Assembly (NCBI RefSeq): GCF_000949385.2
Contig: NZ_JYKO02000001.1
Coordinates: 2,504,620-2,568,619, forward strand
Source: Pseudomonas sp. LFM046
GTDB taxonomy: Bacteria; Pseudomonadota; Gammaproteobacteria; Pseudomonadales; Pseudomonadaceae
DNA length: 64,000 nt
Reading direction: 5' to 3'
Below, piece after piece: positions 1 through 64,000 of this stretch; within the stretch, counting starts at the first letter, position 1, and the number at the start of each line of letters is the position of its first letter. The notes under the pieces are model-generated. The model searched no databases and was not told where the DNA came from. It worked only from the letters and a program-made list of their open reading frames with translations. The translations under genes were made by a program, and so were the position numbers.

Positions 1-1474
1 CGATGCCCTGACGCAGCTCCTGACGCTGTACGCCTTTGACGTAGGCCAGCATGCCCTGGTCGGCGAAGTACCCTTTGGCCAGGTTGTCGGTGGACAGCGC
101 GGCGGTGTGGTAGGTCGGCAGGGTGATCAGGTGGTGGAAGATGCCGGCGTGGGCCGAACCGTCGCGCTGGAAGGTGCGGATCTTCTCGTCTGCAACCTGG
201 GCCAGTTCGGTTTCGTCGTACTCGACGCTCATCAGTTTGGTGCGGTCGTAGGCGGAAACATCTTTGCCTTCGGCGACGAACGCATCGAACACTTGCTGAC
301 GGAAGTTCAGGGTCCAGTTGAAGGACGGGCTGTTGTTGTACACCAGCTTGGCGTTCGGGATGACCTGACGGATGCGGTCAACCATGCCCTTGATCTGGCC
401 AACGTGGGGCTTCTCGGTTTCGATCCAGAGCAGGTCGGCGCCGTTCTGCAGCGAGGTGATGCAGTCCAGGACGCAGCGGTCTTCGCCGGTGCCCTTGCGG
501 AACTGGAACAGGTTGCTCGGCAGACGCTTCGGACGCAGCAGCTTGCCACCGCGGTTGATCACCACGTCGCCATTCTGCAGTTCGGCCGGGCTGATTTCGT
601 CGCAATCCAGGAAGGAGTTGTACTGGTCGCCCAGGTCGCCCGGTTGCTTGGTCACGGCGATCTGCTTGGTCAGGCCGGCACCCAGGGAGTCGGTACGGGC
701 AACGATCACGCCGTCGTCAACGCCCAGCTCGAGGAAGGCGTAGCGAACAGCGTTGATCTTGGCGAGGAAGTCTTCGTGCGGAACGGTCACCTTGCCGTCC
801 TGGTGGCCGCACTGCTTCTCGTCGGACACCTGGTTTTCGATCTGGATGCAGCAGGCACCCGCTTCGATCATTTTCTTGGCCAGCAGGTAAGTGGCTTCCG
901 GGTTGCCGAAACCGGCGTCGATGTCAGCGATGATCGGTACAACGTGGGTTTCGTAGCCGTCGATCTGAGCCTGGATTTCGTCCTGCTTGGCTTTGTCGCC
1001 AGCGGCGCGGGCGGCGTCCAGCGCGGTGAACAGCAGGTCCAGTTCGCGGGCGTCAGCCTGGCGCAGGAAGGTGTAGAGCTCTTCGATCAGGCCGGAAACG
1101 GCAGTCTTTTCGTGCATGGACTGGTCGGGCAGCGGGCCGAAGTCGGAGCGCAGCGCGGCAACCATCCAGCCGGACAGGTAGAGGTAGCGCTTGTTGGTGG
1201 TCTTCAGGTGCTTCTTGATGGAGATCAGCTTCTGCTGACCAATGAAGCCGTGCCAGCAGCCCAGGGACTGGGTGTAAACGGAGGAGTCAGCGTCGTACTC
1301 GGCCATGTCCTTACGCATGATGGCTGCGGTGTACTTGGCGATATCCAGACCGGTCTTGAAGCGGTTCTGGGCGCGCATGCGGGCAACCGACTCGGGGTTG
1401 ATAGCGCTCCAGCTGTTACCGTTCACTTCTTTCAGTGCGGCAATGGCCTTGATGTCGTTCTGATATGCGGACAT
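1..1474 (-). CDS. aceA: Isocitrate lyase, 3' end cut by window edge
   Basis: Reading leftward from the ATG at 1474 the frame stays open to base 1, giving about 491 residues starting MSAYQNDIKAIAALKE. The family form with this N terminus is about 530 residues, so roughly 40 C-terminal residues lie outside. The active-site motif KQCGH, with its catalytic cysteine near residue 222, is present. The protein also has the family's metal-binding aspartates in the IADIDAGFGN stretch. The enzyme splits isocitrate into glyoxylate and succinate, the first step of the glyoxylate shunt, in the cytoplasm. It is needed for growth on acetate and fatty acids. It stands alone, with about 500 bp of upstream non-coding DNA. 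Identification rests on sequence recall and is firm. Confidence 0.96.
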   Translation of the reverse strand, partial: MSAYQNDIKAIAALKEVNGNSWSAINPESVARMRAQNRFKTGLDIAKYTAAIMRKDMAEYDADSSVYTQSLGCWHGFIGQQKLISIKKHLKTTNKRYLYLSGWMVAALRSDFGPLPDQSMHEKTAVSGLIEELYTFLRQADARELDLLFTALDAARAAGDKAKQDEIQAQIDGYETHVVPIIADIDAGFGNPEATYLLAKKMIEAGACCIQIENQVSDEKQCGHQDGKVTVPHEDFLAKINAVRYAFLELGVDDGVIVARTDSLGAGLTKQIAVTKQPGDLGDQYNSFLDCDEISPAELQNGDVVINRGGKLLRPKRLPSNLFQFRKGTGEDRCVLDCITSLQNGADLLWIETEKPHVGQIKGMVDRIRQVIPNAKLVYNNSPSFNWTLNFRQQVFDAFVAEGKDVSAYDRTKLMSVEYDETELAQVADEKIRTFQRDGSAHAGIFHHLITLPTYHTAALSTDNLAKGYFADQGMLAYVKGVQRQELRQGI

Positions 1475-1983
1475 GGTCAATCCTTCAAAGTGTGTATTGG
1501 TTGAGCACCGGCTTACCCACTCAAAAACCTGCTTTCTGAAGGTAATTGCGGGTTGCTCACCGCAGCGCGCGAAGGATGGACTGGAGGGAGGTGGAGCTGA
1601 AGGTAGGGTGATGAACTGCACACGCTCGCGCGATCGTCGGGTGGTTTTGCGCTCTTCGATCACTTGCCGGTTCGTGGTAACCGTTGGGCGATCTGCCGGG
1701 CACTGCCTTCGATCTTGCGATTGTTGCTGGTGCTTCCCCGTCCCTCAGGACAACTTCGTTCCAGTCGCAACCTCGTCGCACTGCCTTATGGGCTGTCGCA
1801 ACACGGATCGGCTCGGCTGGTTGGCTGGGAGCGCGATCCGGAGGCCCTTTTCAGAGCCCCTGGCTAGCGGGAGCGAGGCCATCTTGCTCTTTCAAACAAG
1901 TGTTCGTCAATCGTTTTGTAGTGTTTTTTTTTGACTACTACATAAGACTTTAGGAGGGGACTGACCGGTCGAAAAAAGCGCGA
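1475..1983. other. Intergenic region upstream of aceA
   Basis: These 509 bases lie between the aceA start and the stop of the next minus-strand gene. The short open frames here show no recognisable protein and no good ribosome site. The stretch must carry the aceA promoter and leader. It includes a T-rich inverted repeat at 1917-1942, listed separately. I saw no convincing terminator for the gene ending at 1984. Confidence 0.6.
1917..1942. promoter_or_regulatory. Inverted repeat, candidate regulator site upstream of aceA
   Basis: TGTAGT at 1917-1922 faces ACTACTACA at 1934-1942 across a run of nine T. The half-sites resemble the TGTAGT/ACTACA elements I recall for RccR, the KDPG-responsive repressor of glyoxylate-shunt genes in Pseudomonas. 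The spacing and the distance of about 440 bp from aceA are not ideal. The palindrome is seen; the regulator is inferred. Confidence 0.35.
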
Positions 1984-2793
1984 TCAGTCGACCGCGTCGA
2001 CCTTGAGACGGAGGGTCATATCTTCGCGGCCCTGGGTGGTGCGGCGGCGCAGGAAGCCGCTCTGGTCGGATTGGCTGTCCTCGTTCACCGCGCCGATGGT
2101 GATCCACTCGCCGAGGCGGCCGCTGACCTTGGTGTCGGTGCTCTGCACGTCAATCACGCCAGGCTGATTGCTGTTGAGGCGGTCGCGGTTGCTGGAAATG
2201 CTGACGTGCACAAGTTCGCCAGAGACGGTGGCCGTGACGTAGAAGCCGCGTGTGACGTTGCGGTACTCGGTGTTGCTGTAGAGCTCACCGTAGGGGCCGG
2301 AGCTGGTGGTGGTGATGGGCACGCTCTGGCCCACTTGAATCAGGGCCGGATAGCCTTCGGTGGTCTGCACTTGCTGGACGCCGGCGCCGCGGCTGTCGGT
2401 GCTGCGGCGAATGATGCGCACCTGGTCGCGGCCGTTCACCTCGCCGCGCCCGGAGTGGACCTCCACGCCGCCAGCGCTGGCTGTGCCATTCACTGAGTAA
2501 CCCCGATCACTCTGGAAATTGCTGTCGCTGGTGTCGACGCTGATCAGCAGGCGCCGGGGGCGGCTGTCCAGTTGTTCGAGCAGGTTGCGCAGTTCGGCGA
2601 TCTTCGCCGGCTCGGCATTGACGATCAGCTGGTTGCCATAGGCGCTGACGCGGCCCTCGTTGCCCAGCACCGACTCCACCGTCGGCAGCAGCTCGTCCGC
2701 TGTGCGATAGCGCAGCTGGATGAGCTCCGTCGCCGCCTGCAGCGGCAGGCAGACCAGCAGGAGGAGGGCGGCGAACAGCGCGCGTGGGGTCAT
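1984..2793 (-). CDS. Periplasmic secretin-N-domain-like protein
   Basis: The 269-residue product has an N-terminal signal peptide (charged start, leucine core, likely cleavage after LPLQA near residue 20). Residues 25-90 fit the short N domain of secretins: IQLRYRTADELLPTVESVL, a GNQLIV strand, then an AKIAELRNLLEQLD helix. The rest is strand-rich without the pore-forming secretin domain, so it is not an outer-membrane channel itself. The start overlaps the end of the upstream gene by 4 bp (2790-2793), so the two are translationally coupled. Its role is unknown; it may be an orphan secretion-associated or envelope protein. It is conserved next to aceA in pseudomonads as far as I recall. Confidence 0.7.
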   Translation of the reverse strand: MTPRALFAALLLLVCLPLQAATELIQLRYRTADELLPTVESVLGNEGRVSAYGNQLIVNAEPAKIAELRNLLEQLDSRPRRLLISVDTSDSNFQSDRGYSVNGTASAGGVEVHSGRGEVNGRDQVRIIRRSTDSRGAGVQQVQTTEGYPALIQVGQSVPITTTSSGPYGELYSNTEYRNVTRGFYVTATVSGELVHVSISSNRDRLNSNQPGVIDVQSTDTKVSGRLGEWITIGAVNEDSQSDQSGFLRRRTTQGREDMTLRLKVDAVD

Positions 2794-3419
2794 ATCAGGA
2801 AACTCCGCAAATCAGGGTCGGTAATGCTCGTGTCCCAGGCCTGGTCGAAGCGGGTCTGCTGCAGCCGGGTTCTTCCGGGGTCGTTGTACAGGGTGTAGCC
2901 GGCGAACTGGTCGGGTTCGGGGCGAACCAGAAGGCCACGGTCGTCGGCGATGAGATAGGCCAGCTCCTCCGAGGGATGGTCGGGGTTGATCCGGCGAATC
3001 TGGAAATTGCTGGAAAGGCGCCGGCTCAGGTTGAGCAGGCGGTGGCCTTCTTTCACGGCGCGGCTCAGGTCGCGAACCAGGATGCGCAGCTGGCATTTCG
3101 GGTCGCTGATCAGGAAGCGCGTACAGGCGTGCTGAATGGCGCTGTTGTGATAGAGCCAGGGTTCGAGGTCAGGGCTGTAGATGCAGAGGTGGCGGCGAGC
3201 CTGTTGCATCAGCGCCAGGGCATGGGCGCGGGCCTGGTCCGGGGTACTGAAACGCTCCAGGTGATCGTGGCTGCCGAGGGCGAAGGGAGCTGGCTCCCAG
3301 TTGGAGGATTCGGGCTGGGCCGGGCCTGGGTTGTGAACGCTGAAACGCCCCGGCGACTGGAACTCGATGGCCGGTAATTCGACGTCGTTCTCAGCGGGTT
3401 CCGGGGCGTTTTCGTTCAT
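2790..3419 (-). CDS. Conserved hypothetical protein (DUF7931-like, phospholipase-D-like fold)
   Basis: The 209-residue cytoplasmic protein has a polar, acidic, proline-rich N terminus of about 50 residues. A compact domain follows: RRHLCIYSPDLEPWLYHN, then CQLRILVRDLSRAVKEGHRLLNLSRRL. The YSPDLEP and H..L pattern recalls the PLD-like fold of a small proteobacterial family, but I see no HKD catalytic motif. It sits in a minus-strand run roxA - GNAT - this gene - secretin-N gene, with gaps of 8 bp or less or overlaps. Function is not known. The gene call is strong because of the coupling and coding quality; the fold assignment is tentative. Confidence 0.7.
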   Translation of the reverse strand: MNENAPEPAENDVELPAIEFQSPGRFSVHNPGPAQPESSNWEPAPFALGSHDHLERFSTPDQARAHALALMQQARRHLCIYSPDLEPWLYHNSAIQHACTRFLISDPKCQLRILVRDLSRAVKEGHRLLNLSRRLSSNFQIRRINPDHPSEELAYLIADDRGLLVRPEPDQFAGYTLYNDPGRTRLQQTRFDQAWDTSITDPDLRSFLI

Positions 3420-3427
3420 CTGGGCCT

Positions 3428-3853
3428 CTATTGGCTTTCGCGCACCATGTCCACGTGAGGGATGCCAGCCTCGAGGAATTCGCTGCTGACGATCTTGAAG
3501 CCGTGGCGTTCATAGAACGCGGTGGCATGGACCTGGGCGGACAGCATCTGACGCTTCAGACCACGGTGTTCGGCTTCTGCGATGGCGGCCTGCAACAGGC
3601 GGTCACCGACCTTCAGTCCACGCCAGTCCTTGAGCACCGAGACACGGCCGATATGGCCGTCGGGAAGCAGGCGGGCGGTGCCGATAGCATAGTCCCGCTC
3701 GAAGGCGAGAAAGTGCACGGCGTCCGCATCTTCGGTATCCCACTCCAGCTCCGGCGCGACCGATTGCTCGGCGATGAATACGGCTTCACGGATGCGGCGG
3801 AGGTCGGCATTGTCCTTCTGCCAGTCGGCAACGCGGACGTGTATCTCACTCAT
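3428..3853 (-). CDS. GNAT-family N-acetyltransferase
   Basis: The 141-residue protein starts MSEIHVRVADWQKDNADLRRIREAVFI. It has the GNAT core: strand HFLAFERDYAIGTARLLPDGHIGRVSVLKDWRG split across the acetyl-CoA motif, then GDRLLQAAIAEAEHRG, then AFYERHGFKIVSSEFLEAGIPHVDMVR. It transfers an acetyl group from acetyl-CoA to an unknown amine; the substrate cannot be read from the sequence. I chose the ATG at 3853 over the TTG two codons upstream. It overlaps the roxA stop by 8 bp, so it is probably co-translated with the ribosomal oxygenase. Confidence 0.85.
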   Translation of the reverse strand: MSEIHVRVADWQKDNADLRRIREAVFIAEQSVAPELEWDTEDADAVHFLAFERDYAIGTARLLPDGHIGRVSVLKDWRGLKVGDRLLQAAIAEAEHRGLKRQMLSAQVHATAFYERHGFKIVSSEFLEAGIPHVDMVRESQ

Positions 3854-5012
3854 CGGCAAACTCCAGACTTCCTTGCTTGATCAGTTCCAGAAGAAGCTTA
3901 CGCCCCTCGTCGTCGGCCAGCCATTGGCCGAGATTCTCAAGATGCAGTGCGTCAGCTGCGCAGATGAGCTTCAGCAGTTCGCGCAGGTTGCTTGGCAGCA
4001 GTCGGCTCTGGCCGCTGGCGAACAGCACCAGGCCGATGTCGACCTCGGACCAGGCCAGGCGGGCGCTCGGGTTGCGCACCAGCACGGCACCATCCTCGAT
4101 CGCGGCCAGGAAGTCGTCTTCTTCCACGTCCGCGCCGGCCACCAGCTCGGGGTAGCGCGGCTCGGTCATGAACTGGCCGAACCAGGTGAGCAGCAAGCGC
4201 TCGTCACTCATGTGCTCGGCGAGCAGGGTCTTGAGGCGATCGAGGGCGTCACGCTGGATCTCGTGCGGGTCGCTGACGGGAGCGCTGCCGGCGTCGCTGT
4301 AGCGCTCCTCGTCCGGCAGGAACTGGGCGAGGAAGTCGGTGAAATGGGTTAGCACTTCGGCGGCGCTGGGGGCGCGGAAGCCCACGGAGTAGGTCATGCA
4401 GTCGTCTTCGGCGATGCCGAAGTGGGCCAGGCGCGGTGGCAGATAGAGCATGTCGCCGGGCTCCAGCACCCATTCTTCGGTCTGCTGGAAGTCGGCGAGG
4501 ATGCGCAGATCGGCGTGGGGCAGCAGGGCGCTGTCGGCGTCGCACATCTGGCCGATCTTCCAGCGACGGCGGCCGTGGCCCTGGAGCAGGAAGACATCGT
4601 AGTTGTCGAAATGCGGCCCTACACCACCACCGGGGGCGGCGAAGCTGATCATCACATCGTCGATGCGCCAGCTGGGCAGGAAACGGAAGTGCTCCAGCAG
4701 CTCGGCGACTTCCGGGACGAACTGGTCAACGGCTTGAACCAGCAGGGTCCATTCCTTCTCCGGCAGGTTCTGGTAGGTGTCCTCGGCAAAGGGGCCGCGA
4801 CGCAGTTCCCAGGGGCGCTCGCCGTGCTCCAGGACCAGACGGGACTCGACTTCCTCTTCCAGGGAGAGGCCTGCCAATTCGTCGGGGGAGATGGGGCTTT
4901 CGAATCCAGGGATGGCCTGACGGATCAGCAGCGGCTTCTGCTGCCAGTAGTCACGCAGGAATTCGCGCGCGGTCAGGCCGCCCAGAAGTTGAAGAGGAGT
5001 ATCAGGATTCAT
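3846..5012 (-). CDS. roxA: Ribosomal protein L16 arginine hydroxylase (JmjC/cupin, YcfD-type)
   Basis: The 388-residue protein is a 2-oxoglutarate/Fe(II) oxygenase. The metal triad is visible as H134 and D136 (GPHFDNYDVF) and H197 (PRLAHFGIA). The [10 protein letters not shown] strand is typical of the YcfD/ROX family, and the C-terminal winged-helix half is full length. The family hydroxylates an arginine on ribosomal protein L16 near the peptidyl-transferase centre, using O2 and 2-oxoglutarate. It leads a minus-strand operon with the GNAT and two hypothetical genes. A strong terminator separates it from purB upstream. Confidence 0.9.
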   Translation of the reverse strand: MNPDTPLQLLGGLTAREFLRDYWQQKPLLIRQAIPGFESPISPDELAGLSLEEEVESRLVLEHGERPWELRRGPFAEDTYQNLPEKEWTLLVQAVDQFVPEVAELLEHFRFLPSWRIDDVMISFAAPGGGVGPHFDNYDVFLLQGHGRRRWKIGQMCDADSALLPHADLRILADFQQTEEWVLEPGDMLYLPPRLAHFGIAEDDCMTYSVGFRAPSAAEVLTHFTDFLAQFLPDEERYSDAGSAPVSDPHEIQRDALDRLKTLLAEHMSDERLLLTWFGQFMTEPRYPELVAGADVEEDDFLAAIEDGAVLVRNPSARLAWSEVDIGLVLFASGQSRLLPSNLRELLKLICAADALHLENLGQWLADDEGRKLLLELIKQGSLEFADE

Positions 5013-5024
5013 ATCTAAGCCTTT

Positions 5025-5054
5025 GAAATAAAAACGCCCGGCACAGCCGGGCGT
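5025..5054 (-). terminator. Rho-independent terminator of purB
   Basis: Read on the minus strand, the stem ACGCCCGGC (9 bp) has a 3-base loop and is followed by a T-rich run at 5033-5025. It lies 18 bp past the purB stop. Confidence 0.85.
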
Positions 5055-5072
5055 GCATTGGTTCGCTGCTGA

Positions 5073-7170
<2,098 letters not shown>

Positions 7171-7174
<4 letters not shown>

Positions 7175-8289
7175 GGAAGCTTGACTCCCGCATCCCAGGG
7201 TTCGGTCGTCTCGATCACGCCGCCGCCGAGGCAGACTTCGCCATCATAGAAGACCACGGACTGGCCCGGGGTGACGGCGCGCTGGGGCTCGTCGAATACC
7301 GCGATGTACCCGTCGGCGGTCTTTTCCAGGGTGCAGGGCTGGTCGCTCTGACGATAGCGCACCTTGGCCTTGAGCCTGCGCGGCTGGCCAAGGTCGACGG
7401 GGTTGACCCAGTAGATCTCGGTCGCCTTGAGGGCGCGGGAGAAGAGCCAGGGGTTCTCGTTACCCTGACCAACGATCAGCACATTGCGGGAGAGGTCTTT
7501 GGCTAGGACGTACCAGGGATCGTCTGTGGCGTCCTTCATGCCGCCGATGCCCAGGCCCTGGCGCTGGCCGATGGTGTGGTACATCAGGCCGTGGTGGCGG
7601 CCGATGACCTCGCCTTCAGTGGTTTCGATGTTTCCCGGCTGGGCGGGCAGGTACTGCTTGAGAAAGTCGGTGAATCGACGCTCGCCGATAAAGCAGATCC
7701 CGGTGGAGTCCTTCTTCTTCGCGGTGGCCAGGCCATATTTCTCGGCGATGGCGCGTACTTCCGGCTTTTCCAGTTCGCCCACGGGGAACAGGGTGCGGGC
7801 GATCTGCTCGCCGCCCACCGCATGCAGGAAATAGCTCTGGTCCTTGTTCGGGTCCAGGCCCTTGAGCAGTTCGGTGCGGCCGTCGATGTCGCGGCGGCGC
7901 ACGTAGTGCCCGGTGGCGATCAGGTCGGCGCCGAGGGACAGGGCGTAGTCGAGGAAGGCTTTGAACTTGATCTCGCGGTTGCAGAGGATGTCCGGGTTCG
8001 GTGTACGGCCGGCCTTGTATTCGGCGAGGAAGTGCTCGAACACGTTGTCCCAGTACTCGGCGGCGAAGTTGGCGGTGTGCAGCTTGATGCCAATGCGGTC
8101 GCAGACGGCCTGGGCGTCGGCCAGGTCTACCTTGGCGGTGCAATACTCGGTGCCGTCGTCCTCGTCCCAGTTCTTCATGAACAGGCCTTCGACCTGGTAG
8201 CCCTGCTCGAGGAGCAGGAGGGCGGAAACCGAGGAATCGACGCCGCCGGACATGCCGACTATGACGCGGGTATTGGCTGGATCACGCAT
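7171..8289 (-). CDS. mnmA: tRNA-specific 2-thiouridylase MnmA
   Basis: The 372-residue enzyme has the PP-loop ATP motif SGGVDSS near residue 14. Its two catalytic cysteines are at about 103 ([10 protein letters not shown]) and 199 ([10 protein letters not shown]). It puts sulfur on U34 of tRNA Lys, Glu and Gln, using ATP and persulfide relayed by TusA-TusBCD-TusE. The tusDCBE genes for that relay are in this window at 28.7-30.1 kb. The ATG at 8289 ([12 protein letters not shown]) is preferred to a possible start four codons upstream because the family begins here. Confidence 0.95.
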
Positions 8290-8343
8290 GGGACTCTGCA
8301 CTGACTGGTAAGCAAAAGCGGAATTCTATCAGGGCTGCGGTGC

Positions 8344-8787
8344 TCAGGCGACGCGGATCAGGCTGAGGGGGAAACGCTCGCCTGTCAGGTAATCGTCGAT
8401 GCAGCGCAGGACCAGGTGGCTGCGCCAGCGGTCTTGTTCGGCGAGCAGTTCGTCACGGGTGAGCCAGCGCGGGCCAATGATGCCGTCGTCCAGTGGCTGA
8501 TCCGGATGGTGGCGAAGGGGGCGGGCGGCGAAGCAGACACGTTGGTAGGTCACGCCGTTGCTGGGGGCGGTGTAGAGGTAGATGCCGGTCACGGCGGTGA
8601 GTTCGACCTCCCAGCCGGTCTCCTCGAAGGTTTCACGTACGGCCGCTTCGAGCAGGGTTTCGTCGGCTTCCAGGTGGCCGGCGGGCTGGTTGAACACGGC
8701 GCGACCATTGGCCAGTTCCTCCACCAGAAGGAAGCGGCCCTGGTCCTCGACTATGGTCGCGACGGTGATGTGGGGTTGCCAGGTCAT
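8344..8787 (-). CDS. Nudix hydrolase, NudJ-like
   Basis: The 147-residue protein holds a complete Nudix box at residues 37-58 (starts GHLEADETLLEAAV, ends RETFEETG). This is the Mg-binding helix that hydrolyses nucleoside diphosphate-X compounds. N-terminal MTWQPHITVATIVEDQGRFLLVEE and the position beside mnmA match the NudJ (YmfB) group, thiamin pyrophosphate/NTP phosphohydrolases. Substrate is inferred from family only. It is probably in one transcript with mnmA and hflD, since only about 55 bp lie between. Confidence 0.87.
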   Translation of the reverse strand: MTWQPHITVATIVEDQGRFLLVEELANGRAVFNQPAGHLEADETLLEAAVRETFEETGWEVELTAVTGIYLYTAPSNGVTYQRVCFAARPLRHHPDQPLDDGIIGPRWLTRDELLAEQDRWRSHLVLRCIDDYLTGERFPLSLIRVA

Positions 8788-8833
8788 GGGGAGGGCTCCG
8801 GGAAAAGGGGCGCCATGATACGGCGCGGCAGGC

Positions 8834-8872
8834 AGAAAAAAGAAACCCCGGGCAATGCCCGGGGTTTCTTTT
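8834..8872 (-). terminator. Strong terminator of idh
   Basis: A near-perfect palindrome of 15-bp arms at 8840-8870 (AAGAAACCCCGGGCA and its complement) is flanked by A on the left and T on the right. It can therefore terminate in both directions. It lies just past the idh stop on the minus strand. Confidence 0.9.
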
Positions 8873-8887
8873 ACAGCGCTGTGGCGA

Positions 8888-11471
<2,584 letters not shown>

Positions 11472-12728
11472 ATGGGATACCAAAAGATCCAGGTGCCGGC
11501 AGCCGGTGACAAAATCACCGTCAATGCAGATATGTCCCTGAATGTACCGAACAACCCCATCATCCCGTTCATTGAGGGTGACGGCATTGGCGTCGACATC
11601 AGCCCGGTCATGATCAAGGTCGTGGACGCGGCTGTCGCCAAGGCCTACAGCAGTAGTCGCAAGATCTCCTGGATGGAGGTCTACGCAGGCGAGAAGGCTA
11701 CCCAGGTCTACGACCAGGACACCTGGTTGCCGAAGGAAACCCTGGAAGCCGTGCGTGACTACGTGGTTTCCATCAAGGGCCCGCTGACCACGCCGGTGGG
11801 TGGTGGCATCCGTTCCCTGAACGTTGCGCTGCGCCAGGAGCTGGACCTTTACGTGTGCCAGCGTCCGGTTCGCTGGTTCGAAGGCGTGCCGAGCCCGGTC
11901 AAGAAGCCTGGTGACGTGGATATGGTGATCTTCCGCGAGAACTCCGAAGACATCTATGCCGGCGTCGAGTGGAAGGCTGGCAGCCCCGAGGCTGAGAAAG
12001 TCATCAAGTTCCTCACCGAGGAAATGGGCGTCAAGAAGATCCGCTTCACCGAAAACTGCGGCATCGGCATCAAGCCGGTATCGCTGGACGGCACCAAGCG
12101 CCTGGTGCGCAAGGCCCTGCAGTACGCCGTGGACAACGATCGCAGCTCTGTGACCATCGTCCACAAGGGCAACATCATGAAATTCACGGAGGGTGCCTTC
12201 AAGGAGTGGGGCTACGAAATCGCCCGTGACGAATTTGGTGCCGAGCTGCTGGACGGCGGCCCGTGGATGCAGTTCAAGAACCCGCGCACCGGCAAGAACA
12301 TTGTGGTCAAGGACGTGATCGCAGACGCCATGCTGCAGCAGATTCTGCTGCGCCCGGCCGAGTACGATGTGATTGCCACCCTGAACCTGAACGGCGACTA
12401 CCTGTCCGACGCCCTCGCGGCTGAGGTGGGCGGCATCGGTATCGCCCCCGGTGCCAACCTGTCTGACACCGTTGCCATGTTCGAGGCCACCCACGGTACC
12501 GCGCCGAAGTACGCTGGCCAGGACAAGGTGAATCCGGGCTCGGTCATCCTCTCCGCCGAGATGATGCTGCGCCACATGGGCTGGACCGAAGCGGCTGACC
12601 TGATCATCAAGGGCACCAACGGCGCCATTGCCGCGAAAACCGTGACCTACGACTTCGAGCGACTGATGGATGGCGCCAAGCTGCTGTCCTGCTCCGAGTT
12701 CGGGGATGCGATCATCGCCCACATGTGA
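11472..12728 (+). CDS. icd: Isocitrate dehydrogenase, dimeric NADP form
   Basis: The 418-residue protein starts [21 protein letters not shown] chose this ATG because it matches the family length and N terminus. It has the [13 protein letters not shown] nucleotide/substrate segment and [11 protein letters not shown]. The serine there corresponds to the residue phosphorylated by AceK in E. coli to divert carbon into the glyoxylate shunt. The window also holds aceA, the competing enzyme. The protein is intact and terminated by the hairpin at 12745-12775, convergent with cspD. Confidence 0.97.
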
Positions 12729-12744
12729 GCCTGAAAGCGGAAAC

Positions 12745-12775
12745 AAAAAGGCCGGTCAACTGACCGGCCTTTTTT
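12745..12775. terminator. Bidirectional terminator between icd and cspD
   Basis: Arms AGGCCGGTC and GACCGGCCT form a 9-bp stem with a 4-base loop, with A-run before and T-run after. It serves convergent icd and cspD. Confidence 0.9.
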
Positions 12776-12796
12776 ATGCCCAAATATTGCAGGGGC

Positions 12797-13060
12797 TCAA
12801 ACTTCTACTGTGCTGCCCTGGGGTTGGCTGATAGCGGCGGGTGCTTCGGTGGTTGCCGTGACCGGGCGAATATTCACGGCATGCAGCCCTTTCGGACCCT
12901 GAATGATATCGAAGCTTACCGGCTGTCCAGCCTTTAGCGTCTTATAGCCGTCCATCTGGATGGCCGAGTAGTGGGCGAACAGGTCCTCATCTCGGCCATC
13001 GGCAAGGATAAATCCATAGCCTTTGGCGTTGTTGAACCACTTGACCTTACCGCTAAGCAT
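12797..13060 (-). CDS. cspD: Cold-shock domain protein CspD
   Basis: The 87-residue protein starts MLSGKVKWFNNAKGYGFILADG. The two RNA-binding motifs KGYGFI and DLFAHYSAI are present, and a variable, threonine/alanine-rich tail follows. CspD-type proteins bind single-stranded nucleic acid and in E. coli inhibit replication initiation in stationary phase. The in-frame ATG six codons upstream is less likely. A GAGGGA ribosome site precedes 13060. The gene is divergent from clpS, the conserved gammaproteobacterial arrangement. Confidence 0.93.
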   Translation of the reverse strand: MLSGKVKWFNNAKGYGFILADGRDEDLFAHYSAIQMDGYKTLKAGQPVSFDIIQGPKGLHAVNIRPVTATTEAPAAISQPQGSTVEV

Positions 13061-13291
13061 GCTGATATCCCTCTGCAAAGGACTCCATCACTGGAGTATC
13101 ATCCACTTCGACTCCACGCCTTGGAGGCCTCACTGGCCGCGCACGTGGAACCCCTGATACCCGAAGACGGGTATCCACTGGTTGTAACACCGTTTTGCCG
13201 TTAGTCAAGGCGCTGTCCGCATCGCCTGAGAAGCGGATCAAAGTCTTTTCAACGACCGTTTTTCTTCCACTCCATGACCTTTATTTCCAGC

Positions 13292-13654
13292 ATGCATGCA
13301 AGCAGCCAGATTCGACTAACATTCAATCAGGACGGTCCGCAGCATCATGAGGACGACTCCACCGGCCTGGCAGTGCAGGAGGCCAAGCCGGCCCTGCAGG
13401 CGCCACCTATGTATAAGGTGGTGATGTTTAACGATGACTACACCCCTATGGATTTCGTGGTCGAGGTGCTCGAAACGTTCTTCGGGATGAACCGGGAACT
13501 GGCCACCAAGATCATGCTGACCGTGCATACGGAGGGCCGGGCGGTTTGTGGCGTGTTCACTCGCGACATTGCCGAAACCAAGGCCATGCAGGTCAATCAA
13601 TATGCGAGAGAGAGCCAGCACCCGCTGCTCTGTGAGATCGAGAAGGACGGTTAA
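13292..13654 (+). CDS. clpS: ATP-dependent Clp protease adaptor ClpS
   Basis: The 120-residue protein begins [15 protein letters not shown], with a flexible N-terminal extension of about 40 residues. The folded domain follows: [20 protein letters not shown]. The N-degron pocket residues are in [18 protein letters not shown] and [12 protein letters not shown]. ClpS recognises proteins with N-terminal Leu, Phe, Tyr or Trp and hands them to ClpA. It lies 28 bp upstream of clpA. Bpt and Aat, which create N-terminal leucine or phenylalanine, are encoded within 4 kb. Confidence 0.96.
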
Positions 13655-13682
13655 CGCCGCCGCTTGGGTATGAGGTGAAGCC

Positions 13683-15953
13683 ATGTTGAACCGCGAGCTC
13701 GAAGTCACCCTCAATCTTGCCTTCAAGGAGGCCCGCGCCAAGCGTCACGAATTCATGACGGTCGAGCATCTTCTGCTCGCCCTGCTGGATAACGAAGCCG
13801 CTGCCACTGTACTGCGTGCATGTGGCGCAAATATGGACAAGCTGCGTCACGACCTGCAGGAGTTCATCGACTCCACAACGCCGCTGATCCCGCAGCACGA
13901 TGAAGATCGCGAAACGCAGCCGACGCTCGGCTTCCAGCGCGTGCTTCAGCGTGCGGTGTTCCATGTGCAGAGTTCCGGCAAGCGTGAAGTGACGGGTGCC
14001 AACGTGCTGGTGGCCATCTTCAGTGAGCAAGAGAGCCAGGCCGTTTTCCTGCTGAAGCAGCAGAGTGTGGCCCGGATCGATGTTGTCAATTACATCGCCC
14101 ACGGCATCTCGAAGGTGCCTGGTCATGGCGAGCAGCACGATCACGATCAGGAGATGCAGGACGAGGAGGGCGGGGAGTCTTCCTCCTCCGGTCATCCGCT
14201 GGATGCCTATGCCAGCAACCTGAACGAACTGGCCCGCATGGGGCGCATTGATCCGTTGGTGGGGCGCGAGAACGAGGTGGAACGCGTCGCCCAGATTCTC
14301 GCCCGCCGCCGGAAGAACAATCCGCTTCTGGTGGGTGAGGCCGGCGTGGGCAAGACCGCCATTGCCGAAGGCCTGGCCAAGCGCATCGTCGATAATCAGG
14401 TGCCGGACCTGCTGGCTGACAGTGTGGTCTACTCCCTGGACCTCGGCGCACTGCTGGCAGGTACCAAGTACCGCGGCGATTTCGAGAAGCGCTTCAAGGC
14501 GTTGCTCAATGAATTGCGCAAGCGTCCGCATGCCATCCTGTTCATCGACGAAATCCATACGATCATCGGTGCCGGTGCGGCGTCCGGTGGTGTGATGGAT
14601 GCGTCCAACCTGCTCAAGCCGTTGCTGTCCTCCGGTGAGATCCGTTGCATTGGCTCCACCACCTTCCAGGAGTTCCGCGGCATCTTCGAGAAGGATCGCG
14701 CCCTGGCGCGACGCTTCCAGAAGGTTGATGTCACCGAGCCGTCGGTCGAAGACACCGTGGGCATCCTCAAGGGGCTCAAGGCGCGCTTCGAGCAGCACCA
14801 CCACATCGAGTACAGCGATGAGGCGCTGCGTGCCGCGGCCGAATTGGCGGCTCGCTACATCAACGATCGCCATATGCCGGACAAGGCCATCGACGTGATC
14901 GACGAAGCCGGTGCCTATCAGCGCCTGCAGCCGGAAGAGAAGCGTGCCAAGCGCATCGAAGTGGCCCAGGTGGAAGACATTGTCGCCAAGATTGCGCGGA
15001 TTCCTCCGAAGCACGTCAGCAGTTCCGACAAGGAATTGCTGCGTAATCTGGAGCGTGACCTGAAGCTGACGGTGTTCGGCCAGGATGCGGCTATCGATTC
15101 CCTGTCCACCGCGATCAAGCTGTCCCGTGCCGGCCTCAAGGCGCCGGACAAGCCGGTAGGTTCCTTCCTCTTCGCTGGTCCGACAGGCGTTGGCAAGACG
15201 GAAGTGGCGCGTCAGCTGGCGAAGGCCATGGGTATCGAACTGGTGCGCTTCGACATGTCCGAATACATGGAGCGGCACACTGTTTCGCGCCTGATCGGTG
15301 CGCCTCCCGGCTACGTCGGTTTCGACCAGGGCGGCCTGCTGACCGAGGCGATCACCAAAATGCCGCACTGCGTGCTGCTGCTGGATGAGATCGAGAAGGC
15401 TCACCCGGAAGTCTTCAACCTGCTGCTGCAGGTGATGGACCACGGCACGCTGACCGACAACAACGGTCGCAAGGCGGACTTCCGCAACGTGATCCTGATC
15501 ATGACCACCAACGCCGGCGCTGAAACGGCCGCTCGGGCCTCCATTGGCTTCACCCTGCAGGATCACTCCTCGGATGCCATGGAAGTTATTCGCAAGAGCT
15601 TCACGCCGGAGTTCCGCAACCGCCTGGACACCGTCATCCAGTTTGGCCGTCTGAGCCACGAAGTGATCAAGAGCGTCGTGGACAAGTTCCTAACCGAACT
15701 TCAGGCGCAGTTGGAAGACAAGCGTGTGCAGCTGGTTGTCGGTGACGAAGCGCGTGGCTGGCTGGCCGAGCGCGGCTACGATGCGCAAATGGGCGCTCGC
15801 CCCATGGCTCGTCTGATTCAGGACAAGATCAAGCGGCCGCTGGCGGAGGAGATCCTGTTTGGTGAGCTGGCCGAGCACGGCGGCCTGGTGCACGTCGACG
15901 TCAAGGACGGAGAACTCGACTTCGAGTTCGAAACCACGGCAGAAATGGCCTGA
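13683..15953 (+). CDS. clpA: ATP-dependent Clp protease ATP-binding subunit ClpA
   Basis: The 756-residue AAA+ unfoldase has a Clp N-domain ([31 protein letters not shown]). Two ATPase modules follow: Walker [14 protein letters not shown] near residue 220 with FIDEIHT, and [13 protein letters not shown] near 500 with [10 protein letters not shown]. It unfolds substrates delivered by ClpS and threads them into ClpP. It forms an operon with clpS and ends at a strong terminator. A long antisense frame overlaps it but is a codon-bias shadow. Confidence 0.97.
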
Positions 15954-15962
15954 CGGCCACCC

Positions 15963-15997
15963 ACAAAAAAGCCCGGCAATTGCCGGGCTTTTTTGTG
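15963..15997. terminator. Bidirectional terminator between clpA and infA
   Basis: The palindrome AAAAAAGCCCGGCAAT/TGCCGGGCTTTTTT extends into flanking CACA/TGTG. It suits the convergent clpA and infA stops. Confidence 0.93.
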
Positions 15998-16006
15998 ACT
16001 ATCCGA

Positions 16007-16225
16007 TCAGCGGGCGCGGTAGGTAATGCGGCCCTTGCTCAGATCGTACGGCGTCAGCTCGACGCGAACTTTATCGCCGGTGAGGATGCGGATGTAGTTT
16101 TTGCGCATCTTGCCGGAAATGTGCGCGGTGACGACGTGCCCATTTTCCAACTCCACACGGAACATGGTGTTGGGCAGGGTGTCGATGACAGTGCCTTCCA
16201 TTTCGAAGCTGTCTTCTTTCGACAT
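16007..16225 (-). CDS. infA: Translation initiation factor IF-1
   Basis: The 72-residue S1/OB-fold protein [20 protein letters not shown]... ends KGRITYRAR. That is exactly the usual length, so the long N-terminal extension open to 16405 is rejected. IF-1 binds the ribosomal A site with IF-2 and IF-3 during initiation. It is embedded between the N-degron genes clpA and bpt, a conserved neighbourhood. Confidence 0.97.
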
Positions 16226-16326
16226 GCAGTAAAGCCCTCGGTATTCAGAGATGGGCCCTGCCGCAAAGGGCGGCGGGCAAAAACGGCGTGCATTGTGCCC
16301 GAAAACAGCACTGCTCGCCAAGGGCT

Positions 16327-17034
16327 TCAGCTGAGCGTCACCCAGCGCTGATTGACGAACAGCTCGATCGGGCGGTATTGGGTCTTGTAGTTCATCTTCC
16401 TGCAATTCTTGATCCAGTAGCCGAGATAGACGGCCTGCAGGCCAAGGCGTGCGGTTTCCCCGATCTGCCAGAGAATCGCATAGCGACCGAGGCTACGCCG
16501 CTCCTCACTGGGGTCGTAGAAGGTGTAGACCGCAGAAAGCCCGTTGGGCAGCACATCCGTAACCGCGACTGCCTTCAGAACGCGATTCAGGCGGAACTCA
16601 TAGAAGCGGGAGAAGGGCAGGTCGCGCACCAGGAACGTGGAGAATTGGTCCCGACTGGGCGGATACATGTCGCCGTCGGCATGGCGCTGCTCGATGTAGC
16701 GGACATAGAGCGCGTAATACTCCTCGGTAAAGGCGGGGCGAACGGCCGTGACCGTCAGGTCGGCGTTGCGCTTGAGGATGCGCTTCTGCTGGCGATTGGG
16801 GATGAACTGGTCGGCGGGAATGCGTGCTGGCACACAGGCATTGCAGCGCTGGCAGTGCGGTCGGTAGAGGTGGTCCCCGCTGCGGCGGAAACCCATTTCC
16901 GACAGCTCCGCGTAGACATCCACATCCATTGGCTGACTGGGGTCGAGGAACAGAGTGGTTGCCTGTTCCTCGGGCAGGTAGCTGCATGGATGCGGTTGAG
17001 TGGCGTAAAACTTGAGACGAGCCAACTCGGTCAT
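16327..17034 (-). CDS. bpt: Aspartate/glutamate leucyltransferase (Bpt/Ate1 family)
   Basis: The 235-residue protein has the N-terminal cysteine-rich motif [17 protein letters not shown] and the [16 protein letters not shown] segment of Ate1-like transferases. The GNAT-like core contains RFYEFRL and YTFYDP. The bacterial Bpt branch attaches leucine from Leu-tRNA to N-terminal Asp or Glu. This makes a primary degron for ClpS-ClpAP. It lies 54 bp downstream of aat in the same direction. Confidence 0.93.
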
Positions 17035-17088
17035 GGTGAACCCCCGGGAGAACCCTTCAGCAAGTGTATGTCAGGCTGCGGGGCTCGC

Positions 17089-17769
17089 CTAGGCGCTCCA
17101 GTCAGCGACGTTCGGCTGGTCCAGATAGAGCTGGAGATAGCGGGAAAACTTCTCCCGGCTGATGGTGCGGGCGCCGAAGCTTTGCAAATGTTGAGTGGGC
17201 ATCTGGCAGTCGATCAGAACGAAGCCCCATTTATGCAGGTGGTGCACCAGGGTCGCGAAACCAACCTTGGAGGCGTTGTCGGCTCGGCTGAACATGGACT
17301 CACCGAAAAACAGCTTGCCCATCGCCAGGCCGTACAGGCCGCCGACCAGTTCGTCATCGTTCCAGACTTCCACCGAGTGAACTACGCCACGGCGATGCAG
17401 TTCGATATACGCCGCCTGCATGGCTGAAGTGATCCACGTGCCGTCGGTGTAGTTGCGTGGGCCGGCACAGCCTTCAATGACCGCCGGGAAGGCCTGGTCA
17501 AAAGTTACGCGAAAGCGTTCCTGGCGCATCAGCTTGGCGAGGCTGCGGGAAATATGGATCTCCTGGGGCAGCAGGACGGTGCGCGGGTCGGGGGACCACC
17601 AGAGAATCGGCTGGCCTTCCTGATACCAGGGGAAGCAGCCATGGCGATACGCCTGGATCAACCGCTCTGGAGACAGGTCGCCACCAGCGGCAAGCAGGCC
17701 ATTGGGCTCGCTCAGTGCGCGTCCAAGTGGAGGGAATTCGAGGGAATCGCGTCGTAGCCAGGTGAGCAT
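17089..17769 (-). CDS. aat: Leucyl/phenylalanyl-tRNA-protein transferase
   Basis: The 226-residue protein has the family signature blocks [42 protein letters not shown] and [24 protein letters not shown]. It also has FGESMFS. It adds leucine or phenylalanine from tRNA to N-terminal Lys or Arg (and in E. coli some Met) of proteins. This tags them for ClpS-ClpAP degradation. It is the first gene of aat-bpt on the minus strand, with infA probably following in the same direction. Confidence 0.95.
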
Positions 17770-17780
17770 GGGGAGGGGAG

Positions 17781-17799
17781 GGCGGGCCCGAGGCCCGCC
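17781..17799 (-). terminator. Hairpin after trxB
   Basis: GGCGGGCC and GGCCCGCC form an 8-bp GC stem directly beyond the trxB stop. The minus-strand T-run is poor, so it may only weaken read-through into aat. Confidence 0.5.
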
Positions 17800-17806
17800 T
17801 TTCCTG

Positions 17807-18835
<1,029 letters not shown>

Positions 18836-19024
18836 CTACACCGAAGCGCAACACTGCGCCAAAACGCAGCGGCGGCATCCCATCCCCGCGTGGCATCGCG
18901 TGGGCAAATCCGTACAATGGGCAGCGTTCCGAATGGGCTGGACCCCGTTGATGGCACATCGTCAGGTGGTACTCCACCCTCGACCGACTCTTGAACGCGC
19001 CAGGGGCGCAGGAAAAGACGCGTT

Positions 19025-21433
19025 TTGAAGAATTCCACGACCAGAGCCCAGACACCCGTCTGGCGCCAGCAATTGCATTATCGCCTCAAGGAAGGTGCGT
19101 TGATCGCGCTTGGCGCAGTCTGCCTTTACCTGTGGATGGCGCTGCTCACCTACGATTCCTCAGACCCGGGCTGGACTCACACCAGCAACGTCGAGCAGGT
19201 GCAGAACGCAGCTGGCCGCCTCGGTGCCTGGTTCGCCGACATCCTGTTCATGGCGCTTGGTTACTTCGCCTACGTATTCCCGCTGTTGCTGGCCATCAAG
19301 ACCCTGCAGGTTTTCCGTCACCGCCACGAACCCATCGACTGGAGCGGCTGGCTCTTTTCCTGGCGCCTGATCGGCCTGGTGTTCCTGGTGTTGTCCGGTG
19401 CCTCGCTGGCTGACATCCACTTCCAGGATCATTCCTGGCTTCCGGCCTCCGCCGGCGGCGCCCTCGGTGAAAGCCTCAGCCACCTGGCGGTCAACGCGCT
19501 CAACGTGCAAGGCAGCACCTTGCTGTTCTTTGCGCTGTTCCTCTTTGGCCTGACCGTCTTCACCGACCTGTCCTGGTTCAAGGTCATGGACCTGACGGGC
19601 AAGATCACCCTGGACCTTTTCGAACTCATCCAGAACGCTGTGAACCGCTGGTGGAGCGAGCGTCTTGAGCGCAAGCAGCTGGTGGCCAAGTTGCGTGAGG
19701 TGGATGTGCGCGTGAACGAGGTCGCAGCGCCGGTGGTGCCCGACCGGCGAGAGCAGGCCAAGGTCAAGGAACGTCTGATCGAGCGCGAAGACTCGCTTGA
19801 GAAGCACATGACCGAGCGTGAGAAGCGCCCGGCCCCGGTCATCACGCCGCCTCCGCCGCCCAAGCCAGCCGAGCCGAGCAAGCGTGTGCAGAAGGAAAAG
19901 CAGGCACCGCTGTTCGTCGACACCGCCGTGGAAGGTACCCTGCCGCCCATTTCCATCCTCGACGTGGCCGAGAAGAAGCAGAAGAGCTTCTCCCCGGAGT
20001 CGCTGGAGGCGATGTCGCGTCTGCTGGAGATCAAGCTGAAGGAATTCGGCGTCGAAGTGCTGGTGGAGTCGGTCCACCCCGGTCCGGTGATCACCCGTTT
20101 CGAGATCCAGCCTGCCGCAGGCGTCAAAGTCAGCCGCATCTCCAACCTGGCGAAAGACCTGGCGCGCTCTCTGGCCGTGATCAGCGTTCGCGTGGTGGAG
20201 GTGATTCCGGGCAAGACGACCGTCGGTATCGAGATCCCCAACGAGGATCGCCAGATCGTGCGGTTCTCCGAAGTGCTGTCCTCGTCGGAGTACGACGAGG
20301 CCAAATCGCCGGTCACCCTGGCCCTGGGCCACGACATCGGCGGCAAGCCAATCATCACCGATCTGGCCAAGATGCCTCACCTGCTGGTGGCCGGTACCAC
20401 GGGTTCCGGTAAGTCGGTGGGCGTGAACGCCATGATTCTGTCGATCCTGTTCAAGTCCACGCCCGAGCAGGCGCGGATGATCATGATCGACCCGAAAATG
20501 CTGGAATTGTCGATCTACGAAGGCATCCCGCACCTGCTCTGCCCGGTAGTCACCGACATGAAGGAGGCCGCCAACGCGCTGCGCTGGAGCGTGGCCGAGA
20601 TGGAGCGGCGCTACAAGCTGATGGCGGCCATGGGCGTGCGTAACCTGGCGGGCTTCAACCGCAAGGTGAAGGATGCCGAAGAGGCCGGTACACCGTTGAC
20701 CGACCCGCTCTACCGCCGGGAGAGCATGGAAGACGAAGCACCCCTGTTGAAGACGCTGCCGACAATCGTGGTCGTCGTCGACGAATTCGCCGACATGATG
20801 ATGATCGTCGGCAAGAAGGTGGAAGAGCTGATCGCGCGAATCGCCCAGAAGGCGCGTGCCGCCGGTATCCACCTGATTCTCGCCACACAGCGCCCCTCGG
20901 TGGATGTGATCACCGGCCTGATCAAGGCCAACATCCCCACCCGCATGGCGTTTCAGGTCTCCAGCAAGATCGACTCGCGCACCATCCTCGACCAGGGTGG
21001 CGCCGAACAGCTGCTGGGCCACGGTGACATGCTCTACCTGCCGCCAGGCACCGGCCTGCCTATCCGCGTCCATGGCGCCTTCGTCTCCGACGATGAAGTG
21101 CACCGGGTGGTGGAAGCCTGGAAGCTGCGTGGCGCGCCGGACTACATCGAAGACATTCTCGCCGGTGCGGAGGAGGGTGGTGGCTCGTCCGGTGGTTTCG
21201 ACGGCGGTGAGGGCAGCGGCGAAGGCAGCGAGGACGACCCGCTGTACGACGAAGCCGTACGCTTCGTCACCGAAAGCCGCCGCGCTTCGATCTCCGCAGT
21301 GCAGCGCAAGCTGAAAATTGGCTACAACCGCGCCGCGCGCATGATCGAGGCGATGGAAATGGCTGGGGTGGTAAGCCCCATGAACGGCAACGGGTCGCGC
21401 GAAGTCATCGCGCCGTCACCGGTGCGAGACTGA
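19025..21433 (+). CDS. ftsK: DNA translocase FtsK
   Basis: The 802-residue protein has an N-terminal four-helix membrane domain (about residues 20-190), a charged, proline-rich linker, then the motor. Walker A is [12 protein letters not shown], with [12 protein letters not shown] as Walker B. The C-terminal gamma winged helix ([20 protein letters not shown]) reads KOPS and activates XerD. FtsK sits at the septum and pumps the terminus region during division. The start is a TTG at 19025 (product [24 protein letters not shown]). A GCAGGAAAAG ribosome site lies about 10 bp upstream. Confidence 0.96.
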
Positions 21434-21462
21434 TCCGAAACGGATTCTTGATGAGGATTTCC

Positions 21463-22089
21463 ATGCGACTGATCCGCATGCTGATGGTAGCGGTCCTTGG
21501 CCTGGCCGCCCTGCAGGTCCAGGCCGACGACAAGGTGGCCATCAGCCGCCTGACCGAAATGCTGAACAAGGCCCAGACCATTACCGGCCGCTTCTCCCAA
21601 CTGACCCTGGATGGCTCCGGCACCCAGCTCCAGGAAACGTCCGGCGAGCTCTCGCTGAAGCGTCCGGGCCTGTTCCGCTGGCACACTGACGCACCAATGG
21701 AGCAGTTGCTGGTCTCCAATGGCGAAAAAGTCTGGCTTTACGACCCGGACCTGCAGCAAGTGACCATCCAGACCCTGGACCAGCGGCTGACCCACACGCC
21801 GGCACTGCTGCTGTCCGGTGATATCTCGAAAATCAGTGAGAACTTCGAGATCACCCACAAGGAAGGCGGCGACGTAGTGGACTTCATCCTCAAGCCGAAG
21901 GCCAAGGACACCCTGTTCGATACCCTGCGCCTGTCGTTCCGCAATGGTGTGATCAACGACATGCAACTGATCGACAGCGTTGGCCAGCGCACCAACATCC
22001 TCTTCCTCGGGATCAAGATGAACCAGGCGATCGATGCCTCCCAGTTCACCTTCAAGGTTCCGGAAGGCGCTGACGTCATCCAGGAATAA
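21463..22089 (+). CDS. lolA: Outer-membrane lipoprotein carrier protein LolA
   Basis: The 208-residue protein has a signal peptide [21 protein letters not shown], then mature [14 protein letters not shown]. The family hallmarks [14 protein letters not shown] and [16 protein letters not shown] are present. LolA carries lipoproteins across the periplasm from LolCDE to LolB. I chose the ATG at 21463; an earlier ATG and TTG overlap the ribosome site ATGAGGA. It follows ftsK by 29 bp and precedes rarA, the usual order. Confidence 0.95.
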
Positions 22090-22100
22090 GCTGTACGCCA

Positions 22101-23422
22101 ATGGACCTGTTTCGCTCCGAACCCATCGCCCAGCCCCTGGCGGCGCGCTTGCGCGCCACCTGTCTGGACGAGTACGTCGGCCAGGAGCACCTGCTGGCCC
22201 CGGGCAAGCCGTTGCGTGAGGCCCTGGAGCAGGGTGCGCTTCACTCGATGATCTTCTGGGGCCCGCCCGGGGTGGGCAAGACCACCCTGGCCAAACTGCT
22301 GGCCCAGGTCACCGACGCGCACTTCGAAACCATTTCCGCCGTGCTATCGGGGGTCAAGGAGATTCGCCAGTCGGTGGAGGTGGCCAAGCAGCAGGCCGCC
22401 CAGTACGGTCGCCGCACCATCCTCTTCGTCGATGAAGTGCACCGCTTCAACAAGTCCCAGCAGGATGCCTTCCTGCCCTATGTGGAAGACGGCACCCTGA
22501 TCTTCATCGGCGCCACCACCGAGAATCCGTCCTTCGAACTCAACAACGCGCTGCTGTCCCGTGCCCGGGTCTATGTGCTGAAGAGCCTGGACGAGTCCGC
22601 CCTGCGCAAGCTGGTGGCGCGCGCACTGAACGAAGAGAAGGGCCTCGGCAAACGCAATCTGAGTCTGCCGGAAGAGAGTTTTGCCATCCTCATGGCTGCG
22701 GCAGACGGCGACGGTCGGCGTCTGCTGAACCTGCTGGAGAATGCCTCTGACTTGGCTGAGGATGGCGGTGAGATCGGCGTCGAGCTCCTGCAGAACCTGC
22801 TGGGAGACAGCCGTCGTCGTTTCGACAAGGGCGGTGAGGCCTTCTACGACCAGATATCCGCCCTGCACAAATCCGTGCGTGGCTCCGATCCGGATGCAGC
22901 GCTCTACTGGTACGCGCGAATGCTGGACGGCGGCTGCGACCCGCTCTATATCGCCCGCCGCGTGGTGCGTATGGCCAGCGAGGACATCGGCAACGCCGAT
23001 CCCCGCGCCCTCAGCCTGTGCCTCTCGGCCTGGGATGTGCAGGAGCGCCTGGGGAGTCCCGAGGGCGAACTGGCGGTGGCCCAGGCCATTACGTACCTGG
23101 CGTGCGCGCCCAAGAGCAATGCCGTTTACATGGCCTTCAAGGCCGCCATGCGTGACGCCGCCGAGAACGGCTCGCTGGAAGTGCCCCTGCACCTGCGCAA
23201 TGCGCCGACCCGGCTGATGAAGGAGCTGGGTTATGGCGAGGAATATCGCTACGCCCATGACGAGCCGGATGCTTACGCCGCGGGCGAGGACTACTTCCCC
23301 GAGCAGCTTGAGCCACGCCAGTACTACCAACCGGTGCCGCGCGGCCTGGAACTGAAGATTCGCGACAAGCTGCAGCACCTGAAAAGCCTCGACCGCAATA
23401 GCCCCTGGCAGCGGAGAAAGTC

Positions 23423-23426
<4 letters not shown>
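22101..23426 (+). CDS. rarA: Replication-associated recombination protein A (MgsA/RarA)
   Basis: The 441-residue AAA+ protein of the clamp-loader group has Walker [13 protein letters not shown] near residue 51, the [18 protein letters not shown] box and sensor [12 protein letters not shown]. The C-terminal tetramerisation domain includes LPHLRNAP-like [17 protein letters not shown]. RarA acts at stalled forks and gaps together with SSB. Its stop overlaps the crcB start by 4 bp (23423-23426). Confidence 0.95.
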
Positions 23427-25094
<1,668 letters not shown>

Positions 25095-25135
25095 TTGCCC
25101 TGTTCCCCTGCGTTGGCAGGGGCATAGGAAGGCCC

Positions 25136-25173
25136 ACCGCCCGCGTCGCAGCCAGGCTGCACGCGGGCGGTGA
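25136..25173. terminator. Long GC hairpin between serS and cysG
   Basis: CACCGCCCGCGT pairs perfectly with ACGCGGGCGGTG (12 bp). An inner GCAGCC/GGCTGC pair sits in the loop. No T-run follows, so this may be a processing or attenuation structure rather than a classical terminator. A smaller CCCCTGC/GCAGGGG hairpin lies just before it. Confidence 0.6.
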
Positions 25174-25218
25174 CCGTTAAAGCTCTGCTTCCACCTGTTA
25201 TCGCAAGAAGGCGCTGCT

Positions 25219-26613
25219 ATGGATTTCCTCCCGCTGTTCCACAATCTTCAAGGGCGTCAGGTGCTCGTGGTGGGTGGGGGCGAAGTGGCCCTGCGCAAGG
25301 CGCGCCTGTTGGCCGATGCCGGAGCCCAACTGAGGGTGGTGGCACCGCAGATCGATTCCGAACTGCTGGAAATGGTCGAGCGCAGCGGTGGCGAGTCCCG
25401 CCTGCGTGGCTACCAGGAACCCGACCTGGATGCGTGCGTGTTGGCTATTGCCGCCAGTGACGACCAGGCGCTGAATGCCCAGGTTTCAGCCCATGCGCAG
25501 GCCCGAGGAGTTCCGGTCAATGTGGTGGATGCTCCCAAACTCTGCAGCGTGATCTTCCCGGCCATCGTCGACCGCTCCCCACTGATCGTGGCGGTCTCCA
25601 GCGCGGGTGATGCCCCGGTGCTGGCACGGCTGATTCGCGCCAAGATCGAGACCTGGATTCCAGCGGCCTATGGCCAATTGGCGGGTCTTGCGAAGAAATT
25701 CCGTGATCAGGTGAAGGCACTGCTACCGGATGTCCAGCAGCGCCGGGTTTTCTGGGAGGAGGTGTTCCAGGGGCCCGTTGCCGAGCGGATGCTGGCCGGG
25801 CAGGGCGCCGAAGCCGAGCGCCTGTTGGCCGAGCGGGTGGCTGGAGGGGCTCCGAGAGCCTTGGGTGAGGTCTACCTGGTGGGGGCCGGCCCAGGCGATC
25901 CCGATCTGCTGACCTTCCGCGCGCTGCGGCTGATGCAGCAAGCCGATGTGGTGCTCTACGACCGCCTGGTGGCCTCGCCAATCATCGAACTGTGCCGCCG
26001 CGATGCAGAGCGCATCTATGTCGGCAAGCGACGCGCAGACCATGCCGTGCCCCAGGACGAGATCAATCGACTGCTGATCGAACAAGCCAAGCTGGGCAAA
26101 CGGGTACTGAGGCTGAAGGGCGGCGACCCCTTCATTTTCGGCCGTGGTGGCGAGGAGATCGAAGAGCTGGCTGCCAATGGCATTCCCTTCCAGGTGGTGC
26201 CGGGCATTACCGCAGCGTCGGGCTGCGCTGCCTATGCCGGCATTCCCCTGACTCATCGTGACTACGCCCAGTCTGTACGCTTCGTCACCGGTCACCTGAA
26301 GGACGGCAGCTGTGATCTGCCCTGGGGCGACCTGACCGCGTCCGGCCAGACGCTGGTGTTCTACATGGGGCTGGTCGGTCTGCCGCTGATCTGCGAACAG
26401 TTGATCAAGCACGGACGCGCCGCTGAAACTCCTGCGGCTCTGGTGCAGCAAGGCACCACCAGCCGCCAGCGGGTGTTTACCGGCACCTTGGCGAACTTGC
26501 CGCAATTGGTTGCAGAGCACGAAGTCCACGCGCCCACGCTGGTGATCGTGGGCGAAGTGGTGACCCTGCGCGACAAGCTGGCCTGGTTCGAGGGCGATCA
26601 GGCCAACGCCTGA
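25219..26613 (+). CDS. cysG: Siroheme synthase (CysG, trifunctional)
   Basis: The 464-residue fusion has an N-terminal dehydrogenase/ferrochelatase half with the NAD motif [15 protein letters not shown] near residue 18. Its C-terminal uroporphyrinogen-III methyltransferase half starts about residue 216 with [20 protein letters not shown]. It makes siroheme from uroporphyrinogen III for sulfite and nitrite reductases. It stands as a single gene after serS. Its 3' end overlaps the convergent glutathionyl-hydroquinone reductase gene by 16 bp. Confidence 0.95.
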
Positions 26614-27611
26614 TCCCTTCGTGCTACCGACATCGTCTTCAAGTGCCCACGGCCGTGGGGTCGGCTGAAGTCCTGGACCGGCCCCAGCGGCACTACACCG
26701 GTGGGGTTGATGGTGCGATGGCTGGCGTAATAGTGATGCTTGATATGGGTGAAGTTCACCGTTTCCGCCACGCCCGGCCATTGGTACAGCTCACGCAGCC
26801 AGCCTGACAGATTGGGGTAATCCTCCAGTCGACGCAGGTTGCACTTGAAGTGGCCGTGGTAGACAGCGTCGAAACGGATCAAGGTGGTGAACAGGCGCCA
26901 GTCGGCTTCGGTGATGTGCTCGCCCGTCAGAAAGCGCCGCGTTTCCAGTAGTGAATCCAGGCGGTCCAGCTCATTGAACAGGGTGTGGAAGGCCTCTTCG
27001 TACGCTTCCTGGGTGGTGGCGAAACCAGCACGGTAGACGCCGTTATTGATCGCGGGATAAATGCGCTCGTTGAGCCCATCGATTTCCGTGCGCAATGCCT
27101 CGGGATAGAAGTCCAGGTCATTGCCGGTCAGGTGGTCGAAGGCGCTGTTGAACATCCGGATGATCTCGGACGATTCATTGCTGACGATGCGCCCAGTCTG
27201 CTTGTCCCAGAGCAGGGGTACGGTGACCCGGCCGCTGTAGTCGGGAGTGTCCTGGGTATAGCGCTGGTGGAGGTACGTCAGGCCGTCGAGCTTGTCGCCG
27301 GTGGAGCCGAACTGTGGGTCGAAGGTCCAACCCTGTTCCAACATCAGCCAGCTGACCACCGAAACATCGATCAGGGATTCCAGACCTTTCAGCTTGCGAA
27401 AGATCAGGGTGCGGTGTGCCCAGGGGCAGGCCAGGGATACATAGAGGTGATAACGGCCGGCTTCTGCTTTAAAGCCACCTTCGCCCGAGGGGCCGGGCGC
27501 GCCATCGGCGGTGATCCAGTTGCGCCGCCGCGCACTTTCCCGTTGGAAACGTCCGTCCCTGGCCGTGTCGTACCATTTGTCATGCCATTTTCCATCGATC
27601 AACAGGCCCAT
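26598..27611 (-). CDS. yqjG: Glutathionyl-hydroquinone reductase (Xi-class GST, YqjG/ECM4 type)
   Basis: The 337-residue protein has the Xi-class catalytic motif CPWAHRTLI ([16 protein letters not shown]) near residue 60. The C-terminal GST helical domain contains [16 protein letters not shown]. It uses glutathione to reduce glutathionyl-hydroquinones in the cytoplasm. It is a stand-alone minus-strand gene convergent with cysG. Confidence 0.9.
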
Positions 27612-27696
27612 GATCGACCTCCAAGGTTGGGTTTGCTGATCAGTCTATCGACGCTGGATCGATGGAAAAGCGCAATTTGATGGTTTTAATGATCGG

Positions 27697-28680
27697 TCAG
27701 GTCGATATCTTTCGATCCATCCAGCGTTTCCTGGCTTCCTCGAAAGCCTGGTCACGGTCCATTCCAAGGCCGCGAAGGGCCAGCGCCATGGTGGCAACGA
27801 TGGCCAGTTGGCCGTAGGCATCCTCGGTCTCTCCACGCCAGACGGTGAGGAGCGGGTTGGTATCGAGACTTTCCGGCTTTACGTGGCGCAATGCAGATAG
27901 CGCCGGCCATTCCTCGTCCCAGGCTTCCCCGCCAGTGGCCCCATAGAGGTGGCAGGTAGCGTCGGGGTTCACCTCGATTTCGCCGCCTTCGCCCTTGATC
28001 ACGATGGCGTGATCGCCGAGCAACTGACTGGCTTCGCGATGGACCGCTTGGTAGCCCGGATGGAAGATGCTCTGCAGTCCGCAACGGGCTTGCAGCGGGT
28101 TGAGAAGGCGGGCCAGAGAGTGGATGGGGGAGCGCAGACCCAGCGTGTTGCGCAGGTCAATCATCCTCTGAAATTGCGGCGCCCAGGCACCCAGGGGGAT
28201 GAAGGCGAGCCGGCGTTCGTCCAGGGCGTTGGCGACCTGGTTCCAGTCCTGACACAGGGGAATGTCGAGCACGTTCAGCAACTGCTCGCTGTAGAGCCGG
28301 CCAGCCGTGTGGGCGCCGCCGCCATGGAGCAGGATGCGAACACCGCTGTCGGCCAGGGCCTTGGCCGACAGCAGGTACCAGGGCAGGTGACGTTTCTTCC
28401 CGGCATAGCTCGGCCAGTCCAGGTCGACATCGATTTTCGGTGCCGGGTTTCGCTGGCGGAAGGCTTCGGTAAAGCCGGCCAGTTCCTCAGCGTTCTCTTC
28501 CTTGTGCCTGAGCAACATGAGGAAGGCGCCGAGTTGGGTGTCTTCCACTTTGCCATCTAGGAGCATACCCATGGCTTCACGGGCTTCCTCGCGGGTCATG
28601 TTGCGGGCACCGCGCTTGCCTTTGCCGAGGATGCGAACGAACTGGGCGAAGGGGTGTTCCGATGGCGTGACGAGGTTCAT
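27697..28680 (-). CDS. ybiB: Glycosyl-transferase/TrpD2-like nucleic-acid-binding protein (YbiB family)
   Basis: The 327-residue protein belongs to the anthranilate-phosphoribosyltransferase fold: N-terminal helical GKRGARNMTREEAREAMGMLLDGKVEDTQLGAFLMLLR, then a glycine-rich VRILLHGGGAHTAGR. The E. coli relative YbiB (TrpD2) binds nucleic acid and is not a Trp enzyme. The ATG at 28680 overlaps the tusE stop (TGA within ATGA), so it is preferred over a TTG two codons earlier. It terminates the tusDCBE-ybiB operon. Its exact role is unknown. Confidence 0.85.
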   Translation of the reverse strand: MNLVTPSEHPFAQFVRILGKGKRGARNMTREEAREAMGMLLDGKVEDTQLGAFLMLLRHKEENAEELAGFTEAFRQRNPAPKIDVDLDWPSYAGKKRHLPWYLLSAKALADSGVRILLHGGGAHTAGRLYSEQLLNVLDIPLCQDWNQVANALDERRLAFIPLGAWAPQFQRMIDLRNTLGLRSPIHSLARLLNPLQARCGLQSIFHPGYQAVHREASQLLGDHAIVIKGEGGEIEVNPDATCHLYGATGGEAWDEEWPALSALRHVKPESLDTNPLLTVWRGETEDAYGQLAIVATMALALRGLGMDRDQAFEEARKRWMDRKIST

Positions 28681-29012
28681 AGGCAATTGGTCGGCTTTGG
28701 CAGGCCGGCGAGCTTGGCGGCAAGCTTGGCCGGGGCGCCCTTGAACAGGCGGTTGAGGTGCAGGCTGTTACCCTTTTCCGGGCCGAGCTTCTGCGCCACG
28801 TACTTGACCATCGGGCGATTGGCCGGGGAAAGCTGGAATTCGGCATAGAAGCCGCGCAGCAGGTCGAGGATCTCCCAGTGTTCCGGCAGCAGCGCCAGCT
28901 CTTCGCGTTCGGCCAGGGCCTGGGCGACTGCAGGGCTCCAGTCGGCCAGTTCCTGAAGATAGCCGTCCTTGTCCAGGGCGATGCTGCGGCCTTCGATCAA
29001 CAGTTCGCTCAT
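28677..29012 (-). CDS. tusE: Sulfurtransferase TusE
   Basis: The 111-residue DsrC/TusE-family protein has a C-terminal arm ending KPTNCL. Its penultimate cysteine carries the persulfide. TusE takes sulfur from TusBCD and gives it to MnmA for tRNA wobble 2-thiolation. It overlaps both tusB upstream (29009-29012) and ybiB downstream by 4 bp, showing tight coupling. Confidence 0.94.
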   Translation of the reverse strand: MSELLIEGRSIALDKDGYLQELADWSPAVAQALAEREELALLPEHWEILDLLRGFYAEFQLSPANRPMVKYVAQKLGPEKGNSLHLNRLFKGAPAKLAAKLAGLPKPTNCL

Positions 29013-29311
29013 AGCCAGCTGTTCACCTTGTCGTAGTGGCAGCAGAGTTCGACGAAGGCCGGGTAATCCAGCGGCTTCGCACGCTGCGGAAGATCGGTCA
29101 GGGCGCGGGCGTCGAGGTCTTCGGACAGCGCGTACAGGGCGACGGCGTCCGACATCAGTTCCAGTGCCTGGCGGGCAATGCTTCCGGGCTGCAGGGCGTA
29201 CGTGGCGTCACCACACAGGAGCAGGCCGTCGTTTGGCCCCAGCAGGCGCAGGCAGCTGCCGAGGCGGCTGTCGGCGAAGGGGGAGTGGGAAAGGATGTGC
29301 AGGGTGGCCAT
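29009..29311 (-). CDS. tusB: Sulfur relay protein TusB
   Basis: The 100-residue protein MATLHILSHSPFADSRLGSCLRLLGPNDGLLLCGDATYAL matches the DsrH/TusB family. TusB is the non-catalytic partner in the TusBCD hexamer that relays sulfur from TusA to TusE. Its start overlaps the tusC stop by one base, and its stop overlaps tusE. Confidence 0.9.
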   Translation of the reverse strand: MATLHILSHSPFADSRLGSCLRLLGPNDGLLLCGDATYALQPGSIARQALELMSDAVALYALSEDLDARALTDLPQRAKPLDYPAFVELCCHYDKVNSWL

Positions 29312-29667
29312 CAGAGTGTGAGCACCTGGTCATAACGGTCGATAAGGGCGGTCAGGGCAGCGTCGTCGAGGACTTCCACTGCAAGGCCCAGGGCGGTCGG
29401 CGCAAGGCCACGCTCCTCCAAGCTACGCGCAGAAACATACAGCGATTCCACGCCGAACAGGGGCAGCGCCTGGAGGTTGGCGGTCAGGTCCTTCTGCTGG
29501 AGCGCAGTCGGCTGCTGAGCCGTGGGCAGCTGGAACACGCCGTCATCGAGGAAGAGCAGGCCTAGGGGCAGATCGAACGCGCCGCCGGCGAGGGCAATAT
29601 CCAGTGCCTCGCGAGCGCCGGGACCACTCCAGGGCGCCTGGCGGCTGATAATCAGCATGGACTTCAT
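29311..29667 (-). CDS. tusC: Sulfur relay protein TusC
   Basis: The 118-residue DsrF-family protein begins MKSMLIISRQAPWSGPGAREALDIALAGG. The ATG at 29667 is chosen because upstream in-frame codons overlap tusD and lack family support. TusC is a structural member of the TusBCD complex. It sits one base after the tusD stop. Confidence 0.9.
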   Translation of the reverse strand: MKSMLIISRQAPWSGPGAREALDIALAGGAFDLPLGLLFLDDGVFQLPTAQQPTALQQKDLTANLQALPLFGVESLYVSARSLEERGLAPTALGLAVEVLDDAALTALIDRYDQVLTL

Positions 29668-29668
29668 C

Positions 29669-30061
29669 TCAACAGCCTCCAAAGCTGACCAGTCGATCGG
29701 CCATTTGCGCTGCTTCGTGCAGTTGCCCCAGCCCAGAGAGTTCCCAGCCCTCGGCCAGGTTGGCGGCAGGGCGGTCGTAGCGCTGTGCCTCTTCCGTATT
29801 CAGCACGCCACGGCGCAGTGCTGCTGCGATGCAGACGACGCCGTCCAGCTGATGCTCGCGGATAAAGGCGCTCCATTCCGCGGAGAGATTCGGCTCATCC
29901 TGAGGGGCAACGACATTGGCGGAGGCACTGTGGACGCCGTCCTGGTAGAAGAACAGGCGAACGATCTCATGGCCGCCCGCGAGGCAGGCTTCAGCGAAAC
30001 GCAGGGCGCGCCGAGAAGAGGGCGCGTGGGGCGGGGCGAACAGGGCGATGGCGAATTTCAT
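29669..30061 (-). CDS. tusD: Sulfurtransferase TusD
   Basis: The 130-residue DsrE-family protein MKFAIALFAPPHAPSSRRALRFAEACLAGGHEIVRLFFYQDGV contains the active cysteine in DGVVCIAAALRRGV near residue 78. TusD accepts sulfur from TusA and hands it on to TusE. It is the first gene of tusD-C-B-E-ybiB on the minus strand. Confidence 0.93.
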   Translation of the reverse strand: MKFAIALFAPPHAPSSRRALRFAEACLAGGHEIVRLFFYQDGVHSASANVVAPQDEPNLSAEWSAFIREHQLDGVVCIAAALRRGVLNTEEAQRYDRPAANLAEGWELSGLGQLHEAAQMADRLVSFGGC

Positions 30062-30130
30062 GGTCGCTCGGGCGAGTGGAAAACAGCTGGAATGATACGG
30101 CCAGACGCATTCTTTTGCCCGTCCGGGCAG

Positions 30131-30153
30131 AAAAAAGCCCGCCGAAGCGGGCT
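30131..30153 (-). terminator. Terminator of the yccA-like gene
   Basis: The minus strand reads AGCCCGC-ttcg-GCGGGCT followed by six T at 30136-30131. It is placed between the yccA-like stop and tusD. Confidence 0.92.
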
Positions 30154-30176
30154 AGTTCCGAGGATGCGGTTGGCGA

Positions 30177-30845
30177 TCAATCGTCGCTGCTCATTACGCC
30201 AACCAATTGCAGCAAGCTGATGAAGAGGTTGTAGATGGAGATGTAGAGGCTGATGGTGGCCATGATGTAGTTGCGCTCGCCGCCATGGATGATGGCGCTG
30301 GTCTGAAAAAGGATGCAGACCGAGGAAAACACCACGAAGCCAGCGCTGATTGCCAACTGAAGGCCGCTGACGTTGAAGGAGAAGCTGACCAGCATGGCGC
30401 CCAGCAGCACGAAGAAGCCCGCGGTAATGAAGCCGCCGAGGAAGCTCATGTCCTTACGGGTGGTCAGCACGTAGGCGGAAAGGCCGAAGAACACCAGGGC
30501 GGTCATGGCGAAGGCCGAGCTGACCACCTCGCCGCCATTGGGCAGGCCGAGGTACATGTTGAGGATCGGGCCCAGGGTGTAGCCCATGAAACCGGTGAGC
30601 GCGAAGGTGGAAACCAGGCCCCAGGCCGAGTCGCGCAGCTTCACGGTGAGGAAGAACAGGCCGTAGAAGCCGATCAGCACCACGAAGACGCTGGGGTAGG
30701 GGACGCGCATTTGTTGGGCGACGTAGGCGACCAGGCCACTGAAGGCGAGGGTCATGGCCAGCAGGCCGTAGGTATTGCGCAGGACGCGGCTGACTTCCAG
30801 CTGCTCGGCCTGCGAGGGGTTGAGGGCGTAGTTCTGTTCGTTCAT
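30177..30845 (-). CDS. yccA: Bax inhibitor-1 / YccA-family membrane protein
   Basis: The 222-residue protein MNEQNYALNPSQAEQLEVSRVLRNTYGLLAMTLAFSGL has seven hydrophobic helices and ends in the acidic MSSDD tail. It matches the TMBIM/UPF0005 family. In E. coli YccA interacts with and is degraded by FtsH; calcium-leak activity is known for relatives. The exact function here is unknown. A GTG start one codon upstream is possible. It is monocistronic and has its own terminator. Confidence 0.88.
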   Translation of the reverse strand: MNEQNYALNPSQAEQLEVSRVLRNTYGLLAMTLAFSGLVAYVAQQMRVPYPSVFVVLIGFYGLFFLTVKLRDSAWGLVSTFALTGFMGYTLGPILNMYLGLPNGGEVVSSAFAMTALVFFGLSAYVLTTRKDMSFLGGFITAGFFVLLGAMLVSFSFNVSGLQLAISAGFVVFSSVCILFQTSAIIHGGERNYIMATISLYISIYNLFISLLQLVGVMSSDD

Positions 30846-30972
30846 CACGACACTCCCGAAATTGATATCCGTAACCTGAGTCAGTTCCGGATGATAGCAG
30901 AGGGCCCGAAGGCGCCAATTACAAGAGTTTGACAGTGTGTTGCGTTCCGGTACTATGGCGCCCCGCGCAAGC

Positions 30973-31062
30973 GGAGGTGTGGCCGAGTGGTTTAAGGCAG
31001 CGGTCTTGAAAACCGCCGAAGGGGAGACTCTTCCGTGAGTTCGAATCTCACCGCCTCCGCCA
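30973..31062 (+). tRNA. tRNA-Ser (anticodon UGA)
   Basis: The 90-base class II tRNA runs from GGAGGTGT to CCTCCGCCA, with the acceptor stem paired and CCA encoded. The anticodon loop CTTGAAA gives TGA. The long variable arm is GGGGAGACTCTTCC, and the T arm is GTGAGTTCGAATCTCAC. Confidence 0.97.
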
Positions 31063-31146
31063 TCTAACTAGCTGACCCCTATAGATTTCTTCTTAGAAAA
31101 GTCCCTGGAAGGGAATGTTTCGGGAACAAAATGGGATATAGCGCAA

Positions 31147-31174
31147 AAAGGGCCTCTCTGGAGGCCCTTTTTTG
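31147..31174 (+). terminator. Terminator downstream of tRNA-Ser
   Basis: AAAGGGCCTC-tctg-GAGGCCCTTT forms a 10-bp stem followed by TTTTG. It lies 85 bp beyond the tRNA. Confidence 0.9.
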
Positions 31175-31302
31175 TATCCGTAGCGAGGAGCGTGGTCGCG
31201 CTCTATGCGCTTTCAACTGCGTCTCCTGGCTTACAGATGCCTCGTCGATGCGGCCAAGCTATTCCTCGCAATAGAGGTGGCGAACGGCGAGGCCGGTGCG
31301 GA

Positions 31303-31731
31303 TCAGTTGAGGTCGTATTTCTGATCGATCTTGCGTTTTTCCAGGGCGTACTGGGCCACGTCGATCTGGCCGCTCTGAAGGTTGGTGTCGAGTGCGCTCA
31401 GTTCCTTCTCACGGTTCTCACGCACTTGCTCCTTCGTGGCGTAGTAGTTAATGGCCTCAGCAGCTTCGTGTCCGCTCACCGGATCCCAGAGGATCGAAAG
31501 CGGCCAGAACAGGAGGTTCGCTACGCCCAAGCCGTACTCGCGGCCATAGAAGGAACCACCACCAGGAAGCAGCCCAAGGGCTGCAGCAGTGCCCGGGTTC
31601 TTCTCTTGGACCGCCTGACCACGGGCTTCATACTGCCGCAGCTCGGCTTTCTGATGAGAGTTCAGGCCGGTTGCACAACCCGTGCAAGCTACAGCTTATC
31701 CAACGGCCAGAATCAAACGATGCGCTTTGAT
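31303..31731 (-). pseudogene. Decayed lipoprotein gene
   Basis: The intact part is 75 codons ending HEAAEAINYYATKEQVRENREKE...QKYDLN. The frame continues upstream to a lipoprotein-like leader KAHRLILAVG*AVACTGCATGLN. Two defects are visible. The start position after an AAGGAG ribosome site reads ATC instead of ATG (31729-31731). A TAA (31696-31698) sits in the signal peptide where leucine would be expected. With them repaired the product would be about 142 residues: signal peptide, lipobox TGCA, then a small domain containing WPLSILWDPVSGHEA. This type occurs in pseudomonads; its function is unknown. An alternative start at an internal TTG would lose export. Confidence 0.75.
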
Positions 31732-32084
31732 GCGCCAACTCCTTGTAGTTATTCGGTATCGCTCTAAGCAGTATCTTTATAATATCAATATGATATCACT
31801 TGAAGAAGCTCTCCAGTACGTCAAGGGCGGGCTTTTGGAGTGCGGGGAATGCGGCGCGCACCACATTGTGGCGGGCTCAATGTCGGTCCCGTCCTTGCTG
31901 ATGAACTAGGCGTAGCTCCATTACTTCCCGAACTTCGCTGGTCCCCTGGTCTTGGACAGCCGATCAATTACCTCTCCGCCGGCGGCGGCAGGTCGTTCGT
32001 TAGGGGCGTGGGTGTGCCAGGTCTCCGGGCCGACGCTGGCCTAGGGGCTGCTATGCTCAGGCGCATCACGGAAGGAAGCGCACA
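31732..32084. other. Intergenic region with one weak 39-codon ORF
   Basis: AT-richer stretch. An ATG at 31790 opens a 39-codon frame to 31909 (MISLEEALQYVKGGLLECGECGAHH...) with a cysteine/histidine cluster but no clear ribosome site. I do not call it a gene. A TATGCT near 32050 could be a -10 box for the next small gene. Confidence 0.4.
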
Positions 32085-32336
32085 ATGAACAAGGCCCAGA
32101 AATTGTTTGTTGATCAGTCGTTAATGGTGGCCATATCGCTTGCCTGGATTTCATGGACTGTCGTCATCATCTTGGGAGTCGGTGCTCCCTTTCCGGCCGA
32201 AAGTGACTCGCTCCGCGGATTGATCGAAGAAATTCTTGTGCTGGATCGGTCGCTCGTTCTGGAGGTGACCAAGCTTCTGGGTGTGTGTCTCTGGGGGTGG
32301 CTCTGTTTTTATGTCCGCTTGGGGCGCCGGAAGTAG
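32085..32336 (+). CDS. Small hypothetical membrane protein
   Basis: The 83-residue frame MNKAQKLFVDQSLMVAISLAWISWTVVIILGVGAPFPAE... has a good GGAAGGAAG ribosome site 7 bp upstream. It shows two hydrophobic segments (about residues 14-34 and 58-77) and a basic end (RLGRRK), so it is probably an inner-membrane hairpin. No family was recognised. It stands alone in the variable region between the lipoprotein pseudogene and the DUF347-like gene. Confidence 0.6.
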   Translation: MNKAQKLFVDQSLMVAISLAWISWTVVIILGVGAPFPAESDSLRGLIEEILVLDRSLVLEVTKLLGVCLWGWLCFYVRLGRRK

Positions 32337-32599
32337 TTGATCAACTCAGCTGCGGGGTGTCGCCGCTCCCTGGAATCTGTTTTCAAAAAAAGTGCCGTGG
32401 TTGAGTTGGAAGAACGCCAATCACGCCACGATGCGTCGGTGCTGTGCGAAAGTGAGTGTCTGTCTTCGTCTGCAAGCGAAGAAGTTCTTCCTGCGTTTTG
32501 ACGAAATTTTGAGGCCGGTTTGACCCGGGATTGACAACGTCCTCTCTAGAGTCCTTGTGCACCCTGCAGTTTGCAGGCTTACGCGAGGATTGCGCTCCG

Positions 32600-33364
32600 A
32601 TGAATAAACTGCCTCAGATCACCCTGGCGTTCTGGGTGATGAAGATCTGTGCAACAACGCTCGGTGAAACAGCCGGCGATCTGCTGTCGATGACTTTGAA
32701 TGTCGGCTATGCCCTTAGCTCGCTGATTCTGATCAGCCTGTTCCTGGTGTCACTGGTCGGCCAGTTGCGTGCAAGCACTTTCCACCCTGCGCTTTACTGG
32801 ACGGTGATTCTGACCACCAGCACTGCGGGAACTACCATGTCCGATTTCATGGATCGGACCCTGGGATTGGGCTACGCCAGTGGATCGGCGATTCTGGTCA
32901 CGCTCCTGCTGGTCGTGCTGGCCGTGTGGCGCCTTAGTGAAAGATCACTCGCTGTAGACCATATCGACAGTCGTCGCGGCGAACTCTTCTACTGGGGCGC
33001 GATCCTGGTTTCCAATACCCTGGGCACCGCCTTGGGCGACTATCTGGCTGACGACTCCGGGCTTGGCTTTGCTGGGGGTGCACTGCTGATTGGCAGCCTG
33101 ATTACCGTTGTCGCGCTGGCGTACTACTACACCCGAATCTCTCGTGTCTTGCTCTTCTGGCTGGCGTTTGTGTTGACTCGCCCGTTTGGCGCAACGCTTG
33201 GTGATGTGTTGACCAAGGCCCACGACAAAGGAGGTTTGGATTTCGGAACCATTGGTTCGTCTTCAATCCTTGCGGTGGTGCTGATAGCACTGGTGCTCAT
33301 CTCACTACGTAACCAACGTAGCGAGCCTGCGCTGGCTGTGGTGCCGGTGAGTCGACGTCGGTAA
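32600..33364 (+). CDS. DUF347 repeat membrane protein (COG4705)
   Basis: The 254-residue protein MNKLPQITLAFWVMKICATTLGETAGDLLSMTLNVGYA is made of four related units of two helices each. Each carries a T-L-G-x-x-x-x-D pattern: TTLGETAGDLL, TSTAGTTMSDFM, SNTLGTALGDYLADD, TRPFGATLGDVLTK. About eight membrane helices result. The family is of unknown function. The ATG at 32600 follows a GAGGATTGCG region and begins the first unit cleanly. The gene is single; the following imperfect hairpin may end it. Confidence 0.8.
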   Translation: MNKLPQITLAFWVMKICATTLGETAGDLLSMTLNVGYALSSLILISLFLVSLVGQLRASTFHPALYWTVILTTSTAGTTMSDFMDRTLGLGYASGSAILVTLLLVVLAVWRLSERSLAVDHIDSRRGELFYWGAILVSNTLGTALGDYLADDSGLGFAGGALLIGSLITVVALAYYYTRISRVLLFWLAFVLTRPFGATLGDVLTKAHDKGGLDFGTIGSSSILAVVLIALVLISLRNQRSEPALAVVPVSRRR

Positions 33365-33438
33365 GCGACAGCGGATTATGCTGTAGGACGATAAGCTCGA
33401 GACTCAGCACATCCGCCCTATGAGTTCCTGCTCCAAGG

Positions 33439-33474
33439 ACGCTGGGGTCGACCTCGAATGAGGGGCCCCAGTGT
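33439..33474 (+). terminator. Weak hairpin after the DUF347-like gene
   Basis: ACGCTGGGG pairs with CCCCAGTGT (one G-U). A CGTTTC tail follows, not a true T-run. Confidence 0.4.
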
Positions 33475-33531
33475 CGTTTCAAGGAACAAGCGTTTTGGAT
33501 GCGGCGCTTTCCAGTTGCCGCGTTTGCGTGA

Positions 33532-33708
33532 TCAGGTTCTGGTGTTCAGCCTCTCGCATTCACCCATCGCAAAAGCCTCCTCTTGATGCTTGCCGCCGAC
33601 ATAGTCGCCGGTAGCCCTGTCGATAATTCGGTACCAGTACGCATCACCATTTCTTATCCCTTTGATCTGGACTCGCGGGACCCTTTTCACCGAGAAGCGT
33701 GCACTCAT
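33532..33708 (-). CDS. Small basic hypothetical protein
   Basis: The 58-residue frame MSARFSVKRVPRVQIKGIRNGDAYWYRIIDRATGDYVGGKHQEEAFAMGECERLNTRT has an AGGAGTTCCACC ribosome site in the right place. The longer frame to 34014 is not supported. The content suggests a small strand-rich fold (YWYRIIDRATGDYVGG) of the kind seen as orphan pseudomonad or phage-derived genes. No function can be given. Confidence 0.6.
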   Translation of the reverse strand: MSARFSVKRVPRVQIKGIRNGDAYWYRIIDRATGDYVGGKHQEEAFAMGECERLNTRT

Positions 33709-34300
33709 GGTGGAACTCCTTGTGTAGGTAGAAGTGGAACACTCTTGATAGTCGCGACTTCTCGACCTCGCAACCTTGAAGTCGATTCGGATCGTTTCAG
33801 ATGTCCAGGCAGCGGCCGCAGCCCACCCAGGGTGTCGGGGCCGAGCTGGGTGATGAAATCTGCATTGATTCCCCGTCATCGGATCGACACGCGCACCCGT
33901 GAGTGCGCCTGCTTGCTTCTTTGTCGCCAAACAATCGTCGTTTTGGCCGCTTTTCGGTCTGCACCCTGGTATCTGGTTTCCTCGCCTCGCTCCCTCAACA
34001 GTCACTTCGCGCATTCAATTCGACCGCTCATCCTCGGATGAGCGCTGAGATTTCTCGTCTTCTCTCAATAAACCGCTCTAAATCGAGCATTTCAGGCATT
34101 CCTGACGAGCGCGCCAATTCGCTGGCTAGGTGTCATTTACAACCTGTAACACCTGCTCTTTAGTCATGTTATTGACGCTACACGGTGCAAAACAACAACG
34201 AGCCAACGCGAAAACCAGCCCGTAACCTCACTGGTGCAGTTCCATTAGAGATGCCTTAAAGCGTCCGTCCAGTGTCGAGGGCCAGCAACTGGAGAGAGAG
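33709..34300. other. Intergenic region before the multicopper oxidase gene
   Basis: About 590 bases, AT-richer than the core and with no convincing gene on either strand. The upstream control of the oxidase operon must be near its right end. I could not fix promoter boxes. Confidence 0.5.
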
Positions 34301-36091
34301 ATGAAACGCCCTGACTGCGAGCACGCTACAGGTCGGTCGGAGGATTCGGCTGACGGCGAGGGGAGAAGGACATTTCTGAAACTGACAGCGGTGACGATGG
34401 CGGCGCCCCTGCTGATGACCGGTCGAGTGAGCCGGGCAGCCGAGCCACCACCTCCTGTGTTTCCACCGAGTCCACCGACGGTGCCCTGGGCCCACGAATT
34501 GCCCAAGCAGGTAAATCCGATCGTTCCAGTGTCCTCCCTCAATCCGGCGCCCACGGAAGTGGCCAACGTCCGCGCCGGGGAAGCGGGGCGTAATCCCCAC
34601 CAGCGTTGGGCGCAGTTTTCGCCAGGTGCGTTGCTCTACGAGATCAGTGCGACGGAGCGAAAGGATTGGGTCTACAGCCCTTCTTATCCCGCTCAGTCGA
34701 TCTGGGGCTACCACGCCAACAACGGTCCGGATCTGACCATGCCCAGCGCCACTTTTTTTGCGCGCTACGGGCAGCCGTTGATCTGCCGCATCCATAACAA
34801 GTTGCCGCAGAATCACGTGGGCTTTGGCACGCCGGAGATCTCGACCCACTTGCACAATTTGCATTGCGGGTCGGAAAGCGACGGTTTTCCCGGTGACTAC
34901 TACAGCCCCAACAAGCATGGTCCGACCTTGTCGGCCAACGGCGAATACAAGGATCACTTGTATTCCAACGTGAAGGCCGGATTCGAAGCCCGCCAAGACC
35001 TGGTGGGTGACCCTACCGAAGCGTTGGGGACGCTCTTCTATCACGACCACACCCTGGACTTCACGGCGCCGAATCTCTACAGGGGGCTGGCCGGCTTCTA
35101 CTACCTGTTCGATGAGCTGGACTCGGGCAACGAAGCTGATCCGAATCCCAACGCGCTGCGTCTGCCCAGTCATCCTTATGATTACCCGCTGAACTTCAAT
35201 GACCGACGCTTCGACGCCAGCGGCAAGCTGTTCTACGACCAGGTCAATCCGGAAGGGGTGCTGGGAGACAAGGTGCTGGTGAATGGCCGGATCGAGCCCG
35301 TGCTGAGGGTGGCCAAACGCAAATACCGTTTCCGCCTGCTGAATACGGGGCCGAGTCGCTTCTATACCTTCTCGCTGGTCACGCCGACCGATGTGATGCA
35401 GAAGTTCACCCACATCGCCAACGACGGCAATCTGTTTCCGGCGCCGCTGCTGAATCAGACCGCAGTGAGCATTGGCGTGGCCGAGCGCGCGGACATCGTG
35501 GTCGATTTCACCAACTACGTGATCGGCACCCAGCTGTACCTGGTCAACCGCGCGCGCCAGGAACTGACCCGTGGACCCAAGGACATCAAGGACCCCGGTG
35601 TGCGTGTGCTGAAGATCATTGTTGATCGCTATCCGAGTGCGCCGGACCTCAGTCGGGTTCCAGCAACCCTTCGCCCACTGCCGATCATCACGCAGGACGA
35701 GATCAAGTCTGCACCGGTGCGGCGCTGGATCTTTGAGCGCGACAAAGGAATGTGGGCTATCAACGGCCAGTTCGTCGACGTGAACAAGGCAAGGGCGCAG
35801 ATACCCAAGGGCGGCTATGAGATTTGGGAGCTCTCGAACGTGGATGACGGCTGGACGCACCCGATCCATATCCACTTCGAGGAAGGTCGCATCCTCCAGA
35901 AACTCGTCAGGGGTGTCAGCGTTCCCATCCCGCCCCATGAGCAAGGGCGCAAGGACGTCTATGTGATCGAACCGTTCACCACGCTGCGGATATTCCTGCG
36001 CTTCAGGGACTACAAGGGCAAGTACCCCATGCACTGCCACAACCTGATCCACGAAGACCACGCGATGATGCTGCGCTGGGACATCGTCTGA
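34301..36091 (+). CDS. Tat-exported multicopper oxidase (CotA/bilirubin-oxidase-like)
   Basis: The 596-residue protein has a Tat signal: GRRTFLKLTAVTMAAP with arginines 22-23, then a proline-rich linker. All copper ligands are visible. H183/H185 are in THLHNLH and H248/H250 in FYHDHT. H520/H523/H525 are in WTHPIHIH. The C-terminal HCHNLIHEDHAMM gives H578, C579, H580, H584 and axial M589. Such enzymes oxidise phenols, metals or Cu(I) in the periplasm while reducing O2 to water. The substrate cannot be told. A GAGAGAGATG ribosome site fits the ATG. A SCO-type chaperone gene follows 39 bp later. Confidence 0.92.
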   Translation: MKRPDCEHATGRSEDSADGEGRRTFLKLTAVTMAAPLLMTGRVSRAAEPPPPVFPPSPPTVPWAHELPKQVNPIVPVSSLNPAPTEVANVRAGEAGRNPHQRWAQFSPGALLYEISATERKDWVYSPSYPAQSIWGYHANNGPDLTMPSATFFARYGQPLICRIHNKLPQNHVGFGTPEISTHLHNLHCGSESDGFPGDYYSPNKHGPTLSANGEYKDHLYSNVKAGFEARQDLVGDPTEALGTLFYHDHTLDFTAPNLYRGLAGFYYLFDELDSGNEADPNPNALRLPSHPYDYPLNFNDRRFDASGKLFYDQVNPEGVLGDKVLVNGRIEPVLRVAKRKYRFRLLNTGPSRFYTFSLVTPTDVMQKFTHIANDGNLFPAPLLNQTAVSIGVAERADIVVDFTNYVIGTQLYLVNRARQELTRGPKDIKDPGVRVLKIIVDRYPSAPDLSRVPATLRPLPIITQDEIKSAPVRRWIFERDKGMWAINGQFVDVNKARAQIPKGGYEIWELSNVDDGWTHPIHIHFEEGRILQKLVRGVSVPIPPHEQGRKDVYVIEPFTTLRIFLRFRDYKGKYPMHCHNLIHEDHAMMLRWDIV

Positions 36092-36130
36092 CGCCAGCTG
36101 CGAAGCACCCTTGAGGTGGGAGGATTCATC

Positions 36131-36757
36131 ATGAGTACTCGAAGAACGATGCTGGCTGGACTGGGCGGTGCGGCTGCGTTGCTGGCCGGCTGGGCGGCGA
36201 CCCTCAGGAGCGCCGATCTGGGCAAGGTTGCTCCGGAGCGAGGCGCGGGGGCGATCCCGTTCCCCAATGTCACGCTCTATACCCACGAAGGCCGCAAGGT
36301 GAGGTTTTACGACGACTTGATTCGCGGCAAGGTCGTCACCTTCAACATGATGTACACCCAATGCGCTGGCAAATGTCCAACGATGACGGCGAACCTGCGT
36401 CAGGTTCAGCAGCTGCTGGGAGACAGGGCAGGGCGGAGCGTGTTCATGCACTCCATTACCTTGCAGCCGCTCCTGGATACGCCGGATGTGCTCAAGGCCT
36501 ATGTCGACAAGTACCACATAGGTCCGGGGTGGCAATTTCTGACGGGTGATCCGGATGACATTGAAGCCATTCGCTTCAGTCTGGGTTTCTACGACATCAA
36601 TCCGGAAATCGATCGCAACCTGACCACTCACACCGGCGTGGTCCGCATGGGTGACGACAACTTCCAGCGCTGGACCATGGCGCCGGCGTTGACCGGGCCG
36701 CAGCACATTCTGTCCACCCTTGATCATGTTGACAGACAATGGCGTGGATCGGTCTGA
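36131..36757 (+). CDS. SCO1/SenC-family copper chaperone
   Basis: The 208-residue protein begins MSTRRTMLAGLGGAAALLAGW, a signal or membrane anchor with twin arginines. A thioredoxin-like domain follows, with the SCO copper ligands C78-x3-C82 (TQCAGKCP) and H167 (TTHTGVV). SCO proteins deliver copper to oxidases such as cytochrome oxidase. Here it is in one operon with the multicopper oxidase, so delivery to that enzyme is the natural inference. The ATG follows a GGGAGGATT ribosome site; an earlier frame start is unlikely. Confidence 0.9.
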   Translation: MSTRRTMLAGLGGAAALLAGWAATLRSADLGKVAPERGAGAIPFPNVTLYTHEGRKVRFYDDLIRGKVVTFNMMYTQCAGKCPTMTANLRQVQQLLGDRAGRSVFMHSITLQPLLDTPDVLKAYVDKYHIGPGWQFLTGDPDDIEAIRFSLGFYDINPEIDRNLTTHTGVVRMGDDNFQRWTMAPALTGPQHILSTLDHVDRQWRGSV

Positions 36758-36768
36758 CAGCCCCCCCG

Positions 36769-36806
36769 AAGGGTGTCTCTGTATCAAAACAGAGACACCC
36801 TTGACC
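36769..36806 (+). terminator. Strong hairpin ending the oxidase operon
   Basis: Thirteen-base arms AAGGGTGTCTCTG and CAGAGACACCCTT close an 8-base loop (36782-36789), starting 12 bp past the stop. The T-run is short, but stem strength suggests termination. Confidence 0.75.
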
Positions 36807-37053
36807 CTCTGATACCTGGCTTGCCAGGCGACACTTCAGCCGATTGGCGCAACTGGCTGTAAACTACGCGCTTTGGAAATCCGCTCGCGTCCGATTTTCA
36901 TCCCTGTTGAACATTCCTGGGTGATAAATTGGCGCTTGTTATCTGACGTTCACTGCATCTGGCGCTAGGTCATTCTCGGGTCATTTGCTAATGTGGACTT
37001 CATTCGAACAAGCTTGCTGCCATGGCAGCGCGCGATGCACTGAGAGGTGTCGC

Positions 37054-37698
37054 TTGATTAGGGTGCTGGTGGTCGACGACCACGATCTGGTAAGAACGGG
37101 GATCACCCGCATGCTGGCCGATGTGGACGGCTTGCAGGTGGTGGGGCAGGCTGACAGCGGCGAGGAAGCCCTGAAAAAGGCGCGGGAACTCAAGCCTGAT
37201 GTAGTCCTGATGGACGTCAAGATGCCGGGTATTGGCGGCCTGGAAGCCACCCGCAAACTCCTGCGCAGCCATACCGATCTCAAGGTAGTTGCGGTGACTG
37301 CCTGCGAAGAGGATCCGTTTCCGACGCGACTGTTGCAGGCCGGTGCGGCAGGTTATCTGACCAAGGGGGCGGGGCTGGAGGAAATGATCCAGGCGATTCG
37401 CCAGGTCTTCGCCGGTCAGCGCTTCATCAGCCCGCAGATCGCCCAGCAACTGGCGCTCAAATCGTTCCAGCCGCAGGCTTCCGGTTCGCCTTTCGATCTG
37501 TTGTCCGAGCGTGAAATCCAGATCGCTCTGATGATCGCCAACTGCCAGAAAGTGCAGAGCATTTCCGACAAGCTCTGCCTGTCGCCGAAGACGGTAAACA
37601 CCTACCGGTACCGGATCTTCGACAAGCTTTCCATTTCCAGCGACGTTGAACTGGCGTTGCTGGCAGTCCGACACGGCATGGTAGACGCCGTCAGCTAA
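37054..37698 (+). CDS. gacA: Response regulator GacA (NarL/FixJ family)
   Basis: The 214-residue protein is read from a TTG: product [25 protein letters not shown] after the start. A GAGAGGTG ribosome site is correctly spaced, and the length equals GacA of other pseudomonads. The receiver aspartate is in [10 protein letters not shown] near residue 54. The LuxR-type HTH is [12 protein letters not shown]...[13 protein letters not shown]. With the sensor GacS it activates RsmY/RsmZ small RNAs that titrate RsmA, controlling secondary metabolism and biofilm. It sits directly before uvrC, as in all pseudomonads I know. Confidence 0.95.
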
Positions 37699-37699
37699 G

Positions 37700-39523
37700 A
37701 TGTCCGACTCCTTCGACGCAAGTGCTTTCCTTGCCGCCTGCAGCGGTCGTCCGGGTGTTTACCGGATGCTCGATGCAAGCGGCAAGCTGCTTTATGTGGG
37801 CAAGGCGAAGAACCTGAAGAAGCGCCTTGCCAGCTATTTCCGCAAGACAGGCCTGGCGCCGAAGACCGCCGCGCTGGTGGCGCGAATCGCTCAGGTCGAG
37901 ACCACCATCACCGCCAACGAGACCGAAGCCCTGCTTCTCGAGCAGACGCTGATCAAGGAATGGCGGCCGCCCTACAACATCCTGCTGCGGGACGATAAGT
38001 CCTATCCGTACGTGCATCTCAGTGACGGCGATTTCCCGCGCCTGAGCATCCACCGTGGGGCGAAAAAGCAGAAGGGGCGTTACTTCGGGCCTTACCCCAG
38101 TGCCGGGGCGATTCGCGAAAGCCTCAATCTGCTGCAGAAGGCTTTCCTGGTCCGCCAGTGCGAGGACAGCTACTACAAGAACCGCACCCGACCCTGCCTG
38201 CAATACCAGATCAAGCGCTGCAAAGGCCCGTGTGTGGGACTGGTGGACCCGACCGAGTACGCCGAGGACGTGCGTCATTCGGTGATGTTCCTGGAAGGGC
38301 GCAGCAATGCGCTGAGCCAGGAACTCTCCACCGGGATGGAAGAAGCGGCGCAACGGCTGGATTTCGAGCGGGCGGCCGAACTTCGTGATCAAATCGCCAT
38401 CCTGCGCCGGGTCCAGGATCAGCAGAGCATGGAAGGCGGCACGGGCGACATTGATGTCGTCGCAGCCATCGCTACGCCGGGCGGTGCATGCGTCCATCTG
38501 ATCAGCGTGCGCGGCGGCCGAGTGCTGGGCAGCAAGAATTTCTTCCCGCAGGTGGGGATAGAGGAAGAGGCGGGCGAAGTCCTGGTGGCCTTCATTGGTC
38601 AGTACTACCTGGGCAACCAGGAGCGGGATCTGCCCAGCGAGTTGATCGTCAACACCCTCCATGAAGATTTCCCCACCCTGATCTCGGCGCTGGCCGAACT
38701 GCGTGGCCGCGAACTGGATATCAGCCACAGGGTGCGGGGCACTCGCGCGCGCTGGCAGCAACTGGCCGTTACCAATGCCGAGCAGGCCCTGGCGGCGCGC
38801 TTGGCCAACCGGCAGCACACCGCGGCGCGCTTCGAGGCCCTGGCTGAAGCGTTGGGTCTCGACGAAGCACCTCAGCGCCTGGAGTGCTACGACATCAGTC
38901 ATTCCAGCGGTGAGGCCACCGTTGCTTCCTGCGTGGTATTCGGCCCTGAAGGTCCGCTGAAGTCGGACTACCGCCGCTACAACATCGAAGGCGTTACTGC
39001 CGGCGACGACTATGCGGCCATGCACCAGGCGCTGTCCCGCAGGTTCAGCAAGCTGAAGGACGGAGAGGGCAAGCTTCCGGACGTGCTGCTGGTAGACGGC
39101 GGCAAGGGCCAACTGGCCATGGCGCAGGAAGTGCTGCAGGAACTGGCGGTGCCGGAGCTCATCCTGCTGGGCGTCGCCAAGGGGGTTACCCGCAAGCCGG
39201 GTTTCGAGACGCTTTACCTGAACGACGCCGCGCACGAATTCACCCTGCCGGCGGACTCGCCTGCGCTGCACCTGATCCAGCAGATCCGCGACGAGGCTCA
39301 CCGCTTTGCGATCACCGGGCACCGGGCGCGACGCGGCAAGGCCAGGCGCACATCCAGCCTGGAAGACGTGGCCGGGGTAGGGCCGAAGCGTCGCCGCGAG
39401 CTGCTCAAGCACTTCGGTGGGCTGCAGGAACTGAACCGCGCCAGCATCGAGGAAATCGCCAAGGCGCCTGGTATCAGCAAAAAGCTTGCTGAGTCGATTT
39501 ATGCGGCCTTGCACAGCGAGTAG
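37700..39523 (+). CDS. uvrC: Excinuclease ABC subunit C
   Basis: The 607-residue nuclease has the GIY-YIG domain ([29 protein letters not shown]), a UVR motif near [17 protein letters not shown], and an RNase-H-like C-terminal nuclease with [16 protein letters not shown]. Tandem HhH motifs ([31 protein letters not shown]) close it. It makes both incisions in nucleotide excision repair. It starts 1 base after the gacA stop, so the two are cotranscribed. Confidence 0.97.
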
Positions 39524-39555
39524 AATGCGGCCTTCCTTCAGAACCAGCCGTAACG

Positions 39556-40116
39556 ATGAATATTCCTAACCTGCTCACCGTTCTGCGCGTACTGCTCATC
39601 CCTGTCTTCATCCTGCTGTTCTATCTGCCGTTCTCCTGGAGCTATCTGGCAGCCAGTGCAGTCTTCGCTATCGCGGCGGTCACCGACTGGTTCGATGGCT
39701 ACCTGGCTCGCCGCTGGCAGCAGAGCACACCCTTTGGCGCTTTCCTCGACCCGGTCGCAGACAAGCTGATGGTGGCGGTGGCGCTGGTACTGCTGGTGGA
39801 AGAGCACCACAACCTCTGGCTGACCCTGCCGGCCGCCACCATTATCGGGCGCGAGATCGTGGTCTCGGCCCTGCGCGAATGGATGGCTGAACTCGGTGCC
39901 CGTGCCCACGTTGCGGTGTCGAACCTCGGGAAATGGAAAACCGCTGCGCAGATGCTGGCGCTGGTCATCCTGCTGGCAAACCCGCCGCTGCTTAACTTCT
40001 GGGTGGCAATCGGATATTTCCTGCTGATCCTGGCAGCAGCCCTGACCCTCTGGTCGATGCTGCATTACCTGCTGGCCGCGTTGCCGCACCTCAGCACTGA
40101 CCCGAAGGAAAAATAA
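39556..40116 (+). CDS. pgsA: CDP-diacylglycerol-glycerol-3-phosphate 3-phosphatidyltransferase
   Basis: The 186-residue membrane protein has the CDP-alcohol phosphotransferase motif [27 protein letters not shown] (D-G-x2-A-R-x8-G-x3-D-x3-D) within four or more helices. It makes phosphatidylglycerophosphate for phosphatidylglycerol and cardiolipin. It follows uvrC by 32 bp and is followed by the tRNA cluster. Confidence 0.95.
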
Positions 40117-40186
40117 AAGTTTTTTTGAATCAAGGGGTTGACGGCAGTTCATGAATCTATAGAATGGCGCCCGTCAACACGACAAA

Positions 40187-40262
<76 letters not shown>

Positions 40263-40271
40263 GTTTCACGC

Positions 40272-40298
40272 GATGACGCCGCCGAAAGCGGCGTCATC
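40272..40298 (+). other. Hairpin between tRNA-Gly and tRNA-Cys
   Basis: GATGACGCCGC and GCGGCGTCATC form an 11-bp stem with a 5-base loop in the tRNA spacer. It is without a T-run, so probably a processing signal or an ordinary spacer structure. Confidence 0.6.
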
Positions 40299-40303
40299 GT
40301 TTA

Positions 40304-40377
40304 GGCCGGATGGCAGAGTGGTCATGCAGCGGATTGCAAATCCGTGTACGCCGGTTCGATTCCGACTTCGGCCTCCA
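40304..40377 (+). tRNA. tRNA-Cys (anticodon GCA)
   Basis: 74 bases from GGCCGGATGGC to TCCA. The anticodon loop TTGCAAA lies between GCGGA and TCCGT. The T arm is CGCCGGTTCGATTCCGAC-like. Its 3' half plus the following terminator is repeated at 41563-41645, which marks it as an integration target. Confidence 0.97.
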
Positions 40378-40423
40378 TCTAAAAAGCCCCGTAGATCAAA
40401 AGTCTACGGGGCTTTTTTCATGC
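40339..40423. repeat. att-like direct repeat, copy at tRNA-Cys
   Basis: This copy spans the tRNA-Cys anticodon-arm 3' side through its terminator. It aligns over about 85 bases with 41563-41645, at roughly 80 percent identity with two one-base gaps. Shared blocks include CCGGTTCGATTCC and CTACGGGGCTTTTTTCAT. It is the copy that keeps a functional tRNA. Confidence 0.85.
40382..40418 (+). terminator. Terminator of the tRNA Gly-Cys transcript
   Basis: AAAAGCCCCGTAGA pairs with TCTACGGGGCTTTT around a 7-base loop, followed by further T. It is part of the direct repeat with 41563-41645. Confidence 0.92.
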
Positions 40424-40475
40424 CTTGCGAAAGTTCGTAGCACGGATGGTTTTGGGACGCGTCCCATAACGTCCG

Positions 40476-40574
40476 TCACTTCGACGGCTTCGCAACGGCA
40501 CCGGCACGGCGGTAAACGCGCTCCGTGATTCCTTCCTTGCTATGGCCCAGCAGCCAGCTGGCATCGTCTTCCTT
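40476..40574 (-). pseudogene. C-terminal fragment of a tyrosine recombinase (integrase)
   Basis: The last 32 codons of a phage-type integrase are open between an upstream TGA (40575-40577) and its own stop TGA (40476-40478). They read KEDDASWLLGHSKE, then GITERVYRRAGAVAKPSK. The LGHS block and the active-site tyrosine (ERVYRR) are typical of the family's C terminus; the catalytic Arg/Lys part is missing. It points toward the tRNA-Cys end, as integrase genes usually lie next to their att site. Too short for an ordinary ORF search. Confidence 0.8.
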
Positions 40575-40666
40575 TCATCGGAGCATTAGAGCACCGCGTC
40601 GCAAGGCGCTGTCGCATCTTTTGGGTTCCTTGATTTGCGGCGTGGCGCCGTATTGCGGAGGTTTCG

Positions 40667-40882
40667 ATGGCACGCGATAAAGAGTTTGCTTTGAAGCAGG
40701 CATTGGTGGCGGTGCTGGCTGCTGCGAGGGAGCTAGGTGTGGGCGACCAGATAGTGGCTAAGGCAACTGCTGGTCTGGTCAGCGACAACCCCAGATACCG
40801 TTGGCTCCAGCAATCGCATATCAAGTCGCCGGTCTCAGAGATCGAGCAAACGGCAGGGTGGATCGAGCGACAAGCCAGTTAA
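40667..40882 (+). CDS. Small hypothetical protein inside the element remnant
   Basis: The 71-residue frame MARDKEFALKQALVAVLAAARELGVGDQIVAKATAGLVSDNPRYRWLQQSH... has a GCGGAGG ribosome site 6 bp upstream. It is helical and soluble, without a known motif to me. Together with the integrase fragment it is likely cargo of the old island. Confidence 0.6.
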   Translation: MARDKEFALKQALVAVLAAARELGVGDQIVAKATAGLVSDNPRYRWLQQSHIKSPVSEIEQTAGWIERQAS

Positions 40883-41183
40883 GTGTTCTGATCGAGTGGT
40901 GCTTTCTCCAGATTGAGTGATGCCGTGTCGCTTGTCCGGCCGGCGAATGGTGCGTGTGATTGTTGAGCTCGCCCTCCAGGCCATGGGGGCGGCCAATGCC
41001 AGACGCCGGCCGTGACAGGCGAGCACGTCCCCGTAGTCGATCAACTACAGGCACCTGGCTGAAATCGCCACAGCAGGTGGCTGTGAACGACGATATTTGG
41101 CCCTGCCCGGATTCAATACATTGACCCCCTCATGGAGTTGATCCATGGGCGTTAACCATTCAGTCGAACGTTAGGGGCACCGT
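40883..41183. other. Non-coding stretch within the element remnant
   Basis: About 300 bases with no supported gene. A minus-strand frame at 40835-41044 is present, but no start signal or family was recognised. It may be further transposon or island debris. Confidence 0.4.
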
Positions 41184-41453
41184 ATGAATCTCTCGAATCT
41201 GCGAACTGAGTCGGTCTACCAGACTTGGGACTTACTGGTTGGATTATCCCGTGACACCAATCTGCCACATGATGTCCGGCGGGGAGCGAATTGGTTGCTG
41301 AGGCACTATTCATTCTCCCAGAAGGTCCACCGAAGCTCTCCGGTCTTACCTGACACGCAGGATGAGGGGGTAGTGCAACGCGAACAGCGCGCCGATCGGT
41401 CGACCGACTCAATGCCGCTCATGCGCCTGCCGGTGGGTCGCAGGCATCGGTAG
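41184..41453 (+). CDS. BPSL0761-like small protein
   Basis: The 89-residue frame starts MNLSNLRTESVYQTWDLLVGLSRDTNLPHDVRRGANWLLRHYS. This is the pattern of the BPSL0761 family of small proteins, often found on islands: TR.V..T...L..LS.DT.LP..VRR.A..LLRHYP. The region after residue 45 (RSSPVLPDTQDEGVVQREQRADRS) looks unlike the family and may be a shifted tail. A GGGGCACC ribosome-like site precedes it. Function unknown. Confidence 0.55.
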   Translation: MNLSNLRTESVYQTWDLLVGLSRDTNLPHDVRRGANWLLRHYSFSQKVHRSSPVLPDTQDEGVVQREQRADRSTDSMPLMRLPVGRRHR

Positions 41454-41562
41454 ACCGCCTTGCCTGAGCAGGGTTGCGCAAGAAGCAATGGGTTGGCTTC
41501 ACATTGCGAAAACGATTGTTTCGTAAGGTGGTTATTGGAAATGTTTTAGTAATCGGGCTACG

Positions 41563-41645
41563 AATCTGCGTACACCGGTTCGATTCCCGCTCCGTATTCC
41601 ATCAAAAAGCCCCTGGATCAAACATCTACGGGGCTTTTTTCATGC
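41563..41645. repeat. att-like direct repeat, distal degenerate copy
   Basis: It resembles the 3' part of tRNA-Cys (AATCTGCGTACACCGGTTCG...) followed by a copy of its terminator (CTACGGGGCTTTTTTCAT). No working tRNA can form, since the 5' half is not there. This is the probable far attachment site of the integrated element; it could also be termination for transcripts crossing the remnant. Confidence 0.8.
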
Positions 41646-41777
41646 GTTCTTGATCGGTACGGCAGGTCGACCAGGGGTGAAGTCAGTGGTGAGACTGGCT
41701 GGCGATCCACGCCTAAGTGATTGATTCGGAATTTTATTTGGGCTTAAATCAGCGCCCTGCATCAGTACCCCCTCCTG

Positions 41778-41862
41778 CCCGGATGGCGAAATCGGTATAC
41801 GCAGAGCACTTAAAATGCTTCGCCCTTTGGGCTTGCGGGTTCGAGTCCCGCTCCGGGCACCA
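41778..41862 (+). tRNA. tRNA-Leu (anticodon UAA)
   Basis: 85-base class II tRNA from GCCCGGATGGC to encoded CCA. The anticodon loop CTTAAAA lies between GAGCA and TGCTT. Variable arm and T arm GCGGGTTCGAGTCCCGC are intact. It would adjoin tRNA-Cys if the element remnant were removed. Confidence 0.97.
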
Positions 41863-42445
41863 TTGAAATCAATGCCTTGCGCACCTTTCTTCAAGTTATT
41901 TCCCGTCAGCATTGACGGGCTTTTCGCGTTCAGTTCCTGCCCGCAGCGGGGCCGGAAGAAAACGATCTAATAACTCGCAGCCAGCATCCAGAGCCTTTGC
42001 TACCCTGAATTTCAGTAGGTGGATACGCAGACTGATGCGCGAGGAGGGTAGTGAGAAGACGTGGGGCGCGTTCCCTGGGGTACACGGTTAGAAAGATCTC
42101 CCTACTGAGATCAAGCCCTTGCGCCGTGTGAAGCAGAAGAGATGACATGCTTCTGTCAGATGCCCGAAAAATCTTGCAAGCCGGAAACCAGCACCGGCCA
42201 CCTACTACGAATTCCAGGCCCGCCTCGTGCGGGCCTGTTCGTTTCACGCGGTGATAGGTGGGAAATCATTCCTTCCTATATCATCGGTGAACGCCCGGTC
42301 GTAGGAACATTCCGATACTGGTGTTGAACCTTACTTGCAGCTAAACGGACCAAGGCTGTAAGCATGGTGCACGTCCGCATCGAATCCGGAGTGCGAATCC
42401 GCGGGCACCCAAAGGCCTGAATGGATCAGGCGAGAGAGGAAACGA
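41863..42445. other. Intergenic region after tRNA-Leu
   Basis: About 580 bases. Besides the terminator at 41902 it holds a hairpin AGGCCCGC-ctcgt-GCGGGCCT at 42216-42236 followed by GTTCGTTTC. This looks like a second terminator of the kind that follows tRNA or small RNA genes. No gene on either strand is supported. Confidence 0.5.
41902..41924 (+). terminator. Terminator after tRNA-Leu
   Basis: CCCGTCA-gcat-TGACGGG followed by CTTTT, 40 bp past the tRNA. Confidence 0.88.
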
Positions 42446-42730
42446 ATGGAATCGAAAGAGCAGCAACTGGTGCGTTTGCTCAGCCTGACCACCCGCAGTC
42501 TCACTCATCTCACGGCAGCGATGAGTGAAATGTCCTTCGAGATGATGCGCAGTGAAGACCCCGCAGTGAAAACCGCAGGGCGGCGCATGATTGATCACCT
42601 GGCGTTCATTGGCGCTGGCCTCGACCAGCATTGGGAGGCGCTGGCGGCCTTCGGCGACATGCCCATTCCCTACGAAGTCGCCGAGGCTTTGGTCGAAATG
42701 GAGCTGAATGAACTTCCGCTGGAATCCTGA
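42446..42730 (+). CDS. Conserved hypothetical protein upstream of ugd
   Basis: The 94-residue frame MESKEQQLVRLLSLTTRSLTHLTAAMSEMSFEMMRSEDPAVKTAGRRMIDHLAFIGAGLDQHWEALAAFGDMPIPYEVAEALVEMELNELPLES is helical and soluble. It has a GAGAGAGGAAACGA ribosome site. P. aeruginosa carries a similar-sized hypothetical gene in the same place (from memory). No function known; its transcript may continue into ugd 100 bp downstream. Confidence 0.75.
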   Translation: MESKEQQLVRLLSLTTRSLTHLTAAMSEMSFEMMRSEDPAVKTAGRRMIDHLAFIGAGLDQHWEALAAFGDMPIPYEVAEALVEMELNELPLES

Positions 42731-42831
42731 AACCAGGCGCTCCCGGCGTTTCTCGTTACTGTCATTCCGTTGTCACGTCCCTGCCATCAGGCTTGGATGG
42801 AATCCGCCTATCACTGGCGGAGGTGCTTTCC

Positions 42832-44193
42832 ATGCGGATATGCGTGATTGGTGCGGGTTACGTGGGATTGGTGACGGCGACCTGCTTTGCCGAAATGGGT
42901 AACCAGGTGAGTTGCGTGGAGCGGGACCCCTTCCGTCTGTCGCGCTTGGCCCGAGGCCAGGTGCCCATCTACGAGCCCGGCCTTGAGCCCATGCTCCAGG
43001 CCCATCTCGCCAGCGGCCAGTTGAGCTTCACCTCACACATGGATGAAGGCGCCGACCAGGCTGACATCGTCTTTATCGCGGTCGGCACACCCAGCGGCGA
43101 GGACGGCTCGGCCGACCTGAGTCATGTGCTGGCGGTGGCCGAGGAACTCGGCGCCTGCCTCAAGCGGTCATGCCTGGTGGTGGACAAGTCCACGGTGCCG
43201 GTAGGGACGGCGGAGCGGGTGGCCCAGCACATCAACGCCGGCGTGACGGCGCGTGGCCTGGGATTCCAGGTCCACGTGGCGAGCAATCCGGAATTCCTCA
43301 AAGAAGGCTCGGCCATCGATGACTTCATGCGCCCGGACCGGGTCATCATCGGCTGCGACGACCCGGAAGCCACCGAACAACTCCGCCGCCTCTACGCGCC
43401 GTTCCTGCGCAACCACGAGCGGGTACTCGCCATGGGTGTGCGGGCTGCTGAATTCACCAAGTACGCCTCCAACGCTTTCCTCGCCACCAAGATTTCCTTC
43501 ATGAACGAGATGGCCAGCATCTGCGCGCGGCTGGGCGTGGATATCGAGGACGTGCGCCGCGGCGTCGGCAGCGACAAGCGCATCGGCACCCACTTCATCT
43601 ACGCCGGCTGCGGCTATGGCGGCTCCTGCTTCCCCAAGGACGTGCGGGCGCTGATCCGTGCCGCCGAGCAAGAGGGCATGGAGCCTGGCATCCTGCGCGC
43701 CGTGGAGGCACGCAACGCGCTGCAGAAGACCCTGCTGTTCCAGGCGCTGCGCGAGCACTTCAACGGTTTCCTGCAGGGCAGGGTGGTGGCGCTCTGGGGG
43801 CTGGCATTCAAGCCGGGCACCGACGACCTGCGCGAAGCGCCCAGCCTGGTACTGCTGGATGCACTGCTGCAAGCCGGCGCGCGCGTCCAGGCCCATGACC
43901 CGGCGGCCAATGCCGGTGTCGCTGCGCGCTACCCCAAGGCGGTGGAGTCCGGCCAGTTGCGCCTGATGGACTCGCCATACAGCGCAGCCGAAGGCGCTGA
44001 TGCTCTGGTGTTGGTCACTGAATGGAAGCAATTCCGCCAGCCGAACTTCGAGCGGATTCGCGGTCTTATGCGCATGCCCGTGATCTTTGATGGACGCAAC
44101 CTCTACGAGCCGGCGCAGCTGGCTAAAGCAGGGTTCCTGTATCGAGGCATAGGACGGCCCGCAAGCGGCCATTGTAAGGCGCGTGCCGCGTGA
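42832..44193 (+). CDS. ugd: UDP-glucose 6-dehydrogenase
   Basis: The 453-residue enzyme begins MRICVIGAGYVGLVTATCFAEMG, a Rossmann NAD motif. Its catalytic cysteine is C266 in YGGSCFPKD. It oxidises UDP-glucose twice to UDP-glucuronate, a precursor of exopolysaccharide and of aminoarabinose modification of lipid A. The ATG at 42832 follows GGAGGTGC, so the 13-codon upstream extension is rejected. It precedes galU, which makes its substrate. Confidence 0.96.
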   Translation: MRICVIGAGYVGLVTATCFAEMGNQVSCVERDPFRLSRLARGQVPIYEPGLEPMLQAHLASGQLSFTSHMDEGADQADIVFIAVGTPSGEDGSADLSHVLAVAEELGACLKRSCLVVDKSTVPVGTAERVAQHINAGVTARGLGFQVHVASNPEFLKEGSAIDDFMRPDRVIIGCDDPEATEQLRRLYAPFLRNHERVLAMGVRAAEFTKYASNAFLATKISFMNEMASICARLGVDIEDVRRGVGSDKRIGTHFIYAGCGYGGSCFPKDVRALIRAAEQEGMEPGILRAVEARNALQKTLLFQALREHFNGFLQGRVVALWGLAFKPGTDDLREAPSLVLLDALLQAGARVQAHDPAANAGVAARYPKAVESGQLRLMDSPYSAAEGADALVLVTEWKQFRQPNFERIRGLMRMPVIFDGRNLYEPAQLAKAGFLYRGIGRPASGHCKARAA

Positions 44194-44240
44194 TTAGACT
44201 GCGCGGCAATTCGCCATAACACCCACCCCAAAGGATCGAA

Positions 44241-45080
44241 ATGATCAAGAAATGCCTGTTCCCCGCCGCCGGTTACGGCACCCGCTTCCTGCCGGCCACC
44301 AAGGCGATGCCCAAGGAAATGCTGCCAGTGGTCAACAAGCCGCTGATCCAGTACGGCGTTGAAGAGGCCCTGGATGCTGGCCTGAGCGAGATCTCCATCG
44401 TTACCGGCCGCGGCAAGCGCGCTCTGGAAGACCATTTCGACATCAGCTACGAGCTGGAGCACCAGATCAAGGGGACCGACAAGGAGAAATACCTGGTCGG
44501 CATCCGTCGCCTGATCGACGAATGCAGCTTCTCCTACACCCGTCAGGTGGAAATGAAAGGCCTGGGCCACGCCATCCTCAGCGGTCGTCCGCTGATCGGT
44601 GACGAGCCCTTCGCCGTGGTGCTGGCGGACGACCTTTGCCTGAACCTGGAAGGCGACGGCGTACTGACCCAGATGGTCAAGCTGTACAACCAGTTCCGTT
44701 GCTCCATCGTGGCCATCCAGGAAGTGCCCCGCGAGGAAACGTCCAAGTACGGTGTGATCGCCGGCGAGATGATCCGCGACGACATCTTCCGTGTGAACAG
44801 CATGGTCGAGAAGCCCAAGCCCGAAGACGCCCCCTCCAACCTGGCGATCATCGGCCGCTACATCCTGACTCCGGACATCTTCGATCTCATCGAGCAGACC
44901 GAGCCGGGCAAGGGCGGTGAAATCCAGATCACCGACGCCCTGATGAAGCAGGCCCAGGACGGCTGCGTGCTGGCCTACAAGTTCAAGGGCAAGCGTTTCG
45001 ACTGCGGTGGCGCGGAAGGCTACATCGAAGCGACCAACTACTGCTTCGAGAATCTGTATAAGACCGGCAAGGCCTACTGA
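44241..45080 (+). CDS. galU: UTP-glucose-1-phosphate uridylyltransferase
   Basis: The 279-residue nucleotidyltransferase has FPAAGYGTRFLPATKAMPKEMLPV at the N terminus, IVEEAL-like EEALDAGLSEISIV, and DDLCLNLEG. It makes UDP-glucose from UTP and glucose-1-phosphate, used by Ugd and for LPS and exopolysaccharide. It follows ugd by 47 bp and ends at a strong terminator. Confidence 0.97.
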   Translation: MIKKCLFPAAGYGTRFLPATKAMPKEMLPVVNKPLIQYGVEEALDAGLSEISIVTGRGKRALEDHFDISYELEHQIKGTDKEKYLVGIRRLIDECSFSYTRQVEMKGLGHAILSGRPLIGDEPFAVVLADDLCLNLEGDGVLTQMVKLYNQFRCSIVAIQEVPREETSKYGVIAGEMIRDDIFRVNSMVEKPKPEDAPSNLAIIGRYILTPDIFDLIEQTEPGKGGEIQITDALMKQAQDGCVLAYKFKGKRFDCGGAEGYIEATNYCFENLYKTGKAY

Positions 45081-45098
45081 TCGGGCTGAACCTGCGAA

Positions 45099-45124
45099 AA
45101 GGCCGCCTTCGGGCGGCCTTTTTC
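45099..45124 (+). terminator. Terminator of ugd-galU
   Basis: AAGGCCGCC-ttcg-GGCGGCCTT, a 9-bp stem with a UUCG tetraloop followed by TTTCG. Confidence 0.93.
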
Positions 45125-45167
45125 GTTTTCTCGGTTGGTGGTTTTCCTTGGGGGCTACCCAGCACTT

Positions 45168-45250
45168 GTAGGGTGGACCACGCGCCATCAGTCCACCTTT
45201 CGAGGCTCGGCCAGGCACCGGTGGTGGATGATAAGCGCGTCATCCACCCT
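45168..45250. repeat. Intergenic GTAGGGTGGA repeat, copy 1
   Basis: It starts GTAGGGTGGACCACGCGCC and closes with CATCCACCCTCC, so the ends are inverted. Inner TCCACC and GGTGGATG segments give two hairpins. It is related to copies at 55927 and 63084. REP-like, non-coding. Confidence 0.65.
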
Positions 45251-45299
45251 CCAGCAGGGCTGCGCGCTGCATGTGTTTCCACTGGAATGAACGGGCGTG

Positions 45300-45722
45300 C
45301 TACGGAATCGGCATGGCCTCCGACCCCGGCCCCAGCGGTTGGCCGTAGCTGAACTCGACATAGTTGCCCGCCGGGTCGCGCAGGCCGCAGTAGTAACCCA
45401 CCGGATAAGGCTCGTCCCGCGGTGGCCAGATCAGGCAGCCGACGGCCTCGGCCTGGACGGCGATGGCATCCACCCGTTCGCGGCTGTCCACGGCGAAGCC
45501 GAAGTGGCTGTAGTCATCGGGGGCGAGATGGCGGTCCTGGCCGCCGGGCATGATGACGAAGATGAACCGGTGCTCCTTGCCGGGTTCCGCCATCCAGACG
45601 ATCTTCGAACCTTTGGCGCAACGCTCGTGGATCACCCGCATGCCGCAGAAGTCTTCGTAGAAACGGATGCACGACTCCAGTTCCGGCACATGCAGGGCCA
45701 CATGGGTGAGGGTGGGGCGCAT
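45300..45722 (-). CDS. VOC-family (glyoxalase/bleomycin resistance) dioxygenase-like protein
   Basis: The 140-residue protein MRPTLTHVALHVPELESCIRFYEDFCGMRVI has two beta-alpha-beta-beta-beta modules. Potential metal ligands are H8, the HFGFAV histidine and the C-terminal YVEFSYG glutamate. In P. aeruginosa a similar gene lies between galU and gor and is annotated as a ring-cleaving dioxygenase-like protein. The substrate is unknown. It is divergent from gor, so the two share a 94-bp promoter region. Confidence 0.85.
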   Translation of the reverse strand: MRPTLTHVALHVPELESCIRFYEDFCGMRVIHERCAKGSKIVWMAEPGKEHRFIFVIMPGGQDRHLAPDDYSHFGFAVDSRERVDAIAVQAEAVGCLIWPPRDEPYPVGYYCGLRDPAGNYVEFSYGQPLGPGSEAMPIP

Positions 45723-45816
45723 GGGATTCTCCTCCTCGATGCCTCAAGAATAGGCCCGGCAACTGGTCAGAGACAGATCTTCCGGTATGCTGGCGGCTTG
45801 TTTCTGGAGACTTGCC

Positions 45817-47175
45817 ATGGCTTACGACTTCGATCTTTTCGTCATCGGTGCCGGTTCCGGCGGTGTGCGTGCGGCGCGCTTTGCGGCCGGCTTCGGGGCC
45901 CGCGTGGCCATCGCCGAAAGCCGCTACCTGGGCGGCACCTGCGTCAACGTCGGCTGCGTGCCGAAGAAGCTGCTGGTCTACGGTGCGCACTTCGCAGATG
46001 ACTTCGAGCAGGCGCAAGGTTTCGGCTGGTCCCTGGGCGATGCCGGCTTCGACTGGGCGACCCTGATCGCCAACAAGAACCGCGAAATCCACCGCCTCAA
46101 CGGCATCTACCGCAACCTGCTGGTGAACAGTGGCGTCACCCTGCTGGAAGGCCACGCGAAGCTGGTGGACCCGCACACGGTTGAAGTCGCCGGCCAGCGC
46201 TGCACGGCCAAGCACATCCTCGTCGCCACGGGCGGCTGGCCGCAGATTCCCGATATCCCGGGCCGCGAGCATGCCATCAGCTCCAACGAGGCCTTCTTCC
46301 TCAAACAGCTGCCCAAGCGTGTGCTGGTGGTGGGCGGCGGCTACATCGCCGTCGAGTTCGCCTCCATCTTCCATGGCCTGGGTGCCCAGACCACGCTGAT
46401 TTATCGCCGTGAGCTGTTCCTGCGCGGCTTCGACAGCGCCGTGCGCAACCACCTGCGCGATGAGCTGGGCAAGAAAGGCATGAACCTGCAGTTCAACGCC
46501 GACATCGCCAGTATCGAAAAGCAGCCCGACGGCACCCTGCTGGCCACCCTCAAGGATGGTCGCCACCTGGAAACCGACTGCGTCTTCTACGCCACCGGCC
46601 GCCGCCCCATGCTCGATAACCTCGGCCTGGAGAACACCAGCGTCGAACTGGACGAGCGCGGCTTCATCAAGGTGGACGACCAGTACCAGACCACCGAGCC
46701 CTCGATCCTCGCCCTGGGTGATGTGATCGGCCGCGTCCAGCTCACCCCGGTGGCCCTGGCCGAAGGCATGGCCGTCGCCCGGCGCCTGTTCAAGCCGGAG
46801 GAATACCGCGCGGTGGATTACGAGCACATTCCCACCGCCGTATTCAGCCTGCCGAACATCGGCACTGTTGGCCTGACCGAGGAGCAGGCCCGCGCCAAGG
46901 GCCACAAGGTGACGATCTTCGAAAGCCGCTTCCGTCCCATGAAGTTGACCCTGACCGAGAACCAGGAGCGCACCCTCATGAAGCTGGTGGTGGATGCCGA
47001 CACCGACCGCGTCCTCGGCTGCCATATGGTGGGCCCGGAGGCGGGCGAGATCGTCCAGGGTCTGGCCGTGGCAATCAAGGCCGGCGCCACCAAACGCATC
47101 TTCGACGAAACCATCGGCGTGCATCCCACGGCCGCTGAGGAGTTCGTCACCATGCGTACCCCGGTTGGTGCCTGA
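45817..47175 (+). CDS. gor: Glutathione reductase
   Basis: The 452-residue flavoprotein begins [25 protein letters not shown]. The redox disulfide is in [13 protein letters not shown] near residue 44. The NADPH motif [10 protein letters not shown] and the C-terminal [10 protein letters not shown] active-site histidine are present. It regenerates glutathione with NADPH. The start at 45817 is chosen over an in-frame ATG ten codons upstream by homology. The next gene starts 6 bp after its stop. Confidence 0.96.
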
Positions 47176-47181
47176 CCCTGA

Positions 47182-47805
47182 ATGACGCAGCTCTTCTACC
47201 TTTCCGACTTGTTCGGCGTGGCGGTCTTCGCCATCACCGGTGCGCTGATGGCGGGGCGCAAATCCATGGACCTGTTCGGCGTGCTGGTCATCGCCGTCAT
47301 CACCGCGTTGGGCGGCGGCACCCTGCGTGACGTCATCCTCGGCAACCACCCGGTGAGCTGGATCAGGGATGACACCTACATTCTTGTGGCGTCCCTGGCC
47401 GCCGTGGGCACGGTGCTCTGGGTACGCCTGACCCGGCCCATCAACGAAACCGGCCTGCTGCTGGCGGATGCCTTCGGCCTCGCCGTATTCACCGTCTACG
47501 GCACCCAGGTTGCGCTGCAGCACCATCTGGAACCGGGCACCGCGGTGATCATGGGTGTGATCACCGCGGTCGGCGGCGGCGTCCTGCGGGACATCATCTG
47601 CAACGAAGTGCCGCTGATCTTTCAGAAGGAGATCTACGCCATCGCCTGCATCGCGGGTTCCCTGGTTTTCATCGGCCTGCGCGAGGTGGCGCTGCCAGAC
47701 TGGCTGGGCACTGCCGTGGCCATGCTGGTGGTGCTGTTGATCCGGCTGGCGGCCATCCACTGGAGACTCTCACTGCCGCGCTTCCACCTGCTGGACCGGG
47801 AGTGA
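47182..47805 (+). CDS. TRIC-type membrane protein (UPF0126/YicG)
   Basis: The 207-residue protein has two repeated three-helix units. Each holds a GGG-x-x-RD motif: ITALGGGTLRDVILGN near residue 45 and ITAVGGGVLRDIICNE near 130, with a seventh helix last. Bacterial relatives form monovalent-cation channels, and some are glycine-linked transporters. The ion is not deducible. It follows gor by 6 bp and is probably cotranscribed. Confidence 0.87.
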   Translation: MTQLFYLSDLFGVAVFAITGALMAGRKSMDLFGVLVIAVITALGGGTLRDVILGNHPVSWIRDDTYILVASLAAVGTVLWVRLTRPINETGLLLADAFGLAVFTVYGTQVALQHHLEPGTAVIMGVITAVGGGVLRDIICNEVPLIFQKEIYAIACIAGSLVFIGLREVALPDWLGTAVAMLVVLLIRLAAIHWRLSLPRFHLLDRE

Positions 47806-47957
47806 CATCAGGCTCGAGCGCCGCGATGGCCTTGTGCTGAGCGGCGTCCTCGGCCCCATCGAGTAGACGTTTTTCACTGCAATTTCTGGCGAATTTCGCC
47901 AAACCCGCGACACTGGATGCTGCTGCTCGTTACCAACCCAGGTTGGAGGAAAGCATC

Positions 47958-48764
47958 ATGTCCAGAGTCGCTTTGCTGCTTGCGCTGCTCCTCGGCGCCG
48001 GTCTCGCCCAGGCCGAAATCAAGACCAGTGAAATGCCCTACAAGGGGCCGGACGGCACGACCCTCATCGGTTACTTCGCCTACGACGACGCCATTGCCGG
48101 TAAGCGTCCAGGTGTCGTGGTGGTCCACGAGTGGTGGGGCCTCGACAGCTATATCAAGCGCCGCGCCCGCGATCTGGCGGCCCTCGGCTACAGCGCACTG
48201 GCCATCGACATGTACGGCGATGGCAAGAACACCGAGCACCCGGCTGAAGCCCAGGCCTTCATGCAGGCTGCGATGTCCAGCGCCCCGGCGGCCAAGGGGC
48301 GTTTCCTCGCCGGGCTCGACCTGCTCAAGGCGCAACCCCAGACCGACCCCGACAAACTGGCTGCCATTGGCTACTGCCTTGGCGGCAAGGTGGTGCTGGA
48401 CATGGTTCGCCAGGGCGTGCCCCTGGCCGCAGCGGTCAGTTTTCACGGCCCCTTGGCCACCACCACCCCGGCTACGCCCGGCAGCGTCAAGGCGAAGGTA
48501 CTGGTGGAGCATGGTGCGAAGGACACCCTCGTGCCCATGTCGGCGGTAAACGCGTTCAAGGAAGAGTTCGACAAGGCCCAGGCCGACTACCGCGTGGTCA
48601 TCCAGCCCAAGGCCAAGCACAGCTTCACCAACCCGGATGCCGACCGCCTCAGCCATGCCGGCCACGGCAGCGAGAAGGGCCCGGACCTCGGGTACAGCAA
48701 GGTCGCCGACGAGAACTCCTGGGCCGACATGCAGGCGCTGTTCAAGGAGACCCTCGGTCAGTAG
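47958..48764 (+). CDS. Secreted dienelactone-hydrolase-family protein
   Basis: The 268-residue alpha/beta hydrolase has a signal peptide MSRVALLLALLLGAGLAQA. The nucleophile is a cysteine, C140 in GYCLGGKV, as in dienelactone hydrolase. D is in GAKDTLVP and H in KAKHSFTNPD, completing a triad. WWG in VVHEWWGLDSY is family-typical. It would act in the periplasm; its ester substrate is unknown. A GGAGGA ribosome site precedes 47958, so I reject the start five codons upstream. Confidence 0.9.
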   Translation: MSRVALLLALLLGAGLAQAEIKTSEMPYKGPDGTTLIGYFAYDDAIAGKRPGVVVVHEWWGLDSYIKRRARDLAALGYSALAIDMYGDGKNTEHPAEAQAFMQAAMSSAPAAKGRFLAGLDLLKAQPQTDPDKLAAIGYCLGGKVVLDMVRQGVPLAAAVSFHGPLATTTPATPGSVKAKVLVEHGAKDTLVPMSAVNAFKEEFDKAQADYRVVIQPKAKHSFTNPDADRLSHAGHGSEKGPDLGYSKVADENSWADMQALFKETLGQ

Positions 48765-48808
48765 CGCGTTGGCTAGGCTGAAAATTAGACAAACAAGGGA
48801 GCCGTACC

Positions 48809-50200
48809 ATGAGCAAGCTGCTGCAGACCCTTTCGCCCATCGATGGCTCGGTCTATGTCGAGCGGCCCTGGGCCTCGTCCGCAGAGGTCGCGGCAGCACT
48901 GGAGCGAGCCGAAGTCGCACGTAACACCTGGAAGGCCACGCCGGTGGCCGAGCGCGTCGCCATCGCCCGCCGAGCCATTGCCGCTTTCGCCGCGCGCGAG
49001 GCGCAGCTGGCCGAGGAGCTCAGCTGGATGATGGGGCGGCCGATCCGTTACGCACCGGGGGAGATTCGCGGCTTCGTCGAACGCGCCAGCTACATGGCGG
49101 ATATCGCCGAAGAAGCCCTGGCAGATATCCGACTGCCGGACAAACCGGGCTTCACCCGCCTGATCCGCCGCGAACCCCTGGGGCTTGCGCTGGTCATCGC
49201 GCCCTGGAACTACCCCTACCTGACGGCGGTGAATGCCGTTGTCCCGGCTTTGCTGGCGGGCAATTGCGTGTTGCTCAAACACTCGGCCCAGACGCCGCTC
49301 TGCGCTGAACGCATGGTGGAGGCTTTCGCCGAAGCCGGCCTGCCGCCGGGCGTGTTGCAGTACCTGCACCTGACCCATGCCGACACGGAGCGGCTGATCC
49401 AGGCCGAACCGGTCCGGCACGTGGCCTTTACCGGCTCGGTGGCAGGCGGCGCCATGGTGGAGCGCGCCGCCGCCGGACGCTTCATCAGTTCAGGATTGGA
49501 GCTGGGCGGCAAGGACCCGGCCTATGTGCGCGCCGACGCCAATCTCGCCCACGCCGTGGAAACCGCCATCGATGGTGCCTTCTTCAATAGCGGGCAGTCC
49601 TGCTGTGGCATCGAGCGCATCTACGTGCACGCCGATCTCTTTGATGCCTTCGTCGAACAGGCCGTGGCCCTGGTGGGTGCGTATCGCCTGGGCCGTTCCG
49701 ACGACCCGGAGACCACCCTCGGCCCGCTGGTCCGCGCCGAGGCGGCGGACTTCGTCCGTGCCCAGGTGAGGGAGGCTGTGGGGCAGGGCGCCAGGGCGCA
49801 TCTGGACCCGGCCGCCTTCCCGCTGGAGAAGACCGGCAGCGCCTACTTGGCGCCCCAGGTGCTCACCGGCGTGCACCACGGCATGCGCGTCATGAGCGAG
49901 GAATCCTTCGGCCCGGTGGTGGGCATCCAGAAGGTTCGCAACGACGAGGAAGCCCTGGCGCTGATGAATGACAGCTCCTACGGCCTGACCGCCGCCATCT
50001 TCAGCCAGGACGAGGCCAGCGCCCTGGCACTGGCGGACCGGGTGGAGGCGGGCACCGTCTTCCTCAATCGATGCGACTACCTGGACCCGGCCCTGGCCTG
50101 GACCGGCGTCAAACAGTCCGGGCGCGGCTGCAGCCTGTCGCGGGTGGGCTACGAACACCTGACCCGGCCCAAGTCCTTCCACTTCAAGACCCAGCTGTGA
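48809..50200 (+). CDS. NAD(P)-dependent aldehyde dehydrogenase
   Basis: The 463-residue ALDH has the NAD fold with VIAPWNYPYLTAVNAVVPALLAGNCVLLKHS. The general base E231 is in LELGGKDP and the catalytic C265 in FFNSGQSCCG. The N terminus MSKLLQTLSPIDGSVYVERPWAS is ordinary. It oxidises an aldehyde to an acid; the substrate is unknown. The Fe-ADH gene begins 8 bp after its stop, so an alcohol-to-acid module is likely. A GGGAGCC ribosome site precedes it. Confidence 0.93.
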   Translation: MSKLLQTLSPIDGSVYVERPWASSAEVAAALERAEVARNTWKATPVAERVAIARRAIAAFAAREAQLAEELSWMMGRPIRYAPGEIRGFVERASYMADIAEEALADIRLPDKPGFTRLIRREPLGLALVIAPWNYPYLTAVNAVVPALLAGNCVLLKHSAQTPLCAERMVEAFAEAGLPPGVLQYLHLTHADTERLIQAEPVRHVAFTGSVAGGAMVERAAAGRFISSGLELGGKDPAYVRADANLAHAVETAIDGAFFNSGQSCCGIERIYVHADLFDAFVEQAVALVGAYRLGRSDDPETTLGPLVRAEAADFVRAQVREAVGQGARAHLDPAAFPLEKTGSAYLAPQVLTGVHHGMRVMSEESFGPVVGIQKVRNDEEALALMNDSSYGLTAAIFSQDEASALALADRVEAGTVFLNRCDYLDPALAWTGVKQSGRGCSLSRVGYEHLTRPKSFHFKTQL

Positions 50201-50208
50201 GGAGCGCC

Positions 50209-51378
50209 ATGGACGCGAGCAAATTCCGCATGAACTGGAACTATCCGACCTCGGTGCGGGTGGGCGTCGGCCGCATCGCCGAGCTGAACCTGGCCTGCCG
50301 CGAACTGGGCATGCAGGCGCCGCTGCTGGTGACCGACCCGGGTCTCGCCGCGTTGCCGATGATCGAGTCGGCCCTGCGCCAATGCCGCGATGCCGGGCTC
50401 AAGGCGGGGCTGTTCCACCAGATCAAGGGCAACCCGACCGGGCCGAACGTGATGGACGGTGTGGCGGCCTTCAAGGCGCGTGGCCACGACGGTGTGATCG
50501 CCTTCGGCGGCGGCTCGGCGCTGGATGCCGGCAAGGCCATTGCGCTGATGGTCGGGCAGGACCGCCCGCTCTGGGATTTCGAAGACGTCGGTGACAATGC
50601 CTCGCGGGTGAACGTCGCCGGGATGGCGCCGGTAGTTGCGGTGCCCACCACGGCCGGTACCGGTTCGGAAGTGGGGCGTGCAGCGGTCATCACCGACGAT
50701 CAGGCGCACATCAAACGCATCATCTTCCATGCGCGGATGCTCCCCGCCATCGTCATCCTCGACCCTGAACTCACCGTCGGCCTGCCGCCAAAGATCACTG
50801 CTGCCACCGGAATGGACGCGCTGTCCCACAGCCTGGAAGCCTACTGTTCGCCGCTCTACCACCCCATGGCCGAAGGGATTGCGCTGGAGGGCATGCGCCT
50901 GGTCAAGGACTACCTGCCGCGCGCCACCAGCAGGGGCGGGGACGTGGAAGCCCGGCTGCAGATGCTGGTGGCTTCCAGCATGGGGGCTACCGCTTTCCAG
51001 CGTGGCCTTGGCGCCATGCATGCACTGGCCCACCCCCTGGGGGCGCTTTACGACGCTCACCACGGCTTGCTCAATGCCGTGCTCATGCCCTACGTGCTGC
51101 AGGCCAACCGCGCCTACATCGAAGGGCCGATGGCACGCCTGGCGCGTTACCTCGGTCTGCCTCAGGCAGGCTTCGCCGGGGTGCTCGACTGGGTGGTGAA
51201 CCTGCGCAGCGAACTGGACATCCCCCACAGCCTGGGGGATATCGGCATCGACGATGCGCGCATAGAACAGGTCGGGCGCATGGCCGAGGTCGATCCGTCG
51301 GCCGGTACCAATCCGGTCCCGTACGACGCGAAGACCTACAGCCGCATCTTCGAGAAGGCGCTCCACGGTCGGCTCTGA
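50209..51378 (+). CDS. Iron-containing alcohol dehydrogenase
   Basis: The 389-residue protein belongs to the type III (Fe) alcohol dehydrogenases. It has FGGGSALDAGKAIALM in the nucleotide domain and VPTTAGTGSEVG. The metal ligands are in MDALSHSLEAYCSP (Asp, His) and MHALAHPLGALYDAHHG (His, His). It starts MDASKFRMNWNYPTSVRVGVGRI with a GAGGAGCGCC ribosome site. With the ALDH just upstream it forms an alcohol/aldehyde oxidation pair; the alcohol is not known. Confidence 0.92.
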   Translation: MDASKFRMNWNYPTSVRVGVGRIAELNLACRELGMQAPLLVTDPGLAALPMIESALRQCRDAGLKAGLFHQIKGNPTGPNVMDGVAAFKARGHDGVIAFGGGSALDAGKAIALMVGQDRPLWDFEDVGDNASRVNVAGMAPVVAVPTTAGTGSEVGRAAVITDDQAHIKRIIFHARMLPAIVILDPELTVGLPPKITAATGMDALSHSLEAYCSPLYHPMAEGIALEGMRLVKDYLPRATSRGGDVEARLQMLVASSMGATAFQRGLGAMHALAHPLGALYDAHHGLLNAVLMPYVLQANRAYIEGPMARLARYLGLPQAGFAGVLDWVVNLRSELDIPHSLGDIGIDDARIEQVGRMAEVDPSAGTNPVPYDAKTYSRIFEKALHGRL

Positions 51379-51550
51379 ACTAATCTGATCAATGCAGCGG
51401 TAAGGTCCACCTGATCCGTGGTCACACGGATCGAGGCTCGCTTCGGGTGATTTTCGGGACTCTTCTCATTTCCACGAACCAGACCTTTGCCGGTGCACGC
51501 TGGCGCGGACCGGCGTTGTCTGTGGGTTCAACCTCGTAGGGAGAACAACG

Positions 51551-52009
51551 ATGACCGAGTCATTCAAGGCGGTCGGCGGCTGCCGCTGTGACGATAACCC
51601 CGTGCGCTACCAATACACCTCGCGGCCCTTGGAAGTGCATTACTGCCTGTGCACCGACTGCACCGATATCTGCGGCGGCGCCATGGCCATCATCGCGGTG
51701 GTGGAGCTGAAGTCCTTCACGATCACCGCCAACGCCGACAAGCTGAAGTGCTACCACTCCAAGGCGACCTGCCACCGTTACTTCTGCTCCGAGTGCGGCT
51801 GCCACATGTACCTGCACGTGGACGGTGCCCCTGACGTCGAGCTGGTGCACGTCCCCACCCTGGACCGCGACTCCGACCCGGGCGGCAAACCCGACCGCTA
51901 CGTCTTCGTGCGCTCAAAACACCCGCTCCTGACCTTGCCGGACGACGGCCTGCCACGTCACGAGGGCTGGGCCGACAGCGGTGAGCCGGTAGCCTGGCAG
52001 GCTGGATAA
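51551..52009 (+). CDS. GFA-family (glutathione-dependent formaldehyde-activating) zinc protein
   Basis: The 152-residue protein has cysteine motifs CRCDDN, YCLCTDC (C-x-C-x2-C) and FCSECGCH (C-x2-C). These are the zinc ligands of the GFA/CENP-V fold. Some members were thought to bind the S-hydroxymethylglutathione formed from formaldehyde, but function is not settled. The context after an Fe-ADH/ALDH pair would fit aldehyde detoxification. A TAGGGAGAACAACG ribosome site precedes the ATG. Confidence 0.88.
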   Translation: MTESFKAVGGCRCDDNPVRYQYTSRPLEVHYCLCTDCTDICGGAMAIIAVVELKSFTITANADKLKCYHSKATCHRYFCSECGCHMYLHVDGAPDVELVHVPTLDRDSDPGGKPDRYVFVRSKHPLLTLPDDGLPRHEGWADSGEPVAWQAG

Positions 52010-52024
52010 CGCCGGCGCCGGGCG

Positions 52025-52900
52025 TCAGTTGGCGCTGTGCAGTACCTCGCGGAATGCCTCGAAGGAGGCGGTCGCGTAGCCCTGACGCCAGACCAGCAGG
52101 GTCACCACCCGCATCAGCGGCAATTGGCCGAGGCGGGGTGGCTCGCGCTGCAGTTCCAGCACCGAGCGCGGCAGGACGCCGACGCTGGAGCCGGCCGCCA
52201 CGCAGGCGAGGATGGCGTGGTAGGAACCCACCTGCTGCACTTTCGGTGGTGTGCGTCCGTCGGCGGATAGCCAGTTCTCGGCGATCTGCCGGTAGGTGCA
52301 GCCCTCGGCGAAGCCTGCCAGGCCGTTCACCTGGACATCGGCGGCGCTTTTCACGGGCGGATGGCTGGCAGGCAGCACCAGCAGCAACTCCTCCTCGAAC
52401 ACTGGCAGGGCCTCCAGCCCAAGGGCAGCGACTTCCTCCTGCCAGGTGGCCTTGCCCTCGGGCCAGGCCACCAGGGCGCAATCCAGGCGACGGGCGAGTA
52501 CACCCTCCACCAGCGCCTGGCTGGTGCCCGTGCTCACCTCCAGTTCCACATCGGGACACTGGCCGTGGAATTGCGAAAGCGGGCCGGGAAGGCGACTGGC
52601 TGCGGTGCTCTCCATGCTGCCCAGGCGCAGGCGCCCACCCGGCTGTTGCGGGTGCATTGCCTGGCGGGCTTCGTCGGCCAGGGCCATCAGGCGTTCGCTG
52701 TAGTCGAGGAAGGTCTGCCCTCTGTCGGTGAGGGTCATGCGTTTGCCATCGCGGAGAAAGAGCGGGACGCCCAGCGCTTCCTCCAACTGGCGAATTCGCG
52801 TGGTGACGTTGGATTGCGCCCGCTGCAGGCGCTGGGCCGCACGGGTCACGCTGTGTTCCAGCGCGACCGCGCGGAAGATCTCCAGGCTGGATAGATCCAT
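52025..52900 (-). CDS. LysR-family transcriptional regulator
   Basis: The 291-residue regulator has the N-terminal winged helix [44 protein letters not shown] and a periplasmic-binding-protein-like effector domain. It is divergent from the nitronate monooxygenase gene across 94 bp. That gap contains a large inverted repeat at 52909-52954. By LysR custom it probably controls that enzyme and itself. Confidence 0.93.
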
Positions 52901-52908
52901 GGCTTACG

Positions 52909-52954
52909 ATCTCATATAGAGAATGAATGGTTAAAATTATTCTCCATATGAGAT
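52909..52954. promoter_or_regulatory. Inverted repeat between lysR and monooxygenase genes
   Basis: Left arm ATCTCATATAGAGAAT (52909-52924) matches the complement of the right arm ATTCTCCATATGAGAT (52939-52954) at 15 of 16 bases, with a 14-base spacer. It sits next to the lysR start and about 40 bp upstream of the other gene. This is the expected place for a LysR activator site. Confidence 0.8.
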
Positions 52955-52994
52955 AGATTGGCCAGGTTTTCACGTGTAGGGGAGTTGCCGCGAC

Positions 52995-54044
52995 ATGTCC
53001 ATCACCCACCTGCTCGGTATCGAGCACCCGATCATCCAGGCCCCCATGGTGGGCGTTTCCACACCGGCCCTGGCGGCTGCCGTGTCCAATGCGGGGGCCC
53101 TGGGGTCCATCGGCATCGGTGCGAGCACCCCGGCTCAGGCTCGCGCCATGATCGCGGAAACCCGTGCCCTGACCGATCGGCCCTTCAATGTGAACCTCTT
53201 CTGTCACCGTCCAGCCCGCGCTGACGCCCAGCGCGAGGCGGCTTGGCTGGACTTCCTGCGGCCCCTGTTCGCCGAGTTCGGCGCCGAGCCGCCGGCCGCC
53301 ATTCGCGAGATCTACAAGAGCTTTCTCGATGACCCGGACATGCTGCAGATGCTGCTGGAGGAGCGCCCGGCGGTGGTGAGCTTCCATTTCGGGTTGCCGC
53401 CGAGAGCGTGGATCGATGCCCTGAAGACTGCCGGCATTGGCCTGCTGGCCAGTGCCACCACGCTGGAAGAAGCCCGTTTGGTAGAAGACGCCGGCGTGGA
53501 CGCGATTGTCGCCCAGGGCGTGGAAGCCGGCGGTCACCGCGGCGTCTTCGAGCCGGAGAAGGGGGATGCCGGCATCGGCACCCTGGCGCTGGTGCGCCTG
53601 ATCGCTCGCCACTGCCACCTGCCGGTGATCGCCGCCGGCGGCATCATGGATGGGCAGGGCATTGGTGCCGCGATGATGCTGGGCGCGCAGGGCGCACAAC
53701 TGGGAACGGCGTTCGTCCCCAGCCTGGAGTCTTCCGCCAATGCCGCCTACCGCGCCGCCCTCAAGAGCGAGCGTGCCCACCACACCCGTATCACCGCCGC
53801 CATCTCCGGCCGCGCGGCGCGGGGAATGGTCAACCGTCTGTGGGCTGATCTGGACACTCCGGATGCACCGACGCTGCCGGACTACCCAACGACCTACGAC
53901 GCCGCCAAGGCCTTGCACGCCGCCGCCAGCGCCAAGGGCTGCAACGACTTCGCCGTGCAGTGGGCTGGCCAGGGCGCGCCGCTGGCGCGTGAGATGCCGG
54001 CCGCCGAACTGGTGAAGCTGCTGGTGCAGGAAATGAAGGGCTGA
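52995..54044 (+). CDS. Nitronate monooxygenase (NMO/2-nitropropane dioxygenase family)
   Basis: The 349-residue FMN TIM-barrel protein begins [42 protein letters not shown]. It has the GVEAGGHRG active-site segment and the [26 protein letters not shown] phosphate-binding motif. It oxidises alkyl nitronates such as propionate-3-nitronate to the carbonyl compound plus nitrite. It is preceded by the LysR divergent control region. Confidence 0.92.
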
Positions 54045-54064
54045 TCGCAACGACCACTCCCTCT

Positions 54065-54088
54065 CCCTCTCCCGCTCGCGGGAGAGGG
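54065..54088. repeat. CTCTCCC inverted repeat
   Basis: CCCTCTCCCGC-tc-GCGGGAGAGGG, an 11-bp palindrome of a kind scattered between genes in many proteobacteria. It comes directly after the monooxygenase stop and may help end transcription, though no T-run follows. Confidence 0.65.
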
Positions 54089-54137
54089 TTGGGGAACGGG
54101 AAGGGAATGCACGCCAACGACGTAAATCACCCTCCAT

Positions 54138-54171
54138 AAAAAAGCCCGAACAACCTCTCGGTCATTCGGGC
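54138..54171 (-). terminator. Terminator of the SDR-tautomerase operon
   Basis: The minus strand reads GCCCGAA...TTCGGGC followed by six T (54143-54138). The arms are 7 bp around a 14-base loop that contains further pairing. Confidence 0.85.
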
Positions 54172-54203
54172 AAGGGGGCGAGCCCCCTGGCGGATCGGTT
54201 CGC

Positions 54204-54410
54204 TCAGCCAGGTTGCTGCCGGCGGTATTCGGTCGTGGTGATCCCGGAGTAGCCCCAGTTATCGGTGTCGACTTCTTCGATCACGATGTGGGTCAGGTCC
54301 GGGCGTTTGCCCAGGACCCGTTGCAGGGTCTCGGTGATTTCGGCGATGACCTGGGCTTTCTGCTCGCGGGTCACGCCATCGCGGGTAATGCGTACGCTGA
54401 CGAAAGGCAT
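54204..54410 (-). CDS. 4-oxalocrotonate tautomerase-family enzyme
   Basis: The 68-residue protein MPFVSVRITRDGVTREQKAQVIAEITETLQRVLGKRPDLTHIVIEEVDTDNWGYSG has the catalytic N-terminal proline. It is of the length and beta-alpha-beta fold of 4-OT subunits. It would isomerise an enol/keto compound or a related substrate. It follows an SDR gene by 13 bp in the same direction and ends at a terminator. Confidence 0.88.
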   Translation of the reverse strand: MPFVSVRITRDGVTREQKAQVIAEITETLQRVLGKRPDLTHIVIEEVDTDNWGYSGITTTEYRRQQPG

Positions 54411-54423
54411 GGTGTTTTCCTCC

Positions 54424-55161
54424 TTACCAGGTGCCGGTGCTCATGCCGCCGTCAACCGGCAGTACCACGCCGGTGGTGAAGCTGGCGTCCGAGAGGTAGA
54501 GCACCGCGTCGGCGATGTCCTGGACCTGGCCGATATGGCCTACCGGCTGCAGGCCATTGAGGAAGTCGCGGATCGACGGATCGTGCATCGGTGTCTCGAT
54601 GATGCCGGGGGCCACGGCGTTGACCTTGATGTCATGGGGCGACAATTCCAGGGCCAGGGCACGGGTGAACTGGTTCAGGCCGCCCTTGATCAGGGTCGGC
54701 AACGAAGCCGGTACGTCCCGGTTAGGCTGAATGCCGACAGACGCGGTGATGGTGATGATGTGCCCCTGGCGACGCGGAATCATGTGTCGGGCTGCTTCCT
54801 GGGAGGCGTAGACCACGCCCTTGAGGTTGGTGCCGAGCATCGACTCCAGGTCCTCTTCGCTGTAGTCGGTGATCGGGCTGGGAATGAAGATGCCCGCGTT
54901 GTTCACCAGCACATCGACCTGGCCGAAACGCTCGATGGCGCGGTCGAACAGACGCTTGGCGGTGTCCGGTCTGGCGATATCGCCTGCCACGCCGATGAAG
55001 TTGGCGGGATTGCCCAGTTGTTCGGCGGCGGCTGCCAGGCGTTCTTCACTGCGGGCCGAGCCGACGACGTTGAAGCCGCGTGCCAGGTAGGCCTGGGCCA
55101 GGCCAAGTCCGATGCCGCTGGAAGCGCCCGTGATCACGACAGTTCTGTTGGTGCCTTGCAT
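54424..55161 (-). CDS. Short-chain dehydrogenase/reductase with atypical active site
   Basis: The 245-residue protein has the NAD(P) motif GASSGIGLGLA near residue 14, NNAGIF near 88, and an APGIIETPM C-terminal region. The usual catalytic Tyr-x3-Lys is changed: LPTLIKGGLNQF keeps the lysine but has proline where tyrosine should be. Classic SDR chemistry is therefore doubtful, or the mechanism is altered; relatives with such a change exist in proteobacteria. It is in one operon with the tautomerase. Confidence 0.87.
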   Translation of the reverse strand: MQGTNRTVVITGASSGIGLGLAQAYLARGFNVVGSARSEERLAAAAEQLGNPANFIGVAGDIARPDTAKRLFDRAIERFGQVDVLVNNAGIFIPSPITDYSEEDLESMLGTNLKGVVYASQEAARHMIPRRQGHIITITASVGIQPNRDVPASLPTLIKGGLNQFTRALALELSPHDIKVNAVAPGIIETPMHDPSIRDFLNGLQPVGHIGQVQDIADAVLYLSDASFTTGVVLPVDGGMSTGTW

Positions 55162-55405
55162 GACGATGATCCTCGATTGGAGGGAGAAGACTCAGGATGT
55201 GCAGAGGGCGCCGCTCTGTTGGAACCGACTATATTTGTGCCGGATTTGCGGATAAATAAGTCATCCAGCACTTCAGTTGATACCTCGTGTAATGAGTCGC
55301 TTCGCGGCAAGTGCGCTATCTGGGGGGCGGGCTGTCGATTCGCCGGACGGCCAATCGACCAGTGAGTGATTGGCTATCGTCTTTCAACTCACCAGGAGGT
55401 GCGCC

Positions 55406-55906
55406 ATGAGCAAACGGATCAACACCATCACCCCATGCCTGTGGTTCGACGACCAGGCCGAAGCCGCCGCCAACTTCTACGTCGGCATCTTTCCAAACTC
55501 GAAGATCAACGCCATCAGCCGCTACGGCGAGGCGGGCAAGGAGGTTCATGGCAAGGAAGCGGGCTCGGTGCTGACCGTCGAGTTCGAGCTGGACGGCCAG
55601 ACCTTCACCGCCCTGAACGGCGGGCCGGTCTTCAGCCTGACCGAGGCGGTGTCCTTCCAGATCAACTGCGAGACCCAGGACGAAGTGGACTTTTACTGGG
55701 ACCGGCTTTCCGCCGGAGGGGACAAGAACGCCCAGCAATGTGGGTGGCTCAAGGACAGGTTCGGCCTGTCCTGGCAGGTAGTGCCCAGCGTGCTGATGGC
55801 CATGATGCTCGACCCGGACACCGCGAAGTCCCAGCGCGCCTTCACCGCGATGCTGAAGATGCAAAAACTGGATATCGCCACGCTGAAGAAGGCCTACGAC
55901 GGCTGA
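55406..55906 (+). CDS. PhnB-like VOC-family protein
   Basis: The 166-residue protein MSKRINTITPCLWFDDQAEAAANFYVGIFPNSKINAISRYGEAG has the 3-demethylubiquinone methyltransferase/PhnB-type VOC fold. It contains GQTFTALNGGP and a W-Q-V-V-P segment (GLSWQVVPSVL). Members are widespread with no firm biochemical role. An AGGAGGTGCGCC ribosome site fixes the ATG at 55406. It is a single gene. Confidence 0.87.
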   Translation: MSKRINTITPCLWFDDQAEAAANFYVGIFPNSKINAISRYGEAGKEVHGKEAGSVLTVEFELDGQTFTALNGGPVFSLTEAVSFQINCETQDEVDFYWDRLSAGGDKNAQQCGWLKDRFGLSWQVVPSVLMAMMLDPDTAKSQRAFTAMLKMQKLDIATLKKAYDG

Positions 55907-55926
55907 ATGTCGGAACCTGCCTGGTC

Positions 55927-55956
55927 GTAGGGTGGATCGCGCTCCATCGATCCACC
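55927..55956. repeat. Intergenic GTAGGGTGGA repeat, copy 2
   Basis: GTAGGGTGGATCGCGCTCC...GATCCACC forms a hairpin (GGTGGATC/GATCCACC) like the one at 45168. It is followed by further inverted GGCGG/CCGCC segments to about 56010. Confidence 0.65.
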
Positions 55957-56069
55957 TTTCGCGCTTACCGGCGGCTCCGCCTGGCGGGCTGTCCACCAGG
56001 CGGCGGGTCACCGCGAGTCGTTGGGCTTCGCTGCGCCCTGCACCAACCTACGAAACGCGATGGCGCCCA

Positions 56070-57059
56070 TCAGGCCTCCACATTGACCACCACGCGGCCA
56101 CGTACATGGCCCGCCAGCAGGTCGCCGGCCACCGCGATGGCCTCCCCCAGGCCGATCTCGCGGGTGATGGCATCCAGTTGGGCGATGTCCAGGTCCCGAA
56201 CCAGGCGGTTCCAGGCCTCGATCCGCTCGGCGCGGGGGCGGGTGACGCTGTTGATTCCCAGCAGGCTCACACCGCGCAGGATGAATGGCGCCACGGTGGC
56301 CGGGAAGTCCATCCCCTGGGCCAGGCCACAGGCGGCTACCGCGCCATCGGCATGCAGGCCGGCGCAGACATTGGCCAGGGTATGGCTGCCCACCGAGTCG
56401 ATGGCGGCGACCCAGCGCTCCTTGCCCAGCGGGCGGCCAGGCTCGGACAGCTCGCTGCGATCGATGATCTCCGCAGCGCCCAGACTCTTCAGGTAATCCG
56501 CCTCGCTGGTGCGGCCGGTGGCGGCCACCACCCGGTAGCCGAGGCGGGCGAGCAGGGCGATGGAGAAGCTGCCGACGCCACCGTTGGCGCCGGTCACCAG
56601 CACGTCGCCCTGGCCGGGTTTCAGGCCGTGGCGCTCCAGGGCCAGCAGGCAGAGCATGGCGGTGTAGCCAGCGGTGCCGATGGCCATGGCTTGGCGCGGG
56701 CTGAAGGCGGAGGGCAGGGGGATCAGCCAGTCGCCGTTCAATCGCGCTTTCTGCGCCAGCCCGCCCCAATGGGTTTCGCCCACTCCCCAGCCGTTCAGCA
56801 GCACCAGGTCGCCCACCTTGTAGTCGGGGTGGCTGCTGGCTTCCACCGTGCCGGCCAGGTCGATGCCCGGCACCATGGGGAACTGACGCACCACCGGAAT
56901 CTTGCCGCTAATGGCCAGGCCGTCCTTGTAGTTGAGGGTGCTGTAGGCCACCCGCACGGTCACGTCGCCCTCGGGCAGCTGGGCGTCGTCCAGTTGGGTG
57001 TTGCTGGCGCGGTAACCGGCTTCGTCTTTCTCGATCAGGATTGCGTTGAACATGCTCAC
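56070..57059 (-). CDS. acuI: Acrylyl-CoA reductase-like medium-chain dehydrogenase (AcuI/YhdH)
   Basis: The 329-residue MDR-family enzyme begins [50 protein letters not shown]. It has PGIDLAGTV, the AVGRTS-like [21 protein letters not shown] segment and the [13 protein letters not shown] motif. E. coli YhdH/AcuI reduces acrylyl-CoA, a toxic 3-hydroxypropionate or DMSP product. It lies 42 bp downstream of a TetR gene in the same direction. A palindrome sits 10 bp before its start. Confidence 0.9.
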
Positions 57060-57068
57060 ACCTCCATT

Positions 57069-57083
57069 TAGACCAGTTGTCTA
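57069..57083. promoter_or_regulatory. TetR operator candidate at acuI
   Basis: TAGAC-cagtt-GTCTA, a perfect 5+5 palindrome 10 bp ahead of the acuI start. The same palindrome occurs ahead of the tetR gene at 57747-57761 (TAGAC-cgatt-GTCTA). Confidence 0.8.
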
Positions 57084-57101
57084 TAAATAGGCCCGGAAAA
57101 C

Positions 57102-57734
57102 CTAGCGCGGTAATCCGGCGAGAAAACCCTTGATGAATACATCCAGCGGGACATTGTCCCGCGTCAGCCGCGCGCGCTGCACGGCGCCTTCCCAGCCGAT
57201 CCAGAAGAACGCCGCCAGCGCGTCGCAATCGGCCCCGGCTGCCAACTCACCCGCGTCCTGCGCCGTGCGCAAGACGCGAGCGAGGCGGTCCTGCCAACTG
57301 CGCAGCGTGCCTTCCAGCTCCAGGCGGAAACTGTCCGGAAGAATGGCCACTTCCTGGCCCAGGTTGCCCACCAGGCAGCCCCGCGTGAACTGAAAGCGGG
57401 TCATGCCGGCCTTGGCGTCCTCGACGAAATTCTCCAGGCGTTGGAGCGGGGGGACCTCGTCCTGCAGGAACCAGCGATCCAGTTTATGGGCGAAGTAGCT
57501 GGAATAGCTGTCCAGCACCGCCTGGCCGAACGCCTCCTTGCTGGCGAAGTAGTGATAGAAGGAGCCCTTGGGAACGCCCACGCGCTTCAGCACCGTGTCG
57601 ATGCCGGTGGACATGAAACCCTGCTCGGTGAGGATTTCCATGCCGCAGCGGATCAGCGCGTCACGGGTGTCTGGGTAGTCGCGGTCCACCTTGGGCGGTC
57701 GGCCGCGGCGTGGTTTGGAAAGGGCGTCGGTCAT
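57102..57734 (-). CDS. TetR-family transcriptional regulator
   Basis: The 210-residue regulator has a TetR N-terminal HTH: DALIRCGMEILTEQGFMSTGIDTVLKRVGVPKGSFYHYFASKEAFGQAVL. A helical C-terminal ligand domain follows. It most resembles the AcrR/NemR-like AcuR group that guards quinone or acrylate enzymes. Identical palindromes before it and before acuI suggest it represses both and is relieved by an electrophile. Confidence 0.9.
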   Translation of the reverse strand: MTDALSKPRRGRPPKVDRDYPDTRDALIRCGMEILTEQGFMSTGIDTVLKRVGVPKGSFYHYFASKEAFGQAVLDSYSSYFAHKLDRWFLQDEVPPLQRLENFVEDAKAGMTRFQFTRGCLVGNLGQEVAILPDSFRLELEGTLRSWQDRLARVLRTAQDAGELAAGADCDALAAFFWIGWEGAVQRARLTRDNVPLDVFIKGFLAGLPR

Positions 57735-57746
57735 GGCGGGGGATTT

Positions 57747-57761
57747 TAGACCGATTGTCTA
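57747..57761. promoter_or_regulatory. TetR operator candidate at tetR
   Basis: TAGAC-cgatt-GTCTA lies just upstream of the tetR start and matches the operator at 57069-57083 in both arms and in most of the spacer. Confidence 0.8.
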
Positions 57762-57831
57762 GAGAATCAATCAGAGAAAGGTAGTGGGGGCGAATCAACT
57801 CGCCCCCACCCCCTCTTCGCCTTGGCAAGCG

Positions 57832-58719
57832 TTAGGCGGGGATATCGCCCAACACCGCCCGGATTCGCTGGGCGATATGGCCGACGTGGGTCTCCAGGGC
57901 GAAGTGCCCGGTATCCAGCAGCTCCACGACCGCGTTGGGGTTGTCGCGTTTGTAGGCCTCGGCGCCCGGCGGGATGAAGAAGGGATCGTGTTCGCCCCAG
58001 ATCGCCAGTGTCGGCAGCCGTGTATCACGGAAGAACGCCTGGAACGCAGGGTAGAGCGCAAGGTTGTTTGCGTAGTCGAGGAACAGATCCAATTGAATGT
58101 CCTTGTTGCCAGGGCGTTCCAGCAACAAGGCATCCAGGTAGTACGACTCGGGGGCGATCAATTCGACGTCCTTCACGCCGTGAACGTATTGCCAGCGGGT
58201 GCCTTCCAGGTTCAGCACGGCGTCGTGCACCATTTTCCGGCGCTCGGGATTGTTCGGTTCGGCCCAGTAGGCGCGGATAGGTTCCCAGGCATCGCCCAGG
58301 CCTTCCAGATAAGCGTTGCCATTCTGCGATACCAGTCCGGTGACGCGTTCCGGGTGGGCCAGCGCCAGTCGCAGGCCGGTAGGGGCGCCGTAGTCGAAGA
58401 CATAGAGGGCATAGCGCTTCAGGCCCAGTTTCTCGACGAAGGCACCTAGGGTGACGGCCAGGACGTCGAAGCTATAGCGGTATTCGCGCTCCGCCGGCAC
58501 TTCGGTGAATCCGAAGCCTGGCAGGTCCGGGGCGACGATGTGGAACCGGTCGGCCAGCAGTGGAATCAGGTCGCGGAATTGGTGGGAGGAACTGGGATAG
58601 CCGTGGATCAACAGTAGGGTGGGGGACGCCGGGTCTCCAGCTTCGCGATAGAAGACACGAACGCCATCGGCTTCTACGAAGCGGTTGCGGACCGGGATAT
58701 GGGCGAGGGGCGAGGTCAT
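57832..58719 (-). CDS. Alpha/beta hydrolase (epoxide hydrolase/haloalkane dehalogenase-like)
   Basis: The 295-residue protein has the HGYPSSSHQFRDL oxyanion motif. An aspartate sits at the nucleophile elbow (YVFDYGAP), as in epoxide hydrolases and dehalogenases rather than a serine. The acid GEHDPFF and DTGHFALETH histidine complete a plausible triad. The cap domain contains YAEWPN-like RAYWAEPNNPERR. The start at 58719 removes an unlikely extension. It is divergent from the CGNR regulator gene, with a palindrome between. Confidence 0.88.
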   Translation of the reverse strand: MTSPLAHIPVRNRFVEADGVRVFYREAGDPASPTLLLIHGYPSSSHQFRDLIPLLADRFHIVAPDLPGFGFTEVPAEREYRYSFDVLAVTLGAFVEKLGLKRYALYVFDYGAPTGLRLALAHPERVTGLVSQNGNAYLEGLGDAWEPIRAYWAEPNNPERRKMVHDAVLNLEGTRWQYVHGVKDVELIAPESYYLDALLLERPGNKDIQLDLFLDYANNLALYPAFQAFFRDTRLPTLAIWGEHDPFFIPPGAEAYKRDNPNAVVELLDTGHFALETHVGHIAQRIRAVLGDIPA

Positions 58720-58758
58720 GGCGGCTTTTTCTCCGTAACTGGTGTTGCGTTGATGAAT

Positions 58759-58794
58759 GGTTACAAGGTCTGAGTATGATCTCAGCATGTAACC
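58759..58794. promoter_or_regulatory. Nested palindrome between hydrolase and CGNR genes
   Basis: GGTTACA (58759-58765) and TGTAACC (58788-58794) are exact inverted arms. Inside lie CTGAG (58770-58774) and CTCAG (58781-58785). It is placed in the middle of the 177-bp divergent region and is a candidate operator for the CGNR protein. Confidence 0.75.
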
Positions 58795-58896
58795 TGTCAA
58801 CGTTTTTTATAAAGGTTACCTTGGTCGCTCGTCGTAACTGCACATGGACGTCTTATGGGGTTACACTTCAAGGCATTCCTTTCACGGAGTGCCACC

Positions 58897-59475
58897 ATGA
58901 CTGACACCACAGTTACCGCCCCAAGCGAGCCCCTGGTGCTGGCTGACCATCCGGTCCTCGACATGCTCAATACGCGAGCCGTGGTAGACAGTGCTCCATT
59001 CGAGTTCTGGCGCAGCGATGCAGATGTGCAGGCGTGGCTGGTGCGCACGGGATGGAAATTGCCTGCCGCGAGCTTTCCTCAAGGGGAGTTGCTGCAAGCG
59101 GCGTTGACCCTGCGGGAAGCGGTGCGCGAGCTGGTAGAACAGCGCAAGGCCGGCGAACACGGCCGCCCCACCGTACTCAATCGGTTCCTGGCCACCCCCA
59201 GTCGGCTGTGCCTGGACTGGTCAGTTGACGGTGAACCTCGCCTGCATAGGCTGCGCGACCGTGCAACGGCCGAGCAGTATCTGGCGCCCCTGGCGGAGGC
59301 AGCGGCGGAATTACTCGTGGAAGGCGACTTCAACCTGGTGAGGGTCTGTGAGCACCCGGACTGCGTGCTGTGGTTCTACGATCGCACTAAATCTCATCGG
59401 CGCCGGTGGTGCAGCATGGCCCTGTGCGGAAACCGCCATAAGGTTGCTGAGTTCCGCAAGCGCAAGCAGCAGTGA
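58897..59475 (+). CDS. CGNR zinc-finger regulator (ABATE domain)
   Basis: The 192-residue protein has an N-terminal ABATE-like domain (about residues 15-130). Its C-terminal zinc finger contains C151 and C156 (CEHPDC), then C172 and C177 in WCSMALCGNR, giving the CGNR name. It ends in a basic tail KRKQQ. Such proteins are predicted DNA-binding, one-component regulators. Divergence from an alpha/beta hydrolase suggests that gene is its target. Confidence 0.88.
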   Translation: MTDTTVTAPSEPLVLADHPVLDMLNTRAVVDSAPFEFWRSDADVQAWLVRTGWKLPAASFPQGELLQAALTLREAVRELVEQRKAGEHGRPTVLNRFLATPSRLCLDWSVDGEPRLHRLRDRATAEQYLAPLAEAAAELLVEGDFNLVRVCEHPDCVLWFYDRTKSHRRRWCSMALCGNRHKVAEFRKRKQQ

Positions 59476-59742
59476 GGGGGAGGTAGGGCGCCGCGCCGGA
59501 CTTCTAGCCGGGGTATTCCTGATTTTTCGATTGCGATAGGGAGGGCCGGCGATCCCGGCCGACCTGCGGCTGATTCAGGTCAGGCCACAACTGCAACTCC
59601 GATGAACGGTCGGCTATTGGCGCGATTTGCGAAGGCACTGACACGCAATGAAAAGTCTCGAGGTGGCGATGGCGGCACACTGGGCGCACCTACAACAAGA
59701 AATTGCTCCATGCCGGTTCGGCCGGGATGGCGGAGGACCACC

Positions 59743-59886
59743 ATGCGCCACTATCTCGCTTTCCTCATTGCACCTGCTCTGCTGGGCGCCATGCTTCTGG
59801 CTTCTCTGCTGAGCGACCCGCAAGCTCACTACTCGAACGCTGCCTTCGGCGTTCCACTGGTCAGCCTCGGCGAGATCTTCCAGTAA
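59743..59886 (+). CDS. Small secreted or membrane peptide
   Basis: The 47-residue frame MRHYLAFLIAPALLGAMLLASLLSDPQAHYSNAAFGVPLVSLGEIFQ follows a CGGAGGACCACC ribosome site. One hydrophobic helix or signal peptide (about residues 5-25) is clear. Function unknown; it lies between a CGNR gene and an Rrf2 regulator. The upstream 59476-59742 stretch shows no other gene. Confidence 0.6.
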   Translation: MRHYLAFLIAPALLGAMLLASLLSDPQAHYSNAAFGVPLVSLGEIFQ

Positions 59887-59923
59887 CCGTCGTTACCGCC
59901 CAGACGGTCGCACTGAAGCCGGT

Positions 59924-60457
59924 TCAGAGCGGCCCGACTTCCGTCTTGCCATCACTTCGATCGTTCATCCAGCGCAGGACCTGCTCGCCGAATTCCGGGG
60001 GAGCCTTGCGCGCCACGCGGCGGACCAGATCGAGCACGGTCTGCTGGGCCAGCGCTTCTTCCATGCGCTGCTGGGCCTGCATCATCACCGCGTGAATGGA
60101 GCAGGGGCCCATCGTGGCCCAATCCGGCGCAGGGCAGTTGCCGTCGAAAAGCGCACAGCGCTCCCGCACGTCCCGACACTCGAAAATCTGCTTGTCCCCG
60201 TCGATGGCGCGGACGATGTCCAGCACCGTGATCTCGTCCGCCGGCCGTGCCAGGCGGAAACCGCCGCGCACGCCTTCGGTGGCCTTCACCAGTCCCGCCT
60301 TGGCCAGGCGGGTGAAGACCTTGGCCAGCAATTCCGGGGGAACGCCCTGCAGCTCAGCCAGGGCGCGCACGCTGGCTTCGCGGCCATCGCCTTTCTCGTC
60401 TGTCAGGTAGAGGAGGCAGTGGATGCCGTACTCAACCCCCGCGCTATACAACGCCAT
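59924..60457 (-). CDS. Rrf2-family transcriptional regulator, probable Fe-S sensor
   Basis: The 177-residue protein MALYSAGVEYGIHCLLYLTDEKGDGREASVRALAELQGVPPELLAKVF has the Rrf2 winged helix. Cysteines 94, 101 and 108 (CRDVRERCALFDGNC) are positioned like the cluster ligands of IscR/NsrR. C119 lies close by. It likely senses iron, NO or redox state. It is divergent from an NADH dehydrogenase gene. Its size is somewhat longer than IscR. Confidence 0.88.
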   Translation of the reverse strand: MALYSAGVEYGIHCLLYLTDEKGDGREASVRALAELQGVPPELLAKVFTRLAKAGLVKATEGVRGGFRLARPADEITVLDIVRAIDGDKQIFECRDVRERCALFDGNCPAPDWATMGPCSIHAVMMQAQQRMEEALAQQTVLDLVRRVARKAPPEFGEQVLRWMNDRSDGKTEVGPL

Positions 60458-60785
60458 TTATAACTCCGACTACTACAATCGCCTTTATTGGGCCTTTCTT
60501 TGACGCCATGCCGTTTTCAGGATGGCTTGCACGCGGTGCTATCACGTCCGGCAATGGCTCAATGCTAATGGGTCTGCGGTAATAGACCCAGATTTATTGA
60601 GGTCTGGAAACGATGATGGCGACGAGCGGGGCACCGGGCAAGAAAAAAAGCTTGCCGATTTTAACTGCGATCAATACAGTCGTAGTTAGTCGGTGTGGTT
60701 CGAGACAAGAACCTCAGAATCCGGCAGGACCATGTCGGGCGTGCCTGCCCGCGAGAACCTCACTTTTCGCCTTGTGGAGATACCC
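60458..60785. promoter_or_regulatory. Divergent control region between rrf2 and ndh
   Basis: About 330 bases. CCGACTACTAC at 60466-60476 is close to the inverted form of GTAGTTAGTCGG at 60682-60693, one near each gene. They could be paired Rrf2 sites. Frames reading into ndh from 60693 are not supported by the family. Confidence 0.5.
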
Positions 60786-61988
60786 ATGAAACAACGCATC
60801 CTGATCGTCGGCGCCGGCTTCGGCGGCATGTGGAGTGCCCTGAGCGCAGCCCGTCTGCTGGACCAGCATGGTCGCGACGATGTCGAGGTGGCGGTACTTG
60901 CGCCCCAGGCCGAACTGCGGATCCGTCCGCGCTTCTATGAGCCGGACGTACACAAGATGGTGGCGCCGCTGGGCGAGCTGTTCGACGCGGTGGGCGTGAG
61001 CTTCGTGCAGGGCTCTGCCGAGCGCATTGACGTTGAAGGCAAACGGGTGGGCTATCGCAACGCCCATGGCCAGTTCGCCGAACTGGGGTATGACCGCCTG
61101 ATCCTGGCCACCGGCAGCCAGGTGGTACGTCCGGCGCTTGCCGGTGTCGAGCATGCGTTCGATGTGGATCAGTTGGAAGAAGCCGTGCGCCTGGAACGCC
61201 ATATACAGAACCTGGCCGAGCGTCCGGCATCGAACAGCCGCAATACCGTGATCGTGGCTGGCGGAGGTTTCACCGGTATCGAGGCCGCCGCGGAAATGCC
61301 GGCGCGTCTGCGAGCAGCGCTGGGGGAGGGCGCCGATGTGCGGGTGATCGTCGTTGACCGTGGCAGTGAGATCGGCGCGGCACTGGGCGAAGGGCCGCGT
61401 GGCGCCATCGCCGAGGCATCCGCCGAACTGGGCCTGGAATGGCGCCTGAACAGCGCCGTGGCCTCTGTTGATACCCGTGGCGTGACGCTGGCCAGCGGTG
61501 AGCGCATCGACGCCGACACCGTGGTCTGGACCGTGGGCGTGCGAGCCAGCTCGCTGACCGAGCAGGTTCCGGCGGAGCGTGATGGCCAGGGCCGCCTGCA
61601 CGTCGACGCCAACCTGCAAGTGCCGGGATTCGGCGGCCTGTTCGCCACCGGCGACGTGGCCAAGGCGGCGTGCGATGACGAGGGGAACCACGCACTGATG
61701 TCCTGCCAGCACGCCATCGCCCTGGGGCGTTCGGCCGGCAACAACGCGGCGGCGAGCCTGCTGGGCGTGGAGCCCATCCCGTATAGCCAGCCCAAATACG
61801 TGACCTGCCTGGACCTCGGCGCCTGGGGGGCGGTATTCACCGAAGGCTGGGACCGCCAGATCAAGTTCGAGCGCCAGGAAGGCAAGGCCATCAAGCAGCA
61901 GATCAACGGCTTCTGGATCTACCCGCCGGCGGCTGATCGCGCTGTCGCACTGGCCGCAGCTGATCCACTGATCCCGGTTGTGGCCTGA
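60786..61988 (+). CDS. Type II NADH dehydrogenase-like FAD oxidoreductase
   Basis: The 400-residue flavoprotein begins MKQRILIVGAGFGGMWSALSAARLL. FAD binding at GAGFGG, NADH binding at VIVAGGGFTGIEAAAEM and the second FAD motif ATGDVAKA are intact. Such enzymes pass electrons from NADH to quinone without pumping protons. It is the likely target of the divergent Rrf2 regulator. Substrate might be another carrier; the family is broad. Confidence 0.88.
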   Translation: MKQRILIVGAGFGGMWSALSAARLLDQHGRDDVEVAVLAPQAELRIRPRFYEPDVHKMVAPLGELFDAVGVSFVQGSAERIDVEGKRVGYRNAHGQFAELGYDRLILATGSQVVRPALAGVEHAFDVDQLEEAVRLERHIQNLAERPASNSRNTVIVAGGGFTGIEAAAEMPARLRAALGEGADVRVIVVDRGSEIGAALGEGPRGAIAEASAELGLEWRLNSAVASVDTRGVTLASGERIDADTVVWTVGVRASSLTEQVPAERDGQGRLHVDANLQVPGFGGLFATGDVAKAACDDEGNHALMSCQHAIALGRSAGNNAAASLLGVEPIPYSQPKYVTCLDLGAWGAVFTEGWDRQIKFERQEGKAIKQQINGFWIYPPAADRAVALAAADPLIPVVA

Positions 61989-62161
61989 TCACTGACGGGT
62001 AACCACTCGCTGCCACGCCGTCCTGCGCGGTGTGGCAGCCGGTTTCTGGGCGGGGCTGCGGCTGGCCGGGTTGCCCGAATGACCTAGGCCATGCTTCCCG
62101 ACTTGCACGCGGCTCATGGCGATTGATAGCCTTCCGGGCCTGAAAACAAGCAGGCCCGGGT

Positions 62162-63043
62162 ATGGTGATCAGGGTTGTCGAAGCACAAGAAGTAGATCAG
62201 CAGCGGATAGCCATTCCGGGTTGGGAGCAGCAGTACACGCAGATGTCTGCCGGGCGATTTTCGGGGCGGATCCTGCATGCCGAAGTCGAGGGGATCGAGC
62301 TCTATGAAGAGCAGATGAACCTCCGCGTGGAGCAGGAGTTCCATGCGCCGTCCGGCGCCCTGGTCTTCAGCTTCGACATGTCGGAGAACACGCTCTACCT
62401 GCTCGATGGCGAGACCCGCAACGCCTGGGTCACGCCGGAGAACTATCGCGAGGTGGCCGTGGTGATCAAGGAGGCGGTGCAGTGGGGCCAGCCGCTCGAT
62501 GCATTCGCCGACCTGGTGCTGACACCGCTTCGGTCCGATAGCTGCAGGTCGGTCGCGGCCTCACTCAGTAACATGCTCACCGGCGCATCCAGCGGCCAGC
62601 ATCCTATGGATGCCCCCGGTATCGCGCAAACCATCGTGTCCGACTGTTTCTCCCTGCTCTGCGAGGCTCCGCTCGGCGACGAGCACCGGTCGCGTTCCAG
62701 CGTCCAGGCCAAGCGTGTCGTGCAACGGGTCAAGGAAGTGGTGAACGATTGTCCCGAAGAGAACTTCGGGATGACCGAGTTGGCCGCGAAAGTAGGCGTC
62801 TCGCCGCGTAGCCTGCAGCAGTGCTTCCTGCGCTATGCCGGCGTTCCGCCCATCGTGTGGCTCAGAAACCGTCGACTGAACGCGGCTCGCCGCGATTTGC
62901 TCGGGGCCGCTGAGTCGGGCATGAGCGTGGCCGAGGTGGCCATGAAATGGTCGTTCTGGCACCTGGGCCGCTTCTCCCAGTCCTACCACGCGCTCTTCGG
63001 CGAGTACCCCAAGACGACCATCAAGCAGCGCTGCCGGCCCTAA
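62162..63043 (+). CDS. AraC-family transcriptional regulator
   Basis: The 293-residue protein has a cupin-free N-terminal sensing half. A C-terminal AraC double HTH (about residues 190-290) follows: MTELAAKVGVSPRSLQQCFLRYAGVPPIVWLRNRRLNAARRDLL, then VAMKWSFWHLGRFSQSYHALFGEYP. The general pattern is close to EutR-type regulators. The neighbouring FAD amine oxidase gene is convergent, not directly divergent, so its target is uncertain. Confidence 0.9.
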   Translation: MVIRVVEAQEVDQQRIAIPGWEQQYTQMSAGRFSGRILHAEVEGIELYEEQMNLRVEQEFHAPSGALVFSFDMSENTLYLLDGETRNAWVTPENYREVAVVIKEAVQWGQPLDAFADLVLTPLRSDSCRSVAASLSNMLTGASSGQHPMDAPGIAQTIVSDCFSLLCEAPLGDEHRSRSSVQAKRVVQRVKEVVNDCPEENFGMTELAAKVGVSPRSLQQCFLRYAGVPPIVWLRNRRLNAARRDLLGAAESGMSVAEVAMKWSFWHLGRFSQSYHALFGEYPKTTIKQRCRP

Positions 63044-63083
63044 GGGGCCGCGCACAGCAAGAATTCATCTCTGAGTTCAGATC

Positions 63084-63174
63084 GTAGGATGGGTAGAGCG
63101 GAGCGAAACCCATGCTGTCGGCTCGATTTCGGCGGGTTTCGCAGGCTCGCGAAACACCGCTCGACCCATCCTGC
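63084..63174. repeat. Intergenic GTAGGATGGGT repeat, copy 3
   Basis: It begins GTAGGATGGGTAGAGCGGAG and ends CGCTCGACCCATCCTGC, so its outer arms are inverted over about 90 bases. It also holds GGGTTTCGC/GCGAAAC pairing. Related in design to the copies at 45168 and 55927. Confidence 0.65.
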
Positions 63175-63207
63175 TTGAGCGTCTTTGCCGCCAGCGGATG
63201 CACAAAG

Positions 63208-63232
63208 AAAAGCCCCCTTGTCGGGGGCTTTT
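63208..63232. terminator. Bidirectional terminator
   Basis: AAAAGCCCCC-ttgtc-GGGGGCTTTT, a 10-bp stem. It lies between the convergent AraC gene and the FAD oxidase gene. Confidence 0.92.
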
Positions 63233-63254
63233 CAGTACGTGGCGCGGGTATTCG

Positions 63255-64000
63255 TCAGCCCAGTATTTCCCGTATCCGATACCACGCCATACCCAGCGCC
63301 AGCAGCGGGGAGCGCAGCAGCTTGCCGCCGGGGAACGTCAGATGCGGCACCGCACTGAACAGGTCCAGGCCCTGGCTTTGACCGGCATGGATGGCCTCGG
63401 CCAGGAGCTTGGCTGACCAGTGCGTGACGTTCAGGCCGTGACCGGAATACCCCTGGGCAAAGAACACATTCGGATGCGCCTTGAGTCGCCCCACCTGCGG
63501 GAAGCGATTGGCGGTGATACCGATCATGCCGCCCCACTGGTAGTCGATCCTGACCTGCGCGAGCTGCGGAAAGACCTTGAGCACCTTGGGCCGCATGTAG
63601 GCGCCGATGTCCTTCGGGTCCCGCCCCGAGTAGTGGCAGGCCCCGCCGAAGAGCAGGCGCCGATCGGCCGTCAGGCGGTAGTAGTCCAGCCCCACTTTCT
63701 GGTCGCACAGCGCCATGTTCTGCGGTATCAGCTCCGAGGCGAGCGACTCGGGAAGCGGTTCGGTGGCCACCACGTAGCTGCCGGCCGGCAGAACCCTGCC
63801 GGTCAGCCGCGGCTCGAGTTCATCCAGGTGCGCATTGCAGCCGAGCACGAGGTTATCCGCGATCACCCGGCCTCTGGCGCAGTGGATGACCACGGACTTC
63901 CCATGCTCGATGCGCAGGACCGGGCTCTGCTCGAAAATCCGCGCGCCGAACGCGCTCGCCGCCCGGGCCTCGCCTTTCACCAGGTCCAGCGGATGCAGGT
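63255..64000 (-). CDS. FAD-dependent amine oxidase (PuuB/PauB-like), 5' part outside window
   Basis: The frame is open from the right edge to the stop at 63255 (about 248 residues seen). It has LTADRRLLFGGACHYSGRDP, WGGMIGITANRFPQVGRL and the C-terminal GYSGHGLNVTHWSAKLLAEAI, typical of DAO-family gamma-glutamylputrescine oxidases. The FAD-binding N terminus lies beyond 64000. Such enzymes oxidise glutamylated polyamines in putrescine catabolism; that role is inferred. The first ATG in view (63980) is internal. Confidence 0.85.
   Translation of the reverse strand, partial: LHPLDLVKGEARAASAFGARIFEQSPVLRIEHGKSVVIHCARGRVIADNLVLGCNAHLDELEPRLTGRVLPAGSYVVATEPLPESLASELIPQNMALCDQKVGLDYYRLTADRRLLFGGACHYSGRDPKDIGAYMRPKVLKVFPQLAQVRIDYQWGGMIGITANRFPQVGRLKAHPNVFFAQGYSGHGLNVTHWSAKLLAEAIHAGQSQGLDLFSAVPHLTFPGGKLLRSPLLALGMAWYRIREILG

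Follow-up and report, generated by a model that had tools for sequence, protein, structure and literature searches.

The 1,399-nt spacer between tRNA-Cys and tRNA-Leu in the 5.97-Mb genome of Pseudomonas sp. LFM046 is very probably a relict left by a phage-like element or island that integrated at the tRNA-Cys 3' part and terminator. The spacer lies in the window (the whole 64,000-nt stretch of DNA that was analysed), in which the gene order is uvrC, pgsA, tRNA-Gly, tRNA-Cys, spacer and tRNA-Leu, the two genes upstream of tRNA-Gly being those that we take, from their translations, to be uvrC and pgsA. ARAGORN placed the three tRNAs on the plus strand, with tRNA-Gly(GCC) at 40187-40262 as the upstream neighbour, an intact tRNA-Cys(GCA), the putative integration target on the attL side, at 40304-40377, and tRNA-Leu(TAA) at 41777-41862 as the downstream neighbour; between 39500 and 42800 only these three tRNAs reached Rfam gathering scores. 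The G+C content of the interior is 57.1% compared with 62.3% for the window. Automatic annotation would probably show the spacer as two hypothetical genes, while its reading as a relict accounts for the stretch.

Observed are a direct repeat, an integrase tail, empty sites, larger inserts and intact relatives of the element. According to our model, a tyrosine integrase would have recombined attP with the tRNA-Cys 3' part and terminator; the left side would thereby have regained a whole tRNA with its terminator, the old 3' part would have moved to the right end, and tRNA-Leu and its upstream segment would have stayed intact. A later deletion would have taken nearly everything, reducing the integrase to its last 29 codons with two small ORF modules remaining, and the right repeat would have drifted after integration. 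The initial annotation had claimed that an island integrated at tRNA-Cys and then shrank to the present spacer. Its first part is supported by the repeat, the empty sites and the full-length relatives; deletion as the cause of the shrinkage, as well as the direction of the exchange and the present immobility, is what we infer.

Direct repeat and integrase tail

A degraded recurrence of the tRNA-Cys 3' half and its terminator at the far end of the spacer had been proposed before, and alignment of the two copies bore this out. Local alignment paired 40339-40426 with 41563-41648 at a score of 97, and the segment originally noted scored 96 against the spacer, well beyond the chance controls, where the maximum was 27 among 500 first-order resampled spacers and 24 among chunks of the same length taken elsewhere in the window, so that a repeat by chance is ruled out. 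An ungapped repeat finder put the repeat start at 40330/41554, a 5' extension that is weak because only five of the nine extra bases match. The left copy, consisting of the tRNA-Cys 3' part and terminator (40330-40426, plus strand), is firm from 40339 and weaker from 40330, and the right copy on the attR side, a decayed pseudo tRNA-Cys 3' part with terminator (41554-41648, plus strand), is firm from 41563. With these boundaries, set by hand from the output of the ungapped finder, 78 of 97 columns match, the remainder being 12 transitions, 5 transversions and 2 gap columns; the tRNA part matches at 35 of 49 columns and the terminator part at 42 of 49. The right copy starts at tRNA nucleotide 27 by the ungapped finder or 36 by the scored alignment and was not called as a tRNA by ARAGORN. 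Folding gave hairpins for the tRNA-Cys terminator (40379-40420, plus strand; -25.3 kcal/mol) and for that of the right copy (41601-41642, plus strand; -18.4 kcal/mol). A simple terminator scan of 40100-41900 reported no site, though both hairpins fold strongly.

Just inside the left repeat, the minus strand of 40476-40574 encodes 32 codons and a stop, which the initial annotation had taken as the end of a tyrosine recombinase. Such a tail is indeed present, but its recognisable portion is the last 29 codons plus stop (40476-40565, minus strand) and not all 32; protein homology to integrases is limited to the last 29 residues (window 40565-40479). LLGH and what is presumably the catalytic Tyr are kept in the tail, and 49 nt separate its stop from the left repeat. 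The proposed search of the fragment against integrases led to 86% identity over 29 aa to full-length frames of two family genomes (G166 and G352) and 79% to that of a third (G203). Among phage integrases, identity was 76% over 29 aa to PseuP_222, where the integrase is followed by a tRNA-Ser-like 3' end (read by eye) and not by tRNA-Cys as in the window, and 59% over 27 aa to LESphi2. When the related tail of genome G006 was used as a 54-aa query, 36 of 50,697 phage records were matched, 30 of them named Pseudomonas; the integrase of phage F10 is one that this tail matched. The 32-residue piece alone matches no family in Pfam and PHROGs; for PF00589, the G203 integrase reached 44.4 bits (cut-off 27.1) and the short window fragment gave no match. 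A complete integrase, as a functional integrative element needs, is thus absent from the spacer, with 29 recognisable codons only. Between the tRNA and the integrase stop lies a palindrome, GTTTTGGGACGCGTCCCATAAC (40449-40470, without strand), which is possibly an integrase-binding site; the same palindrome or a similar one is present in G006, G203, G041, G064, G108 and G300.

The tRNA-Cys site in the genus and the family

The tRNA-Cys to tRNA-Leu spacing was compared in 17 other genomes, representing all of the genus set, and revealed ten empty sites, six inserts of ~12-41 kb and one unrelated spacer of 1.2 kb. As had been predicted for a site without the element, tRNA-Leu is next to tRNA-Cys in the ten empty genomes, with gaps of 163 (G001), 183 (G002), 187 (G014 and G016), 188 (G011), 189 (G005), 191 (G004), 223 (G009), 224 (G008) and 277 nt (G017), hence a range of 163-277 nt. 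Joining the two repeat copies of the window would give a gap of 174 nt, and the five empty sites that resemble it most have 183-189 nt; in these five genomes (G002, G005, G011, G014 and G016) the right copy aligns contiguously as far as tRNA-Leu. A segment directly upstream of tRNA-Leu (41710-41776, plus strand) is common to the occupied genomes and five of the ten empty ones and is perhaps the tRNA-Leu promoter; it was not reported by a promoter scan. None of the 17 genomes carries the same spacer as the window, pieces of it being found in four, and relatives sharing the spacer without any island form, which the initial annotation had named as speaking against its reading, were not found among them.

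The six larger inserts, whose sizes were worked out by hand from the mapped places, measure ~12 (G007), 21 (G003), 22 (G012), 23 (G013), 34 (G015) and 41 kb (G006). They are not regarded as intact forms because none gave a PF00589 match, and no intact form was seen within the genus. G006, with the 189 nt after tRNA-Cys being 88% identical to the window, represents another truncated form, and orfA- or orfB-like modules (see below) are common to the window and G003, G012 and G015. The 11 bases after the terminator (CCTTGCGAAAG, with one change in G012) are common to G003, G006, G012 and G015, which says little because the corresponding bases of the empty sites in G011, G014 and G016 are in part similar. 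A single origin for G000, G006, G003, G012 and G015 was neither rejected (p-AU 0.207) nor demonstrated; the tree, in which the deep forks are uncertain, needs three changes for these five genomes, and a single change was obtained in no bootstrap tree. A second tree was calculated without G002, which formed an extreme branch in the first one and for which the first 819 nt of the uvrC-pgsA query were unmatched in the piece fetched.

Some details of individual genomes were also recorded. Upstream of tRNA-Gly in G002 (L104), these 819 nt are missing next to the remainder of the query, and uvrC may be interrupted there or this may be an assembly matter. The spacer of G010 (L010 862-2082; 1,221 nt) matches the window at its two ends only, is otherwise unrelated and carries a cold-shock-like ORF, labelled by eye. 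In G006, the tRNA-Cys 3' part with its terminator occurs once more in inverted orientation (L012 2080-2185), at a distance of 1.25 kb from the tRNA, and the integrase tail of this genome overlaps with a frame resembling a terminase (L012 869-1297), again labelled by eye.

Across the family, an integrase-tail match within ~400 nt of a tRNA-Cys match was found in at least 21 of 398 genomes, a number compiled by hand among the matches listed. The open frames reach 349 aa or more in eight of these genomes (G166, G352, G203, G063, G048, G390, G096 and G386) and are shorter in 13 (G292, G000, G041, G199, G300, G064, G087, G006, G396, G137, G074, G108 and G297), with a 90-aa frame beside tRNA-Cys in G241 as a further case. 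The full-length integrase adjoins a complete tRNA-Cys in G166 and G203 and a partial tRNA-Cys copy in G352. G203 carries a 53-kb element with the integrase at the tRNA-Cys end and a perfect 50-bp tRNA repeat as its far end, ~450 nt beyond which tRNA-Leu follows. The second copies in these elements of other genera (G203, G041, G064, G297 and G299) extend from tRNA nucleotide 22-27 into the terminator, with a start close to that of the right copy in the window, and a tRNA-plus-terminator copy is also present in far stretches of G074, G352 and G166. No second copy was detected in the fetched stretches of G199, G396, G300, G108, G292 and G260, those of G396 and G300 ending before tRNA-Leu. A full element with the same integrase at tRNA-Cys is therefore represented by G203 with both ends and by G166 with integrase and far copy, and by none in the genus. 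The relative with an empty or a full site that the initial annotation had sought was found in both forms, the empty one in 10 of the 17 genus genomes and the full-length integrase beside tRNA-Cys only in other genera. In contig 1 of G074, tRNA-Cys and integrase tail (539597, plus strand) are ~443 kb apart from the right repeat and tRNA-Leu (982376, minus strand), as if an inversion broke inside the element.

Interior modules and competing explanations

Between the integrase tail and the right repeat, the plus strand carries two modules. The first (40566-40883, including ~100 nt upstream) contains orfA (40667-40882, 71 aa), which matches phrog_31739 of unknown function (E 3.2e-07), and the second (41030-41453) consists of a conserved ~100-nt leader and orfB (41184-41453, 89 aa), which passes the NCBIfam family NF041728 (BPSL0761 family) with 37.3 bits at a cut-off of 35 and belongs to a diverged subfamily with a conserved leader. 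The interior ORFs matched no tail family, and nothing recognisably phage-structural was found between integrase tail and right repeat. The stretch had originally been described simply as what remains of a shrunken island, a description that has to be qualified, as the interior holds two intact small ORFs whose types recur elsewhere in the window's genome. Secondary recombination may thus have acted besides deletion and, with nothing phage-structural present, the original element may account for only part of the interior. A related plasmid was rejected as a source, 40420-41760 having no match to one. Among phage DNA records (best 20 of 170 and 40 of 324), the matches fell on tRNA genes or tRNA-like stretches or belonged to unannotated records.

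Close copies of orfA were detected in three of the 398 family genomes, namely twice in G000, twice in G012 and once, with a stop, in G015, and 22 more family genomes gave weak matches with 30-42% identity; a pattern search of genome contigs for close orfA relatives led to 595 matches, of which none was confirmed. Relative to the window, dN/dS was ~0.13-0.15 for orfA (2 pairs) and 0.17-0.45 for orfB (3 pairs), values from few codons and with dS partly above 1, and judged from these sequences both ORFs look constrained, at least in the past. The orfB leader is conserved in 10 aligned copies and more weakly in L085 and L093-L096. Its left boundary is sharp (window 41030-41183; L002, L003, L004, L006, L007 and L008), and its conservation looks no lower than that of the gene. 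It might act as a promoter, represent a short coding stretch or belong to a dispersed unit; a structured RNA found no support in a 69-nt piece overlapping most of its first half (z -1.22).

The origin of these modules bears on a possible, though less likely than not, two-step history, in which the element first lost everything except its integrase tail and attachment sites, and in which the two ORF modules came later and separately. Such a history would fit the junction, where the DNA remains homologous to integrase genes up to 40565-40569 (mostly 40565-40566) and two other orfA copies become homologous from 40565 (L137) and 40569 (L004) onwards, and it would fit the occurrence of orfB without orfA at other places in the window's genome. 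However, orfB-like modules also lie near tRNA-Cys inside the inserts of G003, G012 and G015, which suits cargo of an older element, and orfA is likewise found inside the G012 insert and, with one stop, in that of G015. The first post-terminator bases of these three inserts resemble the window too, a weak point given the partly similar empty sites mentioned above.

We consider it unlikely that orfA and leader-orfB are, rather than leftover cargo, discrete dispersed units that settle in or take over decaying tRNA integration sites. Apart from the units at tRNA-Cys in the window, G003, G012 and G015, one orfB unit in the window's genome follows tRNA-Val and an integrase-like minus-strand tail after ~0.85 kb (L032, G000:C1:3688000-3702000, 6415-7767). 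This tail, labelled by eye, has no Pfam match; a single phage record, PotUPM1, holds a hypothetical protein that it matches. A search over 6 kb detected no repeat of the tRNA-Val end. In G012 (L137, contig 1, near 67072), an orfA module starts ~170 nt past tRNA-Ser(TGA), the matching part of the window being without tRNA-Ser. The link of the units to tRNAs is weakened by two other copies in the window's genome without a tRNA within their 14-kb stretches, and by the BPSL0761-family loci of the genus, where none of 30 fetched had a tRNA within ~1.5 kb.

That the two ends, the palindrome and two ORFs with signs of constraint have persisted might also reflect a minimal element whose cargo is kept by selection and which integrases of resident relatives can still move in trans. 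This appears very improbable, since 14 of 49 columns, including one end gap, differ in the tRNA part of the right copy, and the core sites therefore no longer match well. Clusters of tRNA genes do duplicate, and a tandem duplication of tRNA-Cys and terminator with decay of one copy and unrelated DNA between them would agree with the direct orientation and the joint duplication of tRNA half and terminator, but it is hardly credible, as the duplicate is without the first 26 to 35 nt, much as far copies in integrase-bearing elements are without the first 21 to 26, and as the integrase tail sits where such elements carry theirs.

Comparison with known elements

The window relict, read as the remainder of an element integrated at tRNA-Cys, is of a known kind and adds a good comparative series and no new mechanism. 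It makes one tRNA-Cys site comparable across Pseudomonadaceae, with empty sites, a 53-kb element with full integrase, truncated forms and the 1.4-kb relict, and shows the decay of a tRNA-integrated element in which tRNA-Cys and terminator stay whole while the DNA beyond turns over. We found no literature dealing with pgsA, uvrC and islands together; BPSL0761 turned up in one paper.

As far as its published description goes, prophage 05 of P. fluorescens Pf-5 is a similarly small tRNA-Cys remnant of 2.6 kb, which contains a phage integrase in truncated form and is flanked by 84-bp direct repeats that overlap the anticodon and T loops (PMC2647930). By that description it differs from the window relict, with its 1.4-kb spacer and a repeat of 88 to 97 bp, in size and in having a putative phage tail gene, in place of which the window relict has two other small ORFs. 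The hopAR1 prophage of P. syringae, as described, also integrates at tRNA-Cys but, unlike the window relict, is complete and active with a 67-bp att site, and its excision and transfer were shown experimentally (PMC10107160). For the tRNA-Cys gene located close to lecA in P. aeruginosa, a position in a region of great instability is described (PMC4885879).
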